In this document: positions 1 through 64,000 of the stretch, piece by piece
Numbering within the stretch: the stretch's first letter is position 1
Layout: each line of letters begins with the position of its first letter
The notes under the pieces: generated by a model
What the model was told of the DNA's origin: nothing
Databases searched by the model: none
The model's input: only the letters and a program-made list of their open reading frames with translations
NCBI GenBank assembly: GCA_035284745.1
Contig: JAYKIL010000014.1
Span: 170,511 to 234,510 of the forward strand
DNA from: JAYKJB01 sp035284745 [NCBI: Candidatus Sericytochromatia bacterium]
GTDB taxonomy: Bacteria > Cyanobacteriota > Sericytochromatia > S15B-MN24
Length of the DNA: 64,000 bases
Direction of reading: 5' to 3'
Position numbers and translations under genes: made by a program

Positions 1-11
1 ATCCGGCGTCG

Positions 12-644
12 ATGCCCGAACGCCCCCACCCATTCGCGTCTGCCCAGGCCTCGACCGTTCGCATCGGCGACAGACAACACCGCGCGCCACGCGGCCTGCT
101 TGTTACCGCCATCAGTGCAGCAAAGTATACGATTGACATTCAGATAGAGGCCTTGAATGACGCTGAGATTTTGGCTGCCCTCAAAACAGCGCGCGGCCGG
201 GGCGTCACTACACGGGTGCTCTTAAAACCAGAAAAAAATCAGGGCGTCTGGTCTTCTGTGTTTTTTCTGCGTGAGATTGGCGCAGCCAGCCGGATTGACC
301 CCCGCGAAGAACTGTTTCAAAGTGCTGCCATTGACGGCCAGTCGATGATTCTGGCTTCCGCGGGGTGGACGCCAGGAGATATTTCATCAGGCACGGTTGT
401 CTTTGTGCATCAGCCGATTCGCCACGCTGAATGGCAACGTGCCTTTGAACAAGCGTGGACCACGGCATCGCCCCCTTCGCTGCCAGGCCCGATCGAACGC
501 CTGGCCTTCTCCTGGCTGAGATCCACTCGCCCTGCTTTGATTGCGCTGTCACGTCTTGCCCGTCGAAATTGGCGCCTTCCCTCCCTCCACCTAGGTTTCG
601 TCAACGTCGCAGGTCAGTGGCGATTTCTGGCGGAGACACGATAG
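12..644 (+). CDS. Phospholipase-D-like domain protein with no HKD motif, possibly 5' truncated by the window
   Basis: Residues about 35-75 have the pattern of a PLD repeat: a helix with ISAAKYTIDIQI, then an AARGRGVTTRVLL-like strand-helix-strand, and later a strand resembling the part after the HKD motif (ILASAGWTP, then a conserved VFVHQP strand). At the place where HxK(x)4D should lie the sequence reads FQSAAIDGQ, so the His and Lys are absent and only the Asp-Gly remains. The frame is open to the left edge of the window, so the ATG at 12 may be internal and this may be the second, inactive half of a longer two-repeat PLD protein. The 22-nt gap to the next gene suggests co-transcription with the membrane protein. 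Family assignment is inferred from pattern, not from a database search. Confidence 0.5.
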   Translation: MPERPHPFASAQASTVRIGDRQHRAPRGLLVTAISAAKYTIDIQIEALNDAEILAALKTARGRGVTTRVLLKPEKNQGVWSSVFFLREIGAASRIDPREELFQSAAIDGQSMILASAGWTPGDISSGTVVFVHQPIRHAEWQRAFEQAWTTASPPSLPGPIERLAFSWLRSTRPALIALSRLARRNWRLPSLHLGFVNVAGQWRFLAETR

Positions 645-665
645 AGCGAATCGTGAAGGTCCCCA

Positions 666-2204
666 GTGTCTGAGGAAGCCGCGTCCAAAGGCCACCGCGA
701 TCCAGGCGAAAACGGACTGGCCGCCTGTCTTTTTCTTCTGACGTTGGGCCTCTACTTTCTGGGGGCAGGCGGGCATTTTTATGCCAGTGATGACCAACAA
801 AAATTTGAAGCTTTGCACGCCCTTTTGAATAACGGGGCATTGAGTTGGCCCGGCGGCTGGGGGGTTGGGTTGCACGGCCAGAGGGTGTCATGGTTCACCC
901 TCGGCGCATCTTTGGTCATGGTACCCGGCTATTTATTGGGTGGGGCCCTCGCGGTCTTTTTTCCCGTGTTCTCAGGAATTGACCTGCAAAAATTCTTAAT
1001 CTCGTTCCAAAACTGTGCCATTTCGGCTGGCATCGTGACCCTCTTTTTTGCGACCGTTCGCCGTCTGGGCGTGGCCCCACCGCGCGCAATGTATGCCGCC
1101 CTTGCCCTGGGGTTCGCCACCATCCTTTGGCCTTACGCGAAAACGAGTTGGTCGGAGCCCTGTGCCACCCTGTTCTTGTTGGCAGGGGCCCTGTCCTTAT
1201 GGAAACAAACCAAGGGATCTTCCCCCTCCGTTTTTCGCGGGGCCTTCTTTGGGGGTGTTTTTTTCGCACTCGCGGTGTCAATTCGACTCGAATATATTCT
1301 CGCCGTCGGCGGTATGTTGCTCGCTGCAACCCGTGCCCGGGATGAAGTTTTTCCGAGGAAAATATCCGTGCTCGCCGCGTGGCTTCTGCCAATCGGTGTG
1401 GGGCTCGCTGTTCACGGTGTGTACGAGTGGCTTCGTTACGGCAACATCTTGGAACTACAAAACTACTGGCTGCCCCAAGGGCACCTGACAGGTTCCCGCG
1501 CACAGCGAGGTGTTGAAAATCTCTATTTATTTCTGCTCAGCCCGAATCAAGGCATCGTTTGGTATTCACCGCTGCTGCTGGCCGGCGCGGTGGGCTGGAA
1601 AGAATTCAAACGCCAGGCCCCAGAGCTGGCGCGGATCATTTTTTGGGGCATGGCCCCCCTGGGTCTTTTCTATGTCCTTGGGTGGGGAACCTCCACATGG
1701 GCCTGGGGACTTCGCTATGGATACGTATTTGTTCCCTTCGCGTTACTGCCCGCGGCAGTCCTCCTCACGAGGGCGCGGGTCCGTCTCTTCCACACGCTCA
1801 CAAGCATTGGATTGGGCGTCCAGTTGCTCGCGTGGCCCTACGACTTCGGCGTTCTCTATCGGCATACGCTTCAACATCAACCGACTGAATCCATTCAATT
1901 GATCCGCCTGAATCCAAATTTCTCTCCATTGCGTCTCGCGTGGGACAACCTGCCGAATGTATTTCAGGGTGCTTCCGGGCTCCGAGCGGCCCCCACCCAC
2001 CCACATTCTATCGTTCAATCCGTACGGGACTCTCGCCAGCGCTGGGTACCAGATACGTGGTGGCTGCTGTATTGGAATGCCCCGGTTCCACGTTCGCTCC
2101 TCATTTCCGCGGCCTTCTGTTGCTTCCTCCTCATTCTACTCAGCGTCTTCTGCCTCAGAACTGCCATTCGACGGTGTCCGAGAGGCGATGAGCACCAAAT
2201 TTAA
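666..2204 (+). CDS. Polytopic membrane protein, GT-C / ArnT-like glycosyltransferase fold
   Basis: A 512-aa integral membrane protein starting at GTG. About ten hydrophobic segments span the chain, beginning at residues 20-38. The first external loop contains an acidic pair in YASDDQQKF, the position where GT-C enzymes of the PMT/ArnT type carry their catalytic Asp/Glu. Later loops are rich in Trp and Tyr (STWAWGLRYGYVF near residue 345), also common in this fold. Such enzymes use polyprenyl-phosphate sugars on the outer face of the inner membrane; the specific donor and acceptor cannot be told. The last 69 nt overlap tail to tail with the methyltransferase gene on the other strand. Annotation as a glycosyltransferase is moderate; membrane topology is clear. 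Confidence 0.6.
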   Translation: MSEEAASKGHRDPGENGLAACLFLLTLGLYFLGAGGHFYASDDQQKFEALHALLNNGALSWPGGWGVGLHGQRVSWFTLGASLVMVPGYLLGGALAVFFPVFSGIDLQKFLISFQNCAISAGIVTLFFATVRRLGVAPPRAMYAALALGFATILWPYAKTSWSEPCATLFLLAGALSLWKQTKGSSPSVFRGAFFGGVFFALAVSIRLEYILAVGGMLLAATRARDEVFPRKISVLAAWLLPIGVGLAVHGVYEWLRYGNILELQNYWLPQGHLTGSRAQRGVENLYLFLLSPNQGIVWYSPLLLAGAVGWKEFKRQAPELARIIFWGMAPLGLFYVLGWGTSTWAWGLRYGYVFVPFALLPAAVLLTRARVRLFHTLTSIGLGVQLLAWPYDFGVLYRHTLQHQPTESIQLIRLNPNFSPLRLAWDNLPNVFQGASGLRAAPTHPHSIVQSVRDSRQRWVPDTWWLLYWNAPVPRSLLISAAFCCFLLILLSVFCLRTAIRRCPRGDEHQI

Positions 2205-2981
2205 CGCAGGAAAAGCCCCCGCACAAATTTGAATGCTGCTCAAGTCCCCTTGAAACGGCCCCCCCGCCGAACGTCCAAAAAATTTTCGCCCCGATCGCTG
2301 CAACCCTCTCAAAACAGTTAAGCCAAGAACACGCCAGGAGTGTGGCCACAAGGGCAAAGTCACTGGCAGCGTTAACCAACGCAAGCGACGGTAGCGCAAT
2401 AACTCAGGAGCAATCAAGGAAGCGTCCCCCGACATCGTCTTCACCACCACCTGTTCAAATTGAGAAGCCAGCATCGCCCGTAATTCCTCTTGCTCATACT
2501 CACGGGGGTGCCAACGATTCCACGGGCGCTGAAATGGGAACAAACGGACCTCGCGGTTGGGGGTCACGAGCACGAGATGGCCTCCCGGCTTGAGCACACG
2601 CCTGATTTCTCGGATTTGCTGCATTGGATCCGACACGTGCTCGATAACCTGAAAGGAAAGGACCGTATCGAAAGACTCCGAAGCGAAAGGCAGAGGAGCC
2701 TCCGACTGAATCTTTTCGAATTTCAAATTGCCCTTTTGAAAGCGGGCTCCGGCCCACTGAAGAGTCTCTTCACAAATATCTACCGCCACCACCTCCCGGG
2801 CGACCTCGGCGACACGCGCAGCACCGTACCCTGTGCCAGTGCCCAGGTCCAACACGCGGTGTTCCCGACAATAGGAAACGGCAAACTCATAGGCGGCCAG
2901 GTGAACCAGCCGATTCAAATGCTCCTCTCGGGATGAAGCGGGAGAATCCAAGACGAGACGTTCACCGGAATCGGATTTCAC
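2136..2981 (-). CDS. Class I SAM-dependent methyltransferase
   Basis: A 281-aa protein starting at GTG. Residues about 43-53 carry motif I, VLDLGTGTGYG, followed by the acidic end of the second strand (VVAVDI) and motif III/IV region SFDTVLSFQVIEHVSDP, typical of the Methyltransf_11 family. The C-terminal 100 residues lack recognisable landmarks and probably make up the substrate cap, so the substrate is unknown. It starts 6 nt after the proS stop codon and is almost certainly co-transcribed with it. Its 3' end overlaps the converging membrane-protein gene by 69 nt. Small-molecule, lipid or sugar methylation are all possible. Confidence 0.8.
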   Translation of the reverse strand: MKSDSGERLVLDSPASSREEHLNRLVHLAAYEFAVSYCREHRVLDLGTGTGYGAARVAEVAREVVAVDICEETLQWAGARFQKGNLKFEKIQSEAPLPFASESFDTVLSFQVIEHVSDPMQQIREIRRVLKPGGHLVLVTPNREVRLFPFQRPWNRWHPREYEQEELRAMLASQFEQVVVKTMSGDASLIAPELLRYRRLRWLTLPVTLPLWPHSWRVLGLTVLRGLQRSGRKFFGRSAGGPFQGDLSSIQICAGAFPALNLVLIASRTPSNGSSEAEDAE

Positions 2982-2987
2982 TGGGCC

Positions 2988-4751
2988 TTACACCGAGAGG
3001 GGAGCATCCACAGACAGGTTTCCGGTACTTTTGCTGGCGCTCATCTGAGCAGACACCAAAGCCCGCAACACACTGACGGCATCCTCTAGGGCAATTTCCT
3101 GTTTCTCTCCCGTCGCGCGAATAAAGAGTTCGACCCGTCCAGAGGCCAACGCCTTGCCGCAGGTCAGTCGAAATGGAAAGCCGATCAATTCAGCATCTTT
3201 AAATTTGACACCCGCCCGTTCCTCGCGATCGTCCAACACGACCTCGAGTCCAGCCGCCACGGCGTCCTCATACAAGCGTGTAGCGGCCTCCCATTGCGTC
3301 GGCTCCTTGTGATTCACCGGGACAATGGCCACATGGAAGGGGGCAATGGGGACGGGCCACTTGATCCCATTCTCATCGTGATGCGCCTCGACGGCCGCCT
3401 GCGCGGTTCGGGTGATACCGATGCCATAGCAGCCCATAATGAAGGGCTTTTCACCCCCCTCTGGCGTGGTGTATGTCGCCCCCATGCTGTCGCTGTATTT
3501 GGTGCCCAGCTTGAAGATGTTGCCCACCTCAATGCCCCGCGCAGCCTTGAGGGAGCCAGAGGCACAACGGGGACATCCCTCGCCCAACTGGGCGGTACGA
3601 ACATCAACCCAGTCCGCAGGCTCCCAATCGCGGGGTGCGTTCACCCCGACCGCGTGCACATCCGATTCATTGAGAGCCATCACCAAGTTGGTGGCATTCA
3701 TCAGAGACCGGTCAACCATCACACGCCCGACCCGTAGGCCGATGGGCCCCACAAAGCCAGGGGCCACCCCGGCCAAGTTACGAATTTCCTCTTCCGTGGC
3801 GAGCCGCAATTGATTCGCTGCGAGTATGTTACTCAATTTAACCTCGTTCACACTGAGGTCTCCGCGAATTACCACCGCCACCAAGGTTTCGTCCGCCACG
3901 TAAACCAGCGTTTTGGCGATTCGCTGCGGCTCACATTGAAGGTGAGTGCATAATTGTTCGATGGTTCGGGTCGCAGGGGTTTCCACCACCCGCCGCTCGA
4001 CCGGAGCGCCTTGCTCCAAAGCAGTCAGAATACTCTCCGCCCGCTCCACGTTCGCAGCATAGTCACAATGGTCACAGTAAAGGAGTGCGTTCTCACCGGC
4101 GTCGGTTTCTACGACCACCATGAATTCGTGAGCGGCCGAACCGCCGATGGCCCCCACATCGCTTTCCACAGGCCGGGTATCCAAGCCACAACGGGCAAAA
4201 ATACGGGTGTAGGCGTCGGCCATATTGGTGTATTCACTCTCCAAGCATTCCGTCGACTCGTGAAAGGAATACGCATCTTTCATAATAAATTCGCGCCCCC
4301 TGAGCAGACCGAAGCGCGGGCGGATCTCATCACGCACTTTGGTCTGAATCTGATACAGATTGATAGGAATTTGCCGGTAAGAGCGAACGGTTCCGCGCAC
4401 AATGTCCGTGATAACTTCCTCGTGGGTCGGGCCGAGAACCTCATCGCGATCATGTCGATTCTTAAACCGCACAAGCTCTTTGCCATACTTCTGCCAACGC
4501 CCCGTTTCCATCCACAACTCCGCCGGAATCATGACAGGCATCAGCAATTCTTGAGCACCTGCGGCATCCATTTCTTCACGAACAATTTGCTCGACCTTCT
4601 TCACCACCCGGTTCATCAATGGAAGCAGGTTGTAGACGCCGGGACTCAAGCGCCGAATAAAACCTGCGCGCGCCAACAACTGATGAGAGATAATCTCTGC
4701 ATCGGCCGGCACTTCGCGTAAAGTGGGGGCCAACAAGGTTGACATGCGCAT
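2988..4751 (-). CDS. proS: Prolyl-tRNA synthetase, bacterial type with editing insertion
   Basis: ProRS (EC 6.1.1.15) charges tRNA-Pro with proline. The 587-aa length and architecture match the bacterial type: class II core with FIRRLSPGVYNLLPLMNR near residue 32, motif 2 RFGLLRGREFIMKDAYSF (about 146-163), a YbaK-like cis-editing insertion between motifs 2 and 3 that removes Ala-tRNA-Pro, motif 3 GCYGIGITR (about 445), and a C-terminal anticodon-binding domain from about residue 470. The ATG is preceded by AAGGAAAA at suitable spacing. The methyltransferase follows 6 nt downstream. No T-box leader is visible. The upstream region has an AT-rich TGATAAAAT element that may be part of a promoter. 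Confidence 0.97.
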   Translation of the reverse strand: MRMSTLLAPTLREVPADAEIISHQLLARAGFIRRLSPGVYNLLPLMNRVVKKVEQIVREEMDAAGAQELLMPVMIPAELWMETGRWQKYGKELVRFKNRHDRDEVLGPTHEEVITDIVRGTVRSYRQIPINLYQIQTKVRDEIRPRFGLLRGREFIMKDAYSFHESTECLESEYTNMADAYTRIFARCGLDTRPVESDVGAIGGSAAHEFMVVVETDAGENALLYCDHCDYAANVERAESILTALEQGAPVERRVVETPATRTIEQLCTHLQCEPQRIAKTLVYVADETLVAVVIRGDLSVNEVKLSNILAANQLRLATEEEIRNLAGVAPGFVGPIGLRVGRVMVDRSLMNATNLVMALNESDVHAVGVNAPRDWEPADWVDVRTAQLGEGCPRCASGSLKAARGIEVGNIFKLGTKYSDSMGATYTTPEGGEKPFIMGCYGIGITRTAQAAVEAHHDENGIKWPVPIAPFHVAIVPVNHKEPTQWEAATRLYEDAVAAGLEVVLDDREERAGVKFKDAELIGFPFRLTCGKALASGRVELFIRATGEKQEIALEDAVSVLRALVSAQMSASKSTGNLSVDAPLSV

Positions 4752-4920
4752 CGGTTATTTTCCTTTATAGTGACGTCATTCGCGCAATATTTTATCAGAC
4801 ACGACACCCGGGGCTGTCGCCAAACGCTTCACAGTTTCAATAAATCAATTTTTTCACCGCGGGCCACCAAAAGTTTAGGTGTCTTTCCGTCGATACATGA
4901 CTTGAAAACGATTAGGTGTC

Positions 4921-4938
4921 GGCGTCAAGGGTGACGCC
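4921..4938. repeat. Perfect 7-bp inverted repeat in the divergent proS / membrane-protein spacer
   Basis: GGCGTCA, four bases, then TGACGCC. It lies in the 233-bp divergent region between the proS start (4751) and the small membrane-protein gene (4985), about 50 bp upstream of the latter. No T-run follows, so it is not a terminator; an operator or leader hairpin is possible. Confidence 0.4.
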
Positions 4939-4984
4939 AACGTGACGAATGCCCCTCTGGTTTTTCATTAGGGGATTTGTATCC

Positions 4985-5389
4985 ATGATGGAATTGACGC
5001 GAGCGGAAAGGCTCAAGGCCATGGCCTTCCCCGAGCCCAATTATTGGGTTGGGGTGGCCTGTATTGTGGGTTTCATTGTCAGTGTCTACGCGGCGAAGCG
5101 ATTCGAGGCGAAATACCGTCACGTTTCCCCGGGTGCGAATCAACGGCAGCAAGGTTGGCTCGAAGCCCAAAGACTGCTGGTCTGGGGGGCCGTGATTTAT
5201 TTTGGTTTTGTCGCATTCTGGGCGTTCATTGCATTCGCGATGAAATTATTGCTGTCCATCCCGTGGTGGGGCTACCTGATCATCATTCTGATAACAACTG
5301 TCGCATACATACGAGGCTGGATCCCAGGTTGGAGCCTCGAGGAGCATCGTGCCGAACGTGCCCGTTCGCAGGATGATGAATCCATGTGA
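4985..5389 (+). CDS. Small three-TM membrane protein of unknown function
   Basis: A 134-aa protein. The ATG at 4985 is chosen because AGGGGA lies 9 nt upstream. Predicted membrane segments are residues about 20-38, 65-88 and 92-110, separated by a basic loop and followed by a charged C-terminus rich in Arg, Glu and Asp. No catalytic motif or known family is recognised. It precedes fhs by 83 nt on the same strand and could share its transcript. The strong hydrophobic pattern and good ribosome-binding site support a real gene. Confidence 0.65.
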   Translation: MMELTRAERLKAMAFPEPNYWVGVACIVGFIVSVYAAKRFEAKYRHVSPGANQRQQGWLEAQRLLVWGAVIYFGFVAFWAFIAFAMKLLLSIPWWGYLIIILITTVAYIRGWIPGWSLEEHRAERARSQDDESM

Positions 5390-5472
5390 CGGTTGAGACG
5401 ATAACGAACTAAATGCCACAATGAAGCCACGCAAGACCTCATCAATTCTCTCATTCAAGGAAGTTGTCACCC

Positions 5473-7161
5473 GTGCCCCTTGTTCCTTCGATTCCGTCCG
5501 ACCTTGATATTGCCAAGGCGTCCTCTCTGCGTCCCGTGGCTGCTATTGCAGAAAAACTTGGACTGACAGCGGATGAGTGGGAGCCATACGGTCACCACAA
5601 AGCGAAGATAGACCTGGATGTTCTGGCAAAAAAATCGTCCCGTTCAACAGGAAAACTCATTCTGGTGAGTGCAATTTCCCCCACGCCGGCCGGGGAAGGG
5701 AAAACGACAGTAACCATTGGCTTGGGTCAGGCGTTAAGCCGCTTGGGAGAGAAAGCAATTATCGCCATCCGCGAGCCATCGCTGGGGCCCGTTTTTGGCG
5801 TCAAAGGGGGAGCGACCGGAGGCGGGTATTCTCAAGTACTTCCCATGGAGGATATCAATCTTCATTTCACCGGCGATTTTCACGCCATTACGGCGGCCAA
5901 CAACCTCCTTTCCGCCCTGATCGACAATCACCTGCACCAGGGAAACTCTCTTCAATTGGATCCGCGACGTGTCACTTTTTCACGCGTTTTGGATGTCAAC
6001 GATCGGGCGCTACGACACGTTGTGATGGGCCTGGGGGGCTCAAACGGTGGCATCGCCCGCGAAGAAACCTTCATGATCACACCCGCCTCCGAGGTGATGG
6101 CCATTCTTTGCCTCGCGACGGATCTCAATGATCTCCAGAAACGGCTGGGCGACATCATCATCGGCTACGACGTTGCCGGTCACGTCATTGAGGCTCGGGC
6201 ACTGAATGCCGAAGGTGCGATGACGGCGCTCCTTCGTGACGCCATGAAACCGAATCTGGTACAAACTGGAGAGCACACGCCCGCCTTGGTACACGGGGGA
6301 CCGTTTGCCAACATTGCGCACGGATGCAACACGGTGGTCGCGACGCGCACGGCCCTTAAACTCGGTGACTGGGTCGTCACAGAGGCGGGGTTCGGGGCAG
6401 ACCTGGGCGCCGAAAAGTTTTTCGATATTAAATGCCGCGCGGCGGACCTTCGCGCTGATGCCGTGGTCCTGGTCGCAACCATTCGATCTCTAAAGATGCA
6501 CGGGGGCGTTCCCAAGCCACAACTAAAACAACCCAACCTCGCTGCCTTGCAAGCGGGTGCTTGTAATCTAGAACGGCATATTCACAACGTGAAGAACGTT
6601 TACGGCATGCCCTGTGTGGTCGCGCTGAACCGATTCGAGACGGATGACCACGAAGAAATAGAATGGCTGCGAGACTATACAGGACAATTGGGGGCGGAGC
6701 TTGTAGTTACCGAAGTCCACGCGCGGGGCGGTGAGGGCGGGATTAACCTGGCGCACGCCGTGAGGCGAGCAGCGAATGCACCCAATCAATTCTCGTTTGT
6801 GTATGACCTGAAACAGTCTCCCGAAGAGAAGATACGGGCGATCGCACAAAAAGTTTACGGCGCCCACGACATTCACCTGAGTGCAATGGCTCAAAAAAAG
6901 CTCTTCGGTATTAGAAATACCCGCTATGCCGATTACCCCATTTGCATCGCCAAAACGCCCTACTCATTCTCGGATGACGCGACACGCCTCGGGGCCCCCA
7001 GTGATTGGACGTTGAACATACGTGACATCAGAGTGGCTGGCGGCGCGAGATTTATCGTGGCCTTGGCCGGCGACATTATGACGATGCCAGGACTTCCCGC
7101 CATTCCGGCAGCTGAAAGGATAACGGTCGGAACAGAGGGAGAAATTGCGGGGCTCTTTTGA
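5473..7161 (+). CDS. fhs: Formate-tetrahydrofolate ligase
   Basis: Fhs (EC 6.3.4.3) makes 10-formyl-THF from formate, ATP and THF, feeding purine synthesis and Met-tRNA formylation. The 562-aa product has the P-loop TPAGEGKTT at about residues 70-78, the block PSLGPVFGVKGGATGGG, and the family signature VVATVRSLKMHGG-type segment near residue 340 (here TIRSLKMHGG). The GTG at 5473 is preferred over the TTG at 5464 because AAGGAAG lies 9 nt before it and abuts the TTG. A perfect hairpin (7149-7166) overlaps the stop codon. Length fits the usual 555-560 residues. Confidence 0.97.
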   Translation: MPLVPSIPSDLDIAKASSLRPVAAIAEKLGLTADEWEPYGHHKAKIDLDVLAKKSSRSTGKLILVSAISPTPAGEGKTTVTIGLGQALSRLGEKAIIAIREPSLGPVFGVKGGATGGGYSQVLPMEDINLHFTGDFHAITAANNLLSALIDNHLHQGNSLQLDPRRVTFSRVLDVNDRALRHVVMGLGGSNGGIAREETFMITPASEVMAILCLATDLNDLQKRLGDIIIGYDVAGHVIEARALNAEGAMTALLRDAMKPNLVQTGEHTPALVHGGPFANIAHGCNTVVATRTALKLGDWVVTEAGFGADLGAEKFFDIKCRAADLRADAVVLVATIRSLKMHGGVPKPQLKQPNLAALQAGACNLERHIHNVKNVYGMPCVVALNRFETDDHEEIEWLRDYTGQLGAELVVTEVHARGGEGGINLAHAVRRAANAPNQFSFVYDLKQSPEEKIRAIAQKVYGAHDIHLSAMAQKKLFGIRNTRYADYPICIAKTPYSFSDDATRLGAPSDWTLNIRDIRVAGGARFIVALAGDIMTMPGLPAIPAAERITVGTEGEIAGLF

Positions 7162-7166
7162 GCCCC
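7149..7166 (+). other. Hairpin overlapping the fhs stop codon
   Basis: GGGGCTC, TTTT loop, GAGCCCC: a perfect 7-bp stem containing the fhs TGA at 7159-7161. No T-run follows, so it may protect the mRNA 3' end or be a weak terminator ahead of the tRNA promoter. Confidence 0.45.
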
Positions 7167-7181
7167 GGAGCATTGATACCG

Positions 7182-7211
7182 TTGACGACACGCCCCGGTA
7201 TCACCTATCAT
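7182..7211 (+). promoter_or_regulatory. Promoter of tRNA-Gln
   Basis: TTGACG (-35, 7182-7187), 18-bp spacer, TATCAT (-10, 7206-7211). The predicted transcription start falls about 5 bases before the mature tRNA 5' end, which is a typical arrangement for a single-tRNA unit. Confidence 0.7.
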
Positions 7212-7222
7212 CAAGAAGTCTT

Positions 7223-7294
7223 TGGGGCGTAGCCAAGTGGTAAGGCACCTGGTTTTGGTCCAGGCATTCCTAGGTTCGAGTCCTAGCGCCCCAG
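7223..7294 (+). tRNA. tRNA-Gln(TTG)
   Basis: Full cloverleaf: acceptor stem TGGGGCG / CGCCCCA (7 bp), D-stem GCC/GGC, anticodon stem CCTGG/CCAGG around loop TTTTGGT giving anticodon TTG, and T-arm CCTAG-GTTCGAGT-CCTAG-like stem. The discriminator base is G and CCA is not encoded. The 5' U of the acceptor pairs with A, as usual for glutamine tRNAs. It is flanked by its own promoter and a strong terminator, so it is a monocistronic unit. Confidence 0.95.
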
Positions 7295-7297
7295 CTT

Positions 7298-7327
7298 AAA
7301 AAGCCCGGTTTTTACCGGGCTTTTTTT
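7298..7327 (+). terminator. Rho-independent terminator of tRNA-Gln
   Basis: AAAAAGCCCGG / CCGGGCTTTTT stem with a TTTTTA loop followed by a run of T; it begins 3 bases after the tRNA. Confidence 0.92.
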
Positions 7328-7428
7328 GTTCTCGTCGCAGCGGCCTTATCCAAACGAACCACGCTATGATGCCCTGTCTGCAATGATCGGGGTTTTCAGC
7401 CACATCCTTCGTCCAATATTGAAGATGC

Positions 7429-7477
7429 TATACTGAGGCGCCGACAGTGATCATGAATGGATAGCCCCCATTCGTGA
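7429..7477 (+). promoter_or_regulatory. Probable glmU promoter -10 and leader hairpin
   Basis: TATACT at 7429-7434 is a good -10; no good -35 is seen. Downstream, TCATGAATGG (7451-7460) pairs with CCATTCGTGA (7468-7477) with one G-U pair and a 7-nt loop, making a 10-bp leader hairpin 38 nt before the glmU ATG. Its function is unknown. Confidence 0.45.
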
Positions 7478-7515
7478 ATTGAGTTTCATCCACCCCTCAC
7501 ACGGAGAGGCCCCCC

Positions 7516-8907
7516 ATGAGCCCATCGTTGGTCGCTATCGTAATGGCCGCAGGCAAAGGCACTCGCATGAAGTCTGACCTGCCCAAAGTTCTTCACGAGG
7601 TGGCCGGCGAGCCACTCCTCGGACACGTTCTGTTAACGCTACGCCAGCTTGAAACCGATGCCATCTATGTGATCGTGGGTCACGGCGCGGAACAGGTCCG
7701 CGCCTTCCTGCCCGAGAATGTCACGCCTGTTGAACAACTTGAACAACTCGGGACAGGGCACGCCGTTGACCAGGTCACCCCATTTCTCGACCAGTACACG
7801 GGCGACGTCCTGATCCTCAGCGGAGACGTGCCACTGCTCACCGCGGAGACCCTGCGTGGAATGAAACAAGAACACGAGGCGGAACGGGCTGTTTTGACGA
7901 TGCTGTCGACGACCTTGAATGAGCCGACCGGCTATGGGCGAATCGTGCGAGATGAGACGGGGCGGGTGACCGGGGTGGTTGAGCAGAAGGATGCAACCCC
8001 TGCGCAAAAGGCGATCACCGAATGCAATTTGGGTACCTATTTGGCTTCGTGGCCTCATTTGCGCGACACGCTCGCCAAGTTGACACCGAACAACGCGCAA
8101 GGAGAGTACTACCTGACTGATGCCATCGCCCATCTGGTGCATGGAGGACATGGGGTGGTGAGTCACTGCACTTCCGACGCATTAGAAGGGGAAGGGGTTA
8201 ACACCCGCGCCCAACTTGCCAAGCTGCAAGGAATCTACCAACAGCGCACCGCAGAATTTTGGATGGCGGCGGGTGTCACTATCGTCAACCCGCACAGTAC
8301 GATCATCGGCCCCAAAGTGAGTCTCGGCGTCGACACCATATTGGAGCCCGGAACGATTCTATTGGGAGAGACCAAAGTCGGCGAACGCTGCGTCATTGGC
8401 GCATACAGCCAACTGAGGGATGTCACGTGTGACGACGATGTCCACATTCTCCATTCGTATCTCAGTCAGGCGACGGTTGGAAGGGGAAGCCACGTGGGTC
8501 CTTACGCACACCTGCGCCAGGGAGCTCAACTCGGGAAAAAGGTGCGTTTGGGTAATTTCGTAGAGGTGAAGAAATCAGTCCTGAAAGATGGAGCGAAGGC
8601 GGCTCACCTGGCCTACCTTGGTGATGCTGAAGTGGGCTGCAACGTAAACATCGGCTGTGGCGTGATTACCGTCAATTACGACGGAAAGAAAAAATCTCCC
8701 ACTGTGATTCGTGACAACGCTTTCGTAGGAAGCAATTCGAACCTGATTGCACCTGTGACCATCGGAGAAGCCGGTTTTGTAGCAGCGGGCTCGACGATCA
8801 CCCAGGATGTCCCGGCCGGCGCGTTGGCAATCGGACGCGGGCGGCAGGTCACCAAAGAAGGCTGGGTCGCCCAACGTGAAGAAAACGCACTGGCATCGTC
8901 ACCTTGA
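7516..8907 (+). CDS. glmU: Bifunctional UDP-GlcNAc pyrophosphorylase / GlcN-1-P acetyltransferase
   Basis: GlmU (EC 2.7.7.23 and 2.3.1.157) makes UDP-GlcNAc for peptidoglycan and lipopolysaccharide. The 463-aa chain has the N-terminal nucleotidyltransferase motif MAAGKGTRMKSDLPKVLH (about 10-27), the GTGH loop (LGTGHAV), and a C-terminal left-handed beta helix with hexapeptide repeats from about residue 255, including KKSVLKDGAKAAHLAYLGD with the catalytic His region. GGAGAGG 6 nt before the ATG fixes the start. It heads a glmU-prs-pth run on the plus strand, an order seen in many bacteria. Confidence 0.97.
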   Translation: MSPSLVAIVMAAGKGTRMKSDLPKVLHEVAGEPLLGHVLLTLRQLETDAIYVIVGHGAEQVRAFLPENVTPVEQLEQLGTGHAVDQVTPFLDQYTGDVLILSGDVPLLTAETLRGMKQEHEAERAVLTMLSTTLNEPTGYGRIVRDETGRVTGVVEQKDATPAQKAITECNLGTYLASWPHLRDTLAKLTPNNAQGEYYLTDAIAHLVHGGHGVVSHCTSDALEGEGVNTRAQLAKLQGIYQQRTAEFWMAAGVTIVNPHSTIIGPKVSLGVDTILEPGTILLGETKVGERCVIGAYSQLRDVTCDDDVHILHSYLSQATVGRGSHVGPYAHLRQGAQLGKKVRLGNFVEVKKSVLKDGAKAAHLAYLGDAEVGCNVNIGCGVITVNYDGKKKSPTVIRDNAFVGSNSNLIAPVTIGEAGFVAAGSTITQDVPAGALAIGRGRQVTKEGWVAQREENALASSP

Positions 8908-8953
8908 CGGGCAAAAGCAAATTCGTGCAACGAGTCTTTGCAGGAGGAACGAG

Positions 8954-9934
8954 ATGAGCACTGCGGCCCAAGTGGAATTGCCCGATAACCTGGTTGTTCG
9001 ACGGGATATCAAGTTATTCAGTGGCTCGGCGAGCCCGGCATTAGCGCAGGAGATCGCAGAGTACTTGGGCGTGGAACTCGGCGGAATGAAGATCGCCAAT
9101 TTCTCCGACGGCGAAATTTATGTCCAAATCCAGGAAAGCGTTCGTGGGGACGATGTGTTCATCGTTCAACCGGTTTGCCATCCCGTGAATTACCACTTGA
9201 TGGAGTTACTCATTATGCTGGATGCGTTCAAACGAGCCTCAGCAAGACAAGTGACGGCCGTCGTGCCCTATTATGCCTATGCCCGCCAGGACCGAAAGGC
9301 CCACGGACGTGAGGCCATCAGTGCAAAATTGGTGGCAGACTTGCTCACCACAGCAGGCGCCGACCGTGTGCTCGCAATGGACCTTCACACGCCTCAAATT
9401 CAGGGTTTTTTCGACATCCTAGTCGACCATCTTTTCGCCACCCCTGTACTCGTTGATTACCTGACGAGCAAGAAATTGGTCGACCCTGTGGTTGTATCAC
9501 CAGACGTAGGAGGTGTTGCCCGGGCTCGCGCTTTCGCAAAAAAACTCGACTGTCCCATCGCCATTATTGATAAGCGGCGCATCGCCCACAACCAGGCTGA
9601 AGTGATGCACGTGATCGGTGAAGTCAAAGGCCGGACCGCAATCATGGTGGACGATATGGTCGATACCGCCGGCACCTTGGTTGCCGGCGCCGCCTTGCTC
9701 GCTCGGGAGGGAGCGTCAGCCGTCTACGCAGCATGCACTCACGGAATTCTGTCGGGGCCAGCCATTGAACGGATTCGTTCATCGAACCTGGTTGAACTGA
9801 TTGTGACAAACACCATCGTCCTTGCACCTGAGAAACGGTTGCCCAACATCATTCAGCTAAGTGTTGCTCCCTTGCTCGGCGAAGCGATGATGCGCATACA
9901 CGAGGACACTTCGGTCTCAACGCTTTTCGATTAA
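8954..9934 (+). CDS. prs: Ribose-phosphate pyrophosphokinase
   Basis: PRPP synthetase (EC 2.7.6.1) transfers pyrophosphate from ATP to ribose-5-phosphate. The 326-aa length is standard. The flexible-loop and catalytic motif YYAYARQDRK (near residue 97), NFSDGEIYVQI (near 45) and the PRPP-binding loop VDDMVDTAGTL (near 235) are intact. ATG at 8954 is fixed by AGGAGGAA four bases upstream; in-frame codons further upstream overlap glmU and are unlikely starts. It is 46 nt after glmU and 5 nt before pth. Confidence 0.97.
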   Translation: MSTAAQVELPDNLVVRRDIKLFSGSASPALAQEIAEYLGVELGGMKIANFSDGEIYVQIQESVRGDDVFIVQPVCHPVNYHLMELLIMLDAFKRASARQVTAVVPYYAYARQDRKAHGREAISAKLVADLLTTAGADRVLAMDLHTPQIQGFFDILVDHLFATPVLVDYLTSKKLVDPVVVSPDVGGVARARAFAKKLDCPIAIIDKRRIAHNQAEVMHVIGEVKGRTAIMVDDMVDTAGTLVAGAALLAREGASAVYAACTHGILSGPAIERIRSSNLVELIVTNTIVLAPEKRLPNIIQLSVAPLLGEAMMRIHEDTSVSTLFD

Positions 9935-9939
9935 CGTCC

Positions 9940-10524
9940 ATGAAACTTATCGTTGGGTTGGGAAATCCGGGTTCTCAATATGCCGAGACAAGGCATAACG
10001 TGGGATGGTTAGTGCTTGAAGCCCTCGCAAGTGCCTTGGGCGCGCCGTCCTTCAGAAGCGAAAAAAAATTTCGCGCAGAACTGTCTGAAGCGAAAGTGGG
10101 TGCCGAACGCATTCTGCTGGTGAAACCCCAGACCTTTATGAACCTATCGGGCGAGGCTGTGGGGGCGCTGGTGCACTTTGCGAAACTTGCTCCTCAAGAC
10201 GTCATTGTTTTATACGACGACCTCTCGATCCCACTCGGGTCCGTGCGAATCCGAGCAGACGGATCGGCAGGCGGCCACAACGGTATCAAATCACTGATAA
10301 GCCATCTAAAAACGCAACAATTTCCCCGGGTTCGCATTGGAATCGGGCCCCAACCCGTCGGGATGAAAAGCGAACAGTTCGTCTTGGCACGCTGGACCCC
10401 AACCGAGAGAGCCACGTTACCTTGGGCCGTTGATATGGCGCGTGACGCGAGTTTATCAGTTTTGGAAGCGGGCCTGCCTGCGGCGATGACGCGTTTTAAT
10501 GGGCTAAAACCACCTCAAAACTGA
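9940..10524 (+). CDS. pth: Peptidyl-tRNA hydrolase
   Basis: Pth (EC 3.1.1.29) releases tRNA from prematurely dropped peptidyl-tRNA. The 194-aa protein has the N-terminal VGLGNPGSQYAETRHNVG signature with the catalytic His20-type residue, PQTFMNLSGEAV (Asn), and YDDLSIPLGSVRIRADGSAGGHNGI-type block (split around residue 95). There is no clear Shine-Dalgarno sequence, and the ATG lies 5 nt after the prs stop, so translation is probably coupled to prs. Confidence 0.96.
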   Translation: MKLIVGLGNPGSQYAETRHNVGWLVLEALASALGAPSFRSEKKFRAELSEAKVGAERILLVKPQTFMNLSGEAVGALVHFAKLAPQDVIVLYDDLSIPLGSVRIRADGSAGGHNGIKSLISHLKTQQFPRVRIGIGPQPVGMKSEQFVLARWTPTERATLPWAVDMARDASLSVLEAGLPAAMTRFNGLKPPQN

Positions 10525-10615
10525 GATTTTTTGGCGCAGGGGATCGCGCGAAAGGCCCGGTCGATAGTACAATAACCGGGAACTTTATTGTCCTTTTCCC
10601 TTGGGTGCCAACGCC

Positions 10616-11995
10616 GTGAATCGTCGTCATTTCATACTCTGGCTGGGCTCGATGGGCCTTGCAACGGCCGCAGGAACCGTTTTCGGAAAGCCCACCCACG
10701 TTGAGGCTGCGGCTATCAATTTGCCACGCGCTCCGAAGCGTCCGCGATTGACCTCAACCCCAGCGCCCCCCGCCGCCCCATCCCTGTCACTCATCTACGA
10801 CAGAGATCTCCTGCTGTACGAAGGGCCTCGCGTAGGCACCTTTGGCGAGAACCCCTCGCGGTTGTCAGCCATTGTGGAGCGATTAACAGAACAAGGCCAT
10901 CAAGTGGCGGCGCATCCCATTCAAGAAGCCACCCTACAACAATTGGCGCGGGTTCACGGAACCTCATACATTCAATACATTCGCAAGGCGGATTACCTCC
11001 CCCAGGATGAATTCGCCATCATTCGAAAAGTTGAAAAACGTTTTGTCAACCGTCCCAGCGTAGCATCGCTGGCTGGTAAACTGCCTGTCCGCCCGGCCAT
11101 TAATCCCTCTCCGACGCCTCGGATTGAGGAAGTTATTCGCTACATCAAAGCACCCGCAGATGCCCCCAAAAGCACCAAGGTTCGGCCCTACCGAGCCGCG
11201 GCCCTTGGGGCGGGTGGGGCAGTCAAAGCCGTCGATGAAGTCATGACCGGGCGAGCACAAGCAGCGTTTGCTCTCATTCGCCCCCCGGGGCACCATGCGC
11301 GACGCAGCCGCAATATGGGCTTTTGTGTATTTAATAATGCGGCGGTGGCGGCACGCCACGCGCAAGCGGAGTACCAAGCCCAAAAAGTTCTCATCATCGA
11401 TTGGGATGTGCACCATGGTAACGGTACACAAGAAATATTCTACAAAGACCCATCAGTGCTGTACTTCAGCACTCACCAGGAAAACATATACCCCCGTCGG
11501 ACGGGGAAGGTGAGGGAGACGGGGGTCGGCCCCGGCAAAGGCTACAACATTAATGTGCCTCTCCCTCCTCACACGGGGGATGACGGTTTCGTGAAGGTCT
11601 TTACTGAAATCCTTGTGCCTGTGGCCAGGGCATTTAAGCCGGACCTCATCATTGTCTCGGCAGGGCAGGATGCTCACCAGTCAGATTTCGTAGCCCAAAT
11701 GCGTATGACACATGCGGGATTTGCGAAGCTGACGGGAATTGTAAGGGCCTTGGCCGCTGAACAGTGTGACGGGCGCTTGGTCTTCGTGCTCGAGGGCGGA
11801 TACAACCCCAAAGCCGCTGCTCGCTCTGTAGAGACCATCTGTAGCGCTCTGCGCGATGGCTTTGTAGATATGAGTGCGCTTAATAGCGACGGCAAGACAC
11901 AACTCACCCCCATTCTTCGCTCACGAATTGACCAGGTCCGTTCACTTCACTTGGCCCATTGGCCTGGGTTGGCGCACTCGGGTCCGCGGGCGTGA
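10616..11995 (+). CDS. Histone-deacetylase-fold zinc amidohydrolase with Tat-type signal peptide
   Basis: The 459-aa product starts at GTG with [14 protein letters not shown], a twin-arginine signal (RRHFI) followed by a hydrophobic stretch and a VEA-A cleavage site, so it should be folded, loaded with zinc and exported. The rest is the arginase/deacetylase fold of class II HDAC and acetylpolyamine amidohydrolases: tandem His226-His227 in PPGHH, zinc ligands Asp264 and His266 in DWDVHHGNG, Asp352 in VSAGQDAH (the usual Phe is Gln), and the transition-state Tyr396 in EGGYN. All catalytic residues are present. An insert at about 135-180 is unusual. The substrate outside the cytoplasm is unknown; an acetylated amine, polyamine or glycan is possible. 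The next gene overlaps by GTGA. Confidence 0.85.
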
Positions 11996-12987
11996 CACGC
12001 CCTGAACGGGGCAAAACGAAGATTCGTGTGGCTGACCAGGCCAAAGTGCTCGCTGCTTTTGTCAAAGCGTTTGGCCATGTTTTCCGGTCCCACGAAAACC
12101 ATAGACGGAACCTGCACAGCCAATGGCAAACGACTCCCCCCGGCACGTCGCGCCTTTGGGCGCGTCGTGCTCGTCTGCTCATGGAGCCGGACCTGGCTGT
12201 CTTGATGGACGATGTTGAGGCCACCCTCATCGTCCGGGACGCGTCAGCTCCCTTGATACCCGAAAAGACAGATGGATATCGATTTGTCATTCACCGTGGC
12301 CGGATGGCGATGGATGGCCCTGGCATTGCTACCCTGATGAATCGCCACGCATACCCTCTTGGCACGGCCAATCCATTGAAAGACTTGCAGGTGACCCTAC
12401 CCACCGGTTTTGTCAAACTCGATGCAAATTTCCAAGCGGGCCCTCTGCTTAAACTTCCCATCGCCATGACCCTACAGCCTTCGGTCGGTGCCAACGGACG
12501 GATTGCGTTAAAGACAATCGAATTAAAGGCCCAGGGAATACCGATTGATCGCGTGATGAGCATCCTCGGTATCGAATTGGCGCGATTGGTTCCTCTTGGA
12601 GGAAAAATGGAAGTCGAAGGCGATACTATCTTTATCAATCCCGTGGGCATGTTTCCCGCTCCCATCACAGAAGGCCGGTTGAAGGCCGTCCAAGTCCAAG
12701 GAGACCATATGGTGATGGAATATGACGACGCATCAGCCACACACGCCCCCCCGTTGCCATCTCCGGACGCGTCCGCCTATATTGCGCTGGTGGGGCACGA
12801 CCTGCTGGTGGGGAAGATAACCATGCAGGATGTGTGCCTTCAGATGATTCCACAGGACCCGGATGCGCACTGGATCGAGTTTGCGCTGCCGTTTTACCGC
12901 GACCAACTTGCCGCGGGGCAAAGCAGCCTGCATTTTGGTGACGAGCTGCTGTATCGCATTCCAGCCCTTGACCACAGCAAAAACTAG
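11992..12987 (+). CDS. Unknown beta-rich protein, DUF2993/LmeA-like in pattern
   Basis: A 331-aa protein. The GTG at 11992 overlaps the TGA of the deacetylase-like gene in a GTGA junction, indicating translational coupling. No signal peptide is evident after this start. From about residue 95 the sequence alternates hydrophobic and polar positions, with blocks such as [13 protein letters not shown], then [16 protein letters not shown], and [12 protein letters not shown] near 235, which resemble the gain/loss pattern of DUF2993-like lipid-binding domains common in Cyanobacteria and Actinobacteria. This resemblance is tentative. Its coupling to an exported zinc amidohydrolase suggests a joint role. 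Its stop codon shares a CTAG palindrome with the stop of the converging gene. Confidence 0.6.
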
Positions 12988-13466
12988 AGTCTGCCCCCGT
13001 CAATCAAGTCTTGCGAGTGCTCGTTTTTCGACTCAAAATTCACCCCGTCACGCCTTCTCTTTTTCATCCGACGCGCTCCTGACGGGGCACCCAACATACT
13101 CCAGGCCCAGTTTGTTAAAAAGGGAATCCGTGTGTAATTCCCCTGATAGGCCTCAAACGCGCCATAAAAAAGCAGGGCCGCGGCGAGCAAAAACAGCAAA
13201 AGGATCAATAATCCGACGAAGAAATTACTCCAAAACGCCCCACTCGGAAGCAAAGTGAAAACAGATGACAGGACGTTCCCAAGAATCAGCCCCAGAACAG
13301 TCAGGGCCATGACCCCGGTCGATTGAACCGCATGAAAACGAACCAGGCGAATGTCACGATGTCGCCGACTCAATAGAAGAAGCGCCGCGACGGGAGGAAC
13401 GTAGCATAAGGCCGCTATAAGGCGAATGCCCTCAGAGCGAGGCTTGCGATCAAATCCATCTTCCAC
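12984..13466 (-). CDS. Membrane protein resembling DUF4870/Tic20-type small membrane proteins
   Basis: A 160-aa protein starting at GTG. Hydrophobic segments lie at about residues 15-33, 50-75 and 80-105. The pattern of a short basic stretch with RLVRFHAVQST between the first and second segments is typical of DUF4870 proteins (variants of R-x-H-A-x-Q). The C-terminus is highly basic (RRMKKRRR). Function in this family is not established. It converges on the preceding gene, sharing the four bases CTAG as stop codons on both strands, and diverges from the recombinase gene. Confidence 0.7.
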   Translation of the reverse strand: MEDGFDRKPRSEGIRLIAALCYVPPVAALLLLSRRHRDIRLVRFHAVQSTGVMALTVLGLILGNVLSSVFTLLPSGAFWSNFFVGLLILLLFLLAAALLFYGAFEAYQGNYTRIPFLTNWAWSMLGAPSGARRMKKRRRDGVNFESKNEHSQDLIDGGRL

Positions 13467-13668
13467 CTTCAGTGCCCCCCAAATACCCTTCCAGTGTAAC
13501 CCGGGGCCTACTTCGCGTCACCGCGACAGGAGATTAAACCAGAATTAAACAAGGTTTATTCTAAGCTCCATCCAGGGAGGGCAAGTGGTCAGACCCAACA
13601 CAGGATAACGACCGTGGTAAGCAGGCGGCGATCTGATGCCTGTTCAAGATCACAAGGAGAAAGCTTCC

Positions 13669-14454
13669 ATGTCGAGCGCCGTAGGGTACCTCTGGCTGTC
13701 CCCTGAACAAAAAGAAGATGCGGCCATCGTAAAGGCTGATACAGAAGCGCTGGAAAATTTTTGTCGCGCCAATAATCTCCGCTTGCAGGAGATCAGTGTC
13801 GAGAGCGGGACTGTCGGTGCAGCCCTTGAGCGCCCCATCCTCTCTTCCCTTCTCCAACGACCTGAGGTGACCTTGCTGATCCCCTCTTTGGCGGCGTTAG
13901 GTCGTCGCTTTCACGATGTAGCCACGGTTCTATCAGAAATCAACTTCCTGGGCCATCAACTCATCGCTGTGGCGGAGGACATCGATACGAACAGGCCGGA
14001 AGGGCAACAACTGCTTAAAGTTTTTGTGTCCATTCCCCAGGTGGCGAGGCTCATGCGAAGCCCCGCAGTCGAGCAACCGCGGGTCTTTGTAAGAAATAAG
14101 GAAGTTCTGCACAATGGAGGGACGTGTCCCTATGGATACACGCTGGATGAGGCCAGCAATCAATTCAAGGTACTGCCTCTTGAGGCCAACGTCGTGCGCA
14201 GAATTTTCAGGGAACGAATTGCGGGTCGAAGCCTGCGTCAGATCGCCAACGACCTCGGGCGAGATGACATCGCCACCAAACGAGGGGGGCGATGGCAGGC
14301 AAACACAGTCAAAACGATTCTGGAAAACCTATTCTACACCGGCGCTTATCAATGCCAGAATCGCATTTACCACAACGATCACGAAGCCATTATCAACGAG
14401 GAATTGTTTCGCCAAGTCAATTCTAATCTAGATGTGGTTCAGGTCGTTTCCTAG
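13669..14454 (+). CDS. Serine-recombinase-family protein with a degraded catalytic domain
   Basis: A 261-aa protein. ATG 13669 has AAGGAG 9 nt upstream and is preferred over ATG 13636. Residues about 5-125 match the resolvase N-terminal fold: GYLWLSPEQ aligns with the YxRVSTxxQ motif (Ser kept, Arg replaced by Trp), and SLAALGRRFHD aligns with the LDRLGR motif, where Asp-Arg are replaced by Ala-Ala. Residues about 140-235 match the Recombinase domain (NGGTCPYGY, then GRSLRQIANDLG, and a RGGRWQANTVKTILEN block). It lacks the long zinc-ribbon and coiled-coil tail of large serine integrases. No att-like repeats were found nearby. It may be a DNA-binding protein derived from a recombinase rather than an active enzyme. 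Confidence 0.8.
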   Translation: MSSAVGYLWLSPEQKEDAAIVKADTEALENFCRANNLRLQEISVESGTVGAALERPILSSLLQRPEVTLLIPSLAALGRRFHDVATVLSEINFLGHQLIAVAEDIDTNRPEGQQLLKVFVSIPQVARLMRSPAVEQPRVFVRNKEVLHNGGTCPYGYTLDEASNQFKVLPLEANVVRRIFRERIAGRSLRQIANDLGRDDIATKRGGRWQANTVKTILENLFYTGAYQCQNRIYHNDHEAIINEELFRQVNSNLDVVQVVS

Positions 14455-14487
14455 TCGACCCAAAACGAACCCAGTTGCTCAACACAA

Positions 14488-14518
14488 CAACGGACCTCGC
14501 AACCCGCGAGGTCCGTTG
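14488..14518 (-). terminator. Hairpin terminator between converging genes
   Basis: CAACGGACCTCGC and GCGAGGTCCGTTG form a perfect 13-bp stem with a 5-nt loop. Reading the minus strand, a T-rich TTGTTGTGTTG follows, so it most likely ends transcription of the M14 gene; it could also work weakly for the recombinase gene. Confidence 0.7.
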
Positions 14519-14541
14519 AGCCACTTAATACGGCTTCAGCG

Positions 14542-16059
14542 TTATCGGCTGAACACCGCCTTGATTGGTCCCCACGTGCCTTTTGAATCTTTCGCGTGAA
14601 GCAATATCAGGCCGTTCGCACTCTTCAGGGTGGCGGGAAGCACGCCCCGCCCCTCTGACAGAGCGACTTTCAGGCCCGTCCCATCAGGCCCTGCCTGTCC
14701 GGCGAAGGCCTCAACCTCAACTGCGCCGCGCGACGCGAGAACCTCGATGGCATCTTTCTTGCGCGCCACGGTGGTTAACTCGGGCCCAAAAATATGCGCA
14801 GGATTGTCAGCCAATTGAAGCAACAGGCGGGCCCCCGGCTCGTTCTGCTTCCAGAAACTTGCCAGCTTCGCGTAGGGAGGGTCAAACCCATCGCCCCAAC
14901 TCCCAATCTCTGTCGTGTAGGACAAAATTCCGTGTTCACCGAAAGCCCAATCCGTCGTGTCACCCGAGGTTGGATACAGCTTCACGCTTTGCTGAGGCTT
15001 GTAACCCGACAGTTGCCCCAATTTCTGACCGATCGGCGCCAAGCGATTGTCGGGCGGCGGCGCATTGGTATGCCCCCAAGGCCACAAAATCAAATTGCTG
15101 AAGCTGTGGTAGGTCATCAAAAAGGTCCATTTGCGGGATTCCACAAGCCGCTTTATCGCTTGGGTCTCGGGTTCAGAAAAAGGCCCGGGGCCACGGAAAG
15201 TAGGTGCCGTGGCCGAAGGGCTTGCACCCGGCAGGCCCCACTTGAAGCCGTAGTTTCGATTGAGGTCAACACCGGGGCCGTTTGGTCCCTTCGCGTAATT
15301 CGCGCCACCGCCCGCGGAGTTATCGGTATTCTTTCTCCAATCGACACCTTTTGCGGCCAAACGATGACCGTCTGGGTTAACCATCGGGATCAGCCAAATA
15401 TCACGGTTTTCCACAAAATGAGCAAGGTCTGGGTCTGAGTCAGACCCTTCAAGCAACATCTCTGCTATTTTCAGAACGATTTCAGGAGTGACAATTTCAC
15501 GGGCATGATGATTACCACACAAGAGCACAGCAGGTTTCCCGGTGCGATCGCCCTTGCCTATCTGCAGAGCCAAGACATCACGATCCGACTTGCCCTGGGT
15601 CTTCTCCCAACCGTCGCCGATATCCACCAAACGCGCCTTATCGGAATGTTTCGCGGCCATCCCGGCCAGAATTTCCTTGATTTCATCGTAAGTATGGTAA
15701 CCAGGCCCAAAATTATTGAAGGTCCCGGGAGATTGAACCATCCGCAATTGAGCACCCAATCGTTGCAATGCGGGCAAAGATTCAGCCCCGACTTGACCGA
15801 ATGCGCGTTTTTCCTTCTGGTCTACGTACCAAATTTCCAAACCCGCATCGACCATACGGGAAAGTTCCGCGGGTGCCGAATATTTGACACCCACCACCGC
15901 CGGCCGATTGCCCGAAAAAGAGGCAGCAGTCACTGGCCCTAAGTCGCGGGGGCCGGAAGCCATCAGCGGTGCTCTGGAGACTGAACAACCGGCAACGACT
16001 GCAGAAGCGAGAAGCAGGGCAGAAAACCAAGCGGTTGACGAACGCATCATCTTCTTCAA
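14542..16059 (-). CDS. M14-family zinc carboxypeptidase lipoprotein
   Basis: A 505-aa secreted lipoprotein. The TTG at 16059 has GGAGGT 6 nt upstream and gives MKKMMRSS plus a hydrophobic stretch and lipobox VAGC with lipidated Cys25. The M14 domain has zinc ligands in GNHHAREIVTPE (HxxE) and TYHSFSNL (His), the substrate-binding VDLNRNY, and the catalytic Glu in YTTEIGSWGD, so it resembles carboxypeptidase T/A-type enzymes and should be active. The C-terminal 90 residues may be a small beta domain. Likely role: trimming peptides or peptidoglycan stems at the cell surface. Promoter-like TATAAT and an inverted repeat are found upstream. Confidence 0.92.
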   Translation of the reverse strand: MKKMMRSSTAWFSALLLASAVVAGCSVSRAPLMASGPRDLGPVTAASFSGNRPAVVGVKYSAPAELSRMVDAGLEIWYVDQKEKRAFGQVGAESLPALQRLGAQLRMVQSPGTFNNFGPGYHTYDEIKEILAGMAAKHSDKARLVDIGDGWEKTQGKSDRDVLALQIGKGDRTGKPAVLLCGNHHAREIVTPEIVLKIAEMLLEGSDSDPDLAHFVENRDIWLIPMVNPDGHRLAAKGVDWRKNTDNSAGGGANYAKGPNGPGVDLNRNYGFKWGLPGASPSATAPTFRGPGPFSEPETQAIKRLVESRKWTFLMTYHSFSNLILWPWGHTNAPPPDNRLAPIGQKLGQLSGYKPQQSVKLYPTSGDTTDWAFGEHGILSYTTEIGSWGDGFDPPYAKLASFWKQNEPGARLLLQLADNPAHIFGPELTTVARKKDAIEVLASRGAVEVEAFAGQAGPDGTGLKVALSEGRGVLPATLKSANGLILLHAKDSKGTWGPIKAVFSR

Positions 16060-16139
16060 AACAAGACCTCCAGCAAGCCTCATCATCGAGGGCGGCATAT
16101 CGTAATGTAGCGTCAGACGGCTTGCGCAGTGAGCCACCG

Positions 16140-16173
16140 CCTGAACCTATACTTCAGGTTATCTTAAATTATA
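16140..16173 (-). promoter_or_regulatory. M14 gene promoter -10 and adjacent inverted repeat
   Basis: On the minus strand TATAAT (16168-16173) is a perfect -10, with a weak ATTGTT -35 at 17 bp. Directly at the predicted start lies CCTGAA-7 nt-TTCAGG (16140-16158), which could be an operator or a 5' hairpin. Confidence 0.45.
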
Positions 16174-16326
16174 TTTAACGTCAAGACGCGAACAATACAG
16201 ATCGGGGCCCGAATTGCCGAAGAGAGCAAAAGAAACCACTTGAGTGACCGTCCGCAAAAACACCGGCGGACCGTTCTCCGTTCAGACTCCCCGATGTTCG
16301 CTTCAGTGGAGGATTCTTTTTCTCCA

Positions 16327-18165
16327 ATGCGCACAGCCTGGTCTCCTTTCTTTCACTTCCAAGTTTCTCTGCTTTTCGCATTCGCGTCTGGCTGCGCCCC
16401 CGTGGATGCGCCACCCGTTGGGTTAGCCCCTGAAATCAAAAACGTGAACCTGGCATCAAAAAAATCTGATGATGTCAAGAAAGTGAACAGCCCCATCGCT
16501 GAAAACAACGGCAGCCTGCGAGGCAGTGTTCGTGTCCCTATCGCGGGTGCGATATTTCAGTACACGGACCAAGTGAAACAAAATCCCCTGTCAGGAATGC
16601 TGGAACTTCGCAATAGCGGCGACAACGCCTTGTCCAGCAGCTTACTGGCCGGAACCACCCCCATGGGAGGGGCAAGAGTCGTGGCCTTTAACAGCGAAGG
16701 TCAAGCCATTTCCAAGCCGGTCTTCACTGACGAGCGGGGTCAATTTGAAATCACCTCATTAAGATCCTCGGGACCGCTCATTTTCGTTCGCGCCAGCATC
16801 CAACGCGAGCAGCAAAATTTCGTTTTGGTCACTGCCGCTCCCGCGCCCCGAGAAGCGCGCGCTGTTGACATACTCATCTCACCCTCATCAACCCTGATCG
16901 CGAAAAAAACGGTGGTGGCCATCAACAACCGGCTCATTAACCCCATCGTGATACGGCCCTCTTTTTTAGCCCGTGTCGCAAACCTGTTCAGCTTAGTCTT
17001 GAGTGATCGGGGCTTGGTCGCGGCGTGCATTCTTGACGACTTGACGGCCTCCAGATTGTTCGACGAGGTCGTAAAGTCCCTCCCAACCAATTTGCTGGAC
17101 GACCTGCAACGCGAAGCCAGGGCCAACGACGGTGAAAGTCTCCTCGATCCCACGCCGCCAAACCCTCAGCCAGGCATCCCGAGCCCGCTTCCCTCCGTCT
17201 CTCCATCACCATTCTTTCCAAGTGCTCCGCCTTCTTCGGGACCTGGCTCGGGTGACTCCGAGAACACTGATTCAACGCTCAACCCTGATGCAAGTGAGAG
17301 CACCTCAATCCCCGGGGATCCCCGCGGAACCCTGAAAACGATTGCCCAGATCAAACCTTCTCAATCGCGAGTGGAGGTCAAAGCAGGGAGTGCAGAGATT
17401 TTCGTTCCAGCAGGCTCAAATCTCTTCACCGTGCAATTAGGAGAGTTGGACCGTGAAGTCATCCCTCAAACAACCGACAGAGCCATTCGAGCCACGTGCT
17501 TCAATGAGGGCCGCCAATTTGATTTTGATGGGCGAGAAATTTTTTGGGCCGACGGGGCGGTGCCACTTTTCGACATTGGCCAGTTGGCCTTTGTCGATAT
17601 GGCAGTGAAAGACGGATTCGCCTATCTTACGAGCGTTGAAGATAACAATATCTACCGGGTCGACCTTAAAGACGGTTTCTCGGAAGTATTCGTCGGAGCC
17701 CCCTTGGCGGCCGGGGGATTTCAGGATGGTAGCGCGACGGGCGCGGAGTTTTTCAAACCCATGGGTATCGTGGCCGCATCAGATGCACTGTATGTGGCAG
17801 ATGCGGGGAACCATCGCATTCGCCGGGTGAGCTACGAGGGGGAGGTCACCACCTTTGCAGGGGGGCGTCCCGGAACCAGCGATGGAAGAGGCATCAAAGC
17901 CAGTTTTCAAAATCCGATGGATCTCACGCTCGACGCGCAAGGCCTCCTGTACGTGGCCGATCACGACAATCATCGCATCCGCCGCATCACCCCAGAGGGG
18001 CTTGTTACAACCATCAGTAACACCGAACGCGGAAATACGGATGGAACCGGCAAGGCAGCCACACTAGAATTTCCCGCTTCCCTCGGACACGGTGTGCTGG
18101 ACGATACCAACATACTGGTCATTCTCCAGTCCAATGGAGCGCTGCGAGTGCTGTCAAACTGGTAA
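16327..18165 (+). CDS. NHL-repeat lipoprotein with Pro/Ser-rich linker
   Basis: Starting at ATG 16327, a hydrophobic segment is followed by lipobox FASGC with lipidated Cys. About 612 aa. Residues about 75-170 look like a carboxypeptidase-regulatory-like beta domain (GGARVVAFNSEGQ, then TDERGQFEI). A Pro/Ser/Gly-rich low-complexity linker follows at about 270-320. The C-terminal 190 residues contain at least two full NHL repeats with ALYVADAGNHRIRRV and LLYVADHDNHRIRRI plus one degenerate unit, predicting a beta-propeller surface for protein or glycan binding. GGAGGA lies 12 nt before the ATG; ATG 16294 is an alternative. No enzyme motif was seen. It diverges from the M14 lipoprotein gene. 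Confidence 0.8.
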   Translation: MRTAWSPFFHFQVSLLFAFASGCAPVDAPPVGLAPEIKNVNLASKKSDDVKKVNSPIAENNGSLRGSVRVPIAGAIFQYTDQVKQNPLSGMLELRNSGDNALSSSLLAGTTPMGGARVVAFNSEGQAISKPVFTDERGQFEITSLRSSGPLIFVRASIQREQQNFVLVTAAPAPREARAVDILISPSSTLIAKKTVVAINNRLINPIVIRPSFLARVANLFSLVLSDRGLVAACILDDLTASRLFDEVVKSLPTNLLDDLQREARANDGESLLDPTPPNPQPGIPSPLPSVSPSPFFPSAPPSSGPGSGDSENTDSTLNPDASESTSIPGDPRGTLKTIAQIKPSQSRVEVKAGSAEIFVPAGSNLFTVQLGELDREVIPQTTDRAIRATCFNEGRQFDFDGREIFWADGAVPLFDIGQLAFVDMAVKDGFAYLTSVEDNNIYRVDLKDGFSEVFVGAPLAAGGFQDGSATGAEFFKPMGIVAASDALYVADAGNHRIRRVSYEGEVTTFAGGRPGTSDGRGIKASFQNPMDLTLDAQGLLYVADHDNHRIRRITPEGLVTTISNTERGNTDGTGKAATLEFPASLGHGVLDDTNILVILQSNGALRVLSNW

Positions 18166-18176
18166 GGAAATTGTTG

Positions 18177-18944
18177 ATGAAAATTTCGCCCCGCGAGCCT
18201 CACGGCGATCGCACACAAAAGACGCCCAGCAACGCTCAATCTGCGTCAGGCAAATCGCCCCGCCCTCTGAATACGAGGGCCCCAGGAACACACAGCGCAC
18301 ACGAGCAAGACTCTTTCAAGCGACACCCCCGCGACAGCGCTGAGAACAATCCGTATTGGCTGATTGCCATGTCCGCAGATCGCGCGACGGGCCGTCGCTA
18401 CCTTGATTCTCAGGCGGTCGTTGAAGCTCAAGGCTTGGAAGCTTTATGGATTAACGAATGGGCACAACGGCTGCCTGAGGTTCTGGATGTTCCAGACAGT
18501 ATGGACTCCCTTGGTCAGCGCCAAATCCAATGGCAGCGGTGTGTCGAAAGCCTGTGTGCGCTCTCAGGTTTTACCTTAGACTCCCCGGCCATCGTGTGGC
18601 AACCGGCGATGCGAGTGCATCGGGGCCAATACCTGTTTCAATCGGAAGGCAGCCTGTTGCAATTGAGACCAGATGCGGCAGGAACCCCCTCGGACTGGTT
18701 GGCGACGGTTGCCCACGAAACCTTCCACCACGCCCAACATCAACTGATTCTGTGCCTGTACCGTGGAACGGCCTCTCTTCCCTTCCCCTTCGGGGCACTT
18801 GCAGCCTACTACCGCGACGCACGAAATATCTATCGGGTGCCGGGCCCCGAATGTCCCCCTGAAAAACACCGCCAGCAATGGCTTGAAATCGGTGCCTGGC
18901 GGTTCGGTCAAGCGGTGGTGACCCGCTGTGGTGGGCCCCAATGA
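18177..18944 (+). CDS. Unknown protein with a HExxH zinc-protease-like motif
   Basis: A 255-aa protein. ATG 18177 has AAGGAAA 6 nt upstream, and the gene starts 11 nt after the NHL gene stop, so the two are probably co-transcribed. Residues about 1-60 are polar and disordered (Pro, Ser, Thr, Arg). Near residue 180 the sequence AHETFHHAQHQ contains HExxH followed by a further His, as in zincins, preceded by a hydrophobic DWLATV helix start. The region after has an aromatic PFPFGALAAYY and a terminal GAWRFGQAV. No third ligand could be assigned. No signal peptide is evident. It may be a cytoplasmic metallopeptidase; the family is not recognised. Confidence 0.65.
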   Translation: MKISPREPHGDRTQKTPSNAQSASGKSPRPLNTRAPGTHSAHEQDSFKRHPRDSAENNPYWLIAMSADRATGRRYLDSQAVVEAQGLEALWINEWAQRLPEVLDVPDSMDSLGQRQIQWQRCVESLCALSGFTLDSPAIVWQPAMRVHRGQYLFQSEGSLLQLRPDAAGTPSDWLATVAHETFHHAQHQLILCLYRGTASLPFPFGALAAYYRDARNIYRVPGPECPPEKHRQQWLEIGAWRFGQAVVTRCGGPQ

Positions 18945-18946
18945 CG

Positions 18947-19573
18947 CTAATCAGGAATCCGCGCAGGCCGATCCGGCATGGGCAAAAAAGTCAAACGGAG
19001 CGGAGGTAATGCGGCCGAGCGTTCTTTGCCCAGGGTCGCCACCTCTCGGCCGGGGCGTTCCAACTCGCTGTGGGGCGGTTGGAAAGCGCCGAAATTTCCT
19101 GGGTCAATCGGCTGCCCATCCTTCCAAAGCTCATAATGCAGGTGCGGCCCTGTTGTCAGGCCCGTTTGGCCCACAGAGGCAATCCAGTCACCGGCCGTGA
19201 GAATATCCCCTGGCTTCACGCGCCATTCACGAAGGTGACCGTATAGGCTCGCATAGCCCCCGTCATGCTCCAATAAGACCACTCTGCCGTAACCGCTGAT
19301 GGTGCCCACCTGACGAACAATACCGGTCGCAGCGGCTCTCACGGGTGTCCCTTCTGGAACCGCAAAATCACACCCGTCGTGAACGCGGCCCGGCAAAAAT
19401 CCGTGGACAGGATGTTGCTCCCGAAGACCGAAACCGCTTGATATCCAGCCGCCATCAACCGGCCGTATTTGGGGAATTCGTGGCTGTATCGACGAATCAC
19501 ACGAGACCGTGCTCACGCAGACCAGAACCACCCAAAATAGGCGCCGGACGACAAAGGGGAGCTCAAAACCCAT
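18947..19573 (-). CDS. M23/LytM-domain lipoprotein
   Basis: A 208-aa product with an N-terminal signal ending in lipobox TVSC (Cys25). The LytM domain has the zinc ligands in HDGCDF (H-x3-D) and HLHYE (HxH) and the YGHL motif, so an active peptidoglycan endopeptidase or an EnvC/NlpD-type amidase activator with intact zinc site is expected. The ATG abuts the hemL TGA exactly (TGAATG), so the two genes are transcribed together with hemL upstream. Role: cell-wall remodelling outside the inner membrane. The gene converges with the HExxH protein gene, with 2 nt between stops. Confidence 0.9.
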   Translation of the reverse strand: MGFELPFVVRRLFWVVLVCVSTVSCDSSIQPRIPQIRPVDGGWISSGFGLREQHPVHGFLPGRVHDGCDFAVPEGTPVRAAATGIVRQVGTISGYGRVVLLEHDGGYASLYGHLREWRVKPGDILTAGDWIASVGQTGLTTGPHLHYELWKDGQPIDPGNFGAFQPPHSELERPGREVATLGKERSAALPPLRLTFLPMPDRPARIPD

Positions 19574-20875
19574 TCAGCGCTTCGCAACCTCCTCAAACGA
19601 CTCCTTCGCGGCCTTTCGAATGATGTCAATCTCCATTTCCCCGTGCGCGAGGGAAACAAAGCAAGCCTCAAACTGCGCCGGTGGCAAATAGACCCCCCGA
19701 GCGAGCATGGCATGAAAAAACGCGCCGTATGCCGCCCGATCGCAACGATCCGCGCTGGGCCAGCCCGTCACAGATTCACGGGTGAAGAAAACCGTCATCA
19801 TAGAACCCACACGATTGATGACCACCGGAACACCCGTTGACGCGGCGGCCTCTCGGAAGCCCGCCTCTATCGCGGCGGAGGTGACCTCGAGGCGTTCGTA
19901 AACCCCAGGTGCCCTGAGTGCTTCCAAAGCAGCGAGGCCTGCGGCCGTTGCCAGAGGATTTCCGCTCATGGTGCCCGCTTGGTACATGGGTCCGGCTGGC
20001 GCGACGAGTGACATGATATCGGAGCGTCCCCCGTAAGCCCCCACAGGAACGCCCCCCCCGACAATCTTGCCCAGGCAAGTTAAGTCAGGCAGGACGCCAA
20101 AACGCCCTTGGGCCCCGCCCAAACTCACACGAAAGCCCGTCATGACCTCATCAAAAATCAGCAAGGCACCGTGCGCACGGGTGATTTCGCGCAAGAACTC
20201 CAAAAAGCCCGGAGCAGGGGCAACGGTACCGGAATTTCCGACCACCGGCTCAACAATCAACCCTGCGATATCAGCGCCGTGTTCCTGAAACAGTACCCGC
20301 ACGCTCTCCTCATCATTAAAGTCGGCCACCAGGGTGTTGGCCGTCACGGAGGCGGGTACGCCCGGACTGTCAGGCAATCCCAAGGTCGCAACCCCTGAGC
20401 CCGCCCGCACTAATAGGAAGTCCGCGTGCCCGTGGTAGCATCCACTGAACTTGATAATTTTATCCCGGCCTGTATAGGCGCGTGCTAAACGCAAGGCACT
20501 CATCGTGGCCTCCGTGCCAGAATTCACAAGACGAACCATTTCGATGGAGGGCACCAGGTCAGCAATCGTTCTGGCCATCCGCACCTCAGCAGAGGTCGGG
20601 GCACCGAAGGCGAACCCCTTGGCCGCCGCGGCATTCACGGCTGCAACGATTCCTGGGTGCGCATGCCCCAAAATCATGGGCCCCCACGCACCGATCAGGT
20701 CCACAAATTTGCGGCCGTCAATGGATTCAAGCCAAGCGCCTTCCGCACGTTCAATAAAAACCGGTTCTCCGCCCACACTTTTGAAGGCCCTCACAGGGCT
20801 GTTAACACCCCCTGGAATGAGCTGCTGGGCTTCGCGCCACAATTGTTCAGGAGCCGTCGTTGCCGTTGCGCCCAT
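19574..20875 (-). CDS. hemL: Glutamate-1-semialdehyde 2,1-aminomutase
   Basis: GSA aminotransferase (EC 5.4.3.8) makes 5-aminolevulinate for haem in the C5 pathway, a PLP enzyme. The product of 433 aa matches the usual length when started at ATG 20875, which has GAGGTG 9 nt upstream and lies about 60 nt after a TATAAT -10 box; an upstream in-frame ATG would precede that promoter. Key motifs: IFDEVMTGFR (PLP pyridine Asp) and LGKIVGGGVPVGAYGG with the Schiff-base Lys, and GTEATMSALRLAR. No hemA or other haem gene is in the window. It overlaps nothing but abuts the M23 gene. Confidence 0.97.
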   Translation of the reverse strand: MGATATTAPEQLWREAQQLIPGGVNSPVRAFKSVGGEPVFIERAEGAWLESIDGRKFVDLIGAWGPMILGHAHPGIVAAVNAAAAKGFAFGAPTSAEVRMARTIADLVPSIEMVRLVNSGTEATMSALRLARAYTGRDKIIKFSGCYHGHADFLLVRAGSGVATLGLPDSPGVPASVTANTLVADFNDEESVRVLFQEHGADIAGLIVEPVVGNSGTVAPAPGFLEFLREITRAHGALLIFDEVMTGFRVSLGGAQGRFGVLPDLTCLGKIVGGGVPVGAYGGRSDIMSLVAPAGPMYQAGTMSGNPLATAAGLAALEALRAPGVYERLEVTSAAIEAGFREAAASTGVPVVINRVGSMMTVFFTRESVTGWPSADRCDRAAYGAFFHAMLARGVYLPPAQFEACFVSLAHGEMEIDIIRKAAKESFEEVAKR

Positions 20876-20942
20876 TATCCGCTTCACCTCGTGAAAAAAC
20901 CCTGCGACTTTAAATTGGGGTGGTTTGAGCTCTGCCCCAGGC

Positions 20943-20948
20943 ATTATA
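20943..20948 (-). promoter_or_regulatory. hemL promoter -10 element
   Basis: TATAAT on the minus strand, 68 nt upstream of the hemL ATG. No convincing -35 is seen. It supports the 20875 start. Confidence 0.5.
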
Positions 20949-21063
20949 GCGTGCAAAATAAACGGACGGGGTGGGCGTCCTCCCAGACACGCGAGGTGCG
21001 CTTCATTGCCAAAGGGTTTAATATGAGGCAGGCACTAGACTTTTTCTACGAGGAGGAACTGCC

Positions 21064-22362
21064 GTGCGTCTTTTTCATACCGCCTTGGCGGGGGCCATCG
21101 TTGCCATCGCTATGCAAGCACCCGCAGAAGCCCGTATGGCTTCAGACGTCTACAAAGACCTGCCAGAAGGCCACTGGGCCGAACGTGCTGTGACGCTTGT
21201 TGCGCTCGATAAAAAGTTTGTGAAGGGATACCCGGACAACACCTTTCGGGGAGAATTGCCGTTCACACGGATCCAACTCGCGCTCGCAGTGGATGAATTG
21301 ATTCGCCAATTGGAGACTCAAACAAAAGCCAGTTGGGTCACAGAGGGCCTCGGCGGTTATGCATTCCAAGACCTTCCCGACACGCCTGAAGTGCGTGAAA
21401 CTGTCTTAAGGCTTGCCAACCAGTACCGACTGTTTGAAGGGGTTCCGGGCGTAACATCCAGTACCCTGGAAAGCCACAAACAAGTGACGCGCTACGAAAT
21501 GGCGAAAGTAATCCACCGGCTCCTCCGCTTGGGCGAGGCGCGGGGTGTTGTCGATCCCAGTGTTCAGAAACCTCAAATTTTTACGTTTTCCGACGTTCCG
21601 AGAACGGCTTGGTCATACAACGAGGTGAAAGAAGTTTCGGATCGCTACCAAGTGATGGTGGGGTTCCCTGACGCAACCTTCCGGGGTCCTGAAGAATTAA
21701 CCCGGTATCAATTTGCATCGGCTGCGGCTCAAACCTTCCCGTTGGTTGTCGAATTGGTAGAGAAGACCCAAGAAAAACAACGTGAAAAGGAAGCTGAAAA
21801 GCGCGGAGCCGGCCTGCGGTTCCAGGAGGATCTTCCCCTGGTGATCGGCGCAGGAGGGACGCTTTCCAATGGTTCCCCCCAAGTCAGCGGATTGGTGCGG
21901 GGCGTCACGTATATTGGCCCGGTATTCATCATGGCCGAGGGGCAAACCAACACCTTGGGCGCTTCAGCCCCAAGAACTTTCGGCGCCGAGGCCAATCTTG
22001 GTTATGCGATTCCATTGGGGACCGAATGGCACCTGCAACCCTACCTGGGTGCGCGGACCATCACCTCTGGTGCGGACAGCCTCAGTGGGGTGAGTTACGG
22101 GGCCTTGTCATATTGGCGTCCTTCGCAAGCCTGGGCCGCGCATCTCCGCCTATCGGGGATGTCGCCCCTCCAGGGCAATGCCCAAGGCGCATTCTTGGGC
22201 GGTGTGGGCGCAGGCGCTTGGTGGCACCCAACAAGCAACTGGGGGCTCTTCGCCGAGGCAAATTGGGGACAAACCCCATCTACCTTTGGCGCCCCCGCAG
22301 GAACCGCGTTTGCAGCGGAATGGCTGCCGGGCCTCACGGTGGGCACGGGTCTCAAGTTCTAG
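21064..22362 (+). CDS. SLH-domain outer-membrane beta-barrel protein
   Basis: A 432-aa exported protein: signal peptide with AEA cleavage near residue 23, three SLH domains (about 29-75, 100-150, 170-215; KGYPDNTFRGELPFTR and MVGFPDATFRGPEELTR are the clearest), a charged coiled stretch (EKTQEKQREKEAEKRG) and a 190-residue C-terminal part with alternating beta strands ending in GLKF, the terminal Phe of outer-membrane barrels. This architecture matches SLH-tethered porin-like proteins of Cyanobacteria (SomA/OprB type) and OmpM of Negativicutes, though the barrel here is short. GGAGGA 7 nt before GTG fixes the start. It likely anchors the outer membrane to peptidoglycan-linked polymer. Terminator follows. 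Confidence 0.88.
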   Translation: MRLFHTALAGAIVAIAMQAPAEARMASDVYKDLPEGHWAERAVTLVALDKKFVKGYPDNTFRGELPFTRIQLALAVDELIRQLETQTKASWVTEGLGGYAFQDLPDTPEVRETVLRLANQYRLFEGVPGVTSSTLESHKQVTRYEMAKVIHRLLRLGEARGVVDPSVQKPQIFTFSDVPRTAWSYNEVKEVSDRYQVMVGFPDATFRGPEELTRYQFASAAAQTFPLVVELVEKTQEKQREKEAEKRGAGLRFQEDLPLVIGAGGTLSNGSPQVSGLVRGVTYIGPVFIMAEGQTNTLGASAPRTFGAEANLGYAIPLGTEWHLQPYLGARTITSGADSLSGVSYGALSYWRPSQAWAAHLRLSGMSPLQGNAQGAFLGGVGAGAWWHPTSNWGLFAEANWGQTPSTFGAPAGTAFAAEWLPGLTVGTGLKF

Positions 22363-22379
22363 CGTCGAATCGCGACGAG

Positions 22380-22413
22380 AAAGCCCCCAAAGTTAACAGC
22401 TTTGGGGGCTTTT
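22380..22413 (+). terminator. Rho-independent terminator of the SLH gene
   Basis: AAAGCCCCCAAAG / CTTTGGGGGCTTT stem with a short TTAACAG loop, 17 nt after the stop and followed by T residues. Confidence 0.88.
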
Positions 22414-22461
22414 CCATTGGGTTAAAAAGGCTCTCGCAGCCCACACTTTCCCATCAATTCC

Positions 22462-23577
22462 CTAGCGCGCCGGCTTCGCGGGCACCGCAGAGGGAGAGGC
22501 GGAAGGCTGACCGTACATGGAAGGCACGGTAAAAATATCCTTCAGGATCAGCAACATCCCTAAGCCCATAATCAGAATAAAACCTGCCACCAGGATGCGC
22601 TCTTCAAGGGCTCGGGGCAATGGACGACGCCGAAGTTTTTCAACGCCCAAAAGGACCAAGTGTCCCCCATCCAAAGCGGGCAAAGGCAACAGATTGATGA
22701 TAGCCAGTTCGATGGATAGAAACACCGCAAAGTCCAGCAAAAGCCACGGATCATCCTGATACACTTGGTCGCCCATCGCAACGATCGCAACGGGCCCCCC
22801 CGTCTTGTCCATCATTTCCGAAGGGGCTGAGAACAAACTCCAAAGCGCTCGCCCCAACATGACGGTGTATTTCACTTGTTGCTCGTTGGCTGCAGACAGC
22901 GCCTCAAATAGACCCGTTGGAGCCCTCCGCTCAGCGCGACGACTCGGCTGAAACCCCAACCGCCCTTCGGCGTCCGGGGTTGCCTGCAACGTTATAAGCT
23001 GGTCCCCTCGCTGCAACTGCAAACTAATTTCTTGACCCTTAAATTGGTGAAGTCGTTCTCTAAAAGTCTCAAATTGTGTCACAGGCTGGCCTGCGACCTG
23101 CACAAAACGGTCTCCCGGCTGTAATCCTGCCCGCTGCGCGGGAGTTCCAGGCAATATGACTTTCGCGGAGACGACCTGATTTCCGGTCGGTATGCCCATG
23201 CCCAAATTAGAGCCAAACAGAATCAGCCAGGCCGATACAAAATTAAAGACAACCCCCGCACTCACCACCCACGTGCGTTGCCAGATGGGGCGATTCCGCA
23301 GGTATGACTCCACGGGCAAAGCCTCCACGTCTTCCTCCGGGGGTTCCTCAGCCTGATCATCAGCGAAGGCACAGTATCCACCCAATGGAATCCAATTCAG
23401 GCGACACTCGGTTTCTCGCCACTGAAAGCCGAAAATCCGAGGGCCAAAGCCAATGGCAAATTGTCGCACCGGAATGTTCAACGACTTTGCGGCCAAGAAG
23501 TGCCCCGCCTCGTGGATGGCAATAAGCACGCCCAGGACAAGAAGGGTCACGAAAATCCCGGAAAAACTTGCCACCAT
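22462..23577 (-). CDS. rseP: Site-2 intramembrane metalloprotease RseP
   Basis: An M50 family protease (371 aa) that cleaves anti-sigma factors or signal-peptide remnants within the membrane. HEAGH is at residues 22-26 in the first TM segment; one PDZ domain lies at about 137-205 (TPAQRAGLQPGDRFVQVAG); the second active-site motif NLLPLPALDGGHL is near residue 312. The C-terminus has a final TM segment. The one-PDZ layout is like that of Cyanobacteria and Firmicutes. It is a single gene with no dxr or bamA neighbour. It is transcribed away from miaA. Confidence 0.93.
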   Translation of the reverse strand: MVASFSGIFVTLLVLGVLIAIHEAGHFLAAKSLNIPVRQFAIGFGPRIFGFQWRETECRLNWIPLGGYCAFADDQAEEPPEEDVEALPVESYLRNRPIWQRTWVVSAGVVFNFVSAWLILFGSNLGMGIPTGNQVVSAKVILPGTPAQRAGLQPGDRFVQVAGQPVTQFETFRERLHQFKGQEISLQLQRGDQLITLQATPDAEGRLGFQPSRRAERRAPTGLFEALSAANEQQVKYTVMLGRALWSLFSAPSEMMDKTGGPVAIVAMGDQVYQDDPWLLLDFAVFLSIELAIINLLPLPALDGGHLVLLGVEKLRRRPLPRALEERILVAGFILIMGLGMLLILKDIFTVPSMYGQPSASPSAVPAKPAR

Positions 23578-23710
23578 AGTCTAGCAATCACTTTCTTGGT
23601 GCAACATAAGACACATCTTCAGCATAACACGCCGGGGCCCAGCATCGAAGAAACTCCGAGGCGTAAACAGCCACTCGCCGCGTTTGCATCCAGAGGCCGT
23701 GCCACGTAAC

Positions 23711-24700
23711 ATGCCGAACATGACGGCCTACAAACGCCCCAATGAAATATTTCCAGAACCTCCGGTCAGTTGGGTTCAAGGCAATCCTGCGGGCCCACCT
23801 CTCGTTGTCATTGTAGGGCCGACTGGGTCGGGGAAAAGCAGCCTCGCCCTTGAACTGGCGGCAAAGAGCCGAGGTGCCATTATTTCAGCGGATTCCCGAC
23901 AGATATACCGGGGTTTTGATATCGGGACGGCCACACCGACGTCCGCAGAGCAGTCCCGGGTCGCCCACGACTTGATTAGCGTGACTGAGCCGAATCGTGT
24001 TTACACGGTATCGGACTTCCAAACGGATGCACTGCAAGCTTTAGAACGTCGACGTAAAGAGGGTTATTTGCCCTTCTTGGTGGGTGGAACAGGGCTCTAT
24101 GTAAAGGCGCTCCTTGATGGGCTCACCATTCCCCCCCAGGCCCCCGACCCTGCACTGAGACAAACCCTTGCAGCGCTGCCTGATCCCCACGCGAGTTTGG
24201 CACAAGTTGACCCCGAAACCGCTCACCGCTTGCATCCCAATGACCGTTTCCGAATCATCCGGGCGTTGGAGGTTTTTCACCTCACCGGCATTCCCATCAG
24301 CGCGCAGCAAAAGTCACGTCCGTGTCCATATCGCCTCCTGATGATTGGCCTTGCAGCAAACCGCCAGGACCTTTACGCACGTATCGACGCACGTGTCTCC
24401 CAGATGTTGCAAAACGGTTTCGTCGACGAAGTTCAATCACTCGCAGACCGTTGGGGCTGGGACCTTCCCTTGTTGAGGACACTGGGTTACGCGGAAATTG
24501 GCGCCTATTTACGTGGGGAACTCTCCTGCGACGAGGCCAGTTCGTTGATGGCTCAGCACACCCGGAATTACGCGAAGCGTCAACTCACGTGGTTTCGTGC
24601 TGATCCACGAATACGGTGGTTAATTCGCGAAACGGGAGCATCCGATGCGGACGTCTATGAAAAAGCCGCATCGTGGCTGCGGGCGTGGGCCCAGGCATAA
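23711..24700 (+). CDS. miaA: tRNA dimethylallyltransferase
   Basis: MiaA (EC 2.5.1.75) prenylates A37 of tRNAs reading UNN codons. The 329-aa product has the P-loop GPTGSGKS at 36-43, DSRQIYRG near 68 and GGTGLYVKALLDG near 118; all are family hallmarks. The start is uncertain: ATG 23711 was chosen, but GTG 23699 and TTG 23684 are also in frame, and no clear Shine-Dalgarno site decides. It precedes dapF by 104 nt on the same strand. Confidence 0.94.
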   Translation: MPNMTAYKRPNEIFPEPPVSWVQGNPAGPPLVVIVGPTGSGKSSLALELAAKSRGAIISADSRQIYRGFDIGTATPTSAEQSRVAHDLISVTEPNRVYTVSDFQTDALQALERRRKEGYLPFLVGGTGLYVKALLDGLTIPPQAPDPALRQTLAALPDPHASLAQVDPETAHRLHPNDRFRIIRALEVFHLTGIPISAQQKSRPCPYRLLMIGLAANRQDLYARIDARVSQMLQNGFVDEVQSLADRWGWDLPLLRTLGYAEIGAYLRGELSCDEASSLMAQHTRNYAKRQLTWFRADPRIRWLIRETGASDADVYEKAASWLRAWAQA

Positions 24701-24804
24701 ACTAATAAATATTGGGTGTGGTTAAGTGGCCCTCCGCTCAGTAAGATATATCTACAGACCTTCGTTTATCTCGTCATTTTTCTTCTTGAACGCCTTGAGC
24801 AGTC

Positions 24805-25659
24805 ATGAGATTCAAATTCAATAAATACCAAGGCAGTGGCAACGACTTCATCGTTTTCGACACACTGTCGGCCATCGAGACTGAAACATGTCGGGCCCTG
24901 ACCCCCGTTTTGTGTGAACGTCATGCAGGGATTGGTGCTGATGGAGTGCTGTTGCTGGGGGGCACCACCCCAAGCGACTTAACGATGAGGGTCATCAATG
25001 CCGATGGGTCCGAGCCAGAAATGTGCGGAAACGGTCTGCGATGCGCCCTTCGCCACTGGGCACGCCAAGGAGTGATTGAAATCGGACAAGCCTTCTCTGT
25101 ATTAACAGGTGCCGGACCACGCATCGGACAAGTAGACGTGTCCGGCGCTATTCACCTTTGGATGGGAGTTCCCGGTTTTCAGCGTTCACAAATTCCCGCG
25201 ACGGGCCCTGGGCGAGAGGAGTTCAGGACCCAAAAACTCGCCATCGACACCCAGGAGATCACGGTATCCGCCCTCTCAATGGGGAACCCCCACCTGGTCG
25301 CCTTCGTGGATGACATTGCAAGCATCCCGTTGAGTGCCTGGGGCCCCGCTCTAGAATCTTCCCCCTATTTTCCCGAACGCATCAACGTAGAATTCGCTCA
25401 AGTTCAATCTTCCAGCGAGGTGTCGATGCGTGTATGGGAACGAGGATCCGGCCTCACTCGCGCGTGCGGCACCGGTGCGTGCGCCGTGGCAGTGACAGGA
25501 ATTCGAGAAGGCTCGTTGCAATCCCCCGTCACGGTGCACATGCCAGGTGGTTCAGTTCAAGTAGAATGGTCGGAAGGCAGTGAGGTGCGCCTCAGTGGTC
25601 CCGCTGTTCACGTTTTCGCCGGAGAGTTTGATATCGCTGATTTCCACCCTCCAAGTTAA
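24805..25659 (+). CDS. dapF: Diaminopimelate epimerase
   Basis: DapF (EC 5.1.1.7) converts LL- to meso-DAP for lysine and peptidoglycan. The two catalytic cysteines are present: Cys74 in EMCGNGLRC and Cys221 in RACGTGACA. N-terminal KYQGSGNDFIV is typical. Length 284 aa is standard. It is followed by a small unknown gene and a ferredoxin gene with short spacers, suggesting an operon. Confidence 0.97.
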   Translation: MRFKFNKYQGSGNDFIVFDTLSAIETETCRALTPVLCERHAGIGADGVLLLGGTTPSDLTMRVINADGSEPEMCGNGLRCALRHWARQGVIEIGQAFSVLTGAGPRIGQVDVSGAIHLWMGVPGFQRSQIPATGPGREEFRTQKLAIDTQEITVSALSMGNPHLVAFVDDIASIPLSAWGPALESSPYFPERINVEFAQVQSSSEVSMRVWERGSGLTRACGTGACAVAVTGIREGSLQSPVTVHMPGGSVQVEWSEGSEVRLSGPAVHVFAGEFDIADFHPPS

Positions 25660-25690
25660 GTCACACCCGATATATCCAAGGAGTTCTCTT

Positions 25691-25948
25691 GTGTCTGGTT
25701 TCCATTTCCACGTTGACCGTGTCTATGTCCTCCAAGAACCTCTCACCATGCATCCTGACCCTGGCCTGATGAGTGACCCTGTTGTGGTCGATGCGGGTTC
25801 AAAAGTCATCTATCGGGGCGTCGTGGAACTGGGAGGAACCGAGAGGTTTGTATTTGAACGGGAAACGGGTCAAAAAGGCTATACGCGAGATAGAAAAAGT
25901 CTTGAAAAATCCCTGATTCAAGACCTTGACGCCCTCTTGAGGGCATAG
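25691..25948 (+). CDS. Small conserved-looking protein of unknown function
   Basis: An 85-aa protein. GTG 25691 has AAGGAG 7 nt upstream; longer in-frame starts overlap dapF and lack a ribosome site. Predicted to be soluble, with an N-terminal beta-rich half (FHFHVDRVYVL, then VVELGGTERFVFERE) and a basic C-terminal helix (RKSLEKSLIQDLDALLR). No known domain is recognised. It sits 31 nt after dapF and 2 nt before the ferredoxin gene, so it is co-transcribed with them. Confidence 0.65.
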   Translation: MSGFHFHVDRVYVLQEPLTMHPDPGLMSDPVVVDAGSKVIYRGVVELGGTERFVFERETGQKGYTRDRKSLEKSLIQDLDALLRA

Positions 25949-25950
25949 TT

Positions 25951-26280
25951 TTGTCAGCCCCCGAACACCACATCTTCGTGTGCCAGAATGAGCGAGCGGC
26001 CGGCCATCCACGGGGATGCTGCAAAGCAAATGGGAGCGCCGATGTATTGGGCGCATTCAAAACCTATGTGGCGCAGAACAAACTTCGTTCTCGCGTCGAG
26101 TTTGACGGCACCACTTGCGTAGACACCTGCGCGTGGGGGCCTGTGGTCATCGTCTATCCGCAGGGCACCTGGTACGGAAAGGTCACACCAAAGGACGCGC
26201 CAGAAATTATCCAGGCCATTTTAGAGGGAAGAACAGTCGAACGGCTTTTGATTTCGATGGATGCCATCAGAAAAAGTTGA
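25951..26280 (+). CDS. Thioredoxin-like [2Fe-2S] ferredoxin
   Basis: A 109-aa protein starting at TTG. Cysteines in HIFVCQNE, then RGCCKANG, and TTCVDTCAWGPVVIVYP give the four-ligand pattern of the NuoE-like / Fe2_Shafted ferredoxins (C-x10-12-C, then C-x3-C), and the GTWYGKVTP tail is family-typical. It is a single-domain electron carrier; the partner is unknown. The TTG is 2 nt after the previous stop, so translation is probably coupled. Confidence 0.88.
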   Translation: MSAPEHHIFVCQNERAAGHPRGCCKANGSADVLGAFKTYVAQNKLRSRVEFDGTTCVDTCAWGPVVIVYPQGTWYGKVTPKDAPEIIQAILEGRTVERLLISMDAIRKS

Positions 26281-26292
26281 CCCCCCGTTTAC

Positions 26293-26832
26293 TCAAAAGG
26301 CCCACTCGCTAAATAGTTTCTTGCGGAATTCTGACAAGTCGCCTCCTTGCACCTGCACGGTCACGTCGTCCTGCTGATTAAGCAACTCCACCAGTTTTTC
26401 ATCAACCAGACGCAATCGGGTACTCATCAATTCCGCCAAATTAAAGACGACTTTGTGGGCCGCCAAATTTCCGTCTTCAATTTCCGACATAAAGTCGTCA
26501 CGCTTAATCCGGTAAAGAGACACATCTAAGACTGCAACGCCCGAGCACGAGCGCTGTTGACCATTCATCAGACTCATCTCGCCTATCACCCCCGGCGCGT
26601 GGATAACGGTGATCACGCGAGCATCCCCTTCGCGATCATTTTTACGAATTTCTACGGCACCCGACCATAGAATGTCTAAATAATTTGCGGAACAACGTTC
26701 CTGGAATATGAGCTCCCCTTTTGAAAAACTCATAGGCTGCGCCAAGCGCCCAATCGACTCTACCTCTTCACGGGTCAAACGCTTGAATAACGGTAAGTCA
26801 TAAAAACCCGGAGGAACCATTATCATCTCCAT
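26293..26832 (-). CDS. Cyclic-nucleotide-binding (cNMP/Crp-type) domain protein without DNA-binding domain
   Basis: A 179-aa protein. ATG 26832 with AGGGA 7 nt upstream. Residues about 10-125 are a cupin-like cNMP-binding domain: FKRLTREEVESIG, FSKGELIFQE, then GVIGEMSLMNGQQRSCS, where the phosphate-binding cassette usually reads GExxLxxxxxRxA; Glu and the final Arg are present. The remaining 55 residues form a helix rich in charged residues and no helix-turn-helix was seen, so it is a sensor or scaffold rather than a Crp-type regulator. It is 83 nt downstream of the glutamate dehydrogenase gene on the same strand. Confidence 0.85.
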   Translation of the reverse strand: MEMIMVPPGFYDLPLFKRLTREEVESIGRLAQPMSFSKGELIFQERCSANYLDILWSGAVEIRKNDREGDARVITVIHAPGVIGEMSLMNGQQRSCSGVAVLDVSLYRIKRDDFMSEIEDGNLAAHKVVFNLAELMSTRLRLVDEKLVELLNQQDDVTVQVQGGDLSEFRKKLFSEWAF

Positions 26833-26915
26833 CGGATTTCCCTGCTTTCTTCTTTGAAATGTGGGACTCCATTGTTCGCAGCCACGGGGTTCATCCAAAA
26901 AAACCGGGATTCTGT

Positions 26916-28148
26916 TTAGCCAATCCCTTGCAATACAGTGGCCTTACCGACACGGCCGATCCCAACCACAAAGGCAGCCGTCCGCATCGACAGCTTTTTT
27001 TCCGTTGCCAGCTTGTAGACCGTCTGAAAGGCTTTTAACATAATTTTCTCAAGTTCAGCATTCACCTTGTCGAGGTCCCAGCTAAATTGCTGAATGTTCT
27101 GGGTCCACTCGAAGTATGAGACGGTCACCCCGCCGGCATTGGCGAGGATGTCCGGTACTACCATGATACCCCGTCGCGCAAAGATCTCATCGGCTTGTGG
27201 CGTAGTGGGAGAGTTGGCGGCCTCCACAATGAGCAAGGCCTGAACATCGTTTGCGTTCTCTTTCGTCAAGACTTGCCCCAGGGCCGCCGGTATCAGGACG
27301 TCACAAGGAAGAAGCAAGAGGTCTTCATTGCTCACTGAAGTGGCTCCAGCGAAGCCCTTCAAGGAACGATGAAGCGCCACGTGATTCAACAACGCAGGAA
27401 TATCCAGGCCGTCCCCATGAAAAATCCCCCCGTGAACGTCACTCACTGCCACCACCTTAGCGCCAGCTGCGGCCAGCAATCGCGCGGCATGAGAACCGAC
27501 ATTGCCAAAACCTTGTATGACACAACGAGCACCCTCCAAAGAGCGTCCGAGAGACGCAAGGGCCTCCCTCACCATATAAAGAACCCCTCGTCCCGTCGCC
27601 TCCTCCCTGCCAGCGGATCCGTGAAGGTCCAAGGGCTTGCCCGTCACGACAGCGGGCGAATGGCCGTAAAACTTAGAGTATTCGCTCATAACATAGGCCA
27701 TAATTTGGGAATTGGTGTTCATATCCGGGGCTGGAATATCCTTCATCGGGCCAATACTCTCGTGTATCTGCTCGATAAATTTCCTTGTCAGACGCTCGAT
27801 CTCACGCTCAGACAATTGCTGCGGGTCCACGGTAATGCCGCCCTTCCCCCCCCCATAAGGGATATCAACAATCGCTGTCTTCCAGGTCATCAGGGAAGCG
27901 AGGGAACGCGCCTCATCAAGGTCCACTTGAGGGTGATACCGCAGTCCCCCCTTCAACGGGCCCCGGGTTTTGTTGTGCTGAATCCGGTAACCGGTAAAGA
28001 CCCGAATTTCCCCACTATCCAGTTCGATGGGCAAATTGACCGTAATTTCGCGGTACGGATTCAGCAACATGGCCTGAACGTGCTGCCCTAAATCCATGAC
28101 TTTGGCAGCTTGCCGGAAATAAAAATTTGTTTCTTCAAAACTGCTCAC
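26916..28148 (-). CDS. gdhA: Glutamate/leucine dehydrogenase family enzyme
   Basis: A 410-aa NAD(P)-dependent amino acid dehydrogenase (glutamate type by length and motifs). GYRIQHNKTRGPLKGGLRY (about 53-71) and the catalytic Lys region DIPYGGGKGG (about 95-104) with PAPDMNT (catalytic Asp near 140) are present, followed by the Rossmann motif VIQGFGNVG near 217. GTG start with GAGGT 7 nt upstream. Cofactor preference cannot be read with confidence. It probably catalyses oxidative deamination or ammonia assimilation. The upstream region carries repeated TTGCGA boxes. Confidence 0.95.
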   Translation of the reverse strand: MSSFEETNFYFRQAAKVMDLGQHVQAMLLNPYREITVNLPIELDSGEIRVFTGYRIQHNKTRGPLKGGLRYHPQVDLDEARSLASLMTWKTAIVDIPYGGGKGGITVDPQQLSEREIERLTRKFIEQIHESIGPMKDIPAPDMNTNSQIMAYVMSEYSKFYGHSPAVVTGKPLDLHGSAGREEATGRGVLYMVREALASLGRSLEGARCVIQGFGNVGSHAARLLAAAGAKVVAVSDVHGGIFHGDGLDIPALLNHVALHRSLKGFAGATSVSNEDLLLLPCDVLIPAALGQVLTKENANDVQALLIVEAANSPTTPQADEIFARRGIMVVPDILANAGGVTVSYFEWTQNIQQFSWDLDKVNAELEKIMLKAFQTVYKLATEKKLSMRTAAFVVGIGRVGKATVLQGIG

Positions 28149-28180
28149 GCTGTATACCTCAAATGCCCGCCAAGATTGGC

Positions 28181-28279
28181 ATTGTAGCAGCCCGAAAAAA
28201 TTTTTTGCGATTTTTCACAAAAAAATATCGCAAAAACCCGTGTCGCGTGTTAACATTTCTTCATAAATATTTGTTGCGA
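28181..28279. promoter_or_regulatory. Divergent control region with repeated TTGCGA boxes
   Basis: Between gdhA and the KGG gene. A 10-bp inverted repeat, TTTTTGCGAT (28202-28211) and ATCGCAAAAA (28227-28236), carries two TTGCGA boxes facing each other; a third TTGCGA is at 28274-28279 inside TTGTT-GCGA-AACAA. AAAAAATTTTTT at 28195-28206 suggests bent DNA. A minus-strand TACAAT (28181-28186) is a plausible gdhA -10. Confidence 0.5.
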
Positions 28280-28387
28280 AACAAGACTGCCGTGTCTAAG
28301 CACCGGAACAAACAGCTCAAGCCACCTCCGGCACAGGCAGATTGCAACATCATCCCCACTCCCGAACGCTGAACAGGAGGCTCTTTC

Positions 28388-28642
28388 ATGACCGCAACGC
28401 TAACAACAGCCAAAAAGAACACTCGGCGAGCAAAACGCAAAAAAGATCGGGAATTCTTTCAGTCAATTGGCCGCAAAGGAGGTCAAAAAACCCGCGACAA
28501 ATACGGGTCAGAATTTTTTGCTTCTATCGGGAAGCGTGGAGGCACCGCCTTAAAAGAAGAGAAAGGCATTGAGTTCTTTCGCGAAATCGCCCGCATCAGC
28601 CGGCAACGCGTGGCCGCTGCCGCCGCCCTTGCAGCAGAATGA
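28388..28642 (+). CDS. KGG-repeat stress-induced protein
   Basis: An 84-aa very basic protein with two KGG units: DREFFQSIGRKGGQKTRDK (about 21-39) and SEFFASIGKRGGTALKEE (about 42-59), then a degenerate third (IEFFREIARISRQ). This matches the con-10 / KGGp stress-protein family, which is small, hydrophilic and often induced by stress or stationary phase; the molecular role is not established. AGGAGG 7 nt before ATG. It converges with recQ (3 nt between ends). Confidence 0.9.
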   Translation: MTATLTTAKKNTRRAKRKKDREFFQSIGRKGGQKTRDKYGSEFFASIGKRGGTALKEEKGIEFFREIARISRQRVAAAAALAAE

Positions 28643-28645
28643 GCA

Positions 28646-30700
28646 TCAGTGCCTGGCTTTTGGAGATTGTGAAAGCGCAGCCTCCAAAGATGGCGCGGGT
28701 CCTGGCTTCTGCCGGGCAGAATAAGCAAGGATAGCACCGAGAAACTCGCTCCCATAACGAGCGAGTTTCTCTCGTCCAATCCCTCGAACCGCCAGCATGG
28801 CATCCAGCGTACTCGGCGGGGTCGTCGCGAGCTCACGCAAAGTCTCGTTGTTAAATACCAGATATGGCGGAACCTCATTCTCTCTCGCAAGGCGACTTCG
28901 CAACCCAGAGAGTAACTCGTAAAGCTCCGCTTCTACTCCTCCGGCATCCGCAGTGTTCGCAGTCACGGGGCGTTTAGAAACGCGCGAGCGAGACGAATCA
29001 CGCGACGTATCCATGGCGGGATCACTCCGGTCGGAACAAACGTCACATCGACCACATTGTCCCTCAGCCTGCTCACCGAAGTATCCGAGAATCACGTTGC
29101 GACGGCAAGACTTGGAATAAGCAAATGCCACCATATCGTCCAACCGAGCCAGCTCACGGGCCTGTTTCGTCTCAATATAAGAAACGTCCAGGTACGCCAG
29201 CGGAGATTTCACCCGCCTTAAAATCTTGATACCACGCGTCCTTGCGGGAGGCTCGTAATGCACAATGCCCTTGGCTCGAAGAGCCAATAGGGCGTGAGAC
29301 AGGGCGTCTCGCGACTCCTTGAGCTCTGCGGCGAATGTTCCCAAATCAAGAGTGGTAGGGCGCCCCGTATCAGCCTGGGCCTGCAAGGCCAAAACAATCC
29401 TTTCTTGGATCGAACTACGCCCCACCGGAACATCGGGACGAAGGAGGGTAACCTCCGCCACCGCGATGCCTCGAGGCAAACGTTCGATGAGAGAGGCCCG
29501 CTCGAGCCAGAGCAGCGCGGTGCCGATCGCCATATCGTGAGCTTTATGAGGGAGAAGGCGGTTAATAGCCTCTTGGCTCAGATAAATGTGCTCCTCTGAG
29601 CGATTAATCAGGACATCATAAACCGCCGCGATGGTCCTCGCATTTGGACAACTGCCCTCGATAAAAAACTCTTGCAAGTAGCGATCGGCAGGGCTAAACA
29701 GCAGAACGCAAAATGCCGGCTTTCCGTCACGGCCGGCACGTCCGGCCTCTTGATAATACGCTTCAATCGTACCGGGCACATCATAGTGAATCACCACCCG
29801 AACATCAGACTTATCAATTCCCATTCCAAACGCGTTGGTCGCCACCACCACACGCGCGTGTCCTTGCATGAAGTCATCTTGGGCCCGTTCCCTGCTTTCA
29901 TCAGACATCCCCGCGTGATAACTCACAGCAGATACCCCGCCTGCAACAAGCGCCTCAGTCACCTCTTCCACGTGCTTGCGGGTGGCCGCGTATACGATGG
30001 CAGCCCCCGGGACCCGTGCCAATACCTCCAACGTTTTTTTCATCTTCGATTCATCGGACGGGGTATGTCGGACCACATATCTTAAATTTGGACGGTCAAA
30101 ACCAGAAACCACCACGACGGGATCTTGCAAACCCAATTGGGTCACAATGTCATTACGGACTTCTCGCGTGGCCGTTGCCGTTGCAGCCAACACCGGGGGC
30201 TCACCACACGCCTCCCAAGCTTGGCGCAAGCGTAAATAATCCGGCCTAAAGTCGTGCCCCCATTGGGAGAGACAATGTGCCTCATCCACCGCAAACAAGG
30301 AAATTTTGACGTGCTTCAGGGCTTCTACGAAAGCACGTTGACGAAATCGTTCCGGTGCCACGTAGAGCACTCGGTAAGCCCCTTGTCGCAGTTCCTCGAG
30401 GCGATGCGCTTGTTCATCTGAACTCAATGCACTGTTGATGTAACTCGCTGCGATGCCCCGAGCGAGCAGAGCGTCCACTTGGTCTTTCATCAACGCAATC
30501 AGCGGAGAGACAACCAGTGCCGTGCCCGGCAATAGGACAGCAGGCAACTGATAGCAAAGCGACTTCCCACGCCCTGTCGGCATCACAGCCAACGTTGATT
30601 GTCCCTGCAAAATCGCGCTGACCACCGGATACTGGCCCTCACGAAACGCGGTTAACCCGAAGGAATCGCGCAGGCAGTTTAAAATCTTGGCGTCCAACAA
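28646..30700 (-). CDS. recQ: ATP-dependent DNA helicase RecQ
   Basis: A 684-aa superfamily 2 helicase for recombination and fork repair. Walker A PTGRGKSL (41-48), DEAH box at 139-142, QTGRAGR-type motif VI (QEAGRAGRDGKP), the zinc-binding RQC module with four Cys (KSCRR...CGRCDVC) near 490-520, and an HRDC domain in the last 80 residues (TPPSTLDAMLAVRGIG). The complete domain set matches RecQ proteins. Start is TTG with AAGGGGG upstream. Confidence 0.96.
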   Translation of the reverse strand: MLDAKILNCLRDSFGLTAFREGQYPVVSAILQGQSTLAVMPTGRGKSLCYQLPAVLLPGTALVVSPLIALMKDQVDALLARGIAASYINSALSSDEQAHRLEELRQGAYRVLYVAPERFRQRAFVEALKHVKISLFAVDEAHCLSQWGHDFRPDYLRLRQAWEACGEPPVLAATATATREVRNDIVTQLGLQDPVVVVSGFDRPNLRYVVRHTPSDESKMKKTLEVLARVPGAAIVYAATRKHVEEVTEALVAGGVSAVSYHAGMSDESRERAQDDFMQGHARVVVATNAFGMGIDKSDVRVVIHYDVPGTIEAYYQEAGRAGRDGKPAFCVLLFSPADRYLQEFFIEGSCPNARTIAAVYDVLINRSEEHIYLSQEAINRLLPHKAHDMAIGTALLWLERASLIERLPRGIAVAEVTLLRPDVPVGRSSIQERIVLALQAQADTGRPTTLDLGTFAAELKESRDALSHALLALRAKGIVHYEPPARTRGIKILRRVKSPLAYLDVSYIETKQARELARLDDMVAFAYSKSCRRNVILGYFGEQAEGQCGRCDVCSDRSDPAMDTSRDSSRSRVSKRPVTANTADAGGVEAELYELLSGLRSRLARENEVPPYLVFNNETLRELATTPPSTLDAMLAVRGIGREKLARYGSEFLGAILAYSARQKPGPAPSLEAALSQSPKARH

Positions 30701-30797
30701 AAAGCGCCCCCTTAGCCCTTGAGCGCTATTGTACCGCCCACCCTCATCTCAATCTAGTAATAACCCACGCCTAACAGGCCGCGAACACAGGATCCCA

Positions 30798-31481
30798 TCA
30801 GCGGTCCTTCACCTGAGACGGCGGTGCGATCATCGCGACATCGGTCTCAATCAATGCCTCCGCGTCGTCAACCCTCGCGCTTTGGGCGGTAAAACTCAGT
30901 ATCTGCCTTTCCTTCGGAGCCAATGTCACTCGGCGCGTCTGAATAACGCCCGTCGGATTTCCAGCGTCCGTGAAGCGAACACGCAAACGACCCGTCAAAG
31001 TACGGGTGCCGGGATTCTCTATTTCGACCTTAGCCACGGCTTTACGCCCCCTCAAACGCCCCCAAACGGAGGGTTCTTTGACATCAACCACCCAGGCCGA
31101 CAAAACAGACTCATCCGTTCCGGGCACGACCACGGAGGGCGAAACCTGGGGGCGAGGACTTGCACCCACCTGCAAAACAGCGTCTTCACCGTATGCCGCG
31201 CCAAAATCTCCGTAGGAACCGCTCAATGCAGGCGCTGTGGACGCCTGGGCTGTATAACCGGAGGAGAAGTCTCCCGAATAATAGCCGGATCCCCCGTAGG
31301 GATCATCGTAAGTGTTTCCACCTGACGCATAGTTGGTATCGTACGAGGTATCGCCGTACCCCCCGTAAGGGTCGCCGCCGGTACCATACAAATCTTGCCC
31401 ATAGGGGTTTGCGAAACCACAACCGGCGGTCGCAACCATCAGCATCAAAATAAAAATTTTGCGCGTCCAGGGCAAGGGCAC
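30798..31481 (-). CDS. Lipoprotein with Gly/Tyr-rich tract and C-terminal FxLYD-like beta domain
   Basis: A 227-aa lipoprotein. GTG 31481 has GGAGG 10 nt upstream and yields MPLPWTRKIF plus lipobox ATAGC. Residues about 20-95 are a Gly/Tyr/Asp/Ser-rich low-complexity tract. The C-terminal 95 residues have the strand pattern VAKVEIENPGTRTLTGRLRV, then LAPKERQILSF and VDDAEALIETD, seen in FxLYD-like domains. The same C-terminal domain occurs at 62556-63197, with the low-complexity tract at the opposite end of the domain. Likely a surface or envelope binding protein; function unknown. Confidence 0.75.
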   Translation of the reverse strand: MPLPWTRKIFILMLMVATAGCGFANPYGQDLYGTGGDPYGGYGDTSYDTNYASGGNTYDDPYGGSGYYSGDFSSGYTAQASTAPALSGSYGDFGAAYGEDAVLQVGASPRPQVSPSVVVPGTDESVLSAWVVDVKEPSVWGRLRGRKAVAKVEIENPGTRTLTGRLRVRFTDAGNPTGVIQTRRVTLAPKERQILSFTAQSARVDDAEALIETDVAMIAPPSQVKDR

Positions 31482-31584
31482 GAACCACAAACCTCCCAAA
31501 ACCTAACACTTCTTTATTATAGCTTGAACAAAGCTTGAACTTTCCTCGATGCAGGAAAAACCTCATTGCTAACGATCAGGGACA

Positions 31585-31613
31585 TTGACAGGTCATTAAT
31601 AGTGTCTTATTGT
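31585..31613 (+). promoter_or_regulatory. Promoter upstream of helix-hairpin-helix lipoprotein gene
   Basis: TTGACA (31585-31590), exact 17-bp spacer, TATTGT (31608-31613). The predicted start is about 31620, leaving a leader of about 120 nt before the ATG at 31739. Confidence 0.65.
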
Positions 31614-31640
31614 TGTTTTAACGTAAGCTAAATGATTAAT

Positions 31641-31734
31641 GGGCCTCTCGGAGGATAACCGACACCCCGAACCGGGGTCGAAACCATCCAGCCCGTTCGA
31701 TTTCTACGCTCAGAAATGCGTAGTGAAAGGATGG
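31641..31734 (+). promoter_or_regulatory. Structured 5' leader, candidate cis-regulatory RNA
   Basis: The leader can form several hairpins: CCTC-TCG-GAGG (31644-31654), CGAC plus bulged A plus CCC with matching GGG-TCG (31660-31680), CTACGC/GCGTAG with an 8-nt loop (31704-31723), and long-range CCATCC (31684-31689) with GGATGG (31729-31734). The last pairing covers the GAAAGGATGG ribosome site, which could control translation. It does not match a riboswitch class I recognise. Confidence 0.45.
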
Positions 31735-31738
31735 AAAG

Positions 31739-32311
31739 ATGCGTCGATTCTTCCTCGCCGCCTTGATTTTATCGACTCTCGCCGCCGCCGGTTGCGGGGT
31801 TAATTCAACCGTCATCCCTGCGCAAGCGACAGCCGGACGCGTGGCTTCGGCCCAGGCACTTGTTGAAGAAGGCAGCCTGGTCTTCGATAAAAATGTTGTT
31901 TACCGAACGGTTGATGTTCTAGGCATCGGCCCGGTCTACTCCGCGAAATTGGAAGCAGCCGGAATCAAAACGGTCAAACAACTGCTGCTGGCGGGAACAA
32001 CCCGCTCTGCGAGGGCGCGCCTGGTCTCGGTGACAGGAATCAGCTCCAAACTATTGCTGACCTGGATTAATCACGCGGACCTCATGCGAGTGACGGGTGC
32101 TGGGCCCGAGTATTCGCGCCTGCTTGAACGCGCCGGGGTAGATACAGTTCTCGAATTGTCCCGCCGGAATTCAGTCAACCTTGTGGCCGCTCTCCGGGCT
32201 GCCAATGGAATGGGCGGAGGTAAGCGTTTGGTCAAACGCCTCCCAAACATCACAACGACGACCCGTTGGGTCGATAACGCGAACCAATTCGTTCGTCTCA
32301 TCACCTACTAA
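31739..32311 (+). CDS. Helix-hairpin-helix (DUF4332-like) lipoprotein
   Basis: A 190-aa lipoprotein with lipobox AAAGC (Cys19). The mature part has DUF4332-type HhH units: VLGIGPVYSAKLEAAGIKTV followed by LLLAGTT, ADLMRVTGAGPEYSRLLERA and a third EELxxR-like block with NLVAALRAANG near 150. HhH domains usually bind DNA or protein, so a secreted lipoprotein form is unusual but recurrent in this family. GAAAGGA upstream of the ATG is the ribosome site. The gene is preceded by a structured leader and followed by a terminator. Confidence 0.85.
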   Translation: MRRFFLAALILSTLAAAGCGVNSTVIPAQATAGRVASAQALVEEGSLVFDKNVVYRTVDVLGIGPVYSAKLEAAGIKTVKQLLLAGTTRSARARLVSVTGISSKLLLTWINHADLMRVTGAGPEYSRLLERAGVDTVLELSRRNSVNLVAALRAANGMGGGKRLVKRLPNITTTTRWVDNANQFVRLITY

Positions 32312-32343
32312 ACGGGCGCCGCGTCGGCACAGCCCCATCCTAG

Positions 32344-32395
32344 AAAAACACCTGCGCGACCATTTCGATTGAGATGATTGCTCGGGTGTTTTTTT
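32344..32395 (+). terminator. Rho-independent terminator
   Basis: AAACACC and GGGTGTT bracket an inner hairpin CATTTC-GATT-GAGATG; a T7 run follows. Confidence 0.7.
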
Positions 32396-32481
32396 CGCCG
32401 AGGCCCGTTTGACGCTTCGTTTCGCGCGAATTCAGCTCTACAGTCTAAGAGTTTTTCAAAAACGCGTGGAAGGAGCGAAAT

Positions 32482-33009
32482 ATGACCATAAGCAAGGGGC
32501 AAGTCATTTCAAAGTCAGGGCCTGGAAAAAAAATTGGGCGCCGAGCGCCTCACTGTGTTCGGGATCTTATGAAACCCCGTGTCATCGCGGTCACTGGGGT
32601 GACATTTCTCCCGGAAGCAGCGCGAATTATGAAGGAAGAGGACATCGGCGCTCTCCCTGTCATCAAAGAGGATGGAACGCTGATCGGTATCCTCACCGAT
32701 CGGGACATTGCCGTACGAGCTGTGGCGGCGGATTTGGAAGTACGCGTCACCCAAGTGGGCGAAATTTGCACTTCTGATGATGTTCTTAGCGTCTCACCGG
32801 ACACATCCCTTGAGCAAGCTGAAAAACTGATGAGCGAGCACCAAGTGCGCAGACTGCCCATTGTCGAAGGCAAAAACCATCTGGTCGGGGTTCTGTCTCT
32901 TGCCGACTTAATACATCAAGAACGTGCGCGAAATTGGCACGATGTCGTCGAGGGGGTCTGCAAACCGGGCGGGGAACACACCCAAGTGTACGAGAACCTT
33001 CCACAATAG
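32482..33009 (+). CDS. Tandem CBS-domain protein
   Basis: A 175-aa soluble protein with two CBS motifs (about 25-80, VRDLMKPRVIAVTG... IGALPVIKEDGTLIGILTDRD, and 90-145, VRRLPIVEGKNHLVGVLSLAD), forming a Bateman module that binds adenosine nucleotides. A basic N-terminal 20 residues and an unstructured tail flank them. The ATG has AAGGAG 6 nt upstream. It converges with ahcY, and a hairpin with a minus-strand T-run separates them. The regulatory target is unknown. Confidence 0.92.
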   Translation: MTISKGQVISKSGPGKKIGRRAPHCVRDLMKPRVIAVTGVTFLPEAARIMKEEDIGALPVIKEDGTLIGILTDRDIAVRAVAADLEVRVTQVGEICTSDDVLSVSPDTSLEQAEKLMSEHQVRRLPIVEGKNHLVGVLSLADLIHQERARNWHDVVEGVCKPGGEHTQVYENLPQ

Positions 33010-33014
33010 CCACG

Positions 33015-33048
33015 AAAAAAGTGGCCTGGGCATTCTCCCCAGGCCACT
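33015..33048 (-). terminator. Rho-independent terminator for ahcY
   Basis: AGTGGCCTGGG / CCCAGGCCACT 11-bp stem, loop of 7 nt, followed on the minus strand by a run of six T (33015-33020). Confidence 0.88.
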
Positions 33049-33071
33049 CGCAGATCATCCCGCGATTGAAA

Positions 33072-34376
33072 TTAATACCGATAGTGAGAAGGCTTGTAAG
33101 GGCCCTCAACCGGAATCCCAAGGTAATCCGATTGTTCTTGAGTGAGGCGGGTCAATTTAACACCCAACTTTTCCAAGTGCAAGCGCGCCACTTCCTCGTC
33201 CAATTTCTTGGGAAGTACGTGAACGCCCAGCGGATATTCATCCTTCCACAAGGAAATTTGAGCCAACACCTGATTGGTGAAGGAGGTACTCATAACAAAC
33301 GAGGGGTGTCCCGTGGCACAGCCCAGATTCACCAACCGCCCAGAGGCCAGGACCAAAATGCCTCGGCCATTCGAAAGCGTAAAACGCTCAACCTGAGGCT
33401 TGATTGTATCTTTCGCCGCATTCCCCTCAAGCCAAGCCATATCAATCTCGCAGTCAAAATGGCCGATGTTGCAAACGATGGCATCATCCTTCATGGCCAA
33501 AATGTGCTCCGAGCGAATGATGCCCTGGCAGCCCGTGGCCGTGACGAAGATGTCAGCCAACGGGGCCGCGTCTTCCATGGTCACCACCTCAAAGCCTTCC
33601 ATGGCAGCCTGCAAGGCACAAATAGGATCGATTTCAGTCACCAAAACCCGTGCCCCAAAGCCCCGCATCGACTGGGCTGAGCCCTTGCCGACGTCACCAT
33701 ATCCAGCGACCACCACAACTTTTCCAGCCACCATCACGTCTGTGGCGCGTTTGATGCCATCGGCCAACGACTCCCGGCAGCCGTACAGGTTGTCAAATTT
33801 CGCCTTCGTCACCGAGTCGTTAACGTTGATCGCAGGGACCTTCAACTCACCCCTTTCAACCATCTGATAGAGGCGGTGAACGCCTGTAGTGGTCTCCTCA
33901 GAGATGCCCTTGACGTCCTTGAGCATGTCGGGATAGCGCTCGTGCAAGACCTGCGTCAAATCACCCCCGTCGTCCAAAACCATGTTCAGACCACGCCCGT
34001 CCGGCCAACGCAGGGTCTGCTCCAGACACCACCAATACTCTTCTTCCGTTTCACCTTTCCACGCAAAAACTGGAATTCCTGCCGCCGCCATAGCGGCCGC
34101 CGCGTGGTCCTGTGTCGAAAAAATATTGCAACTGGACCAGCGTACTTCAGCGCCCAGTTCAACCAACGTTTCCATCAGCACCGCCGTCTGGATGGTCATA
34201 TGCAAAGACCCGGCGATGCGAGCACCCGCGAGGGGCTTTTGGCCGCGATAACGCTCACGAAGCGCCATCAAGCCGGGCATCTCTTTTTCAGCGATCCGAA
34301 TCTCCTTCCGGCCCCACTCGGCCAAGGAAATGTCCGCTACTTTGTAATCGTTCTGCTTTACAGTCATGGTGGTCAC
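33072..34376 (-). CDS. ahcY: Adenosylhomocysteinase
   Basis: SAH hydrolase (EC 3.13.2.1) removes the by-product of SAM methylation. The 434-aa chain has the family NAD-binding [10 protein letters not shown] near residue 222, the substrate block [13 protein letters not shown] near 57-69 and the C-terminal Lys/Tyr tail KPSHYRY typical of bacterial AhcY. GTG at 34376 has AGGAG at 6 nt spacing. It is 127 nt downstream of lptB on the same strand. No SAH riboswitch is visible. Confidence 0.97.
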
Positions 34377-34503
34377 GGTCGACTCCTATTCATCAGGCGT
34401 GAATCCTGGCCCAAGACCTTAAAGCCCCGGGGACTCCAATTATCACTTATTCCTGGCAATGACGCCAGTCAGCTATCTAAAAGCCACACCCGATAGCCTT
34501 GAC

Positions 34504-35223
34504 CTACATGCGGAATTCTTCGCCCAGGTAATGCTTCCGGGCTATCTCGCTTGCGGCAATCTGTTCCGGCGTTCCGGAGACCACCACCTCACCGTTACTC
34601 AGGATGTGCGCGTAGTCAACAACCCCCAACGTCTCCCGCACATTGTGGTCAGTGATTAAAATGCCCAAATTTTTCTCTTTCAAGCGCCGGATCATTTTTT
34701 GTAATTCAGCAACCGTCAAAGGGTCGATCGCGCTGAACGGCTCGTCCAATAGAAGAAAACTTGGGTTTGCGGCCATCGCACGGGCGATTTCAACCCGCCT
34801 GCGCTCGCCCCCGGAGAGTTGCGACCCCTTATTCCGCGCAACTTTGGTCAAATTAAATTCTTCAAGTAAATGGGGTAAGCGCTCGCGTTGCTCTGCCTTC
34901 GGGACGCCTTTAATCTGCCAGACGGCGATGATGTTTTCTTCAACGGTCAATTTTCGAAAAACGGAGGGTTCTTGAGCCAAATACCCAATTCCCTTGCGAG
35001 CCCGAAGATGCATCGGGAGGTGACCAATCTTTTCACCATCGAGCAAGACCTCACCCCCGTTGGGCTTTACCAGACCGACCACCATATAGAAGGTGGTTGT
35101 TTTCCCCGCACCATTGGGGCCAAGCAAACCCACGATTTGCCCGCGATTGACCGTGATGGAGACGCCATTGACGACCCGGCGGGAGCGATAGGTCTTGATG
35201 AGGTTCTCAGTAACAATTGCCAT
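34504..35223 (-). CDS. lptB: LPS export ABC transporter ATP-binding protein LptB
   Basis: LptB powers lipopolysaccharide transport with LptFG. The 239-aa ATPase has Walker A GPNGAGKTT near 36, the signature LSGGERRRVEIARA near 137, Walker B LLLDEPFSAIDP and the H-loop DHNV. ATG 35223 has AGGGA at 6 nt; a longer start exists. It supports a diderm, LPS-bearing cell. Neighbouring lptA/C genes are not here. Confidence 0.94.
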   Translation of the reverse strand: MAIVTENLIKTYRSRRVVNGVSITVNRGQIVGLLGPNGAGKTTTFYMVVGLVKPNGGEVLLDGEKIGHLPMHLRARKGIGYLAQEPSVFRKLTVEENIIAVWQIKGVPKAEQRERLPHLLEEFNLTKVARNKGSQLSGGERRRVEIARAMAANPSFLLLDEPFSAIDPLTVAELQKMIRRLKEKNLGILITDHNVRETLGVVDYAHILSNGEVVVSGTPEQIAASEIARKHYLGEEFRM

Positions 35224-35306
35224 GTCGTATCCCTGGCACAAAAAACCGCCTCACCGGGTGAATTTGGCTGACCGCCTCCGGGTGCAGGTGCTTCCGGGCT
35301 CTTTCT

Positions 35307-35831
35307 TCAAAGAAGTTCACCCAAACGCCGCCCGTAGGCCTCCGCATATTCGAGGTAGTGCGACACACCCTGACGCATTCTATCCCGCTCGGTTGGCGTC
35401 AATTCTCGCACAACTTTAGCGGGCGTTCCAAGAAGAAGGGAATTAGGCGGATATTCCTTCCCTTCCGGTATCAACGAGCCAGCAGCCACCATGGAGTGGG
35501 CTCCAATCCGCGCGCCATTGAGGACGATAGCGCCAATTCCGACCACACAGCCTGACTCGAGCGTCGCCCCGTGGACAACTGCACGGTGCCCTACCGTTAC
35601 ATCCTCTGCGATATGAACGGGGAACCCTTTATCGACGTGTATCACAGCGCCATCTTGAATGTTGGATCGCGGTCCAATCACGACCCCTTCTTGTTCCGCT
35701 CGAATCACAGCGCCAAACCAAATGCTGGCTTGTGCGGCAACTCGAACCCGCCCCATGACCGTCGCATTCGGCGCCACAAAGGCAGTGTCGTCGATTTCCA
35801 CGTCGTCACGCAGGTCATAACTTCTCAGCAT
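35307..35831 (-). CDS. Gamma-carbonic-anhydrase-like hexapeptide-repeat protein
   Basis: A 174-aa left-handed beta-helix trimer protein. Three histidines in metal-site positions (VIHVDKG, TVGHRAVVHG) and the repeat ladder IxxxAxV match the gamma-CA/YrdA/PaaY family. Catalysis of CO2 hydration is possible, but many members are inactive or do other jobs. The start ATG at 35831 has AGGAT about 10 nt upstream. It lies between lptB and the divergent gatC. Confidence 0.92.
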   Translation of the reverse strand: MLRSYDLRDDVEIDDTAFVAPNATVMGRVRVAAQASIWFGAVIRAEQEGVVIGPRSNIQDGAVIHVDKGFPVHIAEDVTVGHRAVVHGATLESGCVVGIGAIVLNGARIGAHSMVAAGSLIPEGKEYPPNSLLLGTPAKVVRELTPTERDRMRQGVSHYLEYAEAYGRRLGELL

Positions 35832-35914
35832 ATCGCGTTCATCCTAGCACATTTGACTTTCGCCAAATGGGCCACGATCATGAAACGGATGGAGCAGTGA
35901 TTTCAGAGGCATCG

Positions 35915-36202
35915 ATGATTCAATCAGACGAATTGCGACACATCGCGAAACTGGCTCGTCTCGAACTGTCAGAAAGCGAGCTCGCGACGTATACGCGTCA
36001 AGTGGACGAAGTGCTGCAATTTTTCGGGCAACTACACGCCATTGATACGTCGTCCATTTCAGGCCGGCCCCCACACGTCGATGACGCGCCCCGGCTCCGA
36101 AGTGACGACCCCGCAGAATCGCTCTGCGTTCAGGATGTGTTGCGAGAAGCGGCGTCCACCGAGGGTGAATATTTTCAAGTGCCCAGAATCTTGGATGCGT
36201 GA
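35915..36202 (+). CDS. gatC: Asp-tRNA(Asn)/Glu-tRNA(Gln) amidotransferase subunit C
   Basis: GatC (95 aa) stabilises GatA-GatB in tRNA-dependent Asn/Gln synthesis. The core IAKLARLELSESELA, the FGQLHAIDTSS block and VLREAAS fit the family. ATG 35915 (SD GAGG, 5 nt) gives the standard length; an upstream start would add 16 residues. gatA and gatB are not nearby, as in many bacteria. The start of the big GGDEF gene follows by 93 nt. Confidence 0.94.
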   Translation: MIQSDELRHIAKLARLELSESELATYTRQVDEVLQFFGQLHAIDTSSISGRPPHVDDAPRLRSDDPAESLCVQDVLREAASTEGEYFQVPRILDA

Positions 36203-36295
36203 GTGACCACTCGGAGAATCGCTGGGTTGCTCGCCTGAGGTCATAGATTGGGGTATGGTAACGATGAGTCCTCTTCACATAGGTTGATTCGCTCC

Positions 36296-39200
36296 ATGCT
36301 CGAGGCGGCTACTCCACACAACCCACGGTCCCGGCTGGCACAAGGCTATTTTGTGCTCATTGCCTCCCTGGGCACTTTTTTCGCCAGTTGGGCACTCATC
36401 ACAGAAACTGGTCTGGTCGCCCTCGCACAAACGTTCTTCCAAGGACAAGATTGGCAAGCGCAGACGCGAGGAGCGCTGCTCGTCAATCCCACTTTTTACA
36501 CGTTGCTCGTCTTGGGCGTGCTCGCGGAGATTACGCACATACCGCTTCCCAAGGGCGGCCGTATGACCGCAGGGTTCCTTATCAACTTCGCTGCGTTACT
36601 CATGATTGGATTGAATGCGGCCATCGCGGTCTTGGGCCTGGTTCATTTACTCACGGCATGGTTGCCTTCTCGTCGCCGATTCTCACACGCACTTTTCAAT
36701 GTCGGACAACTGTCTTTGGCCTACTGGGCTGCGAATTATGCTCTCACATACGGACACGTCTACATCTATGGCTATCCCGGAGCCGACGACAATGCCTATG
36801 TCGCATTCGCGACCGCCGCCTACTTGGTTGTAAATTTTTCGGTCATCGACACCTATTTGGCGCTGCAACGAGCGATTTCTCCTCTGCAAATTCTTTGGGA
36901 GGAGGACCGTACCGAGATCTTCGTGACGCTCGCGTTGGCCCCGATGGCTTTGTTGATGGCCTACATGCACCAAGAACAGGGATGGTGGGGAGCGGCCTTG
37001 GTTCTACTGCCAATGTTCACGACCGCCTATGGCGTGCGGCTTTACATTCAAGTCAAACGCTCAGAGCAAGCGCTGGCCGCGTCGAATCAGCAACTCACCA
37101 TCTTACAGCAGGTCGCCACGAGAATTTCCAGCCAAATCAATCTCGACCAAACGTTGGCTCTCATCTCACAAGAGATGCGGCGGGTGGTCGAGTACCACGA
37201 ATGTCTCATTTTTCTCTTGGACGCGGATTCAGGGATGCTCGTGCGGCAAAATGTGGCGCCAGACGAGGCAACACCCGCGGAACTGAAACTGCCCATTGCT
37301 CACGGGTTGCTGGGTGAAGTGGCCCGCGAGCGTCAGGCTAGACGCATTGCTGACCTCACGGCAGGCGCACTCGACGTCGGAATCCTGGCAGGCTATCGCT
37401 CACTGTTGGCTGTTCCGGTTGCGACGGATCAAGAAATACTGGGTGTGATTGCTTTGCTCCATCGCGAAGCGGAAGAATTTGATGCCGCTGCGCAACGGCT
37501 TCTGGAAATTTTGGCATCCCAGGCCTCGGTGGCCATCAAGAATGCGCAATTGTATCGCGCCACCCAACAACTCGCGGTGACCGATGGTCTGACAAAAGTA
37601 TACAATCGCCGGTATTTCGAAGAGCAATTGCACGCGGAGTTAGCGCGGGCGAGACGTCAAAAATACACAACCTCTCTGATCGTTCTCGACGTCGATCATT
37701 TCAAAAAATTTAATGACACCCACGGGCATTTGCTCGGAGACCATGTCTTACAGGGCGTGGCGAGAATCCTTCAAAAAAGTGTCAGAGAAACCGATCTTGT
37801 GGCCAGATACGGGGGCGAGGAGTTCGTTGTTATTTTGCCCGAAACACCGGCTGATGCGGCAGTTGAGGTGGCTCAACGGATTCGGCGGAACATTAAGGCG
37901 CACCCGTTTTGGGGAAAAAGCCAAACACCACTTCAGGTCACCGCCAGTTTGGGCCTGGCGTCTGACGTTTTTAGTCTGTTGGAACCAAACACTTTGTTTG
38001 ACCAGGCGGACAAATGTCTATACCAGGCTAAATCGGAAGGGCGTGATCGTGTCAGCCGGGTGATTTACCTCCCTGATCAGCCCATCGCCATTACCACGTC
38101 TCAGCAAGAAGCATCCAAAGAACCCACTTTACGGCGTCATATGAGGGCGGTTTCACAGATTTCGCTCGAGGAATGGTCTCGATATCTCACAGGTCATCTT
38201 CCTCAGGCACTTGAGGCTTGGTGGAAGGATACGCGAGTCCGCGATGCCTTGCAGAACGGCCAAGAATTTTGGGCATCCGTCGCTGAGGAATTCACCGCAG
38301 TTTTACTTAAAAACTTAAATAGCACGGAGGATGAGCGGAATGCTTGGCTAGAGAATTTCCAGGCTTTCCCACTCTATCCCAAAATACAGATGGAATTGTC
38401 GGGGCTCATCTTTGATGGCATCACGATGACTCAGCTCGAACACGCCATTTTGGAATTTTACAAAAGAACACAAGCCCTCATTCAGGGAGCCCCTTTTCCG
38501 TTGGAAGAAAGGATGACTGTCGGCGTCATTCACGAACGCCTCTTCCACGTTCTGCAACTGATGGTTGCTCAGATATGGCACGACGTTTATAAGGCGACCA
38601 GCGAGCATTTGACGCTGTTCGCGAAGCTTGAGCAGCACTTGGCCGCGTCTATCGGCCAAGACGAATTAATGATGGAGATTGCTCGCCTCACGGGACTTGC
38701 CCTGAGAGCGGACGGATGCTTACTCCTGCTCCCCGATGAGGCCGGCGTACTTCTCAGCACGTCTGCCGCTTGGGGTGTGTCAGGATGGAAACAATTGCCA
38801 CCTATTTCCACACACGATGAGATGACCCACATCTGTTGGAGACAAAAAGAAGCCTGTTTGTTTTCTAATTCACGCGAAGATCGACGCGTAAACCAAGAAT
38901 TTCTTGGGCAGATTGAACGCTCGCGCCCCGCGCGCTCTTTTTTAATGCTTCCGCTGATCCACCGTGGAGGGAGTGTAGGCGTCTTGTGCTGTATGAGCGA
39001 ACAGGAAGACCAATTCACTTCATTAGACGTGCGGATGGGGACAAAGATGGCATCGCGACTTGCTGCAACCATTACAAGAAACCATTTTGAAATCACGCGT
39101 CAAAACCGATACATGGCTTCAGTCGAGGCCTTGGCTGACGCGCTTGAACAAAGAACCACGCATCCTCCTGATCGCCTTGCCACGATTGCCAAGTCGCTGG

Positions 39201-39694
39201 CATTGGCTTCGGGTTTACCCAGTGACGAAGTCGAACTGATTGCCCAAGCCGTTCGATTGCACGACATCGGGGAAATTGCGGTACCACCGGGCATTCTTGA
39301 AAAGCCACACGAACTCACCTCTGCCGAGAGGGAACTTATTCAGACACATCCGGTGGTGGGTGCAAGTATTCTCTCCTACGTTGATACGCTTCAAGACGTT
39401 CTCCCGATCATCAGACACCACCATGAACGCCACGACGGTTCTGGCTATCCCGACGGTTTACAGGGTGACGATATCCCCTTACTCGCAAGAATCCTGGCCG
39501 TCGCCGATACGTTTGACGCGATGACTTCCGAGCGGCCGTATCGTGAGCGGCTGTCTCCAGTTGCAGCCCTACAGGAAATGCGAACATCAAAACAGTTTAG
39601 TGAAGAACTCCTCGATAACCTCGAAAAGATCATCGCGCGCGAGCTCCCGCGTAATTCTGAGCCGCAGGGACGTGGCTCGCCATGGGCCGAATGA
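36296..39694 (+). CDS. Membrane GGDEF - GAF - HD-GYP bifunctional c-di-GMP enzyme
   Basis: A 1132-aa membrane protein. About eight TM helices fill residues 1-245. Then a GAF-like domain (about 270-410), a GGDEF domain with active-site GGEEF near residue 506 and no obvious RxxD inhibitory site, a linker with unknown fold (about 600-770), a second GAF (about 785-930), and an HD-GYP domain with LHDIGEIAV near 988 and GSGYPDGL near 1048. HD-GYP has the HD pair and GYP motif; Lys of the usual HDIGK is Glu. It may both make and degrade c-di-GMP, or one domain may act as sensor. Start ATG 36296 is chosen; TTG 36248 is possible. Confidence 0.93.
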   Translation: MLEAATPHNPRSRLAQGYFVLIASLGTFFASWALITETGLVALAQTFFQGQDWQAQTRGALLVNPTFYTLLVLGVLAEITHIPLPKGGRMTAGFLINFAALLMIGLNAAIAVLGLVHLLTAWLPSRRRFSHALFNVGQLSLAYWAANYALTYGHVYIYGYPGADDNAYVAFATAAYLVVNFSVIDTYLALQRAISPLQILWEEDRTEIFVTLALAPMALLMAYMHQEQGWWGAALVLLPMFTTAYGVRLYIQVKRSEQALAASNQQLTILQQVATRISSQINLDQTLALISQEMRRVVEYHECLIFLLDADSGMLVRQNVAPDEATPAELKLPIAHGLLGEVARERQARRIADLTAGALDVGILAGYRSLLAVPVATDQEILGVIALLHREAEEFDAAAQRLLEILASQASVAIKNAQLYRATQQLAVTDGLTKVYNRRYFEEQLHAELARARRQKYTTSLIVLDVDHFKKFNDTHGHLLGDHVLQGVARILQKSVRETDLVARYGGEEFVVILPETPADAAVEVAQRIRRNIKAHPFWGKSQTPLQVTASLGLASDVFSLLEPNTLFDQADKCLYQAKSEGRDRVSRVIYLPDQPIAITTSQQEASKEPTLRRHMRAVSQISLEEWSRYLTGHLPQALEAWWKDTRVRDALQNGQEFWASVAEEFTAVLLKNLNSTEDERNAWLENFQAFPLYPKIQMELSGLIFDGITMTQLEHAILEFYKRTQALIQGAPFPLEERMTVGVIHERLFHVLQLMVAQIWHDVYKATSEHLTLFAKLEQHLAASIGQDELMMEIARLTGLALRADGCLLLLPDEAGVLLSTSAAWGVSGWKQLPPISTHDEMTHICWRQKEACLFSNSREDRRVNQEFLGQIERSRPARSFLMLPLIHRGGSVGVLCCMSEQEDQFTSLDVRMGTKMASRLAATITRNHFEITRQNRYMASVEALADALEQRTTHPPDRLATIAKSLALASGLPSDEVELIAQAVRLHDIGEIAVPPGILEKPHELTSAERELIQTHPVVGASILSYVDTLQDVLPIIRHHHERHDGSGYPDGLQGDDIPLLARILAVADTFDAMTSERPYRERLSPVAALQEMRTSKQFSEELLDNLEKIIARELPRNSEPQGRGSPWAE

Positions 39695-39698
39695 ACAA

Positions 39699-40391
39699 AT
39701 GGGAAGGCATCGATTCCGCAAACTGCGACAAAACACACATTTTCGGATTTGCGCTGTGATGGTTTTTTGCGCGTTTTTTTTCGCCTTTCAAGGGCCAGTT
39801 GCGGCGTCTGGGTCACTGCCTGTGAGGGAGTCAGCGGAAAACATTGCGCTGGAGCGAATTCGTGGGGAAGAGCTCCAGTGGAGACCGCTGGCGCAACTTC
39901 AGGGCCCCATCGGGGGATCCCCCCAAACCGACGCGATACTGGCGCTTGCCGCTGAAATTCTCTCGATGCGTATGGGTGATTCCGAGCGCGCGTTTGTAGA
40001 AATTAACTTTGAACGGGGACAAACCACGGGTGTGATTACATGGCGCGGGGCACGGGATGAAACACGCCTGAAACCTGAGGCCCTGGAACATAATCCCGAC
40101 GAATGTTGGAGGCTGCTTCAAACCGATCTGGTGCGCCTCGAAGAACTGGCGCGCGCAAAAAGAAAAACACTCGCGCGTCACGACATCTGCCCCTCCTCTC
40201 CCCAGAACACGCCCGAAGCACCGGAGCAAAGTCGCTGTATGGTCGATAAAACCGACAGCTGCCGCGCCTTCAGACAAGCGCTCGAGCGAGTGACCCGCGG
40301 AGAAATACAATGCTTGTGTCAAACACTGGAAGTAGAGAAAATCACCATGTCGAATCCCGACTTGGAGTCGCGGTGGCAGCCAGCAGAGTGA
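39699..40391 (+). CDS. Secreted protein of unknown function
   Basis: A 230-aa protein starting at ATG 4 nt after the GGDEF gene stop. A basic N-region (GRHRFRKLRQ) is followed by a hydrophobic core with PVAA cleavage near residue 40. The mature part is helical and charged with Cys-rich ends (CPSSPQNT, DSCRAFRQ, QCLCQTL), suggesting disulphides. No domain is recognised. It overlaps the 3' end of comF by 50 nt on the other strand. It may be co-transcribed with the c-di-GMP enzyme. Confidence 0.55.
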   Translation: MGRHRFRKLRQNTHFRICAVMVFCAFFFAFQGPVAASGSLPVRESAENIALERIRGEELQWRPLAQLQGPIGGSPQTDAILALAAEILSMRMGDSERAFVEINFERGQTTGVITWRGARDETRLKPEALEHNPDECWRLLQTDLVRLEELARAKRKTLARHDICPSSPQNTPEAPEQSRCMVDKTDSCRAFRQALERVTRGEIQCLCQTLEVEKITMSNPDLESRWQPAE

Positions 40392-40983
40392 CGGAAACGG
40401 CCCCTGCTTCCCTTACAGCTCTCGCGCATTCCTGAGCGGTGGCGCCTGTGGTGACAACATCATCGACCAGAACCACCGGGATCCCCACCAGAGACCGCGT
40501 ACTTCGTATCGCGCCCTTCATTACCTGATTTCGAGCCCTGCGTGACAACGCGAAAAGCGGGGGAGTGGGGCGCACTCGGCGCAATACATCGGCGCAATTC
40601 AGCCGATACTTGTTCGAGATAGCCTGCGCCAATGACAACGCTTGATTGTGTCCCCGGGACTTCATCCGGTGACAATGGAGGGGAACGGGAACCAACAAGC
40701 AATTTTGGGAAAACCACGATCCCCCCTCATGGTCAGCCGCTAGAAACCATTTAAGAGCCTCTTGTTCCCCGTCATACTTAAGCGCCCCCACGAGTTTTTT
40801 TCCAACCCCTCGGTAGGCAAGGAACGCTCTCACGCTATCGACTCCGAAGACCCGAATATTCTGAGGGGCGACCTCCCGTCCACCCCAACACGGTTGACAC
40901 AACAATTCATAGTTCCAGGCACGACATCCGAGACAACGCCGTCGATAGAATGCTTCAAGTAAACGTAAAAAAAATCGAGTCAC
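40342..40983 (-). CDS. comF: ComF-family phosphoribosyltransferase
   Basis: A 213-aa protein of the competence ComF/GntX family. Residues 17-32 hold a zinc ribbon (Cys17, Cys20, Cys29, Cys32), followed by LLVPVPLH (about 97) and the PRPP loop VVLVDDVVTTGAT near 177-189. GTG 40983 overlaps the VanZ stop in a GTGA junction with GGAGG 8 nt upstream, giving translational coupling. Role: DNA uptake in naturally competent cells; the substrate is not firmly known. Confidence 0.93.
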   Translation of the reverse strand: MTRFFLRLLEAFYRRRCLGCRAWNYELLCQPCWGGREVAPQNIRVFGVDSVRAFLAYRGVGKKLVGALKYDGEQEALKWFLAADHEGGSWFSQNCLLVPVPLHCHRMKSRGHNQALSLAQAISNKYRLNCADVLRRVRPTPPLFALSRRARNQVMKGAIRSTRSLVGIPVVLVDDVVTTGATAQECARAVREAGAVSVTLLAATATPSRDSTW

Positions 40984-41420
40984 TGACTGTACCTCCGCCC
41001 CCATTGACCAGCCCGCCACACCCAAACAAGCAGTGCGAGACTGACGCCGACGGCATCTATCCCCACGTCCGTGAGTTGACCTCCACGGTGTGGAACCAAA
41101 AGTTGGTGTAACTCATCAGAGGTGGCATAAGCCACAGAAAATAACCACGCCTGTCGCACGTGTCCTGGGCGAGGGGCCAGCGACCACGCGAACAAAAGTG
41201 CCAAGAGGGCGTAGGCAAAAACGTGCGCAAATTTGCGCACGATCATGTGAAGGATATCCAGACACCCGTCAGGCGGGTATGAAACCCCAAGTACGGAAAG
41301 AATAGATTGTAAAAGCCAAGAACTGTGCTCTCCCGATGCCGTCTGAGATGACATAAAGAAAATGAGCCCCATCCAAAGGCAAGTGAGGCCCCAACGCCAA
41401 AAATAGGAAACGCCTTGCAC
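40980..41420 (-). CDS. VanZ-like membrane protein
   Basis: A 146-aa protein with four predicted TM helices (about 7-23, 58-80, 88-104, 115-135). RKFAHVFAYALLALL and the DELHQLLVPHRGGQLTDVGID motif between helices are the VanZ-family hallmarks. VanZ proteins can confer lipid/glycopeptide or other resistance, but most members are uncharacterised. GTG start with AGGAG 5-6 nt upstream. It is coupled to comF. Confidence 0.9.
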   Translation of the reverse strand: MQGVSYFWRWGLTCLWMGLIFFMSSQTASGEHSSWLLQSILSVLGVSYPPDGCLDILHMIVRKFAHVFAYALLALLFAWSLAPRPGHVRQAWLFSVAYATSDELHQLLVPHRGGQLTDVGIDAVGVSLALLVWVWRAGQWGRRYSQ

Positions 41421-41731
41421 AACTTCTCCTCATCGGGTTCATTCATCAAATCAACAATCTAACATCAAACCCCTGACCAAAAAGCCAACAACAGCTGTTC
41501 AGGTGCCCGGAAAATTGCTGCCGCGATCACTCATTCTTGCGGTTTTCCACACGTCATGGGTATTATGATATTTGCCGGGAATTGGGGGCGCCGCCTCCCA
41601 AATGTTACGCCAGCGATTGTTGAGTCCGTCTTCGTGCCGGTCCAATTCGCGCCCAGTCAAAGCGCTCAACACCGGTACAATGAGCCAAGACACACACCAT
41701 CAGCACACATCTGCAAGGAACTTCTGGAAAA
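41421..41731. promoter_or_regulatory. 311-bp divergent region: rpsA promoter and leader hairpin
   Basis: The stretch between the VanZ and S1 genes has no coding signal. TTGCGG (41537-41542), 18-bp spacer and TATTAT (41561-41566) make a promoter reading toward rpsA. In the roughly 160-nt leader, TTGGGGGCG and CGCCTCCCAA (about 41582-41601) make a strong hairpin with one bulge. The hairpin could be an S1 autoregulatory element. Confidence 0.5.
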
Positions 41732-42862
41732 ATGCCTCAAGTGGACGATACTTTGGAATTTGGTCATATCGACTACGAGTCGACATTTCGCAATCTCCAA
41801 CAAGGAGACATTGTGAATGGGTTTGTCATCAAGGTAGGCCCAGATGAAGTCTTGGTGGATGTGGGGGGTAAGTCTGAAGGCGTCATTCCCATCCGAGAAC
41901 TTTCGAGCACGCCTGTTGGCGACCCGCGGGAATTCGTTCAAGTGGGCGACGAACTCGAGCTGTACATCCTGCGGGAAGAGAACGAAGATGGGCAATTGAC
42001 TCTTTCCAAAAAGCGGGTTGACCAGGCCCGCGGTTGGATTCAAGCCGTGAAGGATTACGAAGAGGAAAGAACCATCAACGCGCCTGTGAAGGATGTCGTG
42101 AAGGGTGGAGTTATCGTTGACTGCTATAAGCTCCGCGGCTTCGTTCCGGCTTCCCAACTCAGGACCAAGGGGCCTCACGAAGAGTTGGTCGGGCAAGAAC
42201 TTCCGCTGAAGATCATTGAAGTTGACCAACGTCGCAACAAGCTCATCCTTTCTCACCGGCAAGCGATTGCCGCGGAAAAAGGCAAGCAACGCTCAGAAAC
42301 CCTGGCGTCTCTGGAAGTGGGCCAAGTTGTTGAGGGCAAGGTGGTTCGCATCGCCGACTTCGGTGCGTTCATCGACTTGGGTGGAATCGATGGTTTGCTG
42401 CCCATTTCAGAAATTTCGTGGCAGCGCATCCAACATCCTTCGGATTCTTTGAAAATAGGTGACGACCTGACCTTGAAGGTTTTGAAGGTGGATCGGGACA
42501 GTCACAAAATCTCTTTGTCGCTGAAGCAATTGCAGCCTGACCCTTGGACCACTTTGGCACTTCGCTTCCGCGAAGGAGAAGTGATTGACGGCAAAGTCAC
42601 CAAATTGGCATCCTTTGGCGCCTTCGTTGAAATTGAGCCGGGCGTCGAGGCCTTGCTCCCGACGGCGGAAATGTCAGAGAAGCAGGTCAAACCTGAAGAA
42701 GTGGTGGTCGTGGGACAAGAAGTACGGGCCGTCATCAAGCGATTCCGCCCCGAGGATCGGCGTATATCGTTGAGCCTGCGCGAAATTGCCCAAGACGTCA
42801 CCCAAGACGCTCACGATGAGTACTCTGAGGATGTCGGCGATGGGTCGTCGGACGAGGAATAA
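41732..42862 (+). CDS. rpsA: Ribosomal protein S1 (four S1 domains)
   Basis: A 376-aa RNA-binding protein with four S1 motifs (about 22-92, 110-178, 193-262, 278-347; GFVIKVGPDEVLVDVGGKSEG and VVRIADFGAFIDLGGIDG are the clearest) and an acidic tail ending SSDEE. It recruits mRNA to the 30S subunit. The size resembles the shorter S1 of Cyanobacteria and Firmicutes rather than the six-domain proteobacterial form. The ATG has a weak GGAA site. The gene overlaps the radical-SAM gene by 23 nt, so the two are co-expressed. Confidence 0.95.
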   Translation: MPQVDDTLEFGHIDYESTFRNLQQGDIVNGFVIKVGPDEVLVDVGGKSEGVIPIRELSSTPVGDPREFVQVGDELELYILREENEDGQLTLSKKRVDQARGWIQAVKDYEEERTINAPVKDVVKGGVIVDCYKLRGFVPASQLRTKGPHEELVGQELPLKIIEVDQRRNKLILSHRQAIAAEKGKQRSETLASLEVGQVVEGKVVRIADFGAFIDLGGIDGLLPISEISWQRIQHPSDSLKIGDDLTLKVLKVDRDSHKISLSLKQLQPDPWTTLALRFREGEVIDGKVTKLASFGAFVEIEPGVEALLPTAEMSEKQVKPEEVVVVGQEVRAVIKRFRPEDRRISLSLREIAQDVTQDAHDEYSEDVGDGSSDEE

Positions 42863-44246
42863 GCCGCAGGGCGGATTAATAGCTTCGATCGAGCCGGGCA
42901 GCTTAGCTGCTCGGCTCAATCTCCTTGCGGGAGATAAGCTGTTGGCCATCAACGGCAAAACCCTGAGGGACATTATCGACTACCGCTACGAAATCGCAGA
43001 ACCATTCATTGAGCTCACGGTGATGCGAGGGAATGAGATTTTTCAAAGTGAACTCGAAAAGGAAATCGATGAGGATCTCGGCATTCACTTTGAGTTAGCC
43101 GTCTTCGATAACATCATCGAGTGTCACAACAAATGTTCCTTTTGCTTCATTCACCAAATGGCACGTGGATTGCGTCACTCCCTTTACATCATGGATGATG
43201 ACTATCGGTTAAGTTTTCTCCAGGGTAACTTTGTTACGCTCACCAACCTCAAACCTCACGACTGGAAGCGGATCTACCAAGACCGTCTGTCCCCCCTTAA
43301 CGTCTCGGTACACACCACGAATCCAAGCTTGCGAGCAGAGATGATTAAACATCCCCAAGGGGGGGCCATCAAAAAACAACTGAGGCGCTTAACGCAACGG
43401 GGCATCGACTTTCACGCCCAAATTGTTTTTTGTCCTGGTTTTAACGATGGGGCAGAACTCGACCGCACGTTGCGTGATCTTGAGAAATTCAAGCCCCAAC
43501 TCCAATCTATCGCCATTGTGCCTGTCGGACTAACCCAGTTCAGAACGTACCTGCCACAATTGGAGTCCGTCACCCCCAAATTGGCTCGGGAAACAGTTAC
43601 TCAAGTAAAAACCTGGCAACGACATTACAAGGAGCGCTGGGGCGACCCAACCGTGCGCCTGGGGGACGAATTTTACATCATTGCCGATATGCCTCTGCCC
43701 AGTCACTCCCACTACGGCGACTATTGGCAATTGGGCGACGGGGTAGGCGGGGGAGCCTTGATGAGCCATGAATTTAAACGGGTGTCCAAACACCTGCCGG
43801 CCCAGGTGCCGCAACCGCGGGTGGTCACCGTTGTCACCGGGCAGGCGGGGGAACGCATCATGCGACCTTTGATTGCACGCCTGAATGAAATAGAAGGCCT
43901 TACAGTAAAACTACAAGTCTTGAAAAGCGAATTTTGGGGGCCAGAGATCACCGTGACAGGTTTGCTGACCTATCACGATTTAGTGACGAACCTGAAGGGA
44001 AAACCCATCGGCGATGCGCTCATCATTTCGCGGGTGATGCTCAAAGACGGGACCGACCTACTGCTTGATGGCAAACAAGTGGGTGATCTCGCCACGGCCC
44101 TTGAAATACCAGTCCACGCGGTTGAGAACTCGGCCAGAGGCTTGGTCGCGGGCGTCTTTGGAACGTCTGAGGCGAACCTCCCCGGTGGGGAATACGCATA
44201 TCACGGCCCATACGAACCGAACCTGCCTTTGGCTGCTTTGAATTGA
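42840..44246 (+). CDS. PDZ plus radical-SAM DUF512-family protein
   Basis: A 468-aa protein. A PDZ-like N-terminus (IEPGSLAARLNLLAGDKL, about 17-34) is followed by a CxxxCxxC cluster: Cys95, Cys99, Cys102 in ECHNKCSFCF, then a SAM-barrel-like region with VSVHTTNPSLR and the C-terminal DUF512 part with GEYAYHGPYE. This layout matches the putative FeS oxidoreductase described as cyanobacterial-specific (TIGR03279) and related Firmicutes proteins; it is a good lineage hint. The reaction is unknown. The ATG lies inside the rpsA end, with GAGG 9 nt upstream. A hairpin terminator follows. Confidence 0.85.
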   Translation: MGRRTRNKPQGGLIASIEPGSLAARLNLLAGDKLLAINGKTLRDIIDYRYEIAEPFIELTVMRGNEIFQSELEKEIDEDLGIHFELAVFDNIIECHNKCSFCFIHQMARGLRHSLYIMDDDYRLSFLQGNFVTLTNLKPHDWKRIYQDRLSPLNVSVHTTNPSLRAEMIKHPQGGAIKKQLRRLTQRGIDFHAQIVFCPGFNDGAELDRTLRDLEKFKPQLQSIAIVPVGLTQFRTYLPQLESVTPKLARETVTQVKTWQRHYKERWGDPTVRLGDEFYIIADMPLPSHSHYGDYWQLGDGVGGGALMSHEFKRVSKHLPAQVPQPRVVTVVTGQAGERIMRPLIARLNEIEGLTVKLQVLKSEFWGPEITVTGLLTYHDLVTNLKGKPIGDALIISRVMLKDGTDLLLDGKQVGDLATALEIPVHAVENSARGLVAGVFGTSEANLPGGEYAYHGPYEPNLPLAALN

Positions 44247-44250
44247 TAGT

Positions 44251-44271
44251 GGGTCCGGCAGGGCCGGACCC
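44251..44271 (+). terminator. Hairpin downstream of the radical-SAM gene
   Basis: GGGTCCGGC-AGG-GCCGGACCC, a perfect 9-bp stem starting 4 nt after the stop; only a short GTTT follows, so termination may be partial. Confidence 0.6.
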
Positions 44272-44286
44272 GTTTCCAACCCACCT

Positions 44287-44583
44287 CTAGCGCGCTTCAA
44301 TCCCCTCTTTTGGGGCCGCGTTGTAGCGGTCCGATGCCTCGGCTGAACCCGATTTTTCACGCCAGACTCCGATGGCAGCTTGCTTGCTACCACACAGCGC
44401 GCTCCCCAGCGCATCCCTGCCTGAGCGCATTAATTCCGTCGCTCGTATGCGCCCACGATCTAGATTCGGCGTTACCCGTTCCTGTAACTCACGCCGTACC
44501 TCCTCCCCAGCACGAGGGGTCAGCAAGGCTGTTCCCAACGCTCCAATGATGCCACCCAAAACCATCCAGCCTATTTGAACCAT
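44287..44583 (-). CDS. YtxH-like small membrane protein
   Basis: A 98-aa protein with an N-terminal TM segment (MVLGGIIGALGTALLTPRAGEE) and a charged helical tail, the pattern of YtxH/gas-vesicle-like general stress proteins. AAGGAGGCGATG precedes the ATG at 44583. It is 31 nt downstream of the GlsB-like gene on the same strand. Proposed to be a stress-related envelope protein; precise role unknown. Confidence 0.75.
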   Translation of the reverse strand: MVQIGWMVLGGIIGALGTALLTPRAGEEVRRELQERVTPNLDRGRIRATELMRSGRDALGSALCGSKQAAIGVWREKSGSAEASDRYNAAPKEGIEAR

Positions 44584-44614
44584 CATCGCCTCCTTTTGAA
44601 TCCGCCTCGGCAAA

Positions 44615-44884
44615 TCAGCCACGCCGTGCGAGAGGTCCTGCCAAGACACTTAGACCCCAGACCAAAAGAGCAGCCCCGAAAATAGAGGGGACGAGCGCCA
44701 AGCCGTTGACAATCGGTCCAGCAGGAAGCGAGAAGTAATGGAAAAGGTACCCGCCCAGCATCGCTCCGAAAAGCCCGGCTACGATGGCGCCGATCCAGCC
44801 ACCCGGCATACGCCCTGGGACCAAGGCATCCCCTAGGAAACCTACAACCGCTGCGACCAACAGCAACCAAACGAATCCAAACAC
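44615..44884 (-). CDS. GlsB/YeaQ/YmgE family small membrane protein
   Basis: An 89-aa polytopic protein (three TM segments) with the family glycine pattern: VGFLGDALVPGRMPGGWIGA and GLFGAMLGGYLF near the second helix. These transglycosylase-associated proteins are small stress-induced membrane proteins. GTG start; its ribosome site AGGGGGC lies within a GCCCCC-GAA-GGGGGC hairpin, so translation may be controlled. It is likely co-transcribed with the YtxH-like gene. Confidence 0.85.
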   Translation of the reverse strand: MFGFVWLLLVAAVVGFLGDALVPGRMPGGWIGAIVAGLFGAMLGGYLFHYFSLPAGPIVNGLALVPSIFGAALLVWGLSVLAGPLARRG

Positions 44885-45062
44885 ACGAGCCCCCTTCGGG
44901 GGCCCCCGTCCTCTCGGGCATCACAGTACCTGCGAGTCCAGTTAATTCCCCCGCCTTATTTGGAACAAGAGGCGTGACACCTTCTGCTCACAAGAGGGAA
45001 ATTAGCACTCCGCTCAGCGATGTTACAACGCACCCCTGTGTGGCACCCCCTCAACCGAGGGG

Positions 45063-47171
45063 TCAATCGTCAGCCAACTGCTTCAATCGATCCAGATAAT
45101 AACGCTCAAAATAACGATTGTGATAGCGACTCGTGCGATATGACATATTCTTGACAACCATTCCGCGCAACGGTACGTGGGCTTTGGTCAGTAATTCTTT
45201 GGCGGTCAACGTGTGTTGCCGGGTGGTCGAGCGAACATCAACCACCATCAGAACGTTATCCACAGAACGCCCCAGAACAGCCGCATCGGTGAAGAAATTA
45301 ATCGGAGGAGAATCAAAAAAGATAGCGTCATAATCCTTTCTGAGTCGCTCCAACAAACGCTGGAATGATTTGGAATGCAGCGTTGATACGGGATCCGGAG
45401 GCACCGGCCCAGTGCACAGAATATCCAAATTATCGACCTCGGTAGGCTGAATCGCCTCCTCCGGCGTCAATCCTTCGTAGACAATATCGTAAATCCCCAT
45501 CAGGTTGGGCCGATCGAAGTTAATGTGCTGCGATGGTGCGCGCAAGTCTGTATCGATAATCAGCGTGCGCCGACCCAGCTGGGCTGAGGTGATCGCAAGG
45601 TTTGCGAGAACGGTGGACTTGCCCTCTTTGGGCCCAGGACTCGTGATGAGAACACACTGATGTTCGATGTCTGGGTCAACCATCCGCGTATAAGTCTGCA
45701 GAGCACGATACGATTCCGTGACCGGAGACCTCGGATCATCCAGAACGACCAAGCGCTTGCTGGCGGCTTCCCGACCTTCCACCCAGGGGAGCATCCCAAG
45801 AATCGGCAAATCCAAAACGATTTCCGCATCCTCAGGGCGCCGAATCCGATCATCAAGAAATTCAACCAGCATCGCAATCGCTATCCCAAACACAATGCCC
45901 ATCATGACGGCCATCCCCATCATCCTTGCGAGGGGTTGCAGCGAAGGCGTGGCGATGCTCGCCTCCTCGATGATTCTCATATTGCCGACAGAGATTGCCT
46001 CTGAAATACGTGCTTCTTGCATGCGGCGAACAAAAACGTTGTAGGTTTCGACAGCAGCCTGCTGCTGACGCAACAAACGGCTCATTTTTTGCTCTTTGGC
46101 GGGAAGCGCTGCAAATTTGGACTCGTAGATTCCCCGAGAGGAAGCCAAAGCCTTTTCCCGCGCCCCCAGCAGGAACAGCTCAGTTTGTGCGCTGATCAGT
46201 TCCCCGAGATATCTTTGCTCCGTGGGAGTACGCCCTAAAAGCAGTTGGTCATCCGTTAAGTTACTTCCCAAGAGGGTGCGTACCCGCTCCATCAAGCCCG
46301 TCTTGAGCCTCGCAAGACGCTCATTCGCTTCCTTGACCTCCAAAGAATCGTCTTTGTATTGGGATCGCGCGACCGAAACGGCAGCCTCACCTTTCGCCAG
46401 TTCACCCTGAAGTGCCGAAAAAACAGGATCGACCCGGAGCTTTTCTAAACGGGTGGCGAGGGTCAGGTCTGTCACCTCCAGACGACGCTTGGCGTCTTCA
46501 ACCCGGGCTTCTGCAATCGAACGCTGAAGGCCGATGTCCAAGGTTTCCGAATCGATCGACGCCAACTTGCTTGCTGCGGCCCCTCCGACATCCGAGACGC
46601 TAAATATTTGCTCGGCCTGACGAAACTGAGAGACTGCCTCTTCGGCCTCAGCCAACATTCGTTCGGTTCGGGCGAGCTGCTGCTCAATGAATATACGGGT
46701 TTGACGGGCGGTCTCCTGGTGCATGGCCTTGTTCTTCTCAATGAAGACCCGGCCCACCTCGTTCACGACGTTCACGGTCAATTTCGGATCGTGCGATGAG
46801 AAACCGATCACGATAATGTCAGTATTGCGGTCAATGCTCGCAGTCAAACCGTTGGTAATCTGCTCAAAAAGCTGGGACCGCTCACGGTCCGTAACTTTCA
46901 AACGTTGCACCACCGCCTCAAGGTTGGGGCGCGTTTTAATCAGCTGTAACTGCGTGTTCACCGGATTGTTCCACGAGGGCATAGAAATGCCTGTCCCAGC
47001 CATCACCGAATTGGCGATCGCATTGGCCTCGTAGAGCATTCGCAATTGCGCAAAATAGACCGTTGGCTGGGCCGAGGCTTTCACCCACGTGAAGCCCGAG
47101 ACCAAAGCGACGGTGGCCACAACCATCCACCACCGACGCACCAAAACCCCGATATAGAACTGAAAATCCAT
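45063..47171 (-). CDS. Wzc-type tyrosine autokinase / chain-length regulator
   Basis: A 702-aa polysaccharide co-polymerase with tyrosine kinase. N-terminal TM (about 10-30), Wzz periplasmic region with coiled-coil (about 150-400), a second TM (about 425-445) and a cytoplasmic BY-kinase with Walker A PGPKEGKST (about 505-515), Walker A' and B aspartates (LIIDTDLR, DAIFFDSPP) and a C-terminal Tyr cluster (RYFERYYLDRL and nearby). It controls export and length of exopolysaccharide or capsule. It is downstream of the sugar-phosphate transferase gene with a 65-nt gap. Confidence 0.94.
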   Translation of the reverse strand: MDFQFYIGVLVRRWWMVVATVALVSGFTWVKASAQPTVYFAQLRMLYEANAIANSVMAGTGISMPSWNNPVNTQLQLIKTRPNLEAVVQRLKVTDRERSQLFEQITNGLTASIDRNTDIIVIGFSSHDPKLTVNVVNEVGRVFIEKNKAMHQETARQTRIFIEQQLARTERMLAEAEEAVSQFRQAEQIFSVSDVGGAAASKLASIDSETLDIGLQRSIAEARVEDAKRRLEVTDLTLATRLEKLRVDPVFSALQGELAKGEAAVSVARSQYKDDSLEVKEANERLARLKTGLMERVRTLLGSNLTDDQLLLGRTPTEQRYLGELISAQTELFLLGAREKALASSRGIYESKFAALPAKEQKMSRLLRQQQAAVETYNVFVRRMQEARISEAISVGNMRIIEEASIATPSLQPLARMMGMAVMMGIVFGIAIAMLVEFLDDRIRRPEDAEIVLDLPILGMLPWVEGREAASKRLVVLDDPRSPVTESYRALQTYTRMVDPDIEHQCVLITSPGPKEGKSTVLANLAITSAQLGRRTLIIDTDLRAPSQHINFDRPNLMGIYDIVYEGLTPEEAIQPTEVDNLDILCTGPVPPDPVSTLHSKSFQRLLERLRKDYDAIFFDSPPINFFTDAAVLGRSVDNVLMVVDVRSTTRQHTLTAKELLTKAHVPLRGMVVKNMSYRTSRYHNRYFERYYLDRLKQLADD

Positions 47172-47236
47172 CGCTCTGGCTCACCCGACCGGCCAAGCAA
47201 TACCGCTTGGGAGCTTTCCGCGAGATTGTCCGTTAT

Positions 47237-47911
47237 TTAGTATGCCCCGTCTCGGGTGATCACCACCCAGAACGTTTTGGCGATAATAAACAGGTCGAGC
47301 AAGGGGGACCAATGCTCGATGTAGTAAAGATCGAGGCGTACCATTTCTTCTGATGTCAAGCGCGAGCGCCCGCTGACCTGCCACATTCCCGTGAGGCCAG
47401 GCAGCACAGTGAGGCGTCCCCAGTGCCAATCGCAATAATACCGGGTATCCTCGCTGGGCAACGGCCGAGGGCCGACCAAAGACATTTCCCCGCGAAGAAT
47501 ATTCAACAGTTGAGGCAACTCGTCTAAACTGTTGCGTCTGAGCCAACGCCCCACCGTGGTTAAGCGGGGATCGCAAAGGTCTTTGAACAAAAGTTCCTGC
47601 CGACCGGCCGGATGGCGAGATGTTTCTTTCTCCCCCGCCGGGTCGCCGCGCATGGTGCGAAACTTGAAAATAGTAAAAGGAACGCCCCCCCGCCCGAGGC
47701 GTTGCTGCCGGAACAGCACCGGGCCCGGGGAGTCCCATTTGATGAGGACAGCGATGACCGCAAACAGCCAACTCAAAGCCATCAACCCAACCAGCGAAAC
47801 GCAGATATCTACGAGGCGCTTGAAGCCGCTGACGTTCAGGGCATCTTCCGGAGATGCATCCCGGGCGTTCAACCACTCGGTGTGTGTATCTGTGGCAATA
47901 GATATTGTCAC
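47237..47911 (-). CDS. Undecaprenyl-phosphate sugar-phosphate transferase
   Basis: A 224-aa WcaJ/RfbP-type enzyme that starts lipid-linked repeat-unit synthesis. One TM helix (about 35-58) is followed by KWDSPGPVLFRQQRLGRGG, FKFRTM, and LDELPQLLNILRGEMSLVGPRP, the signature of bacterial sugar transferases. The GTG at 47911 overlaps the stop of the preceding gene as GTGA, with AGGAG 5 nt upstream. The first ~20 residues are short, so it is the small type lacking the extra N-terminal helices. It probably makes the first sugar-PP-undecaprenol for the Wzc-linked polymer. Confidence 0.94.
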   Translation of the reverse strand: MTISIATDTHTEWLNARDASPEDALNVSGFKRLVDICVSLVGLMALSWLFAVIAVLIKWDSPGPVLFRQQRLGRGGVPFTIFKFRTMRGDPAGEKETSRHPAGRQELLFKDLCDPRLTTVGRWLRRNSLDELPQLLNILRGEMSLVGPRPLPSEDTRYYCDWHWGRLTVLPGLTGMWQVSGRSRLTSEEMVRLDLYYIEHWSPLLDLFIIAKTFWVVITRDGAY

Positions 47912-49044
47912 ATGCTCTCCTGCAATCTCTCGCTGTTGAATCCCATCGAGACCAACCGTTCCGCCAAGAAAACTGACCACTCACGCTTGAAGCGTTCTTC
48001 AGCAAACCTTTCAGAATACCTCGAAATCCACTTTCGATCAAATACACTGGCCGAATGCCGCTCAAGGGCCTCAAGCAAGGACTCGACAGATTGCTTGTCA
48101 AAAAGGACGCCGGTTTTTCCCTCCAAGACCGTTTCTTTCGCCCCACCCCGGCCGAATGCGACCACGGGAACGCCGGCGGACATCGCCTCCACAGGGGCGA
48201 TACCGAAGTCTTCGATCCCGGGAAAAACAAACCCACGCGCCCCCGAAAAGTAGGTGCGTACTTCCTCATCCGAGCGCCGGCCGAGAAATTGAATATTTGG
48301 ACCGGCTTTGTGCTCAAGTGCCTGACGCTCTTTTCCATCACCGATGACCACCAAGGGCCACCCCAACCGGTTGAACGCCTCAACCACGAGGTCAACGCGC
48401 TTATAGGCAACCAGCCGACTGACCACGAGATAATAGTCGGAAGGTTGGCCGACTGACTTAAGCATTCTCACGGGTGGATAAATGACACGCGCCCGTCGGC
48501 GATAGTATTTTTCAATCCGCCTTTTCACGTAGTGCGAGATGGCCACAAATTCATCGACTCCTGCGCTCGAGAAAGTATCCCAGGCCCTCATGTAATGCAT
48601 GAGGAACGGTAACATCGCACGCTGAAAATTCGAGAGCGTCTCAACTTCGCGATATTCTTGATACATATCCCAAACATAACGCAGCGGGCTGTAACACATG
48701 CACACGTGATGACTGCCTGGTGCGGTGATCACCCCTTTGGCCACGGCGTGGCTACAACTGATCACCACGTCGAAACCGCGTAAATCCAGGGATTCCGCTG
48801 CACACGGAAACAAAGGGAAATAGCGCATGTAAGCGTCGGGGCCACCCGGAAATTGCTGCAAAAAGGTGGGCCGGATGTCCCACTCCCGCATCATGTCCGG
48901 CATTCGACTTTTTGAATAAACCGTCGTAAAAATCGGCGCATCCGGCAACATGGTTCGCAGGGTCTCAAGTACCCGTTCGGCTCCCCCGCCGCCGCCAGCT
49001 GTCGCCAAACCATCGTGAACGATCGCGATTCGCGGTTCTCGCAT
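47908..49044 (-). CDS. GT4-family glycosyltransferase
   Basis: A 378-aa GT-B-fold enzyme. N-terminal IVHDGLATAGGGGGAERV (about 7-24) and the C-terminal donor-binding EDFGIAPVEAMSAGVPVVA with the E-x7-E motif place it in the GT4 (RfaB/WcaL) family. ATG 49044 (SD GAGGAA, 7 nt) is chosen. It is likely a sugar transferase building the exopolysaccharide repeat. It is the first gene of the polysaccharide operon and is divergent from the TPR gene with a 105-bp spacer. Confidence 0.94.
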   Translation of the reverse strand: MREPRIAIVHDGLATAGGGGGAERVLETLRTMLPDAPIFTTVYSKSRMPDMMREWDIRPTFLQQFPGGPDAYMRYFPLFPCAAESLDLRGFDVVISCSHAVAKGVITAPGSHHVCMCYSPLRYVWDMYQEYREVETLSNFQRAMLPFLMHYMRAWDTFSSAGVDEFVAISHYVKRRIEKYYRRRARVIYPPVRMLKSVGQPSDYYLVVSRLVAYKRVDLVVEAFNRLGWPLVVIGDGKERQALEHKAGPNIQFLGRRSDEEVRTYFSGARGFVFPGIEDFGIAPVEAMSAGVPVVAFGRGGAKETVLEGKTGVLFDKQSVESLLEALERHSASVFDRKWISRYSERFAEERFKREWSVFLAERLVSMGFNSERLQESM

Positions 49045-49149
49045 TTCGTGATTCCTCGTGTGCAAAGCCCTCCCAATTTGAATAAACGAGGACTGCCATT
49101 GTCAGGGTATATTGCTGACGGGAGCGCTGCCAACCCTTCCGAGGTCTGC

Positions 49150-50094
49150 GTGCTAAGCAAATATCTCAAGACGATACTCAATGGGGGTGTACCCGAACGT
49201 GAGGTGCGTCCGCTCGAAGACGGCCTGAATGCCTTTGAAGCGGGTAAGCACGACGAATCCTTGCCATTGCTTCTGGAGGCATTAAAAGATGCGCCTCACA
49301 CCCTCGCCGCATTGGTTGCGGTGGGACGCATTTATCACACGCGTGGCACTGCCGACGAAGCGGTCAAATTCTTGCTGCGTGCGCTTGAATTGGATGGTCG
49401 CAATCCGCTTGTGAACTACCTCCTCGGGGAACTGGCGCTAAACGAAGGCAACGCCACGATGGCAGCCAAGTTTTTCGAAAAAGCCCTCAGTACAGACCCT
49501 GACTACACGGATGCGCATATTCGCCTGGGGATGGCCTATAGAGAACTAAAACAGCCTCAAGAGGCCATCAAGGCCTTTGAAAAGGCTATTTTCTTAGATC
49601 GTCAGGCCGTCGTTGCACGATTTCAACTGGCCCAGGTGTGCCTAGAGGTGAAAGATACCCGAAGGGCCTTGACCCAGCTCCATCTGGTCAAAGAGATACA
49701 CGGCGACTATCCCCCCGTATTCTTGCTGCAGGGTGAGATACAATTCGGACTTGGAGATTATCGTCAAGCGATTATAGAGTTAGAACGGGCCCTAGAACTC
49801 GGATTAGATGGGGCCCACGCACGAGAGCTTCTCGGACGAGCGAACGACCGGCTGGGCAACCGAGAAGGGGCCATCAAGGCCTACGTGGGCTGCCTCGAGC
49901 GCGAAAACCGTCCTCATATTCGCTTCCGGTTGGCTGAGATATTGGAAGAGTTGCGGAAATATAGCGCAGCGCAGGAGCATTACACAATATTGGTCGATGA
50001 TCGATCGTATGGTGATGCGGCGCAAGAGGCGCTCAAAAGAATCAAGCAGTTGCTGGCCGATATTGCGACCGAACTGGCCGGCGAAAGTTCTTGA
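49150..50094 (+). CDS. TPR-repeat protein
   Basis: A 314-aa soluble protein made of about eight TPR units from residue 30 to 300 (for example AAKFFEKALSTDPDYTDAHI, REGAIKAYVGCLERE-like). GTG 49150 has GAGG 5 nt upstream; earlier in-frame starts would overlap the divergent glycosyltransferase region. No signal peptide is seen. It probably binds partners in the polysaccharide machinery, but there is no direct evidence. It converges with the phosphatase gene. Confidence 0.9.
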   Translation: MLSKYLKTILNGGVPEREVRPLEDGLNAFEAGKHDESLPLLLEALKDAPHTLAALVAVGRIYHTRGTADEAVKFLLRALELDGRNPLVNYLLGELALNEGNATMAAKFFEKALSTDPDYTDAHIRLGMAYRELKQPQEAIKAFEKAIFLDRQAVVARFQLAQVCLEVKDTRRALTQLHLVKEIHGDYPPVFLLQGEIQFGLGDYRQAIIELERALELGLDGAHARELLGRANDRLGNREGAIKAYVGCLERENRPHIRFRLAEILEELRKYSAAQEHYTILVDDRSYGDAAQEALKRIKQLLADIATELAGESS

Positions 50095-50125
50095 GGGAAA
50101 GGACATAGCGCTGAAGGCCCTGACG

Positions 50126-52660
50126 CTACGATGCTGCGAGCCTCTTTAGAACCAACAGGGTGACGTCGTCCCTTGGCCCCCTATCTCCCACAAATCCCCT
50201 GAGGTCCTCTTCAATGGCCGTCAAAATCCCTGCGGCATCAAGGTGTGCCGACCGTTTGAGAACCGCTGACAACCGCTCTGTCTCGTATATATCCGGTTCT
50301 ATGAGCTTTTCATATGGTCCCCTGCGTGCCTCGGTGACACCATCGGTATAAAAAATGAGGACATCTCCTGGTGCCAGATTAATCCGCTGCGCCCGATAGT
50401 GGGTGGCTGCGCGCACACCGAGAGGAAATCCTGGGAGTGGCTCATACTCGACGACTGCCTCTCGATCAGCACGCCAATGCAGGGGAGGAAAATGTCCCGC
50501 GCAAGCGTACTCAAGTACGCCGCCCTTTTCCTCTAATAGTGCGTAAAGACAGGTCGTGTAGGACTTAACTTGCGCGTGCCGCGTCACAGAGAACAACAGT
50601 CGATTCAACGCCTCCAATGTGTCGACGACCGCAGGATTAGATTCAATCTGATTGTAAAGACAAGACTTGAGCATCGCGGTCGCCAGAGCGGCGGCAAATC
50701 CCTTCCCTGCGACATCAGCAACGGCCAACGCGATACGATTCCCTGAAAGCGAAACACAATCGAAATAATCTCCCGACGCTTCGTGGCACGGTATCGATGA
50801 CGCGGCAAATTGAAACCCGTCGACCGCCGGCAAAACGCGCGGCAGCATGGCCTCTTGTACTTCTCGAGCACGTCGAAGGTCCTGCTCGATTCTATCTTTG
50901 AACAACCTCGCCTCAACCAAAGAAGCCGTCTTGATGGCAGCCGCAAGTGGCAAACGGGTCGCCGCCAAAAGCGCACGATCGTCAAGCGAATACTCCTTAT
51001 CCGAGCGACGCGGCCCCAAAATTAAGAGTCCCACAACCTCCTCACTCAAAAGCAACGGTATCCGATAATGACGCCCGATGGCTGCCAAAGCAGACAAAGA
51101 CCCCGTACTGCCCGAACCTGGCTCATATTCGTTTTCAACAGCACCGCCAAAGCGCAACAACAACTCATCATCACCTCGAATGCGTAATTCTGGTAATGGA
51201 GCCTCCCCCCAAACAGCGTGCGGTCCGGCTGCGATTAAGGAATCTGCTCCAGGCTCCCGGGTCAAAATGTAAACAAAACGGGGTCCTAGCGCCTCATCAA
51301 TCAAGGCCAGAAAATCCTTTTGAAGGGTATGGACATCAATCGAAGACTGGGCTGCCTCCGTCACGCGGGCCACTATCGAACGAAAATCGTACGGGACCCG
51401 AGAAAATAAGCGATTCACGGCCCGGCTCACCGCATCACGCAAGGGCACAAATGACACCGCAATCATTGCCGTCACCAACGCACTTTCCCACGCCGTCCCT
51501 TGCAAACCTAGCGCTGAGGCGACCCAGCGAACCATCCCCGCTGCCGCAAAGTATCCACCCAGCAAAAATGAAGTCAATACCGCATAGGTCGTGGTTCGCT
51601 TAACAATGATATCGATGTCGAACATTCCGTGGCGCACGATGGCGTAACTCGCCGAGAGGGGAAAGACCACGAACAGCAGCGACGTGGCCGACAGAATGAC
51701 CGGTGAAGGCGGGAATCCAAAAACAAAAAGCGGCACGTTAGCAAGTAACGCATAGGGGAGATATGCGATTGCAATGCCAAGCAGAAGAACCTGTAATTGC
51801 GCCTTCTGGCGAACGTCCGCCGTCCATCGAGAGCGAATCAAAAACACGACAAGCCCGACCAACAGAACGAAATTCGCCCAGGCGGCAGAAATTACTTCCC
51901 CCCATTCCACCGCACGCGGTGCGATACCCACGTCGAAAAAAACCCACAGAATCGGGGCGAATAGAATCCCACTCAACAGGTAAGGAAGCATCCTCCCGGC
52001 AACCCTGCTCTCAAATGGGCCTGCGATAGACGGAAAGGTCAAGGCCATCGCAAGGGCACCGCTGGCATACAGCATGACGCTCGCGTAGTACCACAAAGGA
52101 TGAAACAAGTAGGTCCATTCAAAGTCGATATCGAGCAATCCGTAAATTGCCCACCCCACGCAGAAAATAAAATTTGACTGGGCGGCAGGATTCACGGGGC
52201 GTAGCCACAGCGCTGCAAATCCGAGCAAAGCCATCCCAAGCGGAAGCCCCAAACGCACCAGAAAGGCGCGCACGAAATCTGAAATACCAAATGGCTGCGT
52301 TTGCACGCTCACATCTATCGTGCGCCCTTCTCGCTGGCAGCGATATTTTACGAGGGTGGCGTGCGCAAGACTTCGCGCATACGCTTTGACTTCGACCCCT
52401 CGAGTCAGAGGAAGGCCGTCAGCCGCCAGAATGCGGTCTCCGGGCCTGAGACCGGCCTGAATCCCCGGTAGGTAGGACTCATTGGTCATCCAAACGGTGC
52501 CGACCCGGTTCACGCGAAAGCCCGGATACGTTTGCCCCATCTCGCCCCAACAGGCTGAAAATAAGACACCCCAAAGCAAAAAAACCGTCGCGAGCCCCAT
52601 CAAGGCAACCAGGCGCCACAGGCCTGATGCAAGAATTCGGGCCTTCTCAGGGCGGCTCAA
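50126..52660 (-). CDS. Membrane receptor with PDZ, TM, GAF and SpoIIE-type PP2C phosphatase domains
   Basis: About 844 aa (TTG 52660, GAGG 8 nt upstream; GTG 52693 also possible and would overlap the upstream gene). N-terminal TM (about 17-38), a PDZ-like extracellular domain (about 45-115; LPGIQAGLRPGDRILAADG), about seven further TM segments (about 130-375), a GAF-like domain (about 425-590), a coiled segment (RIEQDLRRAREVQEAMLP) and a C-terminal SpoIIE/PP2C phosphatase (about 610-840) with ASGDYFD, VADVAGKGFAAALAT and GDVLIFYTDGVTEAR. Metal-binding Asp residues are intact, so Ser/Thr dephosphorylation is expected. The N-terminal half resembles the layout of ComP sensors. Likely a signal receptor acting on an anti-anti-sigma factor. 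Confidence 0.9.
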   Translation of the reverse strand: MSRPEKARILASGLWRLVALMGLATVFLLWGVLFSACWGEMGQTYPGFRVNRVGTVWMTNESYLPGIQAGLRPGDRILAADGLPLTRGVEVKAYARSLAHATLVKYRCQREGRTIDVSVQTQPFGISDFVRAFLVRLGLPLGMALLGFAALWLRPVNPAAQSNFIFCVGWAIYGLLDIDFEWTYLFHPLWYYASVMLYASGALAMALTFPSIAGPFESRVAGRMLPYLLSGILFAPILWVFFDVGIAPRAVEWGEVISAAWANFVLLVGLVVFLIRSRWTADVRQKAQLQVLLLGIAIAYLPYALLANVPLFVFGFPPSPVILSATSLLFVVFPLSASYAIVRHGMFDIDIIVKRTTTYAVLTSFLLGGYFAAAGMVRWVASALGLQGTAWESALVTAMIAVSFVPLRDAVSRAVNRLFSRVPYDFRSIVARVTEAAQSSIDVHTLQKDFLALIDEALGPRFVYILTREPGADSLIAAGPHAVWGEAPLPELRIRGDDELLLRFGGAVENEYEPGSGSTGSLSALAAIGRHYRIPLLLSEEVVGLLILGPRRSDKEYSLDDRALLAATRLPLAAAIKTASLVEARLFKDRIEQDLRRAREVQEAMLPRVLPAVDGFQFAASSIPCHEASGDYFDCVSLSGNRIALAVADVAGKGFAAALATAMLKSCLYNQIESNPAVVDTLEALNRLLFSVTRHAQVKSYTTCLYALLEEKGGVLEYACAGHFPPLHWRADREAVVEYEPLPGFPLGVRAATHYRAQRINLAPGDVLIFYTDGVTEARRGPYEKLIEPDIYETERLSAVLKRSAHLDAAGILTAIEEDLRGFVGDRGPRDDVTLLVLKRLAAS

Positions 52661-52670
52661 ACGGGGCACC

Positions 52671-53621
52671 TCAGACAGCAAGTGGATCAACACGGATGAT
52701 GGCCGTGTCCAATACCGGGCGAATCAATGATGCGTACTCTCTTTGTCCCAGTTGGGCGGCTAGACCCATCGCTTCCTGGTGGAGGGCGGATATGCGCCAT
52801 TGCGTATATTCCAAAGCTCCGCTCGCTCTCACCACCCGTCGCAATCGCTCCTGAAAACTGCGGGATAATGGCAGAGGAACACCGAGCATTTCCGCCACTT
52901 GGGGGTCGAGATCTTTCGCAACCATCAATGGGAGCGTCACCTTTAACTGGGCGAGATCCGAATGTGGCCCGAAACACAAATAGGCCTCCAGATCGCTTGC
53001 CGCCTGATACATCTTGCCCAGCAAGACGCCAAACTCCCACCACTCATTAAGGTTCGGCACTCGGCACACCGCAGGAGCGAGACACAACACAGCGGCCAAG
53101 GCACCCCCTGCTTTTTGGGCTCCAATCTCCAAAATCCTGCTCTCATCCCAAACCGTATTTGCTGACGCACACAGATCGCGATGCTGTCCAGCCACCAAGG
53201 TCATCCCAGCACGAGCAAAGGTATCTGCCCAGACGGCGCGCACCTCCGGCTCAACATTGGTCTGTGCGAGACAACGGGCCTGGGCAGACAAGAGAAACAA
53301 CCCGACATTAACCGCATCGCGCCAACCCCAATGCCCCCAACCAGGAATCGCTGCAAGATCATCATCCTGCGCATCATCCACAATGTCGGCGGCGCAATGA
53401 TAGAGGATTGACGCGGCAACCAAATCATCGCACAGGACCGGATTCAATCCTAAATAACTCGCCGTGCGTCTCGGCAATTCCGGAACACACCACAAAGGCG
53501 CGCGGCGATAGAGCAACAATTTTCGCTCCAACACGCACGACAGTTGGCCCTTCAATTCAGGCGTGAGGTCTGGATGAAGCAGAACCTCGCGCACGCGGCG
53601 TGCGGCAGACAGAAAACTCAA
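52671..53621 (-). CDS. ComQ/polyprenyl-synthase-like isoprenoid transferase
   Basis: A 316-aa class I isoprenoid enzyme by pattern. The first Asp-rich motif DDAQD is at residues 82-86 in ADIVDDAQDDDL, followed by a conserved NVGLFLL, a GQHRDL block near 145-150 and QKAGG (Lys170). The second Asp-rich motif is eroded to QAASDLEAY (205-213), so it is not a standard chain-elongating synthase. This degenerate second motif is reminiscent of ComQ, which prenylates a peptide pheromone. TTG start with AAGGT upstream. It begins 8 nt after the metalloprotease stop and its end is close to or overlaps the receptor-phosphatase start, forming one operon. Confidence 0.8.
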   Translation of the reverse strand: MSFLSAARRVREVLLHPDLTPELKGQLSCVLERKLLLYRRAPLWCVPELPRRTASYLGLNPVLCDDLVAASILYHCAADIVDDAQDDDLAAIPGWGHWGWRDAVNVGLFLLSAQARCLAQTNVEPEVRAVWADTFARAGMTLVAGQHRDLCASANTVWDESRILEIGAQKAGGALAAVLCLAPAVCRVPNLNEWWEFGVLLGKMYQAASDLEAYLCFGPHSDLAQLKVTLPLMVAKDLDPQVAEMLGVPLPLSRSFQERLRRVVRASGALEYTQWRISALHQEAMGLAAQLGQREYASLIRPVLDTAIIRVDPLAV

Positions 53622-53629
53622 CGCCGACC

Positions 53630-55624
53630 TTAGCCTCCCGGGGGAACCTTTATGCCATTAATTTCGACAATACCAAGGCCAGAGAACACCTCCGCCATCC
53701 GTTTGGGGTCCGTGCGCAGGGTGCCAATCGAGGCGCGTAGAGTCGCTTCATCCAAGCGTTCTAAGTTGGCCTCAAACATTTCCTGCAAATCCCCCCCGCC
53801 CAATAAAGGAACCTTATCATAGGCAATCAGGCGGTCCAACGTATCAGCAAACACCGACAAACTCATCCTGGTCTGGGCGTCCTTCATCGCCTCTTGTAAG
53901 GGACGTGGAAGATTTTCCGCGATGGGGGACAGGGCCGCCACAGGGTCGGTCTTTAACGACGAGCGAAAATTTGCATCCTCCAATAACAGACGCCCAAAGC
54001 GTCTGACGGCATCTATTTCAATGGCACGGTATCCTTGCTCTGTTGCGCTGGAAAAACTCATCGTGCCACCCTGCATTTTCTGGACAATTTCAAGCCGTTT
54101 TTGTTGATCGATAAATTGTGATTGTTCCGCAGGTGATAACCGCTCCCAAGTGCCCGCCAGTGCCCTCGAAGGATCCTGTGTAAACGCACTAATGAAGGCC
54201 AAATCTTGCGCAGCGACCCCCTTCTGAATGCGCATAAACACTTCTCGCAAAGGAGGCAATTCCACCCCGCGTTCTTTCGATTGGAGGCCAGAACGCGCTT
54301 GTTCTCCCAGTGCTCCCACGTCCAAGGCAACACCATTTGCTTTTGTAATTCGTTCGAGTGAATCCTGCGAAATCCCTGACTGCGCGAGGGCGGTCGCAAT
54401 TTGCTGAGGATCCTGACCGGCAGATTGCAACATCCGCGCAACGTCAGCAGGAGCAAAGCGACGAGAGTTCGCGTTCAGGTACAAAAACTTATCGGGCGCC
54501 TTACGCAGCAAAAGCTCAGGGTCCATATAAAAAGCCCGAAAACTCTCGGCAAAATCTTCCAGCGGATTCACCATCGAATACCCCATCGCCTCTACACCAA
54601 ACACCTCAAAGATCGCTTCACGCAGCGTGCGCTTCACTTTGAGGGTTTGTTCAAACTCTGAACGAAGTTCCGGATCCTGAATCTCGGCCAAAGTTTTCGC
54701 GATCGCTTGCGGGGTCAAATCCTCCGTAAAATTCTCATAGACAAAATTGTTGGTGCGACCTGGGCGAACGCCAGGGTTCAGGGCACGAACCGTCCCTGCC
54801 TCATCAAAACCGAACGTCTCGCGACCCTCCGCATCCTTCCAGGCAGACAATTTAGACCAATCGCGCATACTTCCCAACTCGGTTTGAGCGCCAAATTGAA
54901 TCTGGTGTCCTATCTCGTGTACCAAGACCTCTTGCATCCGAGAGGCTTGGGCGTCGCCCACTTCTATCACCCGTTTGCGATACTCGGCCAAGGCGTGAGG
55001 AAACCACGCCCGCAACATCAATCCGAGCGGGGCGGTGAGAGCAAACTTCTCGAGCACTTCGGCCGCACGGTAACCTGTTCGGCCGAGCACCCCTCGGCCC
55101 GCCTCCACTTCCACAACCGCAGCGCCGTCAGTCTGTCGATTAAAATGAGCCTCATCAAAGCGAGAAACCGACACCCGTCGAAACGTCACGCCCTGCACCA
55201 GAGCGCGATCCGAGGGGGTCAATGCATCCAAAACCCTAAAGGCAATGGCCGCATCCGAGATTCGAAAAAGTTCCACCGGCTCGAAAACAACGCCTTCTCC
55301 CCCCACAGTTTTGCTTGCTTTGGCTAACAGACGCTTGGACAACTGCAGTGTGGCGGTCCGCGCATTGGCTGAAAGGTCTTTCGATATGTCTCTCAAAACC
55401 TGCTCGGGCAGGGCTTTCAATGCGGCCTGATCCCGCGCCGACAATCGTTGAAAAGCCGGCGGAAATACAAAGGGCGTCGCGGCACCACTCCCCAGGGCCA
55501 CGTTATCTTGCCCTACCCCCACAATCGCAGCCAATGCCTCCAAATTAATGGGGCCTGTGGCGCGCTGTCCAGGCAAATGACCGGTTCCGGGGACTGAACC
55601 CGTATTTTTTGAAATATGACTCAC
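53630..55624 (-). CDS. Large HExxH metalloprotease with anthrax-lethal-factor-like (ATLF) features
   Basis: A 664-aa protein. GTG 55624 has AGGAGG 4-5 nt upstream (ATG 55657 would add 11 residues). No signal peptide is evident. HEIGH is at residues 236-240 in VLVHEIGHQIQFG. Some 115 residues later EDFAESFRAFYMDPE (about 356-370) has the second Glu pattern of the ATLF/M34 gluzincins. The C-terminal half is a long helical, Gln/Leu/Arg-rich region with no domain I can name. It is probably a cytoplasmic or non-classically exported protease. It is the first gene of the operon with the isoprenoid and receptor-phosphatase genes, 146 nt after coaBC. Confidence 0.75.
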   Translation of the reverse strand: MSHISKNTGSVPGTGHLPGQRATGPINLEALAAIVGVGQDNVALGSGAATPFVFPPAFQRLSARDQAALKALPEQVLRDISKDLSANARTATLQLSKRLLAKASKTVGGEGVVFEPVELFRISDAAIAFRVLDALTPSDRALVQGVTFRRVSVSRFDEAHFNRQTDGAAVVEVEAGRGVLGRTGYRAAEVLEKFALTAPLGLMLRAWFPHALAEYRKRVIEVGDAQASRMQEVLVHEIGHQIQFGAQTELGSMRDWSKLSAWKDAEGRETFGFDEAGTVRALNPGVRPGRTNNFVYENFTEDLTPQAIAKTLAEIQDPELRSEFEQTLKVKRTLREAIFEVFGVEAMGYSMVNPLEDFAESFRAFYMDPELLLRKAPDKFLYLNANSRRFAPADVARMLQSAGQDPQQIATALAQSGISQDSLERITKANGVALDVGALGEQARSGLQSKERGVELPPLREVFMRIQKGVAAQDLAFISAFTQDPSRALAGTWERLSPAEQSQFIDQQKRLEIVQKMQGGTMSFSSATEQGYRAIEIDAVRRFGRLLLEDANFRSSLKTDPVAALSPIAENLPRPLQEAMKDAQTRMSLSVFADTLDRLIAYDKVPLLGGGDLQEMFEANLERLDEATLRASIGTLRTDPKRMAEVFSGLGIVEINGIKVPPGG

Positions 55625-55803
55625 AAAACCTCCTGGCACGACACACTGAGAATGCATCGAGCAGCCTGGCCGTGATTTTCACGCCACCCAATGGGCTCGA
55701 CAAATATTGTGGTTGAGCCCTGAACCGGATGAACCGGTCCACGCACTCAAGAGCAGACTCCTGGTTATATACCCACGCCGTTAAGAGGGCCCCGCGCCAA
55801 GCC

Positions 55804-57006
55804 TTAACGTGTCGTGCGTTGCAAAAACAGGTCCCATATTTTCTCAGCGAGATCTCTTTTGGGAAGTTCCGGCCATTCGACAACAGGCCCTTCCCGCTCC
55901 ACGATGAGAATGTGATTCATATCGCTGTCAAAGCCGACTCCCAAACGACTGACATCATTGCCAATGATCCAATCGGCCTTTTTCTTCAGCAGCTTCTCGC
56001 GCGCGGCTCTTTCAGGATTTTCCGTTTCCGCCGCAAAACCGATCAGAAACTGTTTCCCTTTTCGTTGCCCAAGCTCCGCGAGAATGTCCGGATTGGGAAC
56101 AAGTTCCAACCTCCAGGTTTCGCCATCTTTTTTTCGCTTTGAGGTGGCAGCCTGCTGCGGTCGGTAATCAGCCACTGCCGCCGTCATCACCACGACATCT
56201 TGCTCATCGAAAACGGAATGAACCGCCGCCTGCATCTCCAGTGCTGTGTTGACAGACCGCAGTCGGACGCCGACAGGAGCAGTTGAGGGCTGTGTCGTCA
56301 CCAGCGTGACATCCGCACCGCGTCTCGCTGCGGCATCAGCGATCGCGTGTCCCATCCGCCCACTCGAGCGGTTACCCAGAAAACGCACCGGATCAAGCGG
56401 TTCGCGGGTGCCACCCGCCGTGACCAAAACCCTGACTCCCTTGAGAGTGTCTTTCGTGGACGTGAACGCCAAAAGCCAGTTCTCTAACTCTTCCGGCTCA
56501 GGGAGGCGGCCGATCCCCTCATCGCCACAAGCCATTTGACCCGTCCCCGGGGGAATCAAGTGAACACCGCGACGCCTGAGCGTCTCAATATTTTCCTGCG
56601 TCGCCGGATGGGCCCACATCCGAGGATTCATCGCAGGCGCAACAACGAGGGGGGCGTGACCGGCCAAGGCGGTCGCACACACAACGTCATCGGCCAAGCC
56701 TGCTGCCAACCTCGCCAGTGTGTTGGCTGTCGCAGGGGCAATCAAAAAGACATCCGCTGTCTTTCCGATTTCGATGTGACCAATGCCCCGCGAGGCGGGG
56801 AAATCAAAATCTTCACCTGACGACCACATATTGGCGTGAACAGGTCGGGCCGTTATCGCCTCAAACGTGAGAGGGGCGACAAATTTAGTCGCCGACTCTG
56901 TCATTAAGACTTGGACACCCCAGCCACGCTTCCGCATCCGGGATGCCAATTCAATGGTTTTGTAAGCAGAAATTCCGCCGGTAACCCCCAAGAGCAGACT
57001 GGGCAA
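55804..57006 (-). CDS. coaBC: Bifunctional phosphopantothenoylcysteine decarboxylase / synthetase
   Basis: CoaBC (EC 4.1.1.36 and 6.3.2.5), 400 aa, for coenzyme A synthesis. The CoaC half has GVTGGISAYKTIELASR (flavin site), APAMNPRMW and GQMACGDEGIGRLPE with the catalytic Cys; the CoaB half has VTAGGTREPLDPVRFLGN-type CTP-binding segment. TTG start with GAGGCC at 4-5 nt spacing. It follows rpoZ by 16 nt in a conserved cluster. Confidence 0.96.
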   Translation of the reverse strand: MPSLLLGVTGGISAYKTIELASRMRKRGWGVQVLMTESATKFVAPLTFEAITARPVHANMWSSGEDFDFPASRGIGHIEIGKTADVFLIAPATANTLARLAAGLADDVVCATALAGHAPLVVAPAMNPRMWAHPATQENIETLRRRGVHLIPPGTGQMACGDEGIGRLPEPEELENWLLAFTSTKDTLKGVRVLVTAGGTREPLDPVRFLGNRSSGRMGHAIADAAARRGADVTLVTTQPSTAPVGVRLRSVNTALEMQAAVHSVFDEQDVVVMTAAVADYRPQQAATSKRKKDGETWRLELVPNPDILAELGQRKGKQFLIGFAAETENPERAAREKLLKKKADWIIGNDVSRLGVGFDSDMNHILIVEREGPVVEWPELPKRDLAEKIWDLFLQRTTR

Positions 57007-57022
57007 AAAAGGCCTCTATCCA

Positions 57023-57229
57023 CTATAACAGGGCTGCTTCAGCCTCTTGACGTTGATGATCGGCCAATTCACGCAACGCCAACTTGATGGGCTTGCTCGC
57101 CTCAGGAGTGGACATCAACATGGGATCGTCCTTGATAGACTTCGCGCGGCGCGCCACAGTCAATACCAATTGATATTTGTTTTCTGTGTTGTTGAGCAAT
57201 TCTTGAGCTTTATCTTGCATTCCAGACAT
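57023..57229 (-). CDS. rpoZ: RNA polymerase subunit omega
   Basis: A 68-aa omega subunit. ATG 57229 with AAGGAAG 5 nt upstream; an upstream start would be an extension without a ribosome site. KYQLVLTVARRAKSI and the helix KPIKLALRELADH match the family. It is 35 nt downstream of gmk on the same strand. Confidence 0.9.
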   Translation of the reverse strand: MSGMQDKAQELLNNTENKYQLVLTVARRAKSIKDDPMLMSTPEASKPIKLALRELADHQRQEAEAALL

Positions 57230-57264
57230 GGTGGTCTTCCTTCCAAAAATATACGAGGGTTGGA

Positions 57265-57897
57265 TTATCGTGAGCCGCTGCGATGCACCCGGCATCGCTC
57301 CGCCGAAAAAATTGCTTGAAATTTCTGAACAGCCCGCTCGAGATCGTCATTGACGACCCTGTAATCATAGGCAGACAAATGACTCAGTTCACCGTCAACC
57401 ATCTTCAAACGTTGCTCAATGGCCTCGGGCGACTCCGAACGACGGTTTTTCAGGCGTTCCACCAACGAAGCGGTGGACGGAGGCAGCACAAAGATGTAGA
57501 CACCGCCCGGCATTTTTTCCCGCACCTGAATCCCACCTTGAACTTCAATTTCAAGAATGACATCAAATCCGGCCGAGAGTTGTTCCTCAACAAACTGTCG
57601 GGGGGTGCCGTACCAATGGTCTCCAAATTTCGCGAACTCCAACAATTCGTCCGACTTCACCATGCGCTCGAACTCTGCGGGGGTTCGAAAAAAATAGCTT
57701 TCCCCTTCTACCTCCCCGGGGCGTGGCGCACGCGTGGTCACGGACACGGACACCCGGGTTTGAGCATCCCGTTCTAAGAGGGCTTTGACGATCGTGCCTT
57801 TACCAACCCCGGAAGGCCCCGAAACAATAAAAAGTGCGCCGCCTTGCGCCCCAGAAATCAAGCCAGGGAGGGCACTGCCTTGAGCGTTGAGCAACAT
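57265..57897 (-). CDS. gmk: Guanylate kinase
   Basis: Gmk (EC 2.7.4.8) phosphorylates GMP. The 210-aa product has P-loop GPSGVGKG at residues 27-34, VTTRAPRPGEVEG and the GHWYGTP-type block (GDHWYGTP) near 95. ATG 57897 is 7 nt after the remA stop, with AGGAGG and GAGG upstream; GTG 57900 is an alternative. N-terminal 18 residues are longer than usual. Confidence 0.96.
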   Translation of the reverse strand: MLLNAQGSALPGLISGAQGGALFIVSGPSGVGKGTIVKALLERDAQTRVSVSVTTRAPRPGEVEGESYFFRTPAEFERMVKSDELLEFAKFGDHWYGTPRQFVEEQLSAGFDVILEIEVQGGIQVREKMPGGVYIFVLPPSTASLVERLKNRRSESPEAIEQRLKMVDGELSHLSAYDYRVVNDDLERAVQKFQAIFSAERCRVHRSGSR

Positions 57898-57904
57898 CAC
57901 GCCC

Positions 57905-58183
57905 TCAATCCTCCTCCCCTTCAGTCCGCAAATCATCCACTTTGAATTGTGAAAACCGATTGGCAACGGTTTCCGGTTGAATCGCGCTCAGAACCACGTG
58001 CTGGGAGTCCATAATCATCACGGCCCGGGTGCGGCGCCCGTAGGTCGCATCAATGAGATGCCCCGCTTCCCGCGCATCTTGGACGATCCGCTTAATGGGT
58101 GCCGACTCAGGACTCACAATCGCAATGACCCGACCGGCTGAAACCATATTCCCGAAGCCAATATTAACCAGTTTTAGGTCCAA
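57905..58183 (-). CDS. remA: RemA/DUF370 regulatory protein
   Basis: A 92-aa DNA-binding protein of the RemA (DUF370) family: [16 protein letters not shown], then [23 protein letters not shown] are nearly invariant. In Bacillus RemA activates matrix and osmoprotection genes. TTG start with GAGGTG at 7 nt. It precedes gmk, rpoZ and coaBC, an order also seen in Firmicutes. Presence next to exopolysaccharide and c-di-GMP genes is suggestive for matrix control but not proof. Confidence 0.93.
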
Positions 58184-58327
58184 TTGGACACCTCAAGCCA
58201 TCGCCCAAGCCGTCCGCGCGACCCGGAGACTCTCGCGCGCCAGCAGACGTCAACTGTCTACAAGTCTACCACTGGCGAAAAAACACCACAACGTACTCTA
58301 GTCTTAGCACGTGAAGTGTCCAGGCGC

Positions 58328-58783
58328 TTACTTCCAGAGTGGTACGAAAAACTTCGCGAGCGCGGCCATCGCAGGAGGCAACCCCACAGCCTTTGTACTG
58401 CGGGAATCTGTTGAACCGGCCCGCGCGAAACTTTTCACCTCTTGGGGAGTCGTGGAAACCGCCTTGACAGGGATTTCGCGGTCCATCACGAAGCCCAACT
58501 GTTCGCGAGCCAAGCGTTCAACGCCCGCGTTCGTCTTCGCGGCTGCAATTTGCGAGCGAAGGTCCCGGTGTTGGGCCTCTACAGCCACCTTCTCGGCTTT
58601 CAACATACCGGCCTGCCGAAGCAAGTGAACCTCTTGCAACCCGAGGCGGAAAATCAAACCTCCGAGATACAAAACAACACCGAGAAAAGCAAGGGTTGAA
58701 AACAAAGAAGGTGCAGCAACCATCTGGGAGGCGCGAGAATTTTTTCCCGTTTCCAGACGCCTGAGCGACCGCTGTCTGGGCAT
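58328..58783 (-). CDS. FtsB/DivIC-like septum-formation protein
   Basis: A 151-aa single-pass protein: short basic N-terminus, TM about 30-48, then a coiled coil (EVHLLRQAGMLKAEKVAVEAQ) with LAREQLGFV near 95, the FtsB/DivIC pattern. The last 45 residues are low complexity with a hydrophobic end. ATG 58783 with AGGAG 8 nt upstream. It is probably a divisome scaffold with FtsL and FtsQ. Gap to remA is 144 nt. Confidence 0.75.
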   Translation of the reverse strand: MPRQRSLRRLETGKNSRASQMVAAPSLFSTLAFLGVVLYLGGLIFRLGLQEVHLLRQAGMLKAEKVAVEAQHRDLRSQIAAAKTNAGVERLAREQLGFVMDREIPVKAVSTTPQEVKSFARAGSTDSRSTKAVGLPPAMAALAKFFVPLWK

Positions 58784-58943
58784 CGAATGGACTCCTGTCC
58801 GGGGGCAATAACACCCCGAAGCGTGATCAAGTTAACCTTGGCCCGGATCGACGTCAAGAAGATTGTCCGCCAATTTACATAACGTAACAAAAATGAGACC
58901 GGCGGAGGCCTCTCAACGACACTCGAACGCAAAAGACGCCAGT

Positions 58944-58949
58944 GTATAA
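58944..58949 (+). promoter_or_regulatory. -10 box upstream of the RlmI-like gene
   Basis: Perfect TATAAT. No good -35 at 16-18 bp. The predicted start is about 25 nt before the GTG at 58980. Confidence 0.45.
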
Positions 58950-58979
58950 TGGCAATTCAGGTTCGAGTCTCCATATTCT

Positions 58980-60332
58980 GTGAAACAAGAACCGATGCGC
59001 TGTGCGCTGGGACACAGGTTAACCACTCCCAATCGCCCTCAAATCATTGCCACAACAAGGGCCTCCACTCAGAAAGATTTTCCATTGGACACCTCCGCGC
59101 CTCACCCTGTTGCTCCCATTCAAACGCCACTGAATACCATTAGTGGAAAAGTCACGATCAAGAAGGGGCGCGAAACCCGTGTGAGCAATGGTCACCCGTG
59201 GGTTTTTAGCGGGGAAGTGGTCGCCGTGCCACCCGCCGAAACGGACGGACAACTCGCAGTCGTCGAAGACTTCAGAGGACGCTTCCTTGGCATCGGGTTC
59301 ATCAATACGCGGTCGAACATCTTGGTTCGCCTTCTCAGCCGGCAACGGGAATCAATTGATGCCTCGTTTTTCGCAAGAAGGGTTCGCGAAGCCATTTCTG
59401 TCCGGCACAAATACGCACGCCTAAGTGGCGACTCTCAAGCAGGCTATCGCGTCATCCACGCCGAGGCAGACGGGCTGCCCGGGCTCATTGTGGACCGATA
59501 TCACAACTGGCTCGTAGTCCAGGCACTTTCGATGGGAATGGCAGCGCGGTTGCCCGAATTACTGGATATCCTGCGTGAGGAACTCTCGCCGCAAGGAATT
59601 TACGAGAGAAGCGACGCTCCTGTGCGAACATTGGAAGGCTTACCGCGCACAAGTGGTGTGCTCTGGGGCCCTCCCCCTCCTGCCAAAATCGTCATTAACG
59701 AACACGGGGCGCTATTCGAAGTAGACATTGTCAATGGTCAAAAAACGGGATTCTTCCTCGACCAACGACTCAACCGGGTGCGACTTCGGGAACTGGTGGT
59801 GGGGCACCCTCACGTGCTGAATACCTTCTGCTATTCGGGCGGATTCAGCATTGCGGCGGCTCTGGGCGGGGCAGAATCTGTTCTCAGTGTTGATATTTCA
59901 CCGGAGGCCATTGAACTTGCGCAGCGGAATGCTGAGCTCAACGGGGTGGCGTCTCGCTGTGAATGGCTGGCCGCTAACGCTTTCGATACCCTGCGCGAGT
60001 TGGAGAAAGCCGAAAAGCGTTTCGATTTGGTCATTCTCGATCCGCCTGCTTTCACGAAGAACAAGGAATCGATCCCAGGAGCCATCCGCGGTTACAAAGA
60101 AATCAACCTACGCGCGATGCGCCTGCTCAACAGTGGTGGCTTGCTTGTTACCAGTTCCTGCTCACATCACATTACACCCGCGATGTTCACTGAAATTGTA
60201 GCCTCGGCTGCGGCGGACACCCGAAAACGCGTGCGCCAAATAGAGTTGCTCGGGCCCTCGCCCGACCACCCCGTTCTCCCCTCTGCTCCGGAAACGGACT
60301 ACCTCAAATTTATGGTAGTCGAGGTCAGTTAA
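58980..60332 (+). CDS. RlmI-like 23S rRNA (cytosine-C5) methyltransferase
   Basis: A 450-aa protein. Residues about 55-130 form a PUA domain (RVSNGHPWVFSGEV), then an EEHD-like linker and SAM methyltransferase with motif I LNTFCYSGGFSIAA near 280 and the catalytic motif DPPAFTKNKES near 350, plus SSCSHH near 387. This is the RlmI/RlmK family that makes m5C in 23S rRNA. The first 50 residues are not typical; the true start may be GTG 58980, ATG 58995 or later. A TATAAT box supports transcription from 58956. Confidence 0.92.
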   Translation: MKQEPMRCALGHRLTTPNRPQIIATTRASTQKDFPLDTSAPHPVAPIQTPLNTISGKVTIKKGRETRVSNGHPWVFSGEVVAVPPAETDGQLAVVEDFRGRFLGIGFINTRSNILVRLLSRQRESIDASFFARRVREAISVRHKYARLSGDSQAGYRVIHAEADGLPGLIVDRYHNWLVVQALSMGMAARLPELLDILREELSPQGIYERSDAPVRTLEGLPRTSGVLWGPPPPAKIVINEHGALFEVDIVNGQKTGFFLDQRLNRVRLRELVVGHPHVLNTFCYSGGFSIAAALGGAESVLSVDISPEAIELAQRNAELNGVASRCEWLAANAFDTLRELEKAEKRFDLVILDPPAFTKNKESIPGAIRGYKEINLRAMRLLNSGGLLVTSSCSHHITPAMFTEIVASAAADTRKRVRQIELLGPSPDHPVLPSAPETDYLKFMVVEVS

Positions 60333-60341
60333 TTTTTCCGT

Positions 60342-60746
60342 TCAGCGCCCATTGCGGATCGAGCCAGGCATCAGCCTGAATGCGGCCGCAGTTCCTTGGG
60401 AACCATTGCGCACAAAAATACTATTTTCCAATAAAACGACTTGAGACAGCCCCGGATTGCCAATGGCTCGTATCAAATTGATCCCATCCACCACACGAGT
60501 GGTGTCGAATTGCACGGCAAACTCTGGCCCCTCCGAGTCTTTCCCAATGGAAACGTCACCCCCGTTGGCGTCTGTGAAGAAAAACTCAACTTCGGTGATG
60601 TCCGACTGTTCAGGAGGCAACTGTAGGGCCAAGGTGATGGTGCCAGCCTGTACCTTGTAGGGCGGCACAAGATTGATCCCTCTCCCCGTGCAGGCCGAAG
60701 AAGCCAATAACAGGGCCCCTAACAAAACAATTGGTACACGCATCAC
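60342..60746 (-). CDS. Small lipoprotein of unknown function
   Basis: A 134-aa lipoprotein with lipobox SSAC (Cys19). The mature part is beta-rich (TITLALQLPPEQ, then VEFFFTDANGGDVSIG and LENSIFVRNGSQG). GTG start with GAGG 7 nt upstream, 1 nt after the AMIN gene stop. It converges with the RlmI-like gene (9 nt between ends). No known family is recognised. Probably an envelope partner of the AMIN protein. Confidence 0.7.
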   Translation of the reverse strand: MMRVPIVLLGALLLASSACTGRGINLVPPYKVQAGTITLALQLPPEQSDITEVEFFFTDANGGDVSIGKDSEGPEFAVQFDTTRVVDGINLIRAIGNPGLSQVVLLENSIFVRNGSQGTAAAFRLMPGSIRNGR

Positions 60747-60747
60747 G

Positions 60748-62331
60748 TTAAAACCTCATTTCCACTCGCGCCAGCGGCCCGAGTCGATTGAAGTTATACC
60801 CACTGCCCCCGTTGGCTAGCGAAATATCGAAACCCAAAGAAGTTCTCACTGTCCCCAGATCGTAATAAAGGGCCGGTGTGGTCCAGACGGCGAAAAGAGG
60901 CGCGATGTCCTCAGGAACCTCCAGAGCACCGAACAAAACGCCTCCCCCTAAACGCCAATCCAAACCAAAAACCTCGGCGAACGGCGCCAGCAGACGCGTG
61001 TGAAATGAGGGCCCGTGAAATAGTTGAGCGGGTGCATTCAGCACGGTGGCCTGCTCAGGCGGAAAAATGGGCGAGGGCACGTTGTCCGGGCCGAAACCGA
61101 CACTCACGGTATTCAGGTAGCGGACATGGTATCCTGCGCCGAGAATCATCTCGGACCCGTTCCAAGGCGAAAACGGGTAACCAAGGCCCGTGTTGAGCAT
61201 ATACGTGTCACGTTCATTGCCCGTGAGATTACCGGTCTGCTCGTCCGTCACCAGCAAACGATGATGATCCACATTTAGATGGTAAACCCAATCCCCGAGG
61301 CGGCTCTCAAAGGCTACTCCTTGGACGCTTGCGCCATCGGCTTGAAATTCGTGAAGCGGATTATCGGGCAATCCACTCTTCTCCGAGACCGTCACCGGGA
61401 AACCGCCGAAAAAACTTAGACTGGTCGTCGGAGTCGCCACACTGGATGTCTCATCCGGCTCAGGCTGGCGCGGTGGTTTCGGAATCGGAGTCGGCTCGAC
61501 GCTCGGCGTCGGCTCAGGCGTGGGAGTGACTTCGGCACTGGGCGTGGGCTCGGGAGTGGCCGTGGGCTCTGGCGTCGGCAACGGCGATGGTGCCGGCGGT
61601 GTCCATAGGGGACGTGGCGTCTCGGCGACCGGCGGCGCTGGCTGTGGAATCACTTTGCCTTTTCCCGCGATGGAGATTGAAAAGTTAATGTAATCGTTGG
61701 AGGGATCCGCCGTCACATTGAATTGTGAAATCCCTTGAGCCGCTACCTCAACCGTCACGCGATCATGCTTGGCGTGCTTGGGGCGAGGCCCCACCGAGTA
61801 TTTAAAGTCGGTGTGGCCGAAGGTCTGAAAAAACGTTCGCGTGGCCTCAGGAACTTTAGAGATGGGGGCCTTAGAGGGAGGAGAAGGAATCATTGCAGGC
61901 ATGGCTGCCGAAGGAAGCGCCGGCGCAGGACCATCCTGAATCGTGAGGACAATCTGCCGCCGCGACGCATCATTCAAAACCAAAACATCCGCGCCCTCCT
62001 TGAACTGGAGCACGACACGCGTCAAACCACCCGGACGAGGGGCCGCTGTCCAGCGAACCAAAGCGGCGCTTTCTGGAACCAAGCGGGTGATCAAGCGACG
62101 AGCGCGTGGAGACGCCTTGAAGTCAAAATAAATGCGCGGCGGCCCCGTTAACTTGTCGCTCTCAAAGGTCGGAAACTGCCCAAAATAGGGGATTAAAACC
62201 GCTTTCTTGTTCGCATCGTAGCGCGGCGTGCCCAATTCCGAACCGGCGGCCTGGGCTGGCGCAGGAACGAGCAAGGCTGGAAGCGCAACCAGCGAGGACA
62301 AAACGGCGGAGCGGTACAGCAAGTAAGACAT
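60748..62331 (-). CDS. AMIN-domain secreted protein with Pro-rich repeats and C-terminal beta domain
   Basis: A 527-aa exported protein. ATG 62331 has AAGGGG 5 nt upstream. Signal peptide with AQA cleavage near residue 28. AMIN domain about 36-133 (YFDFKASPRARRLITRL, VRWTAAPRPGGLTRVVLQFK), which binds peptidoglycan in cell-wall enzymes and pilus secretins. A second beta block lies about 165-235, then a Pro/Thr/Glu repeat (PTPEPT, TPEPTPS) around 250-300 and a C-terminal 200-residue beta-strand region ending in RVEMRF, like an outer-membrane barrel. No amidase or secretin domain is present. Likely tethers envelope layers. Confidence 0.85.
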   Translation of the reverse strand: MSYLLYRSAVLSSLVALPALLVPAPAQAAGSELGTPRYDANKKAVLIPYFGQFPTFESDKLTGPPRIYFDFKASPRARRLITRLVPESAALVRWTAAPRPGGLTRVVLQFKEGADVLVLNDASRRQIVLTIQDGPAPALPSAAMPAMIPSPPSKAPISKVPEATRTFFQTFGHTDFKYSVGPRPKHAKHDRVTVEVAAQGISQFNVTADPSNDYINFSISIAGKGKVIPQPAPPVAETPRPLWTPPAPSPLPTPEPTATPEPTPSAEVTPTPEPTPSVEPTPIPKPPRQPEPDETSSVATPTTSLSFFGGFPVTVSEKSGLPDNPLHEFQADGASVQGVAFESRLGDWVYHLNVDHHRLLVTDEQTGNLTGNERDTYMLNTGLGYPFSPWNGSEMILGAGYHVRYLNTVSVGFGPDNVPSPIFPPEQATVLNAPAQLFHGPSFHTRLLAPFAEVFGLDWRLGGGVLFGALEVPEDIAPLFAVWTTPALYYDLGTVRTSLGFDISLANGGSGYNFNRLGPLARVEMRF

Positions 62332-62411
62332 GTTGACCCCTTGGGCATCGGTTCGAAAAACGGCCACAACCTCGAAAAGACGGCCATGACGGGCGCTATC
62401 GTAACACCCGG

Positions 62412-62454
62412 GGTTTACAGAATCTGTGCGCCACGCACCAGGATTTACATAATC
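62412..62454. repeat. Two direct repeats upstream of the AMIN gene
   Basis: GGTTTACAGAATC (62412-62424) and GGATTTACATAATC (62441-62454), 30 bp apart, close to three helical turns. They lie about 80-120 bp upstream of the AMIN gene ATG (62331), in the region of its possible promoter. Candidate regulator-binding sites. Confidence 0.4.
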
Positions 62455-62489
62455 GCGAGCGCCGGAAGGTTCAACCGACCCCTTACCTA

Positions 62490-62527
62490 GAAAAATTCGG
62501 GCCATCCGCAAAACTGCAGATGGCCCG
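62490..62527 (-). terminator. Rho-independent terminator of the FxLYD-like lipoprotein gene
   Basis: CGGGCCATC / GATGGCCCG 9-bp stem with an inner short stem; on the minus strand GAATTTTTC follows. Confidence 0.82.
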
Positions 62528-62555
62528 TGGCAGAGGATTCTAAAATAAGTGCCGT

Positions 62556-63197
62556 CTAGTAGGTCGGATAACCAGGCATACCGGCCGGGCCTGCTCCATA
62601 GGCTCCATAGCCACCCATCGCAGGCGCCCCGTAGGGGCTGCCCGAAGAGTAAACCGACGCCGCGGGGGCCGTCTGCATGGTCTCAACGGTGACTTCTGCG
62701 TCGTCCATCCCGTTTTTTGTAGAGGTCACTTCAAAGGGAAAACTTTGCCCAGGAGCCAACTGGGATATCACCTGTGTTTTGGTTTCCTCGGTCACAAAAG
62801 TTTTCGTAAACAGACCTTTCTTGTCCTTGAAATCGATTTTGAGAGTGCCGGAGAGAGGCGTGCTGCTCACGTTGACAACCGAGCCTTTGACCACCAACTT
62901 TTTCAGAATCAAGCCGGTCTTCGACTTCTCGACCCCACTCACAACAAGAGACCCCAACGTGGGCCCCTGGTAACCCGGATTACCAGGCATGCCAGGGAGA
63001 GTGGGTAGGGTTGGCGGCACCACGGGCTGGACCGGCTCCACAGGGAGGGCAGGCTCGACAGGAGGCGCCGGGGGCAACGCGGGTTCTTCCGGATCTGGCA
63101 AATTAGCAGGCATCCGATTACCACAGCCGACCAAGGCAACCGAGACGATCAAAGCGCTGTAAACAGCCAGGCGGTTGAACTTGCTCTTTAAAGACAT
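62556..63197 (-). CDS. Lipoprotein with Pro-rich linker, FxLYD-like domain and Gly/Tyr tail
   Basis: A 213-aa lipoprotein. ATG 63197 with GGAGGG 8 nt upstream. Lipobox ALVGC (Cys25). Residues 30-70 are Pro-rich (PALPPAPPVEPALP). The domain at about 80-170 (VVSGVEKSKTGL, then VKGSVVNVSSTPLSGTLKI, and MDDAEVTVETM) parallels the C-terminal half of the lipoprotein at 30798-31481. The last 35 residues are Gly/Tyr/Ala-rich. It is probably an envelope protein. Confidence 0.75.
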   Translation of the reverse strand: MSLKSKFNRLAVYSALIVSVALVGCGNRMPANLPDPEEPALPPAPPVEPALPVEPVQPVVPPTLPTLPGMPGNPGYQGPTLGSLVVSGVEKSKTGLILKKLVVKGSVVNVSSTPLSGTLKIDFKDKKGLFTKTFVTEETKTQVISQLAPGQSFPFEVTSTKNGMDDAEVTVETMQTAPAASVYSSGSPYGAPAMGGYGAYGAGPAGMPGYPTY

Positions 63198-63363
63198 CAA
63201 GACTTCCCTCCACACAAGGTTCAACCGACACACTTTACACACAACGCTTTGAGGTTGACCCAGAGACTTTATAGCCTGCAGCCATAGAAGTCTGACGCCA
63301 GTGAAGTTATGTCACGATTAAATTTCGGGAAATCGTGAGTAATCTTGGTGATTTCGTATTCAA

Positions 63364-63540
63364 TCAGGGAGTAAAAAACGGAGAGAATGCCGAAACCAGC
63401 ATCGCCGCAGCAACAGCAATCGCGATCGCCGCGGCGATCCAGTCGCGTTTTCGCGGTTTGCGACGGGAAGAAGGTTTCTTCTCAGAAGAGGTGCCGGCGC
63501 TGCCAGTGCGTGAGGGTGGCGAAGAGATACGACGAGCCAT
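63364..63540 (-). CDS. Short single-TM protein (58 aa)
   Basis: Starts at ATG 63540 and encodes a basic, Ser/Arg-rich N-terminal 33 residues (RRKPRKRD) followed by one hydrophobic segment (WIAAAIAIAVAAAMLVSAF) and a short PFFTP tail. This layout (basic cytosolic tail, TM, tiny tail) is common for small bacterial membrane proteins. It lies between the TPR gene and the lipoprotein gene, all on the minus strand. The ribosome site is weak (AAGATCTGAG), so support is moderate. No known family was recognised. Confidence 0.5.
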   Translation of the reverse strand: MARRISSPPSRTGSAGTSSEKKPSSRRKPRKRDWIAAAIAIAVAAAMLVSAFSPFFTP

Positions 63541-63615
63541 GGCTCAGATCTTATCACAGCGCCTAGAACACGCAGTGCCACGCCCGTGACGTCCGCCAGC
63601 GAGCATCCATCCCGT

Positions 63616-64000
63616 TCAGTCTTTTTTCACACCCAACGACGCGGCGCCGCTCAAGGGGGAAGCCAACAATCGGAGTTCCGGATCCAGGGCGATCGCCTTG
63701 GCATAAGACTCCCGGGCCTGTCCCAGTTTTCCTGCCGCCACCAGTGCCTCCGTCAGGTAAAAATGAATGAGTCCAAAATCTGGCCGCAGCGCACGGGCCT
63801 CACCGAGGTATCGAACGGCGTCTGCGGGACGTTTCAGTTTCAACGAGACGACGCCCGCATTGTAATGGGCATCCAGATACGATGGGTCAGCAGCCATCGC
63901 CCGCCGGTATAGCCCGAGGGCCTTTTCTAATTGCCCTTCCTCCTCGGCGATTACACCGAGGCCGTTATGGGGATTGGGATTCTTTGAGTTCAGGCCTATG
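63616..64000 (-). CDS. TPR-repeat protein, 5' part outside the window
   Basis: The minus frame is open from the right edge to the TGA at 63616-63618. At least three TPR units are seen: NPHNGLGVIAEEEGQLEKA, MAADPSYLDAHYNAGVVSLK and RARPDFG-type units ending ALDPEL. The ATG at 63897 is inside a TPR motif and is probably not the start. Soluble scaffold protein; identity cannot be determined without the missing part. Confidence 0.75.
   Translation of the reverse strand, partial: IGLNSKNPNPHNGLGVIAEEEGQLEKALGLYRRAMAADPSYLDAHYNAGVVSLKLKRPADAVRYLGEARALRPDFGLIHFYLTEALVAAGKLGQARESYAKAIALDPELRLLASPLSGAASLGVKKD

What the first reader, a model, noticed from the sequence alone, without database searches (positions are those of the whole stretch)
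50126..55624. ComQ-like isoprenoid enzyme next to a ComP-like receptor ending in a SpoIIE phosphatase, with a protease
Three tightly packed genes: HExxH protease (53630-55624), isoprenoid transferase (52671-53621) with intact DDAQD but eroded second Asp motif, and a membrane receptor (50126-52660) with TM, extracellular PDZ-like region, about seven TM segments, GAF and PP2C. In Bacillus, ComQ prenylates a peptide that is sensed by ComP, whose N-terminus also carries TM segments and a PDZ-like stretch (family knowledge, from memory). Here the kinase output is replaced by a phosphatase, and a protease is added. I infer a prenylated-signal or prenylated-lipid sensing system with a partner-switching output. 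No small ComX-like gene is seen between them, so the signal might be encoded elsewhere or not be a peptide.
Basis: partly seen in the sequence, partly recalled or inferred. Interest (0 to 1): 0.7.

Follow-up and report, generated by a model that had tools for sequence, protein, structure and literature searches.

The report
ComQ–ComP-like prenyl signalling, phosphatase output
A three-gene module in uncultured relatives of cyanobacteria pairs an enzyme resembling the one that lipidates Bacillus quorum-sensing peptides with a receptor built like the matching Bacillus sensor, but with a phosphatase in place of the kinase and an extra protease-like protein.

Summary
In detail: three co-directional, nearly abutting genes encode an HExxH protein (PRO), a polyprenyl-synthase-fold protein (PRE) and a TM-PDZ-multi-TM-GAF-SpoIIE receptor (REC). 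In the 18-genome class of the nearest genome found, nine genomes carry the contiguous PRO-PRE-REC trio. Two show no PRO, no sensor region at the threshold used and no ComQ-type PRE among matches examined. PRE matches the published ComQ pattern: intact DDxxD, and a second motif that lost its first Asp but keeps the second. It shares a loop deletion with ComQ and falls with real ComQs, against all but one ordinary synthase, in a tree without the motif columns. The REC sensor aligns with ComP; reversed and unrelated membrane controls fail. Output is an intact SpoIIE-type phosphatase; homologues sit beside STAS and RsbW-like genes, so partner switching is likely. No ComX-like gene fits between the genes; a weak search of the class found none. 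PRO carries a RiPP-leader-like (Os1348/NHLP) segment behind an LF/PPEP-like catalytic fold. Best reading: a ComQ/ComP-like circuit sensing a prenylated product, rewired to partner switching. Substrate and signal are not shown. It is not a comQXPA member: ComX, kinase and ComA are missing.

The parts
53630..55657 (-). PRO: HExxH protein, 675 aa from ATG 55657 (alternative GTG start 55624); no signal peptide seen by eye (no tool run)
   Evidence: ORF; 59% identical to the G030 relative; catalytic-part model resembles LF/PPEP-3/MtfA-type proteins, Z 8.1-9.6
54905..54919 (-). PRO HEIGH motif (residues 247-251)
   Evidence: H247 and E248 in 15 of 15 aligned members; last His replaced by N in one, L112
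54542..54559 (-). PRO EDFAES motif (residues 367-372), presumed third zinc ligand E371
   Evidence: D368, A370, E371, S372 in 15 of 15; role inferred from gluzincins (recalled)
53900..54004 (-). PRO Os1348/NHLP RiPP-leader-like segment (residues 552-586)
   Evidence: NF038399 E 1.8e-4 and TIGR04509 0.0029 in the window; 5 of 8 members match each at E<=0.1, best 3.9e-7 and 1.1e-5; window below curated cut-offs
52671..53621 (-). PRE: ComQ-like polyprenyl-synthase-fold protein, 316 aa
   Evidence: PF00348 3.4e-9; hhalign to ComQ E 1.2e-14 (3 rows), 2.6e-18 (4 rows) against 7.9e-12 (IspA-like, 3 rows) and 7.3e-13 (HepT-like, 3 rows); trees
53364..53378 (-). PRE FARM, DDAQD (residues 82-86)
   Evidence: DDxxD in 20 of 21 PRE rows, DCVED in G057
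52983..52997 (-). PRE pseudo-SARM, SDLEA (residues 209-213): in the window only the second Asp is kept
   Evidence: first Asp absent and second present in 21 of 21 PRE rows; fifth Asp kept in 7 of 21; ComQ rows
50126..52660 (-). REC: receptor phosphatase, 844 aa
52295..52540 (-). REC PDZ-like domain (residues 41-122), extracytoplasmic by analogy with ComP
   Evidence: Pfam PDZ 1.3e-4; model; aligned to ComP PDZ
51407..52294 (-). REC membrane helices (residues 123-418) with a conserved FPxSxxYAI...FDI stretch
   Evidence: model; ComP alignment; conserved columns
50996..51385 (-). REC GAF-like domain (residues 426-555)
   Evidence: model; GAF Pfam matches over cut-off in homologues L249, L251 and L263
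50129..50830 (-). REC SpoIIE/RsbU-type PP2C domain (residues 611-844)
   Evidence: PF07228; metal-site Asp motifs kept in 17 of 17 rows; Foldseek best 3ke6 (RsbU-RsbW domains of Rv1364c) E 1e-12

Best explanation
The locus is a ComQ/ComP-type signalling circuit with a partner-switching output. PRE most likely transfers a prenyl group from an allylic diphosphate bound at the intact FARM onto a peptide or protein acceptor rather than onto IPP. The prenylated product, exported or presented outside, is sensed by the PDZ and membrane part of REC. REC then changes the activity of its SpoIIE-type phosphatase, which dephosphorylates a STAS anti-anti-sigma protein encoded elsewhere. PRO is a dedicated partner: it either matures the acceptor by proteolysis or itself carries it, since it has a RiPP-leader-like segment. 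Shown: homology, motifs, conservation of the set, domain order, an intact phosphatase site. Inferred: prenyl transfer, acceptor, ligand, export, STAS target.
For: PRE matches the ComQ pattern of PMC5331326 (passages read): FARM in 20 of 21 rows, first SARM Asp lost and second kept in 21 of 21, and the loop after SARM missing as in ComQ. PRE and ComQ share one side of the tree: 100/99, 99/92 with FARM and SARM columns removed. The ComQ profile is nearer PRE (1.2e-14) than IspA-like (2e-7) or HepT-like (5.6e-10) sets. REC sensor against five ComP-type kinases: E 6.7e-13 over 314 columns; reversed 0.06; three unrelated proteins 0.2-0.58. A PRE profile search of 50 genomes picked up ComQ beside ComP in Aneurinibacillus, not known to me before, and the ComQs. 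Conservation in the class. Output: STAS genes confirmed by Pfam next to four REC-PP2C paralogues (L262, L265, L266, L272); STAS, RsbW-like, PRE run in G030 (L111); RsbW-like and STAS beside a REC-like phosphatase in G407 (L257). Peptide link: Os1348-like segment in PRO; stand-alone Os1348-like peptides with radical-SAM-like genes beside three REC paralogues.
Against: No room for a ComX gene in the operon; PF05952 over cut-off in 0 of 18 genomes, but it also missed cut-off in the B. subtilis control, so that search is weak. The window's first pseudo-SARM residue is S; the literature says N or G is crucial in ComQ. Seven of 21 PRE keep the fifth SARM Asp and the G057 PRE has lost one FARM Asp. 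In whole-genome searches ComQ scores no better against PRE than ordinary synthases do. The sensor occurs with kinase output and no PRE nearby in four Deltaproteobacterial/Dadabacterial loci, and in 25 of 25 further class sensor genes whose shown neighbours had no PRE or PRO, one with a GGDEF and one with a kinase output. Eight of 20 ComQ-type PRE genes have no REC beside them, two of these cut by contig ends where REC would lie. PRO tails lack a conserved Trp or Cys. One PRO (L112) has HExxN. No STAS or RsbW domain in ten window neighbours tested.
Confidence: 0.5

Rival explanations
1. PRE makes or modifies a small isoprenoid (terpenoid or polyprenyl lipid) and REC senses that lipid or the state of the polyprenyl pool; PRO acts independently.
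For: PRE belongs to the PF00348 family; no peptide gene was found; 7 of 21 PRE keep the fifth SARM Asp; REC is a polytopic membrane protein.
Against: The first Asp of the second motif is gone in 21 of 21 rows, a pattern that marks ComQ peptide prenyltransferases.
Confidence: 0.25
2. PRE and PRO are structural or regulatory partners of REC without enzymatic signal production, and REC reports envelope stress.
For: One PRO has lost the last His of HExxH and one PRE a FARM Asp; one REC reads as two ORFs (L105); PRO-REC and PRE-REC pairs occur without the third gene in view.
Against: FARM kept in 20 of 21 PRE and H247, E248, E371 in 15 of 15 PRO, so catalytic residues are under constraint.
Confidence: 0.15
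3. An ordinary RsbU-like phosphatase sensor with two unrelated neighbours kept by chance.
For: 25 further sensor genes of the class have other neighbours.
Against: Contiguous trio in nine other genomes, down to 21% (PRO), 24% (PRE) and 27% (REC) identity to the window among the aligned trio members; the families are weak or missing together in G039 and G051.
Confidence: 0.05

Closest known systems
ComQ tryptophan prenyltransferase (Bacillus)
   Same: PF00348 family, intact FARM, second motif without its first Asp but with the second, missing loop after SARM, gene beside a TM-PDZ-multi-TM receptor
   Different: First pseudo-SARM residue S in the window (S, N, T or G across relatives); about 18% identity in the profile alignment; no comX between; activity untested; not in Firmicutes
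ComP histidine kinase
   Same: TM1, PDZ-like first loop, further TM helices with a matching conserved stretch, linker before the output domain
   Different: Histidine kinase replaced by a SpoIIE-type phosphatase; no ComA
RsbU/SpoIIE/RssB/SiaA PP2C phosphatases
   Same: Same phosphatase domain with intact metal site; homologues next to STAS and RsbW-like genes
   Different: Sensor is ComP-type; no STAS or RsbW domain in the window neighbours tested
PPEP / lethal-factor-like / MtfA zinc proteins
   Same: HExxH plus downstream Glu motif; model similar to PPEP-3, LF and 3khi (Z 8.1-9.6)
   Different: Below Pfam cut-offs; carries a long helical C-terminal part with an Os1348/NHLP-like segment
PalQ (Paenibacillus alvei)
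   Same: Peptide prenyltransferase of the same superfamily as ComQ, acting on a RiPP (passages read)
   Different: Not compared by sequence here; no receptor pair mentioned in the passages read

Membership tests
ComQ | Polyprenyl-synthase family | tested here: met
   PF00348 36.7 bits over cut-off 27
ComQ | Intact FARM DDxxD | tested here: met
   DDAQD in the window; DDxxD in 20 of 21 PRE rows
ComQ | Pseudo-SARM keeping only the second Asp | tested here: met
   SDLEA in the window; fifth Asp kept in 7 of 21 PRE rows and in some ComQ rows used here; definition from PMC5331326
ComQ | N or G at the first pseudo-SARM position | tested here: not met
   S in the window; N or G in 7 of 21 PRE rows
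ComQ | Prenylates Trp of ComX | not testable with these tools
   needs biochemistry
ComP | TM1-PDZ-multi-TM sensor | tested here: met
   hhalign E 6.7e-13 with failing reversed and unrelated controls; model
ComP | Histidine kinase output | tested here: not met
   SpoIIE phosphatase instead
comQXPA locus | comX between comQ and comP | tested here: not met
   10-nt gap between PRE and REC
comQXPA locus | comA response regulator next to comP | tested here: not met
   the next gene is a TPR protein on the other strand
Partner-switching phosphatase (RsbU/SpoIIE type) | PF07228 domain with metal-site Asp | tested here: met
Partner-switching phosphatase (RsbU/SpoIIE type) | STAS and RsbW partners | tested here: inconclusive
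   none in ten window neighbours; present beside homologues in L111, L257, L262, L265, L266, L272
ATLF / PPEP-like gluzincin (PRO) | HExxH motif | tested here: met
   HEIGH; 14 of 15 members keep both His
ATLF / PPEP-like gluzincin (PRO) | Pfam ATLF score over cut-off | tested here: not met
   17.3 bits against 27.4
ATLF / PPEP-like gluzincin (PRO) | Same fold | tested here: inconclusive
   Z 8.1-9.6 by VIA-align, against 3.8 for the first row outside the group, but Foldseek E >= 0.43 and model mean pLDDT 72.4
Os1348/NHLP RiPP precursor (PRO segment) | NF038399 score over curated cut-off | tested here: not met
   21.6 bits against 40; none over cut-off in 18 genomes
Os1348/NHLP RiPP precursor (PRO segment) | Recurrent match in the family | tested here: met
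   5 of 8 members at E<=0.1, best 3.9e-7

The most novel reading that the evidence does not exclude
PRO is a protease fused to its own RiPP-like precursor: PRE prenylates a part of PRO recognised through the leader-like segment, PRO releases or presents the product, and the PDZ domain of REC reads the modified piece. This would be a peptide-pheromone circuit in the cyanobacterial phylum with precursor and protease in one chain and partner switching instead of a two-component output, alongside a sister version in which a radical-SAM/Os1348 peptide cassette lies beside the same type of receptor.
Probability: 0.18. Interest if true: 0.9.

Novelty: new variant of a known kind. Interest (0 to 1): 0.7.

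Why it matters
A published census of 2,620 complete and 6,970 draft prokaryotic genomes found no comQXPA-like locus outside Firmicutes (PMC4008528, abstract and passages). A ComQ-like enzyme beside a ComP-like sensor in a class of the cyanobacterial phylum would place this pairing outside Firmicutes and show one sensor design plugged into different outputs. It would also give these uncultured relatives of cyanobacteria a candidate cell-cell signalling system that can be tested by expressing three genes.

Tried and rejected
Direct scan for PRE relatives in genome contigs: 21 pattern matches, no relative, so a housekeeping gene (ProRS) was used to find kin. PRO against ComX by profile comparison: no match. 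ComX family PF05952 in 18 genomes: seven genomes with a weak match, none over cut-off. Small ORFs beside ten PRE genes outside the trio runs: no shared ComX-like peptide; L115 and L116 share a protein upstream of PRE, DUF192 by Pfam in L116, and L117 and L182 share an upstream ORF of 118 and 155 aa (58% over 79 aa; no Pfam match for L117), not explained. Conserved aromatic tail on PRO: Trp in the last 15 residues of 2 of 15, Cys in 2 of 15. Anti-phage defence: no PADLOC match for the three proteins. Encapsulin cargo polyprenyl transferase: NCBIfam match of 39.8 bits against cut-off 450, not pursued. Foldseek of PRO gave nothing at E<=0.001. Five block-shuffled ComP controls kept some signal (E 7.5e-5 to 2.7e-3), so part of the REC-ComP score is local, probably PDZ. 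One tree was first shown with wrong labels (two ComQ rows called ordinary) and relabelled. Left out of trees: three 760-aa Bacilli proteins and two fragments from both trees, two fused 650-670 aa proteins from the second. Not examined: many of the weaker PRE-profile matches, among them one of three in G039 and G051.
Full report
What is there. The window carries three - strand genes with gaps of 8 and 10 nt: PRO (HExxH), PRE (polyprenyl-synthase fold) and REC (TM-PDZ-TMs-GAF-SpoIIE). They lie between coaBC (55804-57006, -) and a TPR gene on the other strand (49015-50094, +).

Where it comes from. No genome is held for the window. A sample of 386 genomes from the phylum of a Gastranaerophilales genome gave 17 with a PRE match, the best being G030 at E 1.9e-80. 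Fifteen of the 17 are in G030's class; the other two are G105 and G145. A 20-kb piece of G030 keeps much of the window's gene order, at 52-78% protein identity for the shared genes apart from PRE at 47% (one 51% match to an antisense ORF set aside). The class of G030 has 18 genomes in the collection. I take it to be the non-photosynthetic cyanobacterial class Sericytochromatia; that name is a guess from phylum and class size, not a tool result.

Conservation. In that class the contiguous PRO-PRE-REC run is seen in nine genomes: G030, G048, G025, G045, G017, G054, G011, G033 and G005. In G033 and G005 REC is cut by the contig end, in G054 REC reads as two ORFs, and in G045 the PRE frame was missed by my ORF list and is taken. 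PRE beside REC without PRO in view: G036, G057 and a second G005 place; the last two lie at contig edges. PRO beside REC without PRE: G033, G011, G020, G054. PRO beside a PP2C protein without the sensor part: G048, G030. I count 20 ComQ-type PRE genes: the 18 matches at E<=1e-42 and the two G005 genes. Twelve have REC beside them. The other eight are in G020, G033, G011, G030, G008, G042, G022 and G014; in G011 and G030 the contig ends where REC would lie. In G008, G022, G042 and G014 PRE, REC and a PRO-like gene (partial matches, E 1e-26 to 1e-30, in frames of 835-877 aa) stand at separate places, and in G036 PRO is separate. Profile searches of the 18 genomes: PRE 18 of 18 at E<=0.001, but in G039 and G051 the two matches examined, of three, are ordinary synthases; PRO 16 of 18, G057 only at 1.9e-4, none in G039 and G051; REC 18 of 18 at 1e-60, but in G039 and G051 only over the phosphatase part, and weaker matches were not listed. 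The sample is small and related, so this is a pattern, not a statistic.

PRE is ComQ-like. Real comQXP loci were taken from Metabacillus malikii (L213), Bacillus sp. SJS (L214) and B. swezeyi (L215, comP cut): comX over the Pfam cut-off in all three, kinase domains checked for the ComP of L213. PMC5331326 (passages read) states that ComQ keeps FARM and only the second Asp of SARM, with N or G before it crucial. Among 21 PRE rows the FARM is DDxxD in 20 (DCVED in G057), the first SARM Asp is replaced by S, N, T or G in 21, the second is kept in 21, and the fifth is kept in 7; some ComQ rows used here also keep the fifth. PRE and ComQ both lack the loop after SARM. Trees put PRE and ComQ on one side: 100/99 with 53 rows, that side also holding four long-branch rows from G105, G145, G036 and G020; 99/92 with 62 rows after FARM and SARM columns were dropped, that side also holding the G105 and G145 rows and one long-branch row with an ordinary second motif from G424 (the six ComQ rows are four different proteins). 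Profile comparison ranks ComQ above IspA-like and HepT-like sets for PRE, and PRE above both for ComQ. In whole-genome searches ComQ scores no better against PRE than good ordinary synthases, so the case rests on motifs, loop, trees and profile comparison.

REC is ComP-like at the front and RsbU-like at the back. Sensor against five ComP-type kinases: probability 97.8, E 6.7e-13 over 314 columns; reversed 0.06; three unrelated proteins 0.2-0.58; five block-shuffled ComP profiles 7.5e-5 to 2.7e-3. The same sensor with HisKA/HATPase output occurs in one Dadabacterium and three Deltaproteobacteria, and no PRE was seen in the stretches fetched. In the class, 25 further sensor genes were looked at with their neighbours (19 from the stretches fetched plus six fetched earlier); none showed PRE or PRO among the neighbours listed; 15 have the phosphatase and ten do not. 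Two of these ten were tested: one carries a GGDEF domain, one a histidine kinase. So the sensor design is broader than the prenyl link and is joined to at least three kinds of output. The phosphatase site is intact in 17 of 17 rows, and the best fold match of the REC model is the RsbU-RsbW part of Rv1364c.

Output. STAS (PF01740 4.7e-19) and RsbW-like (PF13581 2.4e-28) genes immediately precede a PRE paralogue in G030, and an RsbW-like gene and STAS lie beside a REC-like phosphatase in G407. STAS genes (PF01740, E 1.4e-18 to 1.9e-15) lie directly beside four REC-PP2C paralogues in G054 (two), G020 and G011. In the window, ten neighbouring genes gave no STAS or HATPase match.

PRO. The catalytic part of the model (mean pLDDT 72.4) resembles lethal-factor-like, PPEP-3 and MtfA-like zinc proteins at Z 8.1-9.6, while Foldseek alone gave E >= 0.43; this is a fold likeness, not a function. 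Five of eight PRO members match each of two Os1348/NHLP RiPP models (best 3.9e-7) and two match TIGR03793; the window's matches are well below curated cut-offs. In 18 genomes the Os1348 model at E<=0.01 gave 16 places, none over cut-off: six inside PRO genes, six in small stand-alone peptides that all end in Cys, four others; one of 14 control genomes rang. Five of the six stand-alone peptides have a frame with CxxxCxxC next to them or overlapping them in my ORF list; radical SAM was confirmed for three of them (L189; L297, L298). Three of the cassettes (L189, L190, L270) end convergently at a REC-PP2C gene; two (L297, L298, short contigs) do not. This associates receptors of this type with RiPP-like peptides and supports, but does not prove, a peptide ligand for the trio.

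Literature. Searches. PMC4008528 (abstract and passages) reports no comQXPA-like locus outside Firmicutes in its census. Searches for Sericytochromatia with quorum sensing (three papers by listing), Sericytochromatia with SpoIIE (none) and ComQ with Cyanobacteria terms (five papers by listing) showed no description of this system; the library holds open-licence papers only. PMC9620489 (passages) describes ComP with ten TM helices and a PDZ-like first loop. PMC10853753 (passages) describes PalQ. A listed paper on HEXXH enzymes acting in RiPP biosynthesis (PMC12636437, listing and start of abstract only) is a reminder that HExxH need not mean peptidase.

What the check changed. The statement on the second motif is now 'first Asp lost, second kept' for the family, since 7 of 21 rows keep the fifth; the G057 FARM loss is told; STAS and radical-SAM neighbours were confirmed by Pfam; a GGDEF output was found.

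Verdict. Real, conserved and unusual: a ComQ-like enzyme and a ComP-like sensor wired to a phosphatase, with a protease-like, RiPP-leader-bearing partner. Function is inferred.

Noticed in passing
L189:3448-5957, L190:8419-10904, L270:3875-6257; also L297:2137-4510, L298:842-3429, L295:5563-5820: Os1348-like peptides of about 70-85 aa ending in Cys, five of six with a radical-SAM-like gene next to them (confirmed for three) and a further gene; in three genomes the cassette ends convergently at a PDZ-TM-PP2C receptor. A possible new RiPP cassette of this class.
   Followed up: partly
L111:14618-16434: STAS, RsbW-like kinase and a ComQ-like PRE paralogue in one run in G030.
   Followed up: partly
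L262:3497-3853, L265:8504-8857, L266:122-487, L272:5566-5925: STAS genes immediately beside REC-PP2C paralogues.
   Followed up: yes
L258:5494-7866 and L263:6070-8553: The same sensor part joined to a GGDEF domain (L258) and to a histidine kinase (L263) within the class.
   Followed up: partly
L248:1664-4114, L249:5447-7996, L250:1427-3940, L251:2151-4565: The same sensor with histidine kinase output in a Dadabacterium and three Deltaproteobacteria, no PRE in the stretches fetched.
   Followed up: partly
L118:9313-11328, L120:8560-10518: 650-670 aa proteins with a PRE-like N-terminal half and an unknown second half.
   Followed up: no
L114:6708-9667: In G105 a lone PRE-like gene is followed by a protein with a CdiA-CT RNase A-like domain.
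   Followed up: no
window 53630-55657 and relatives: Some PRO proteins share a low-complexity N-terminal TGxL motif, sometimes repeated.
   Followed up: no
L207, L208, L209: Open frames of 791-816 aa in three Bacilli with a polyprenyl synthetase domain towards the C-terminal end.
   Followed up: no
L117:8980-9336 and L182:5518-5985: An upstream ORF shared by two genomes before PRE (58% over 79 aa), no Pfam match for the one tested; may or may not be a gene.
   Followed up: no
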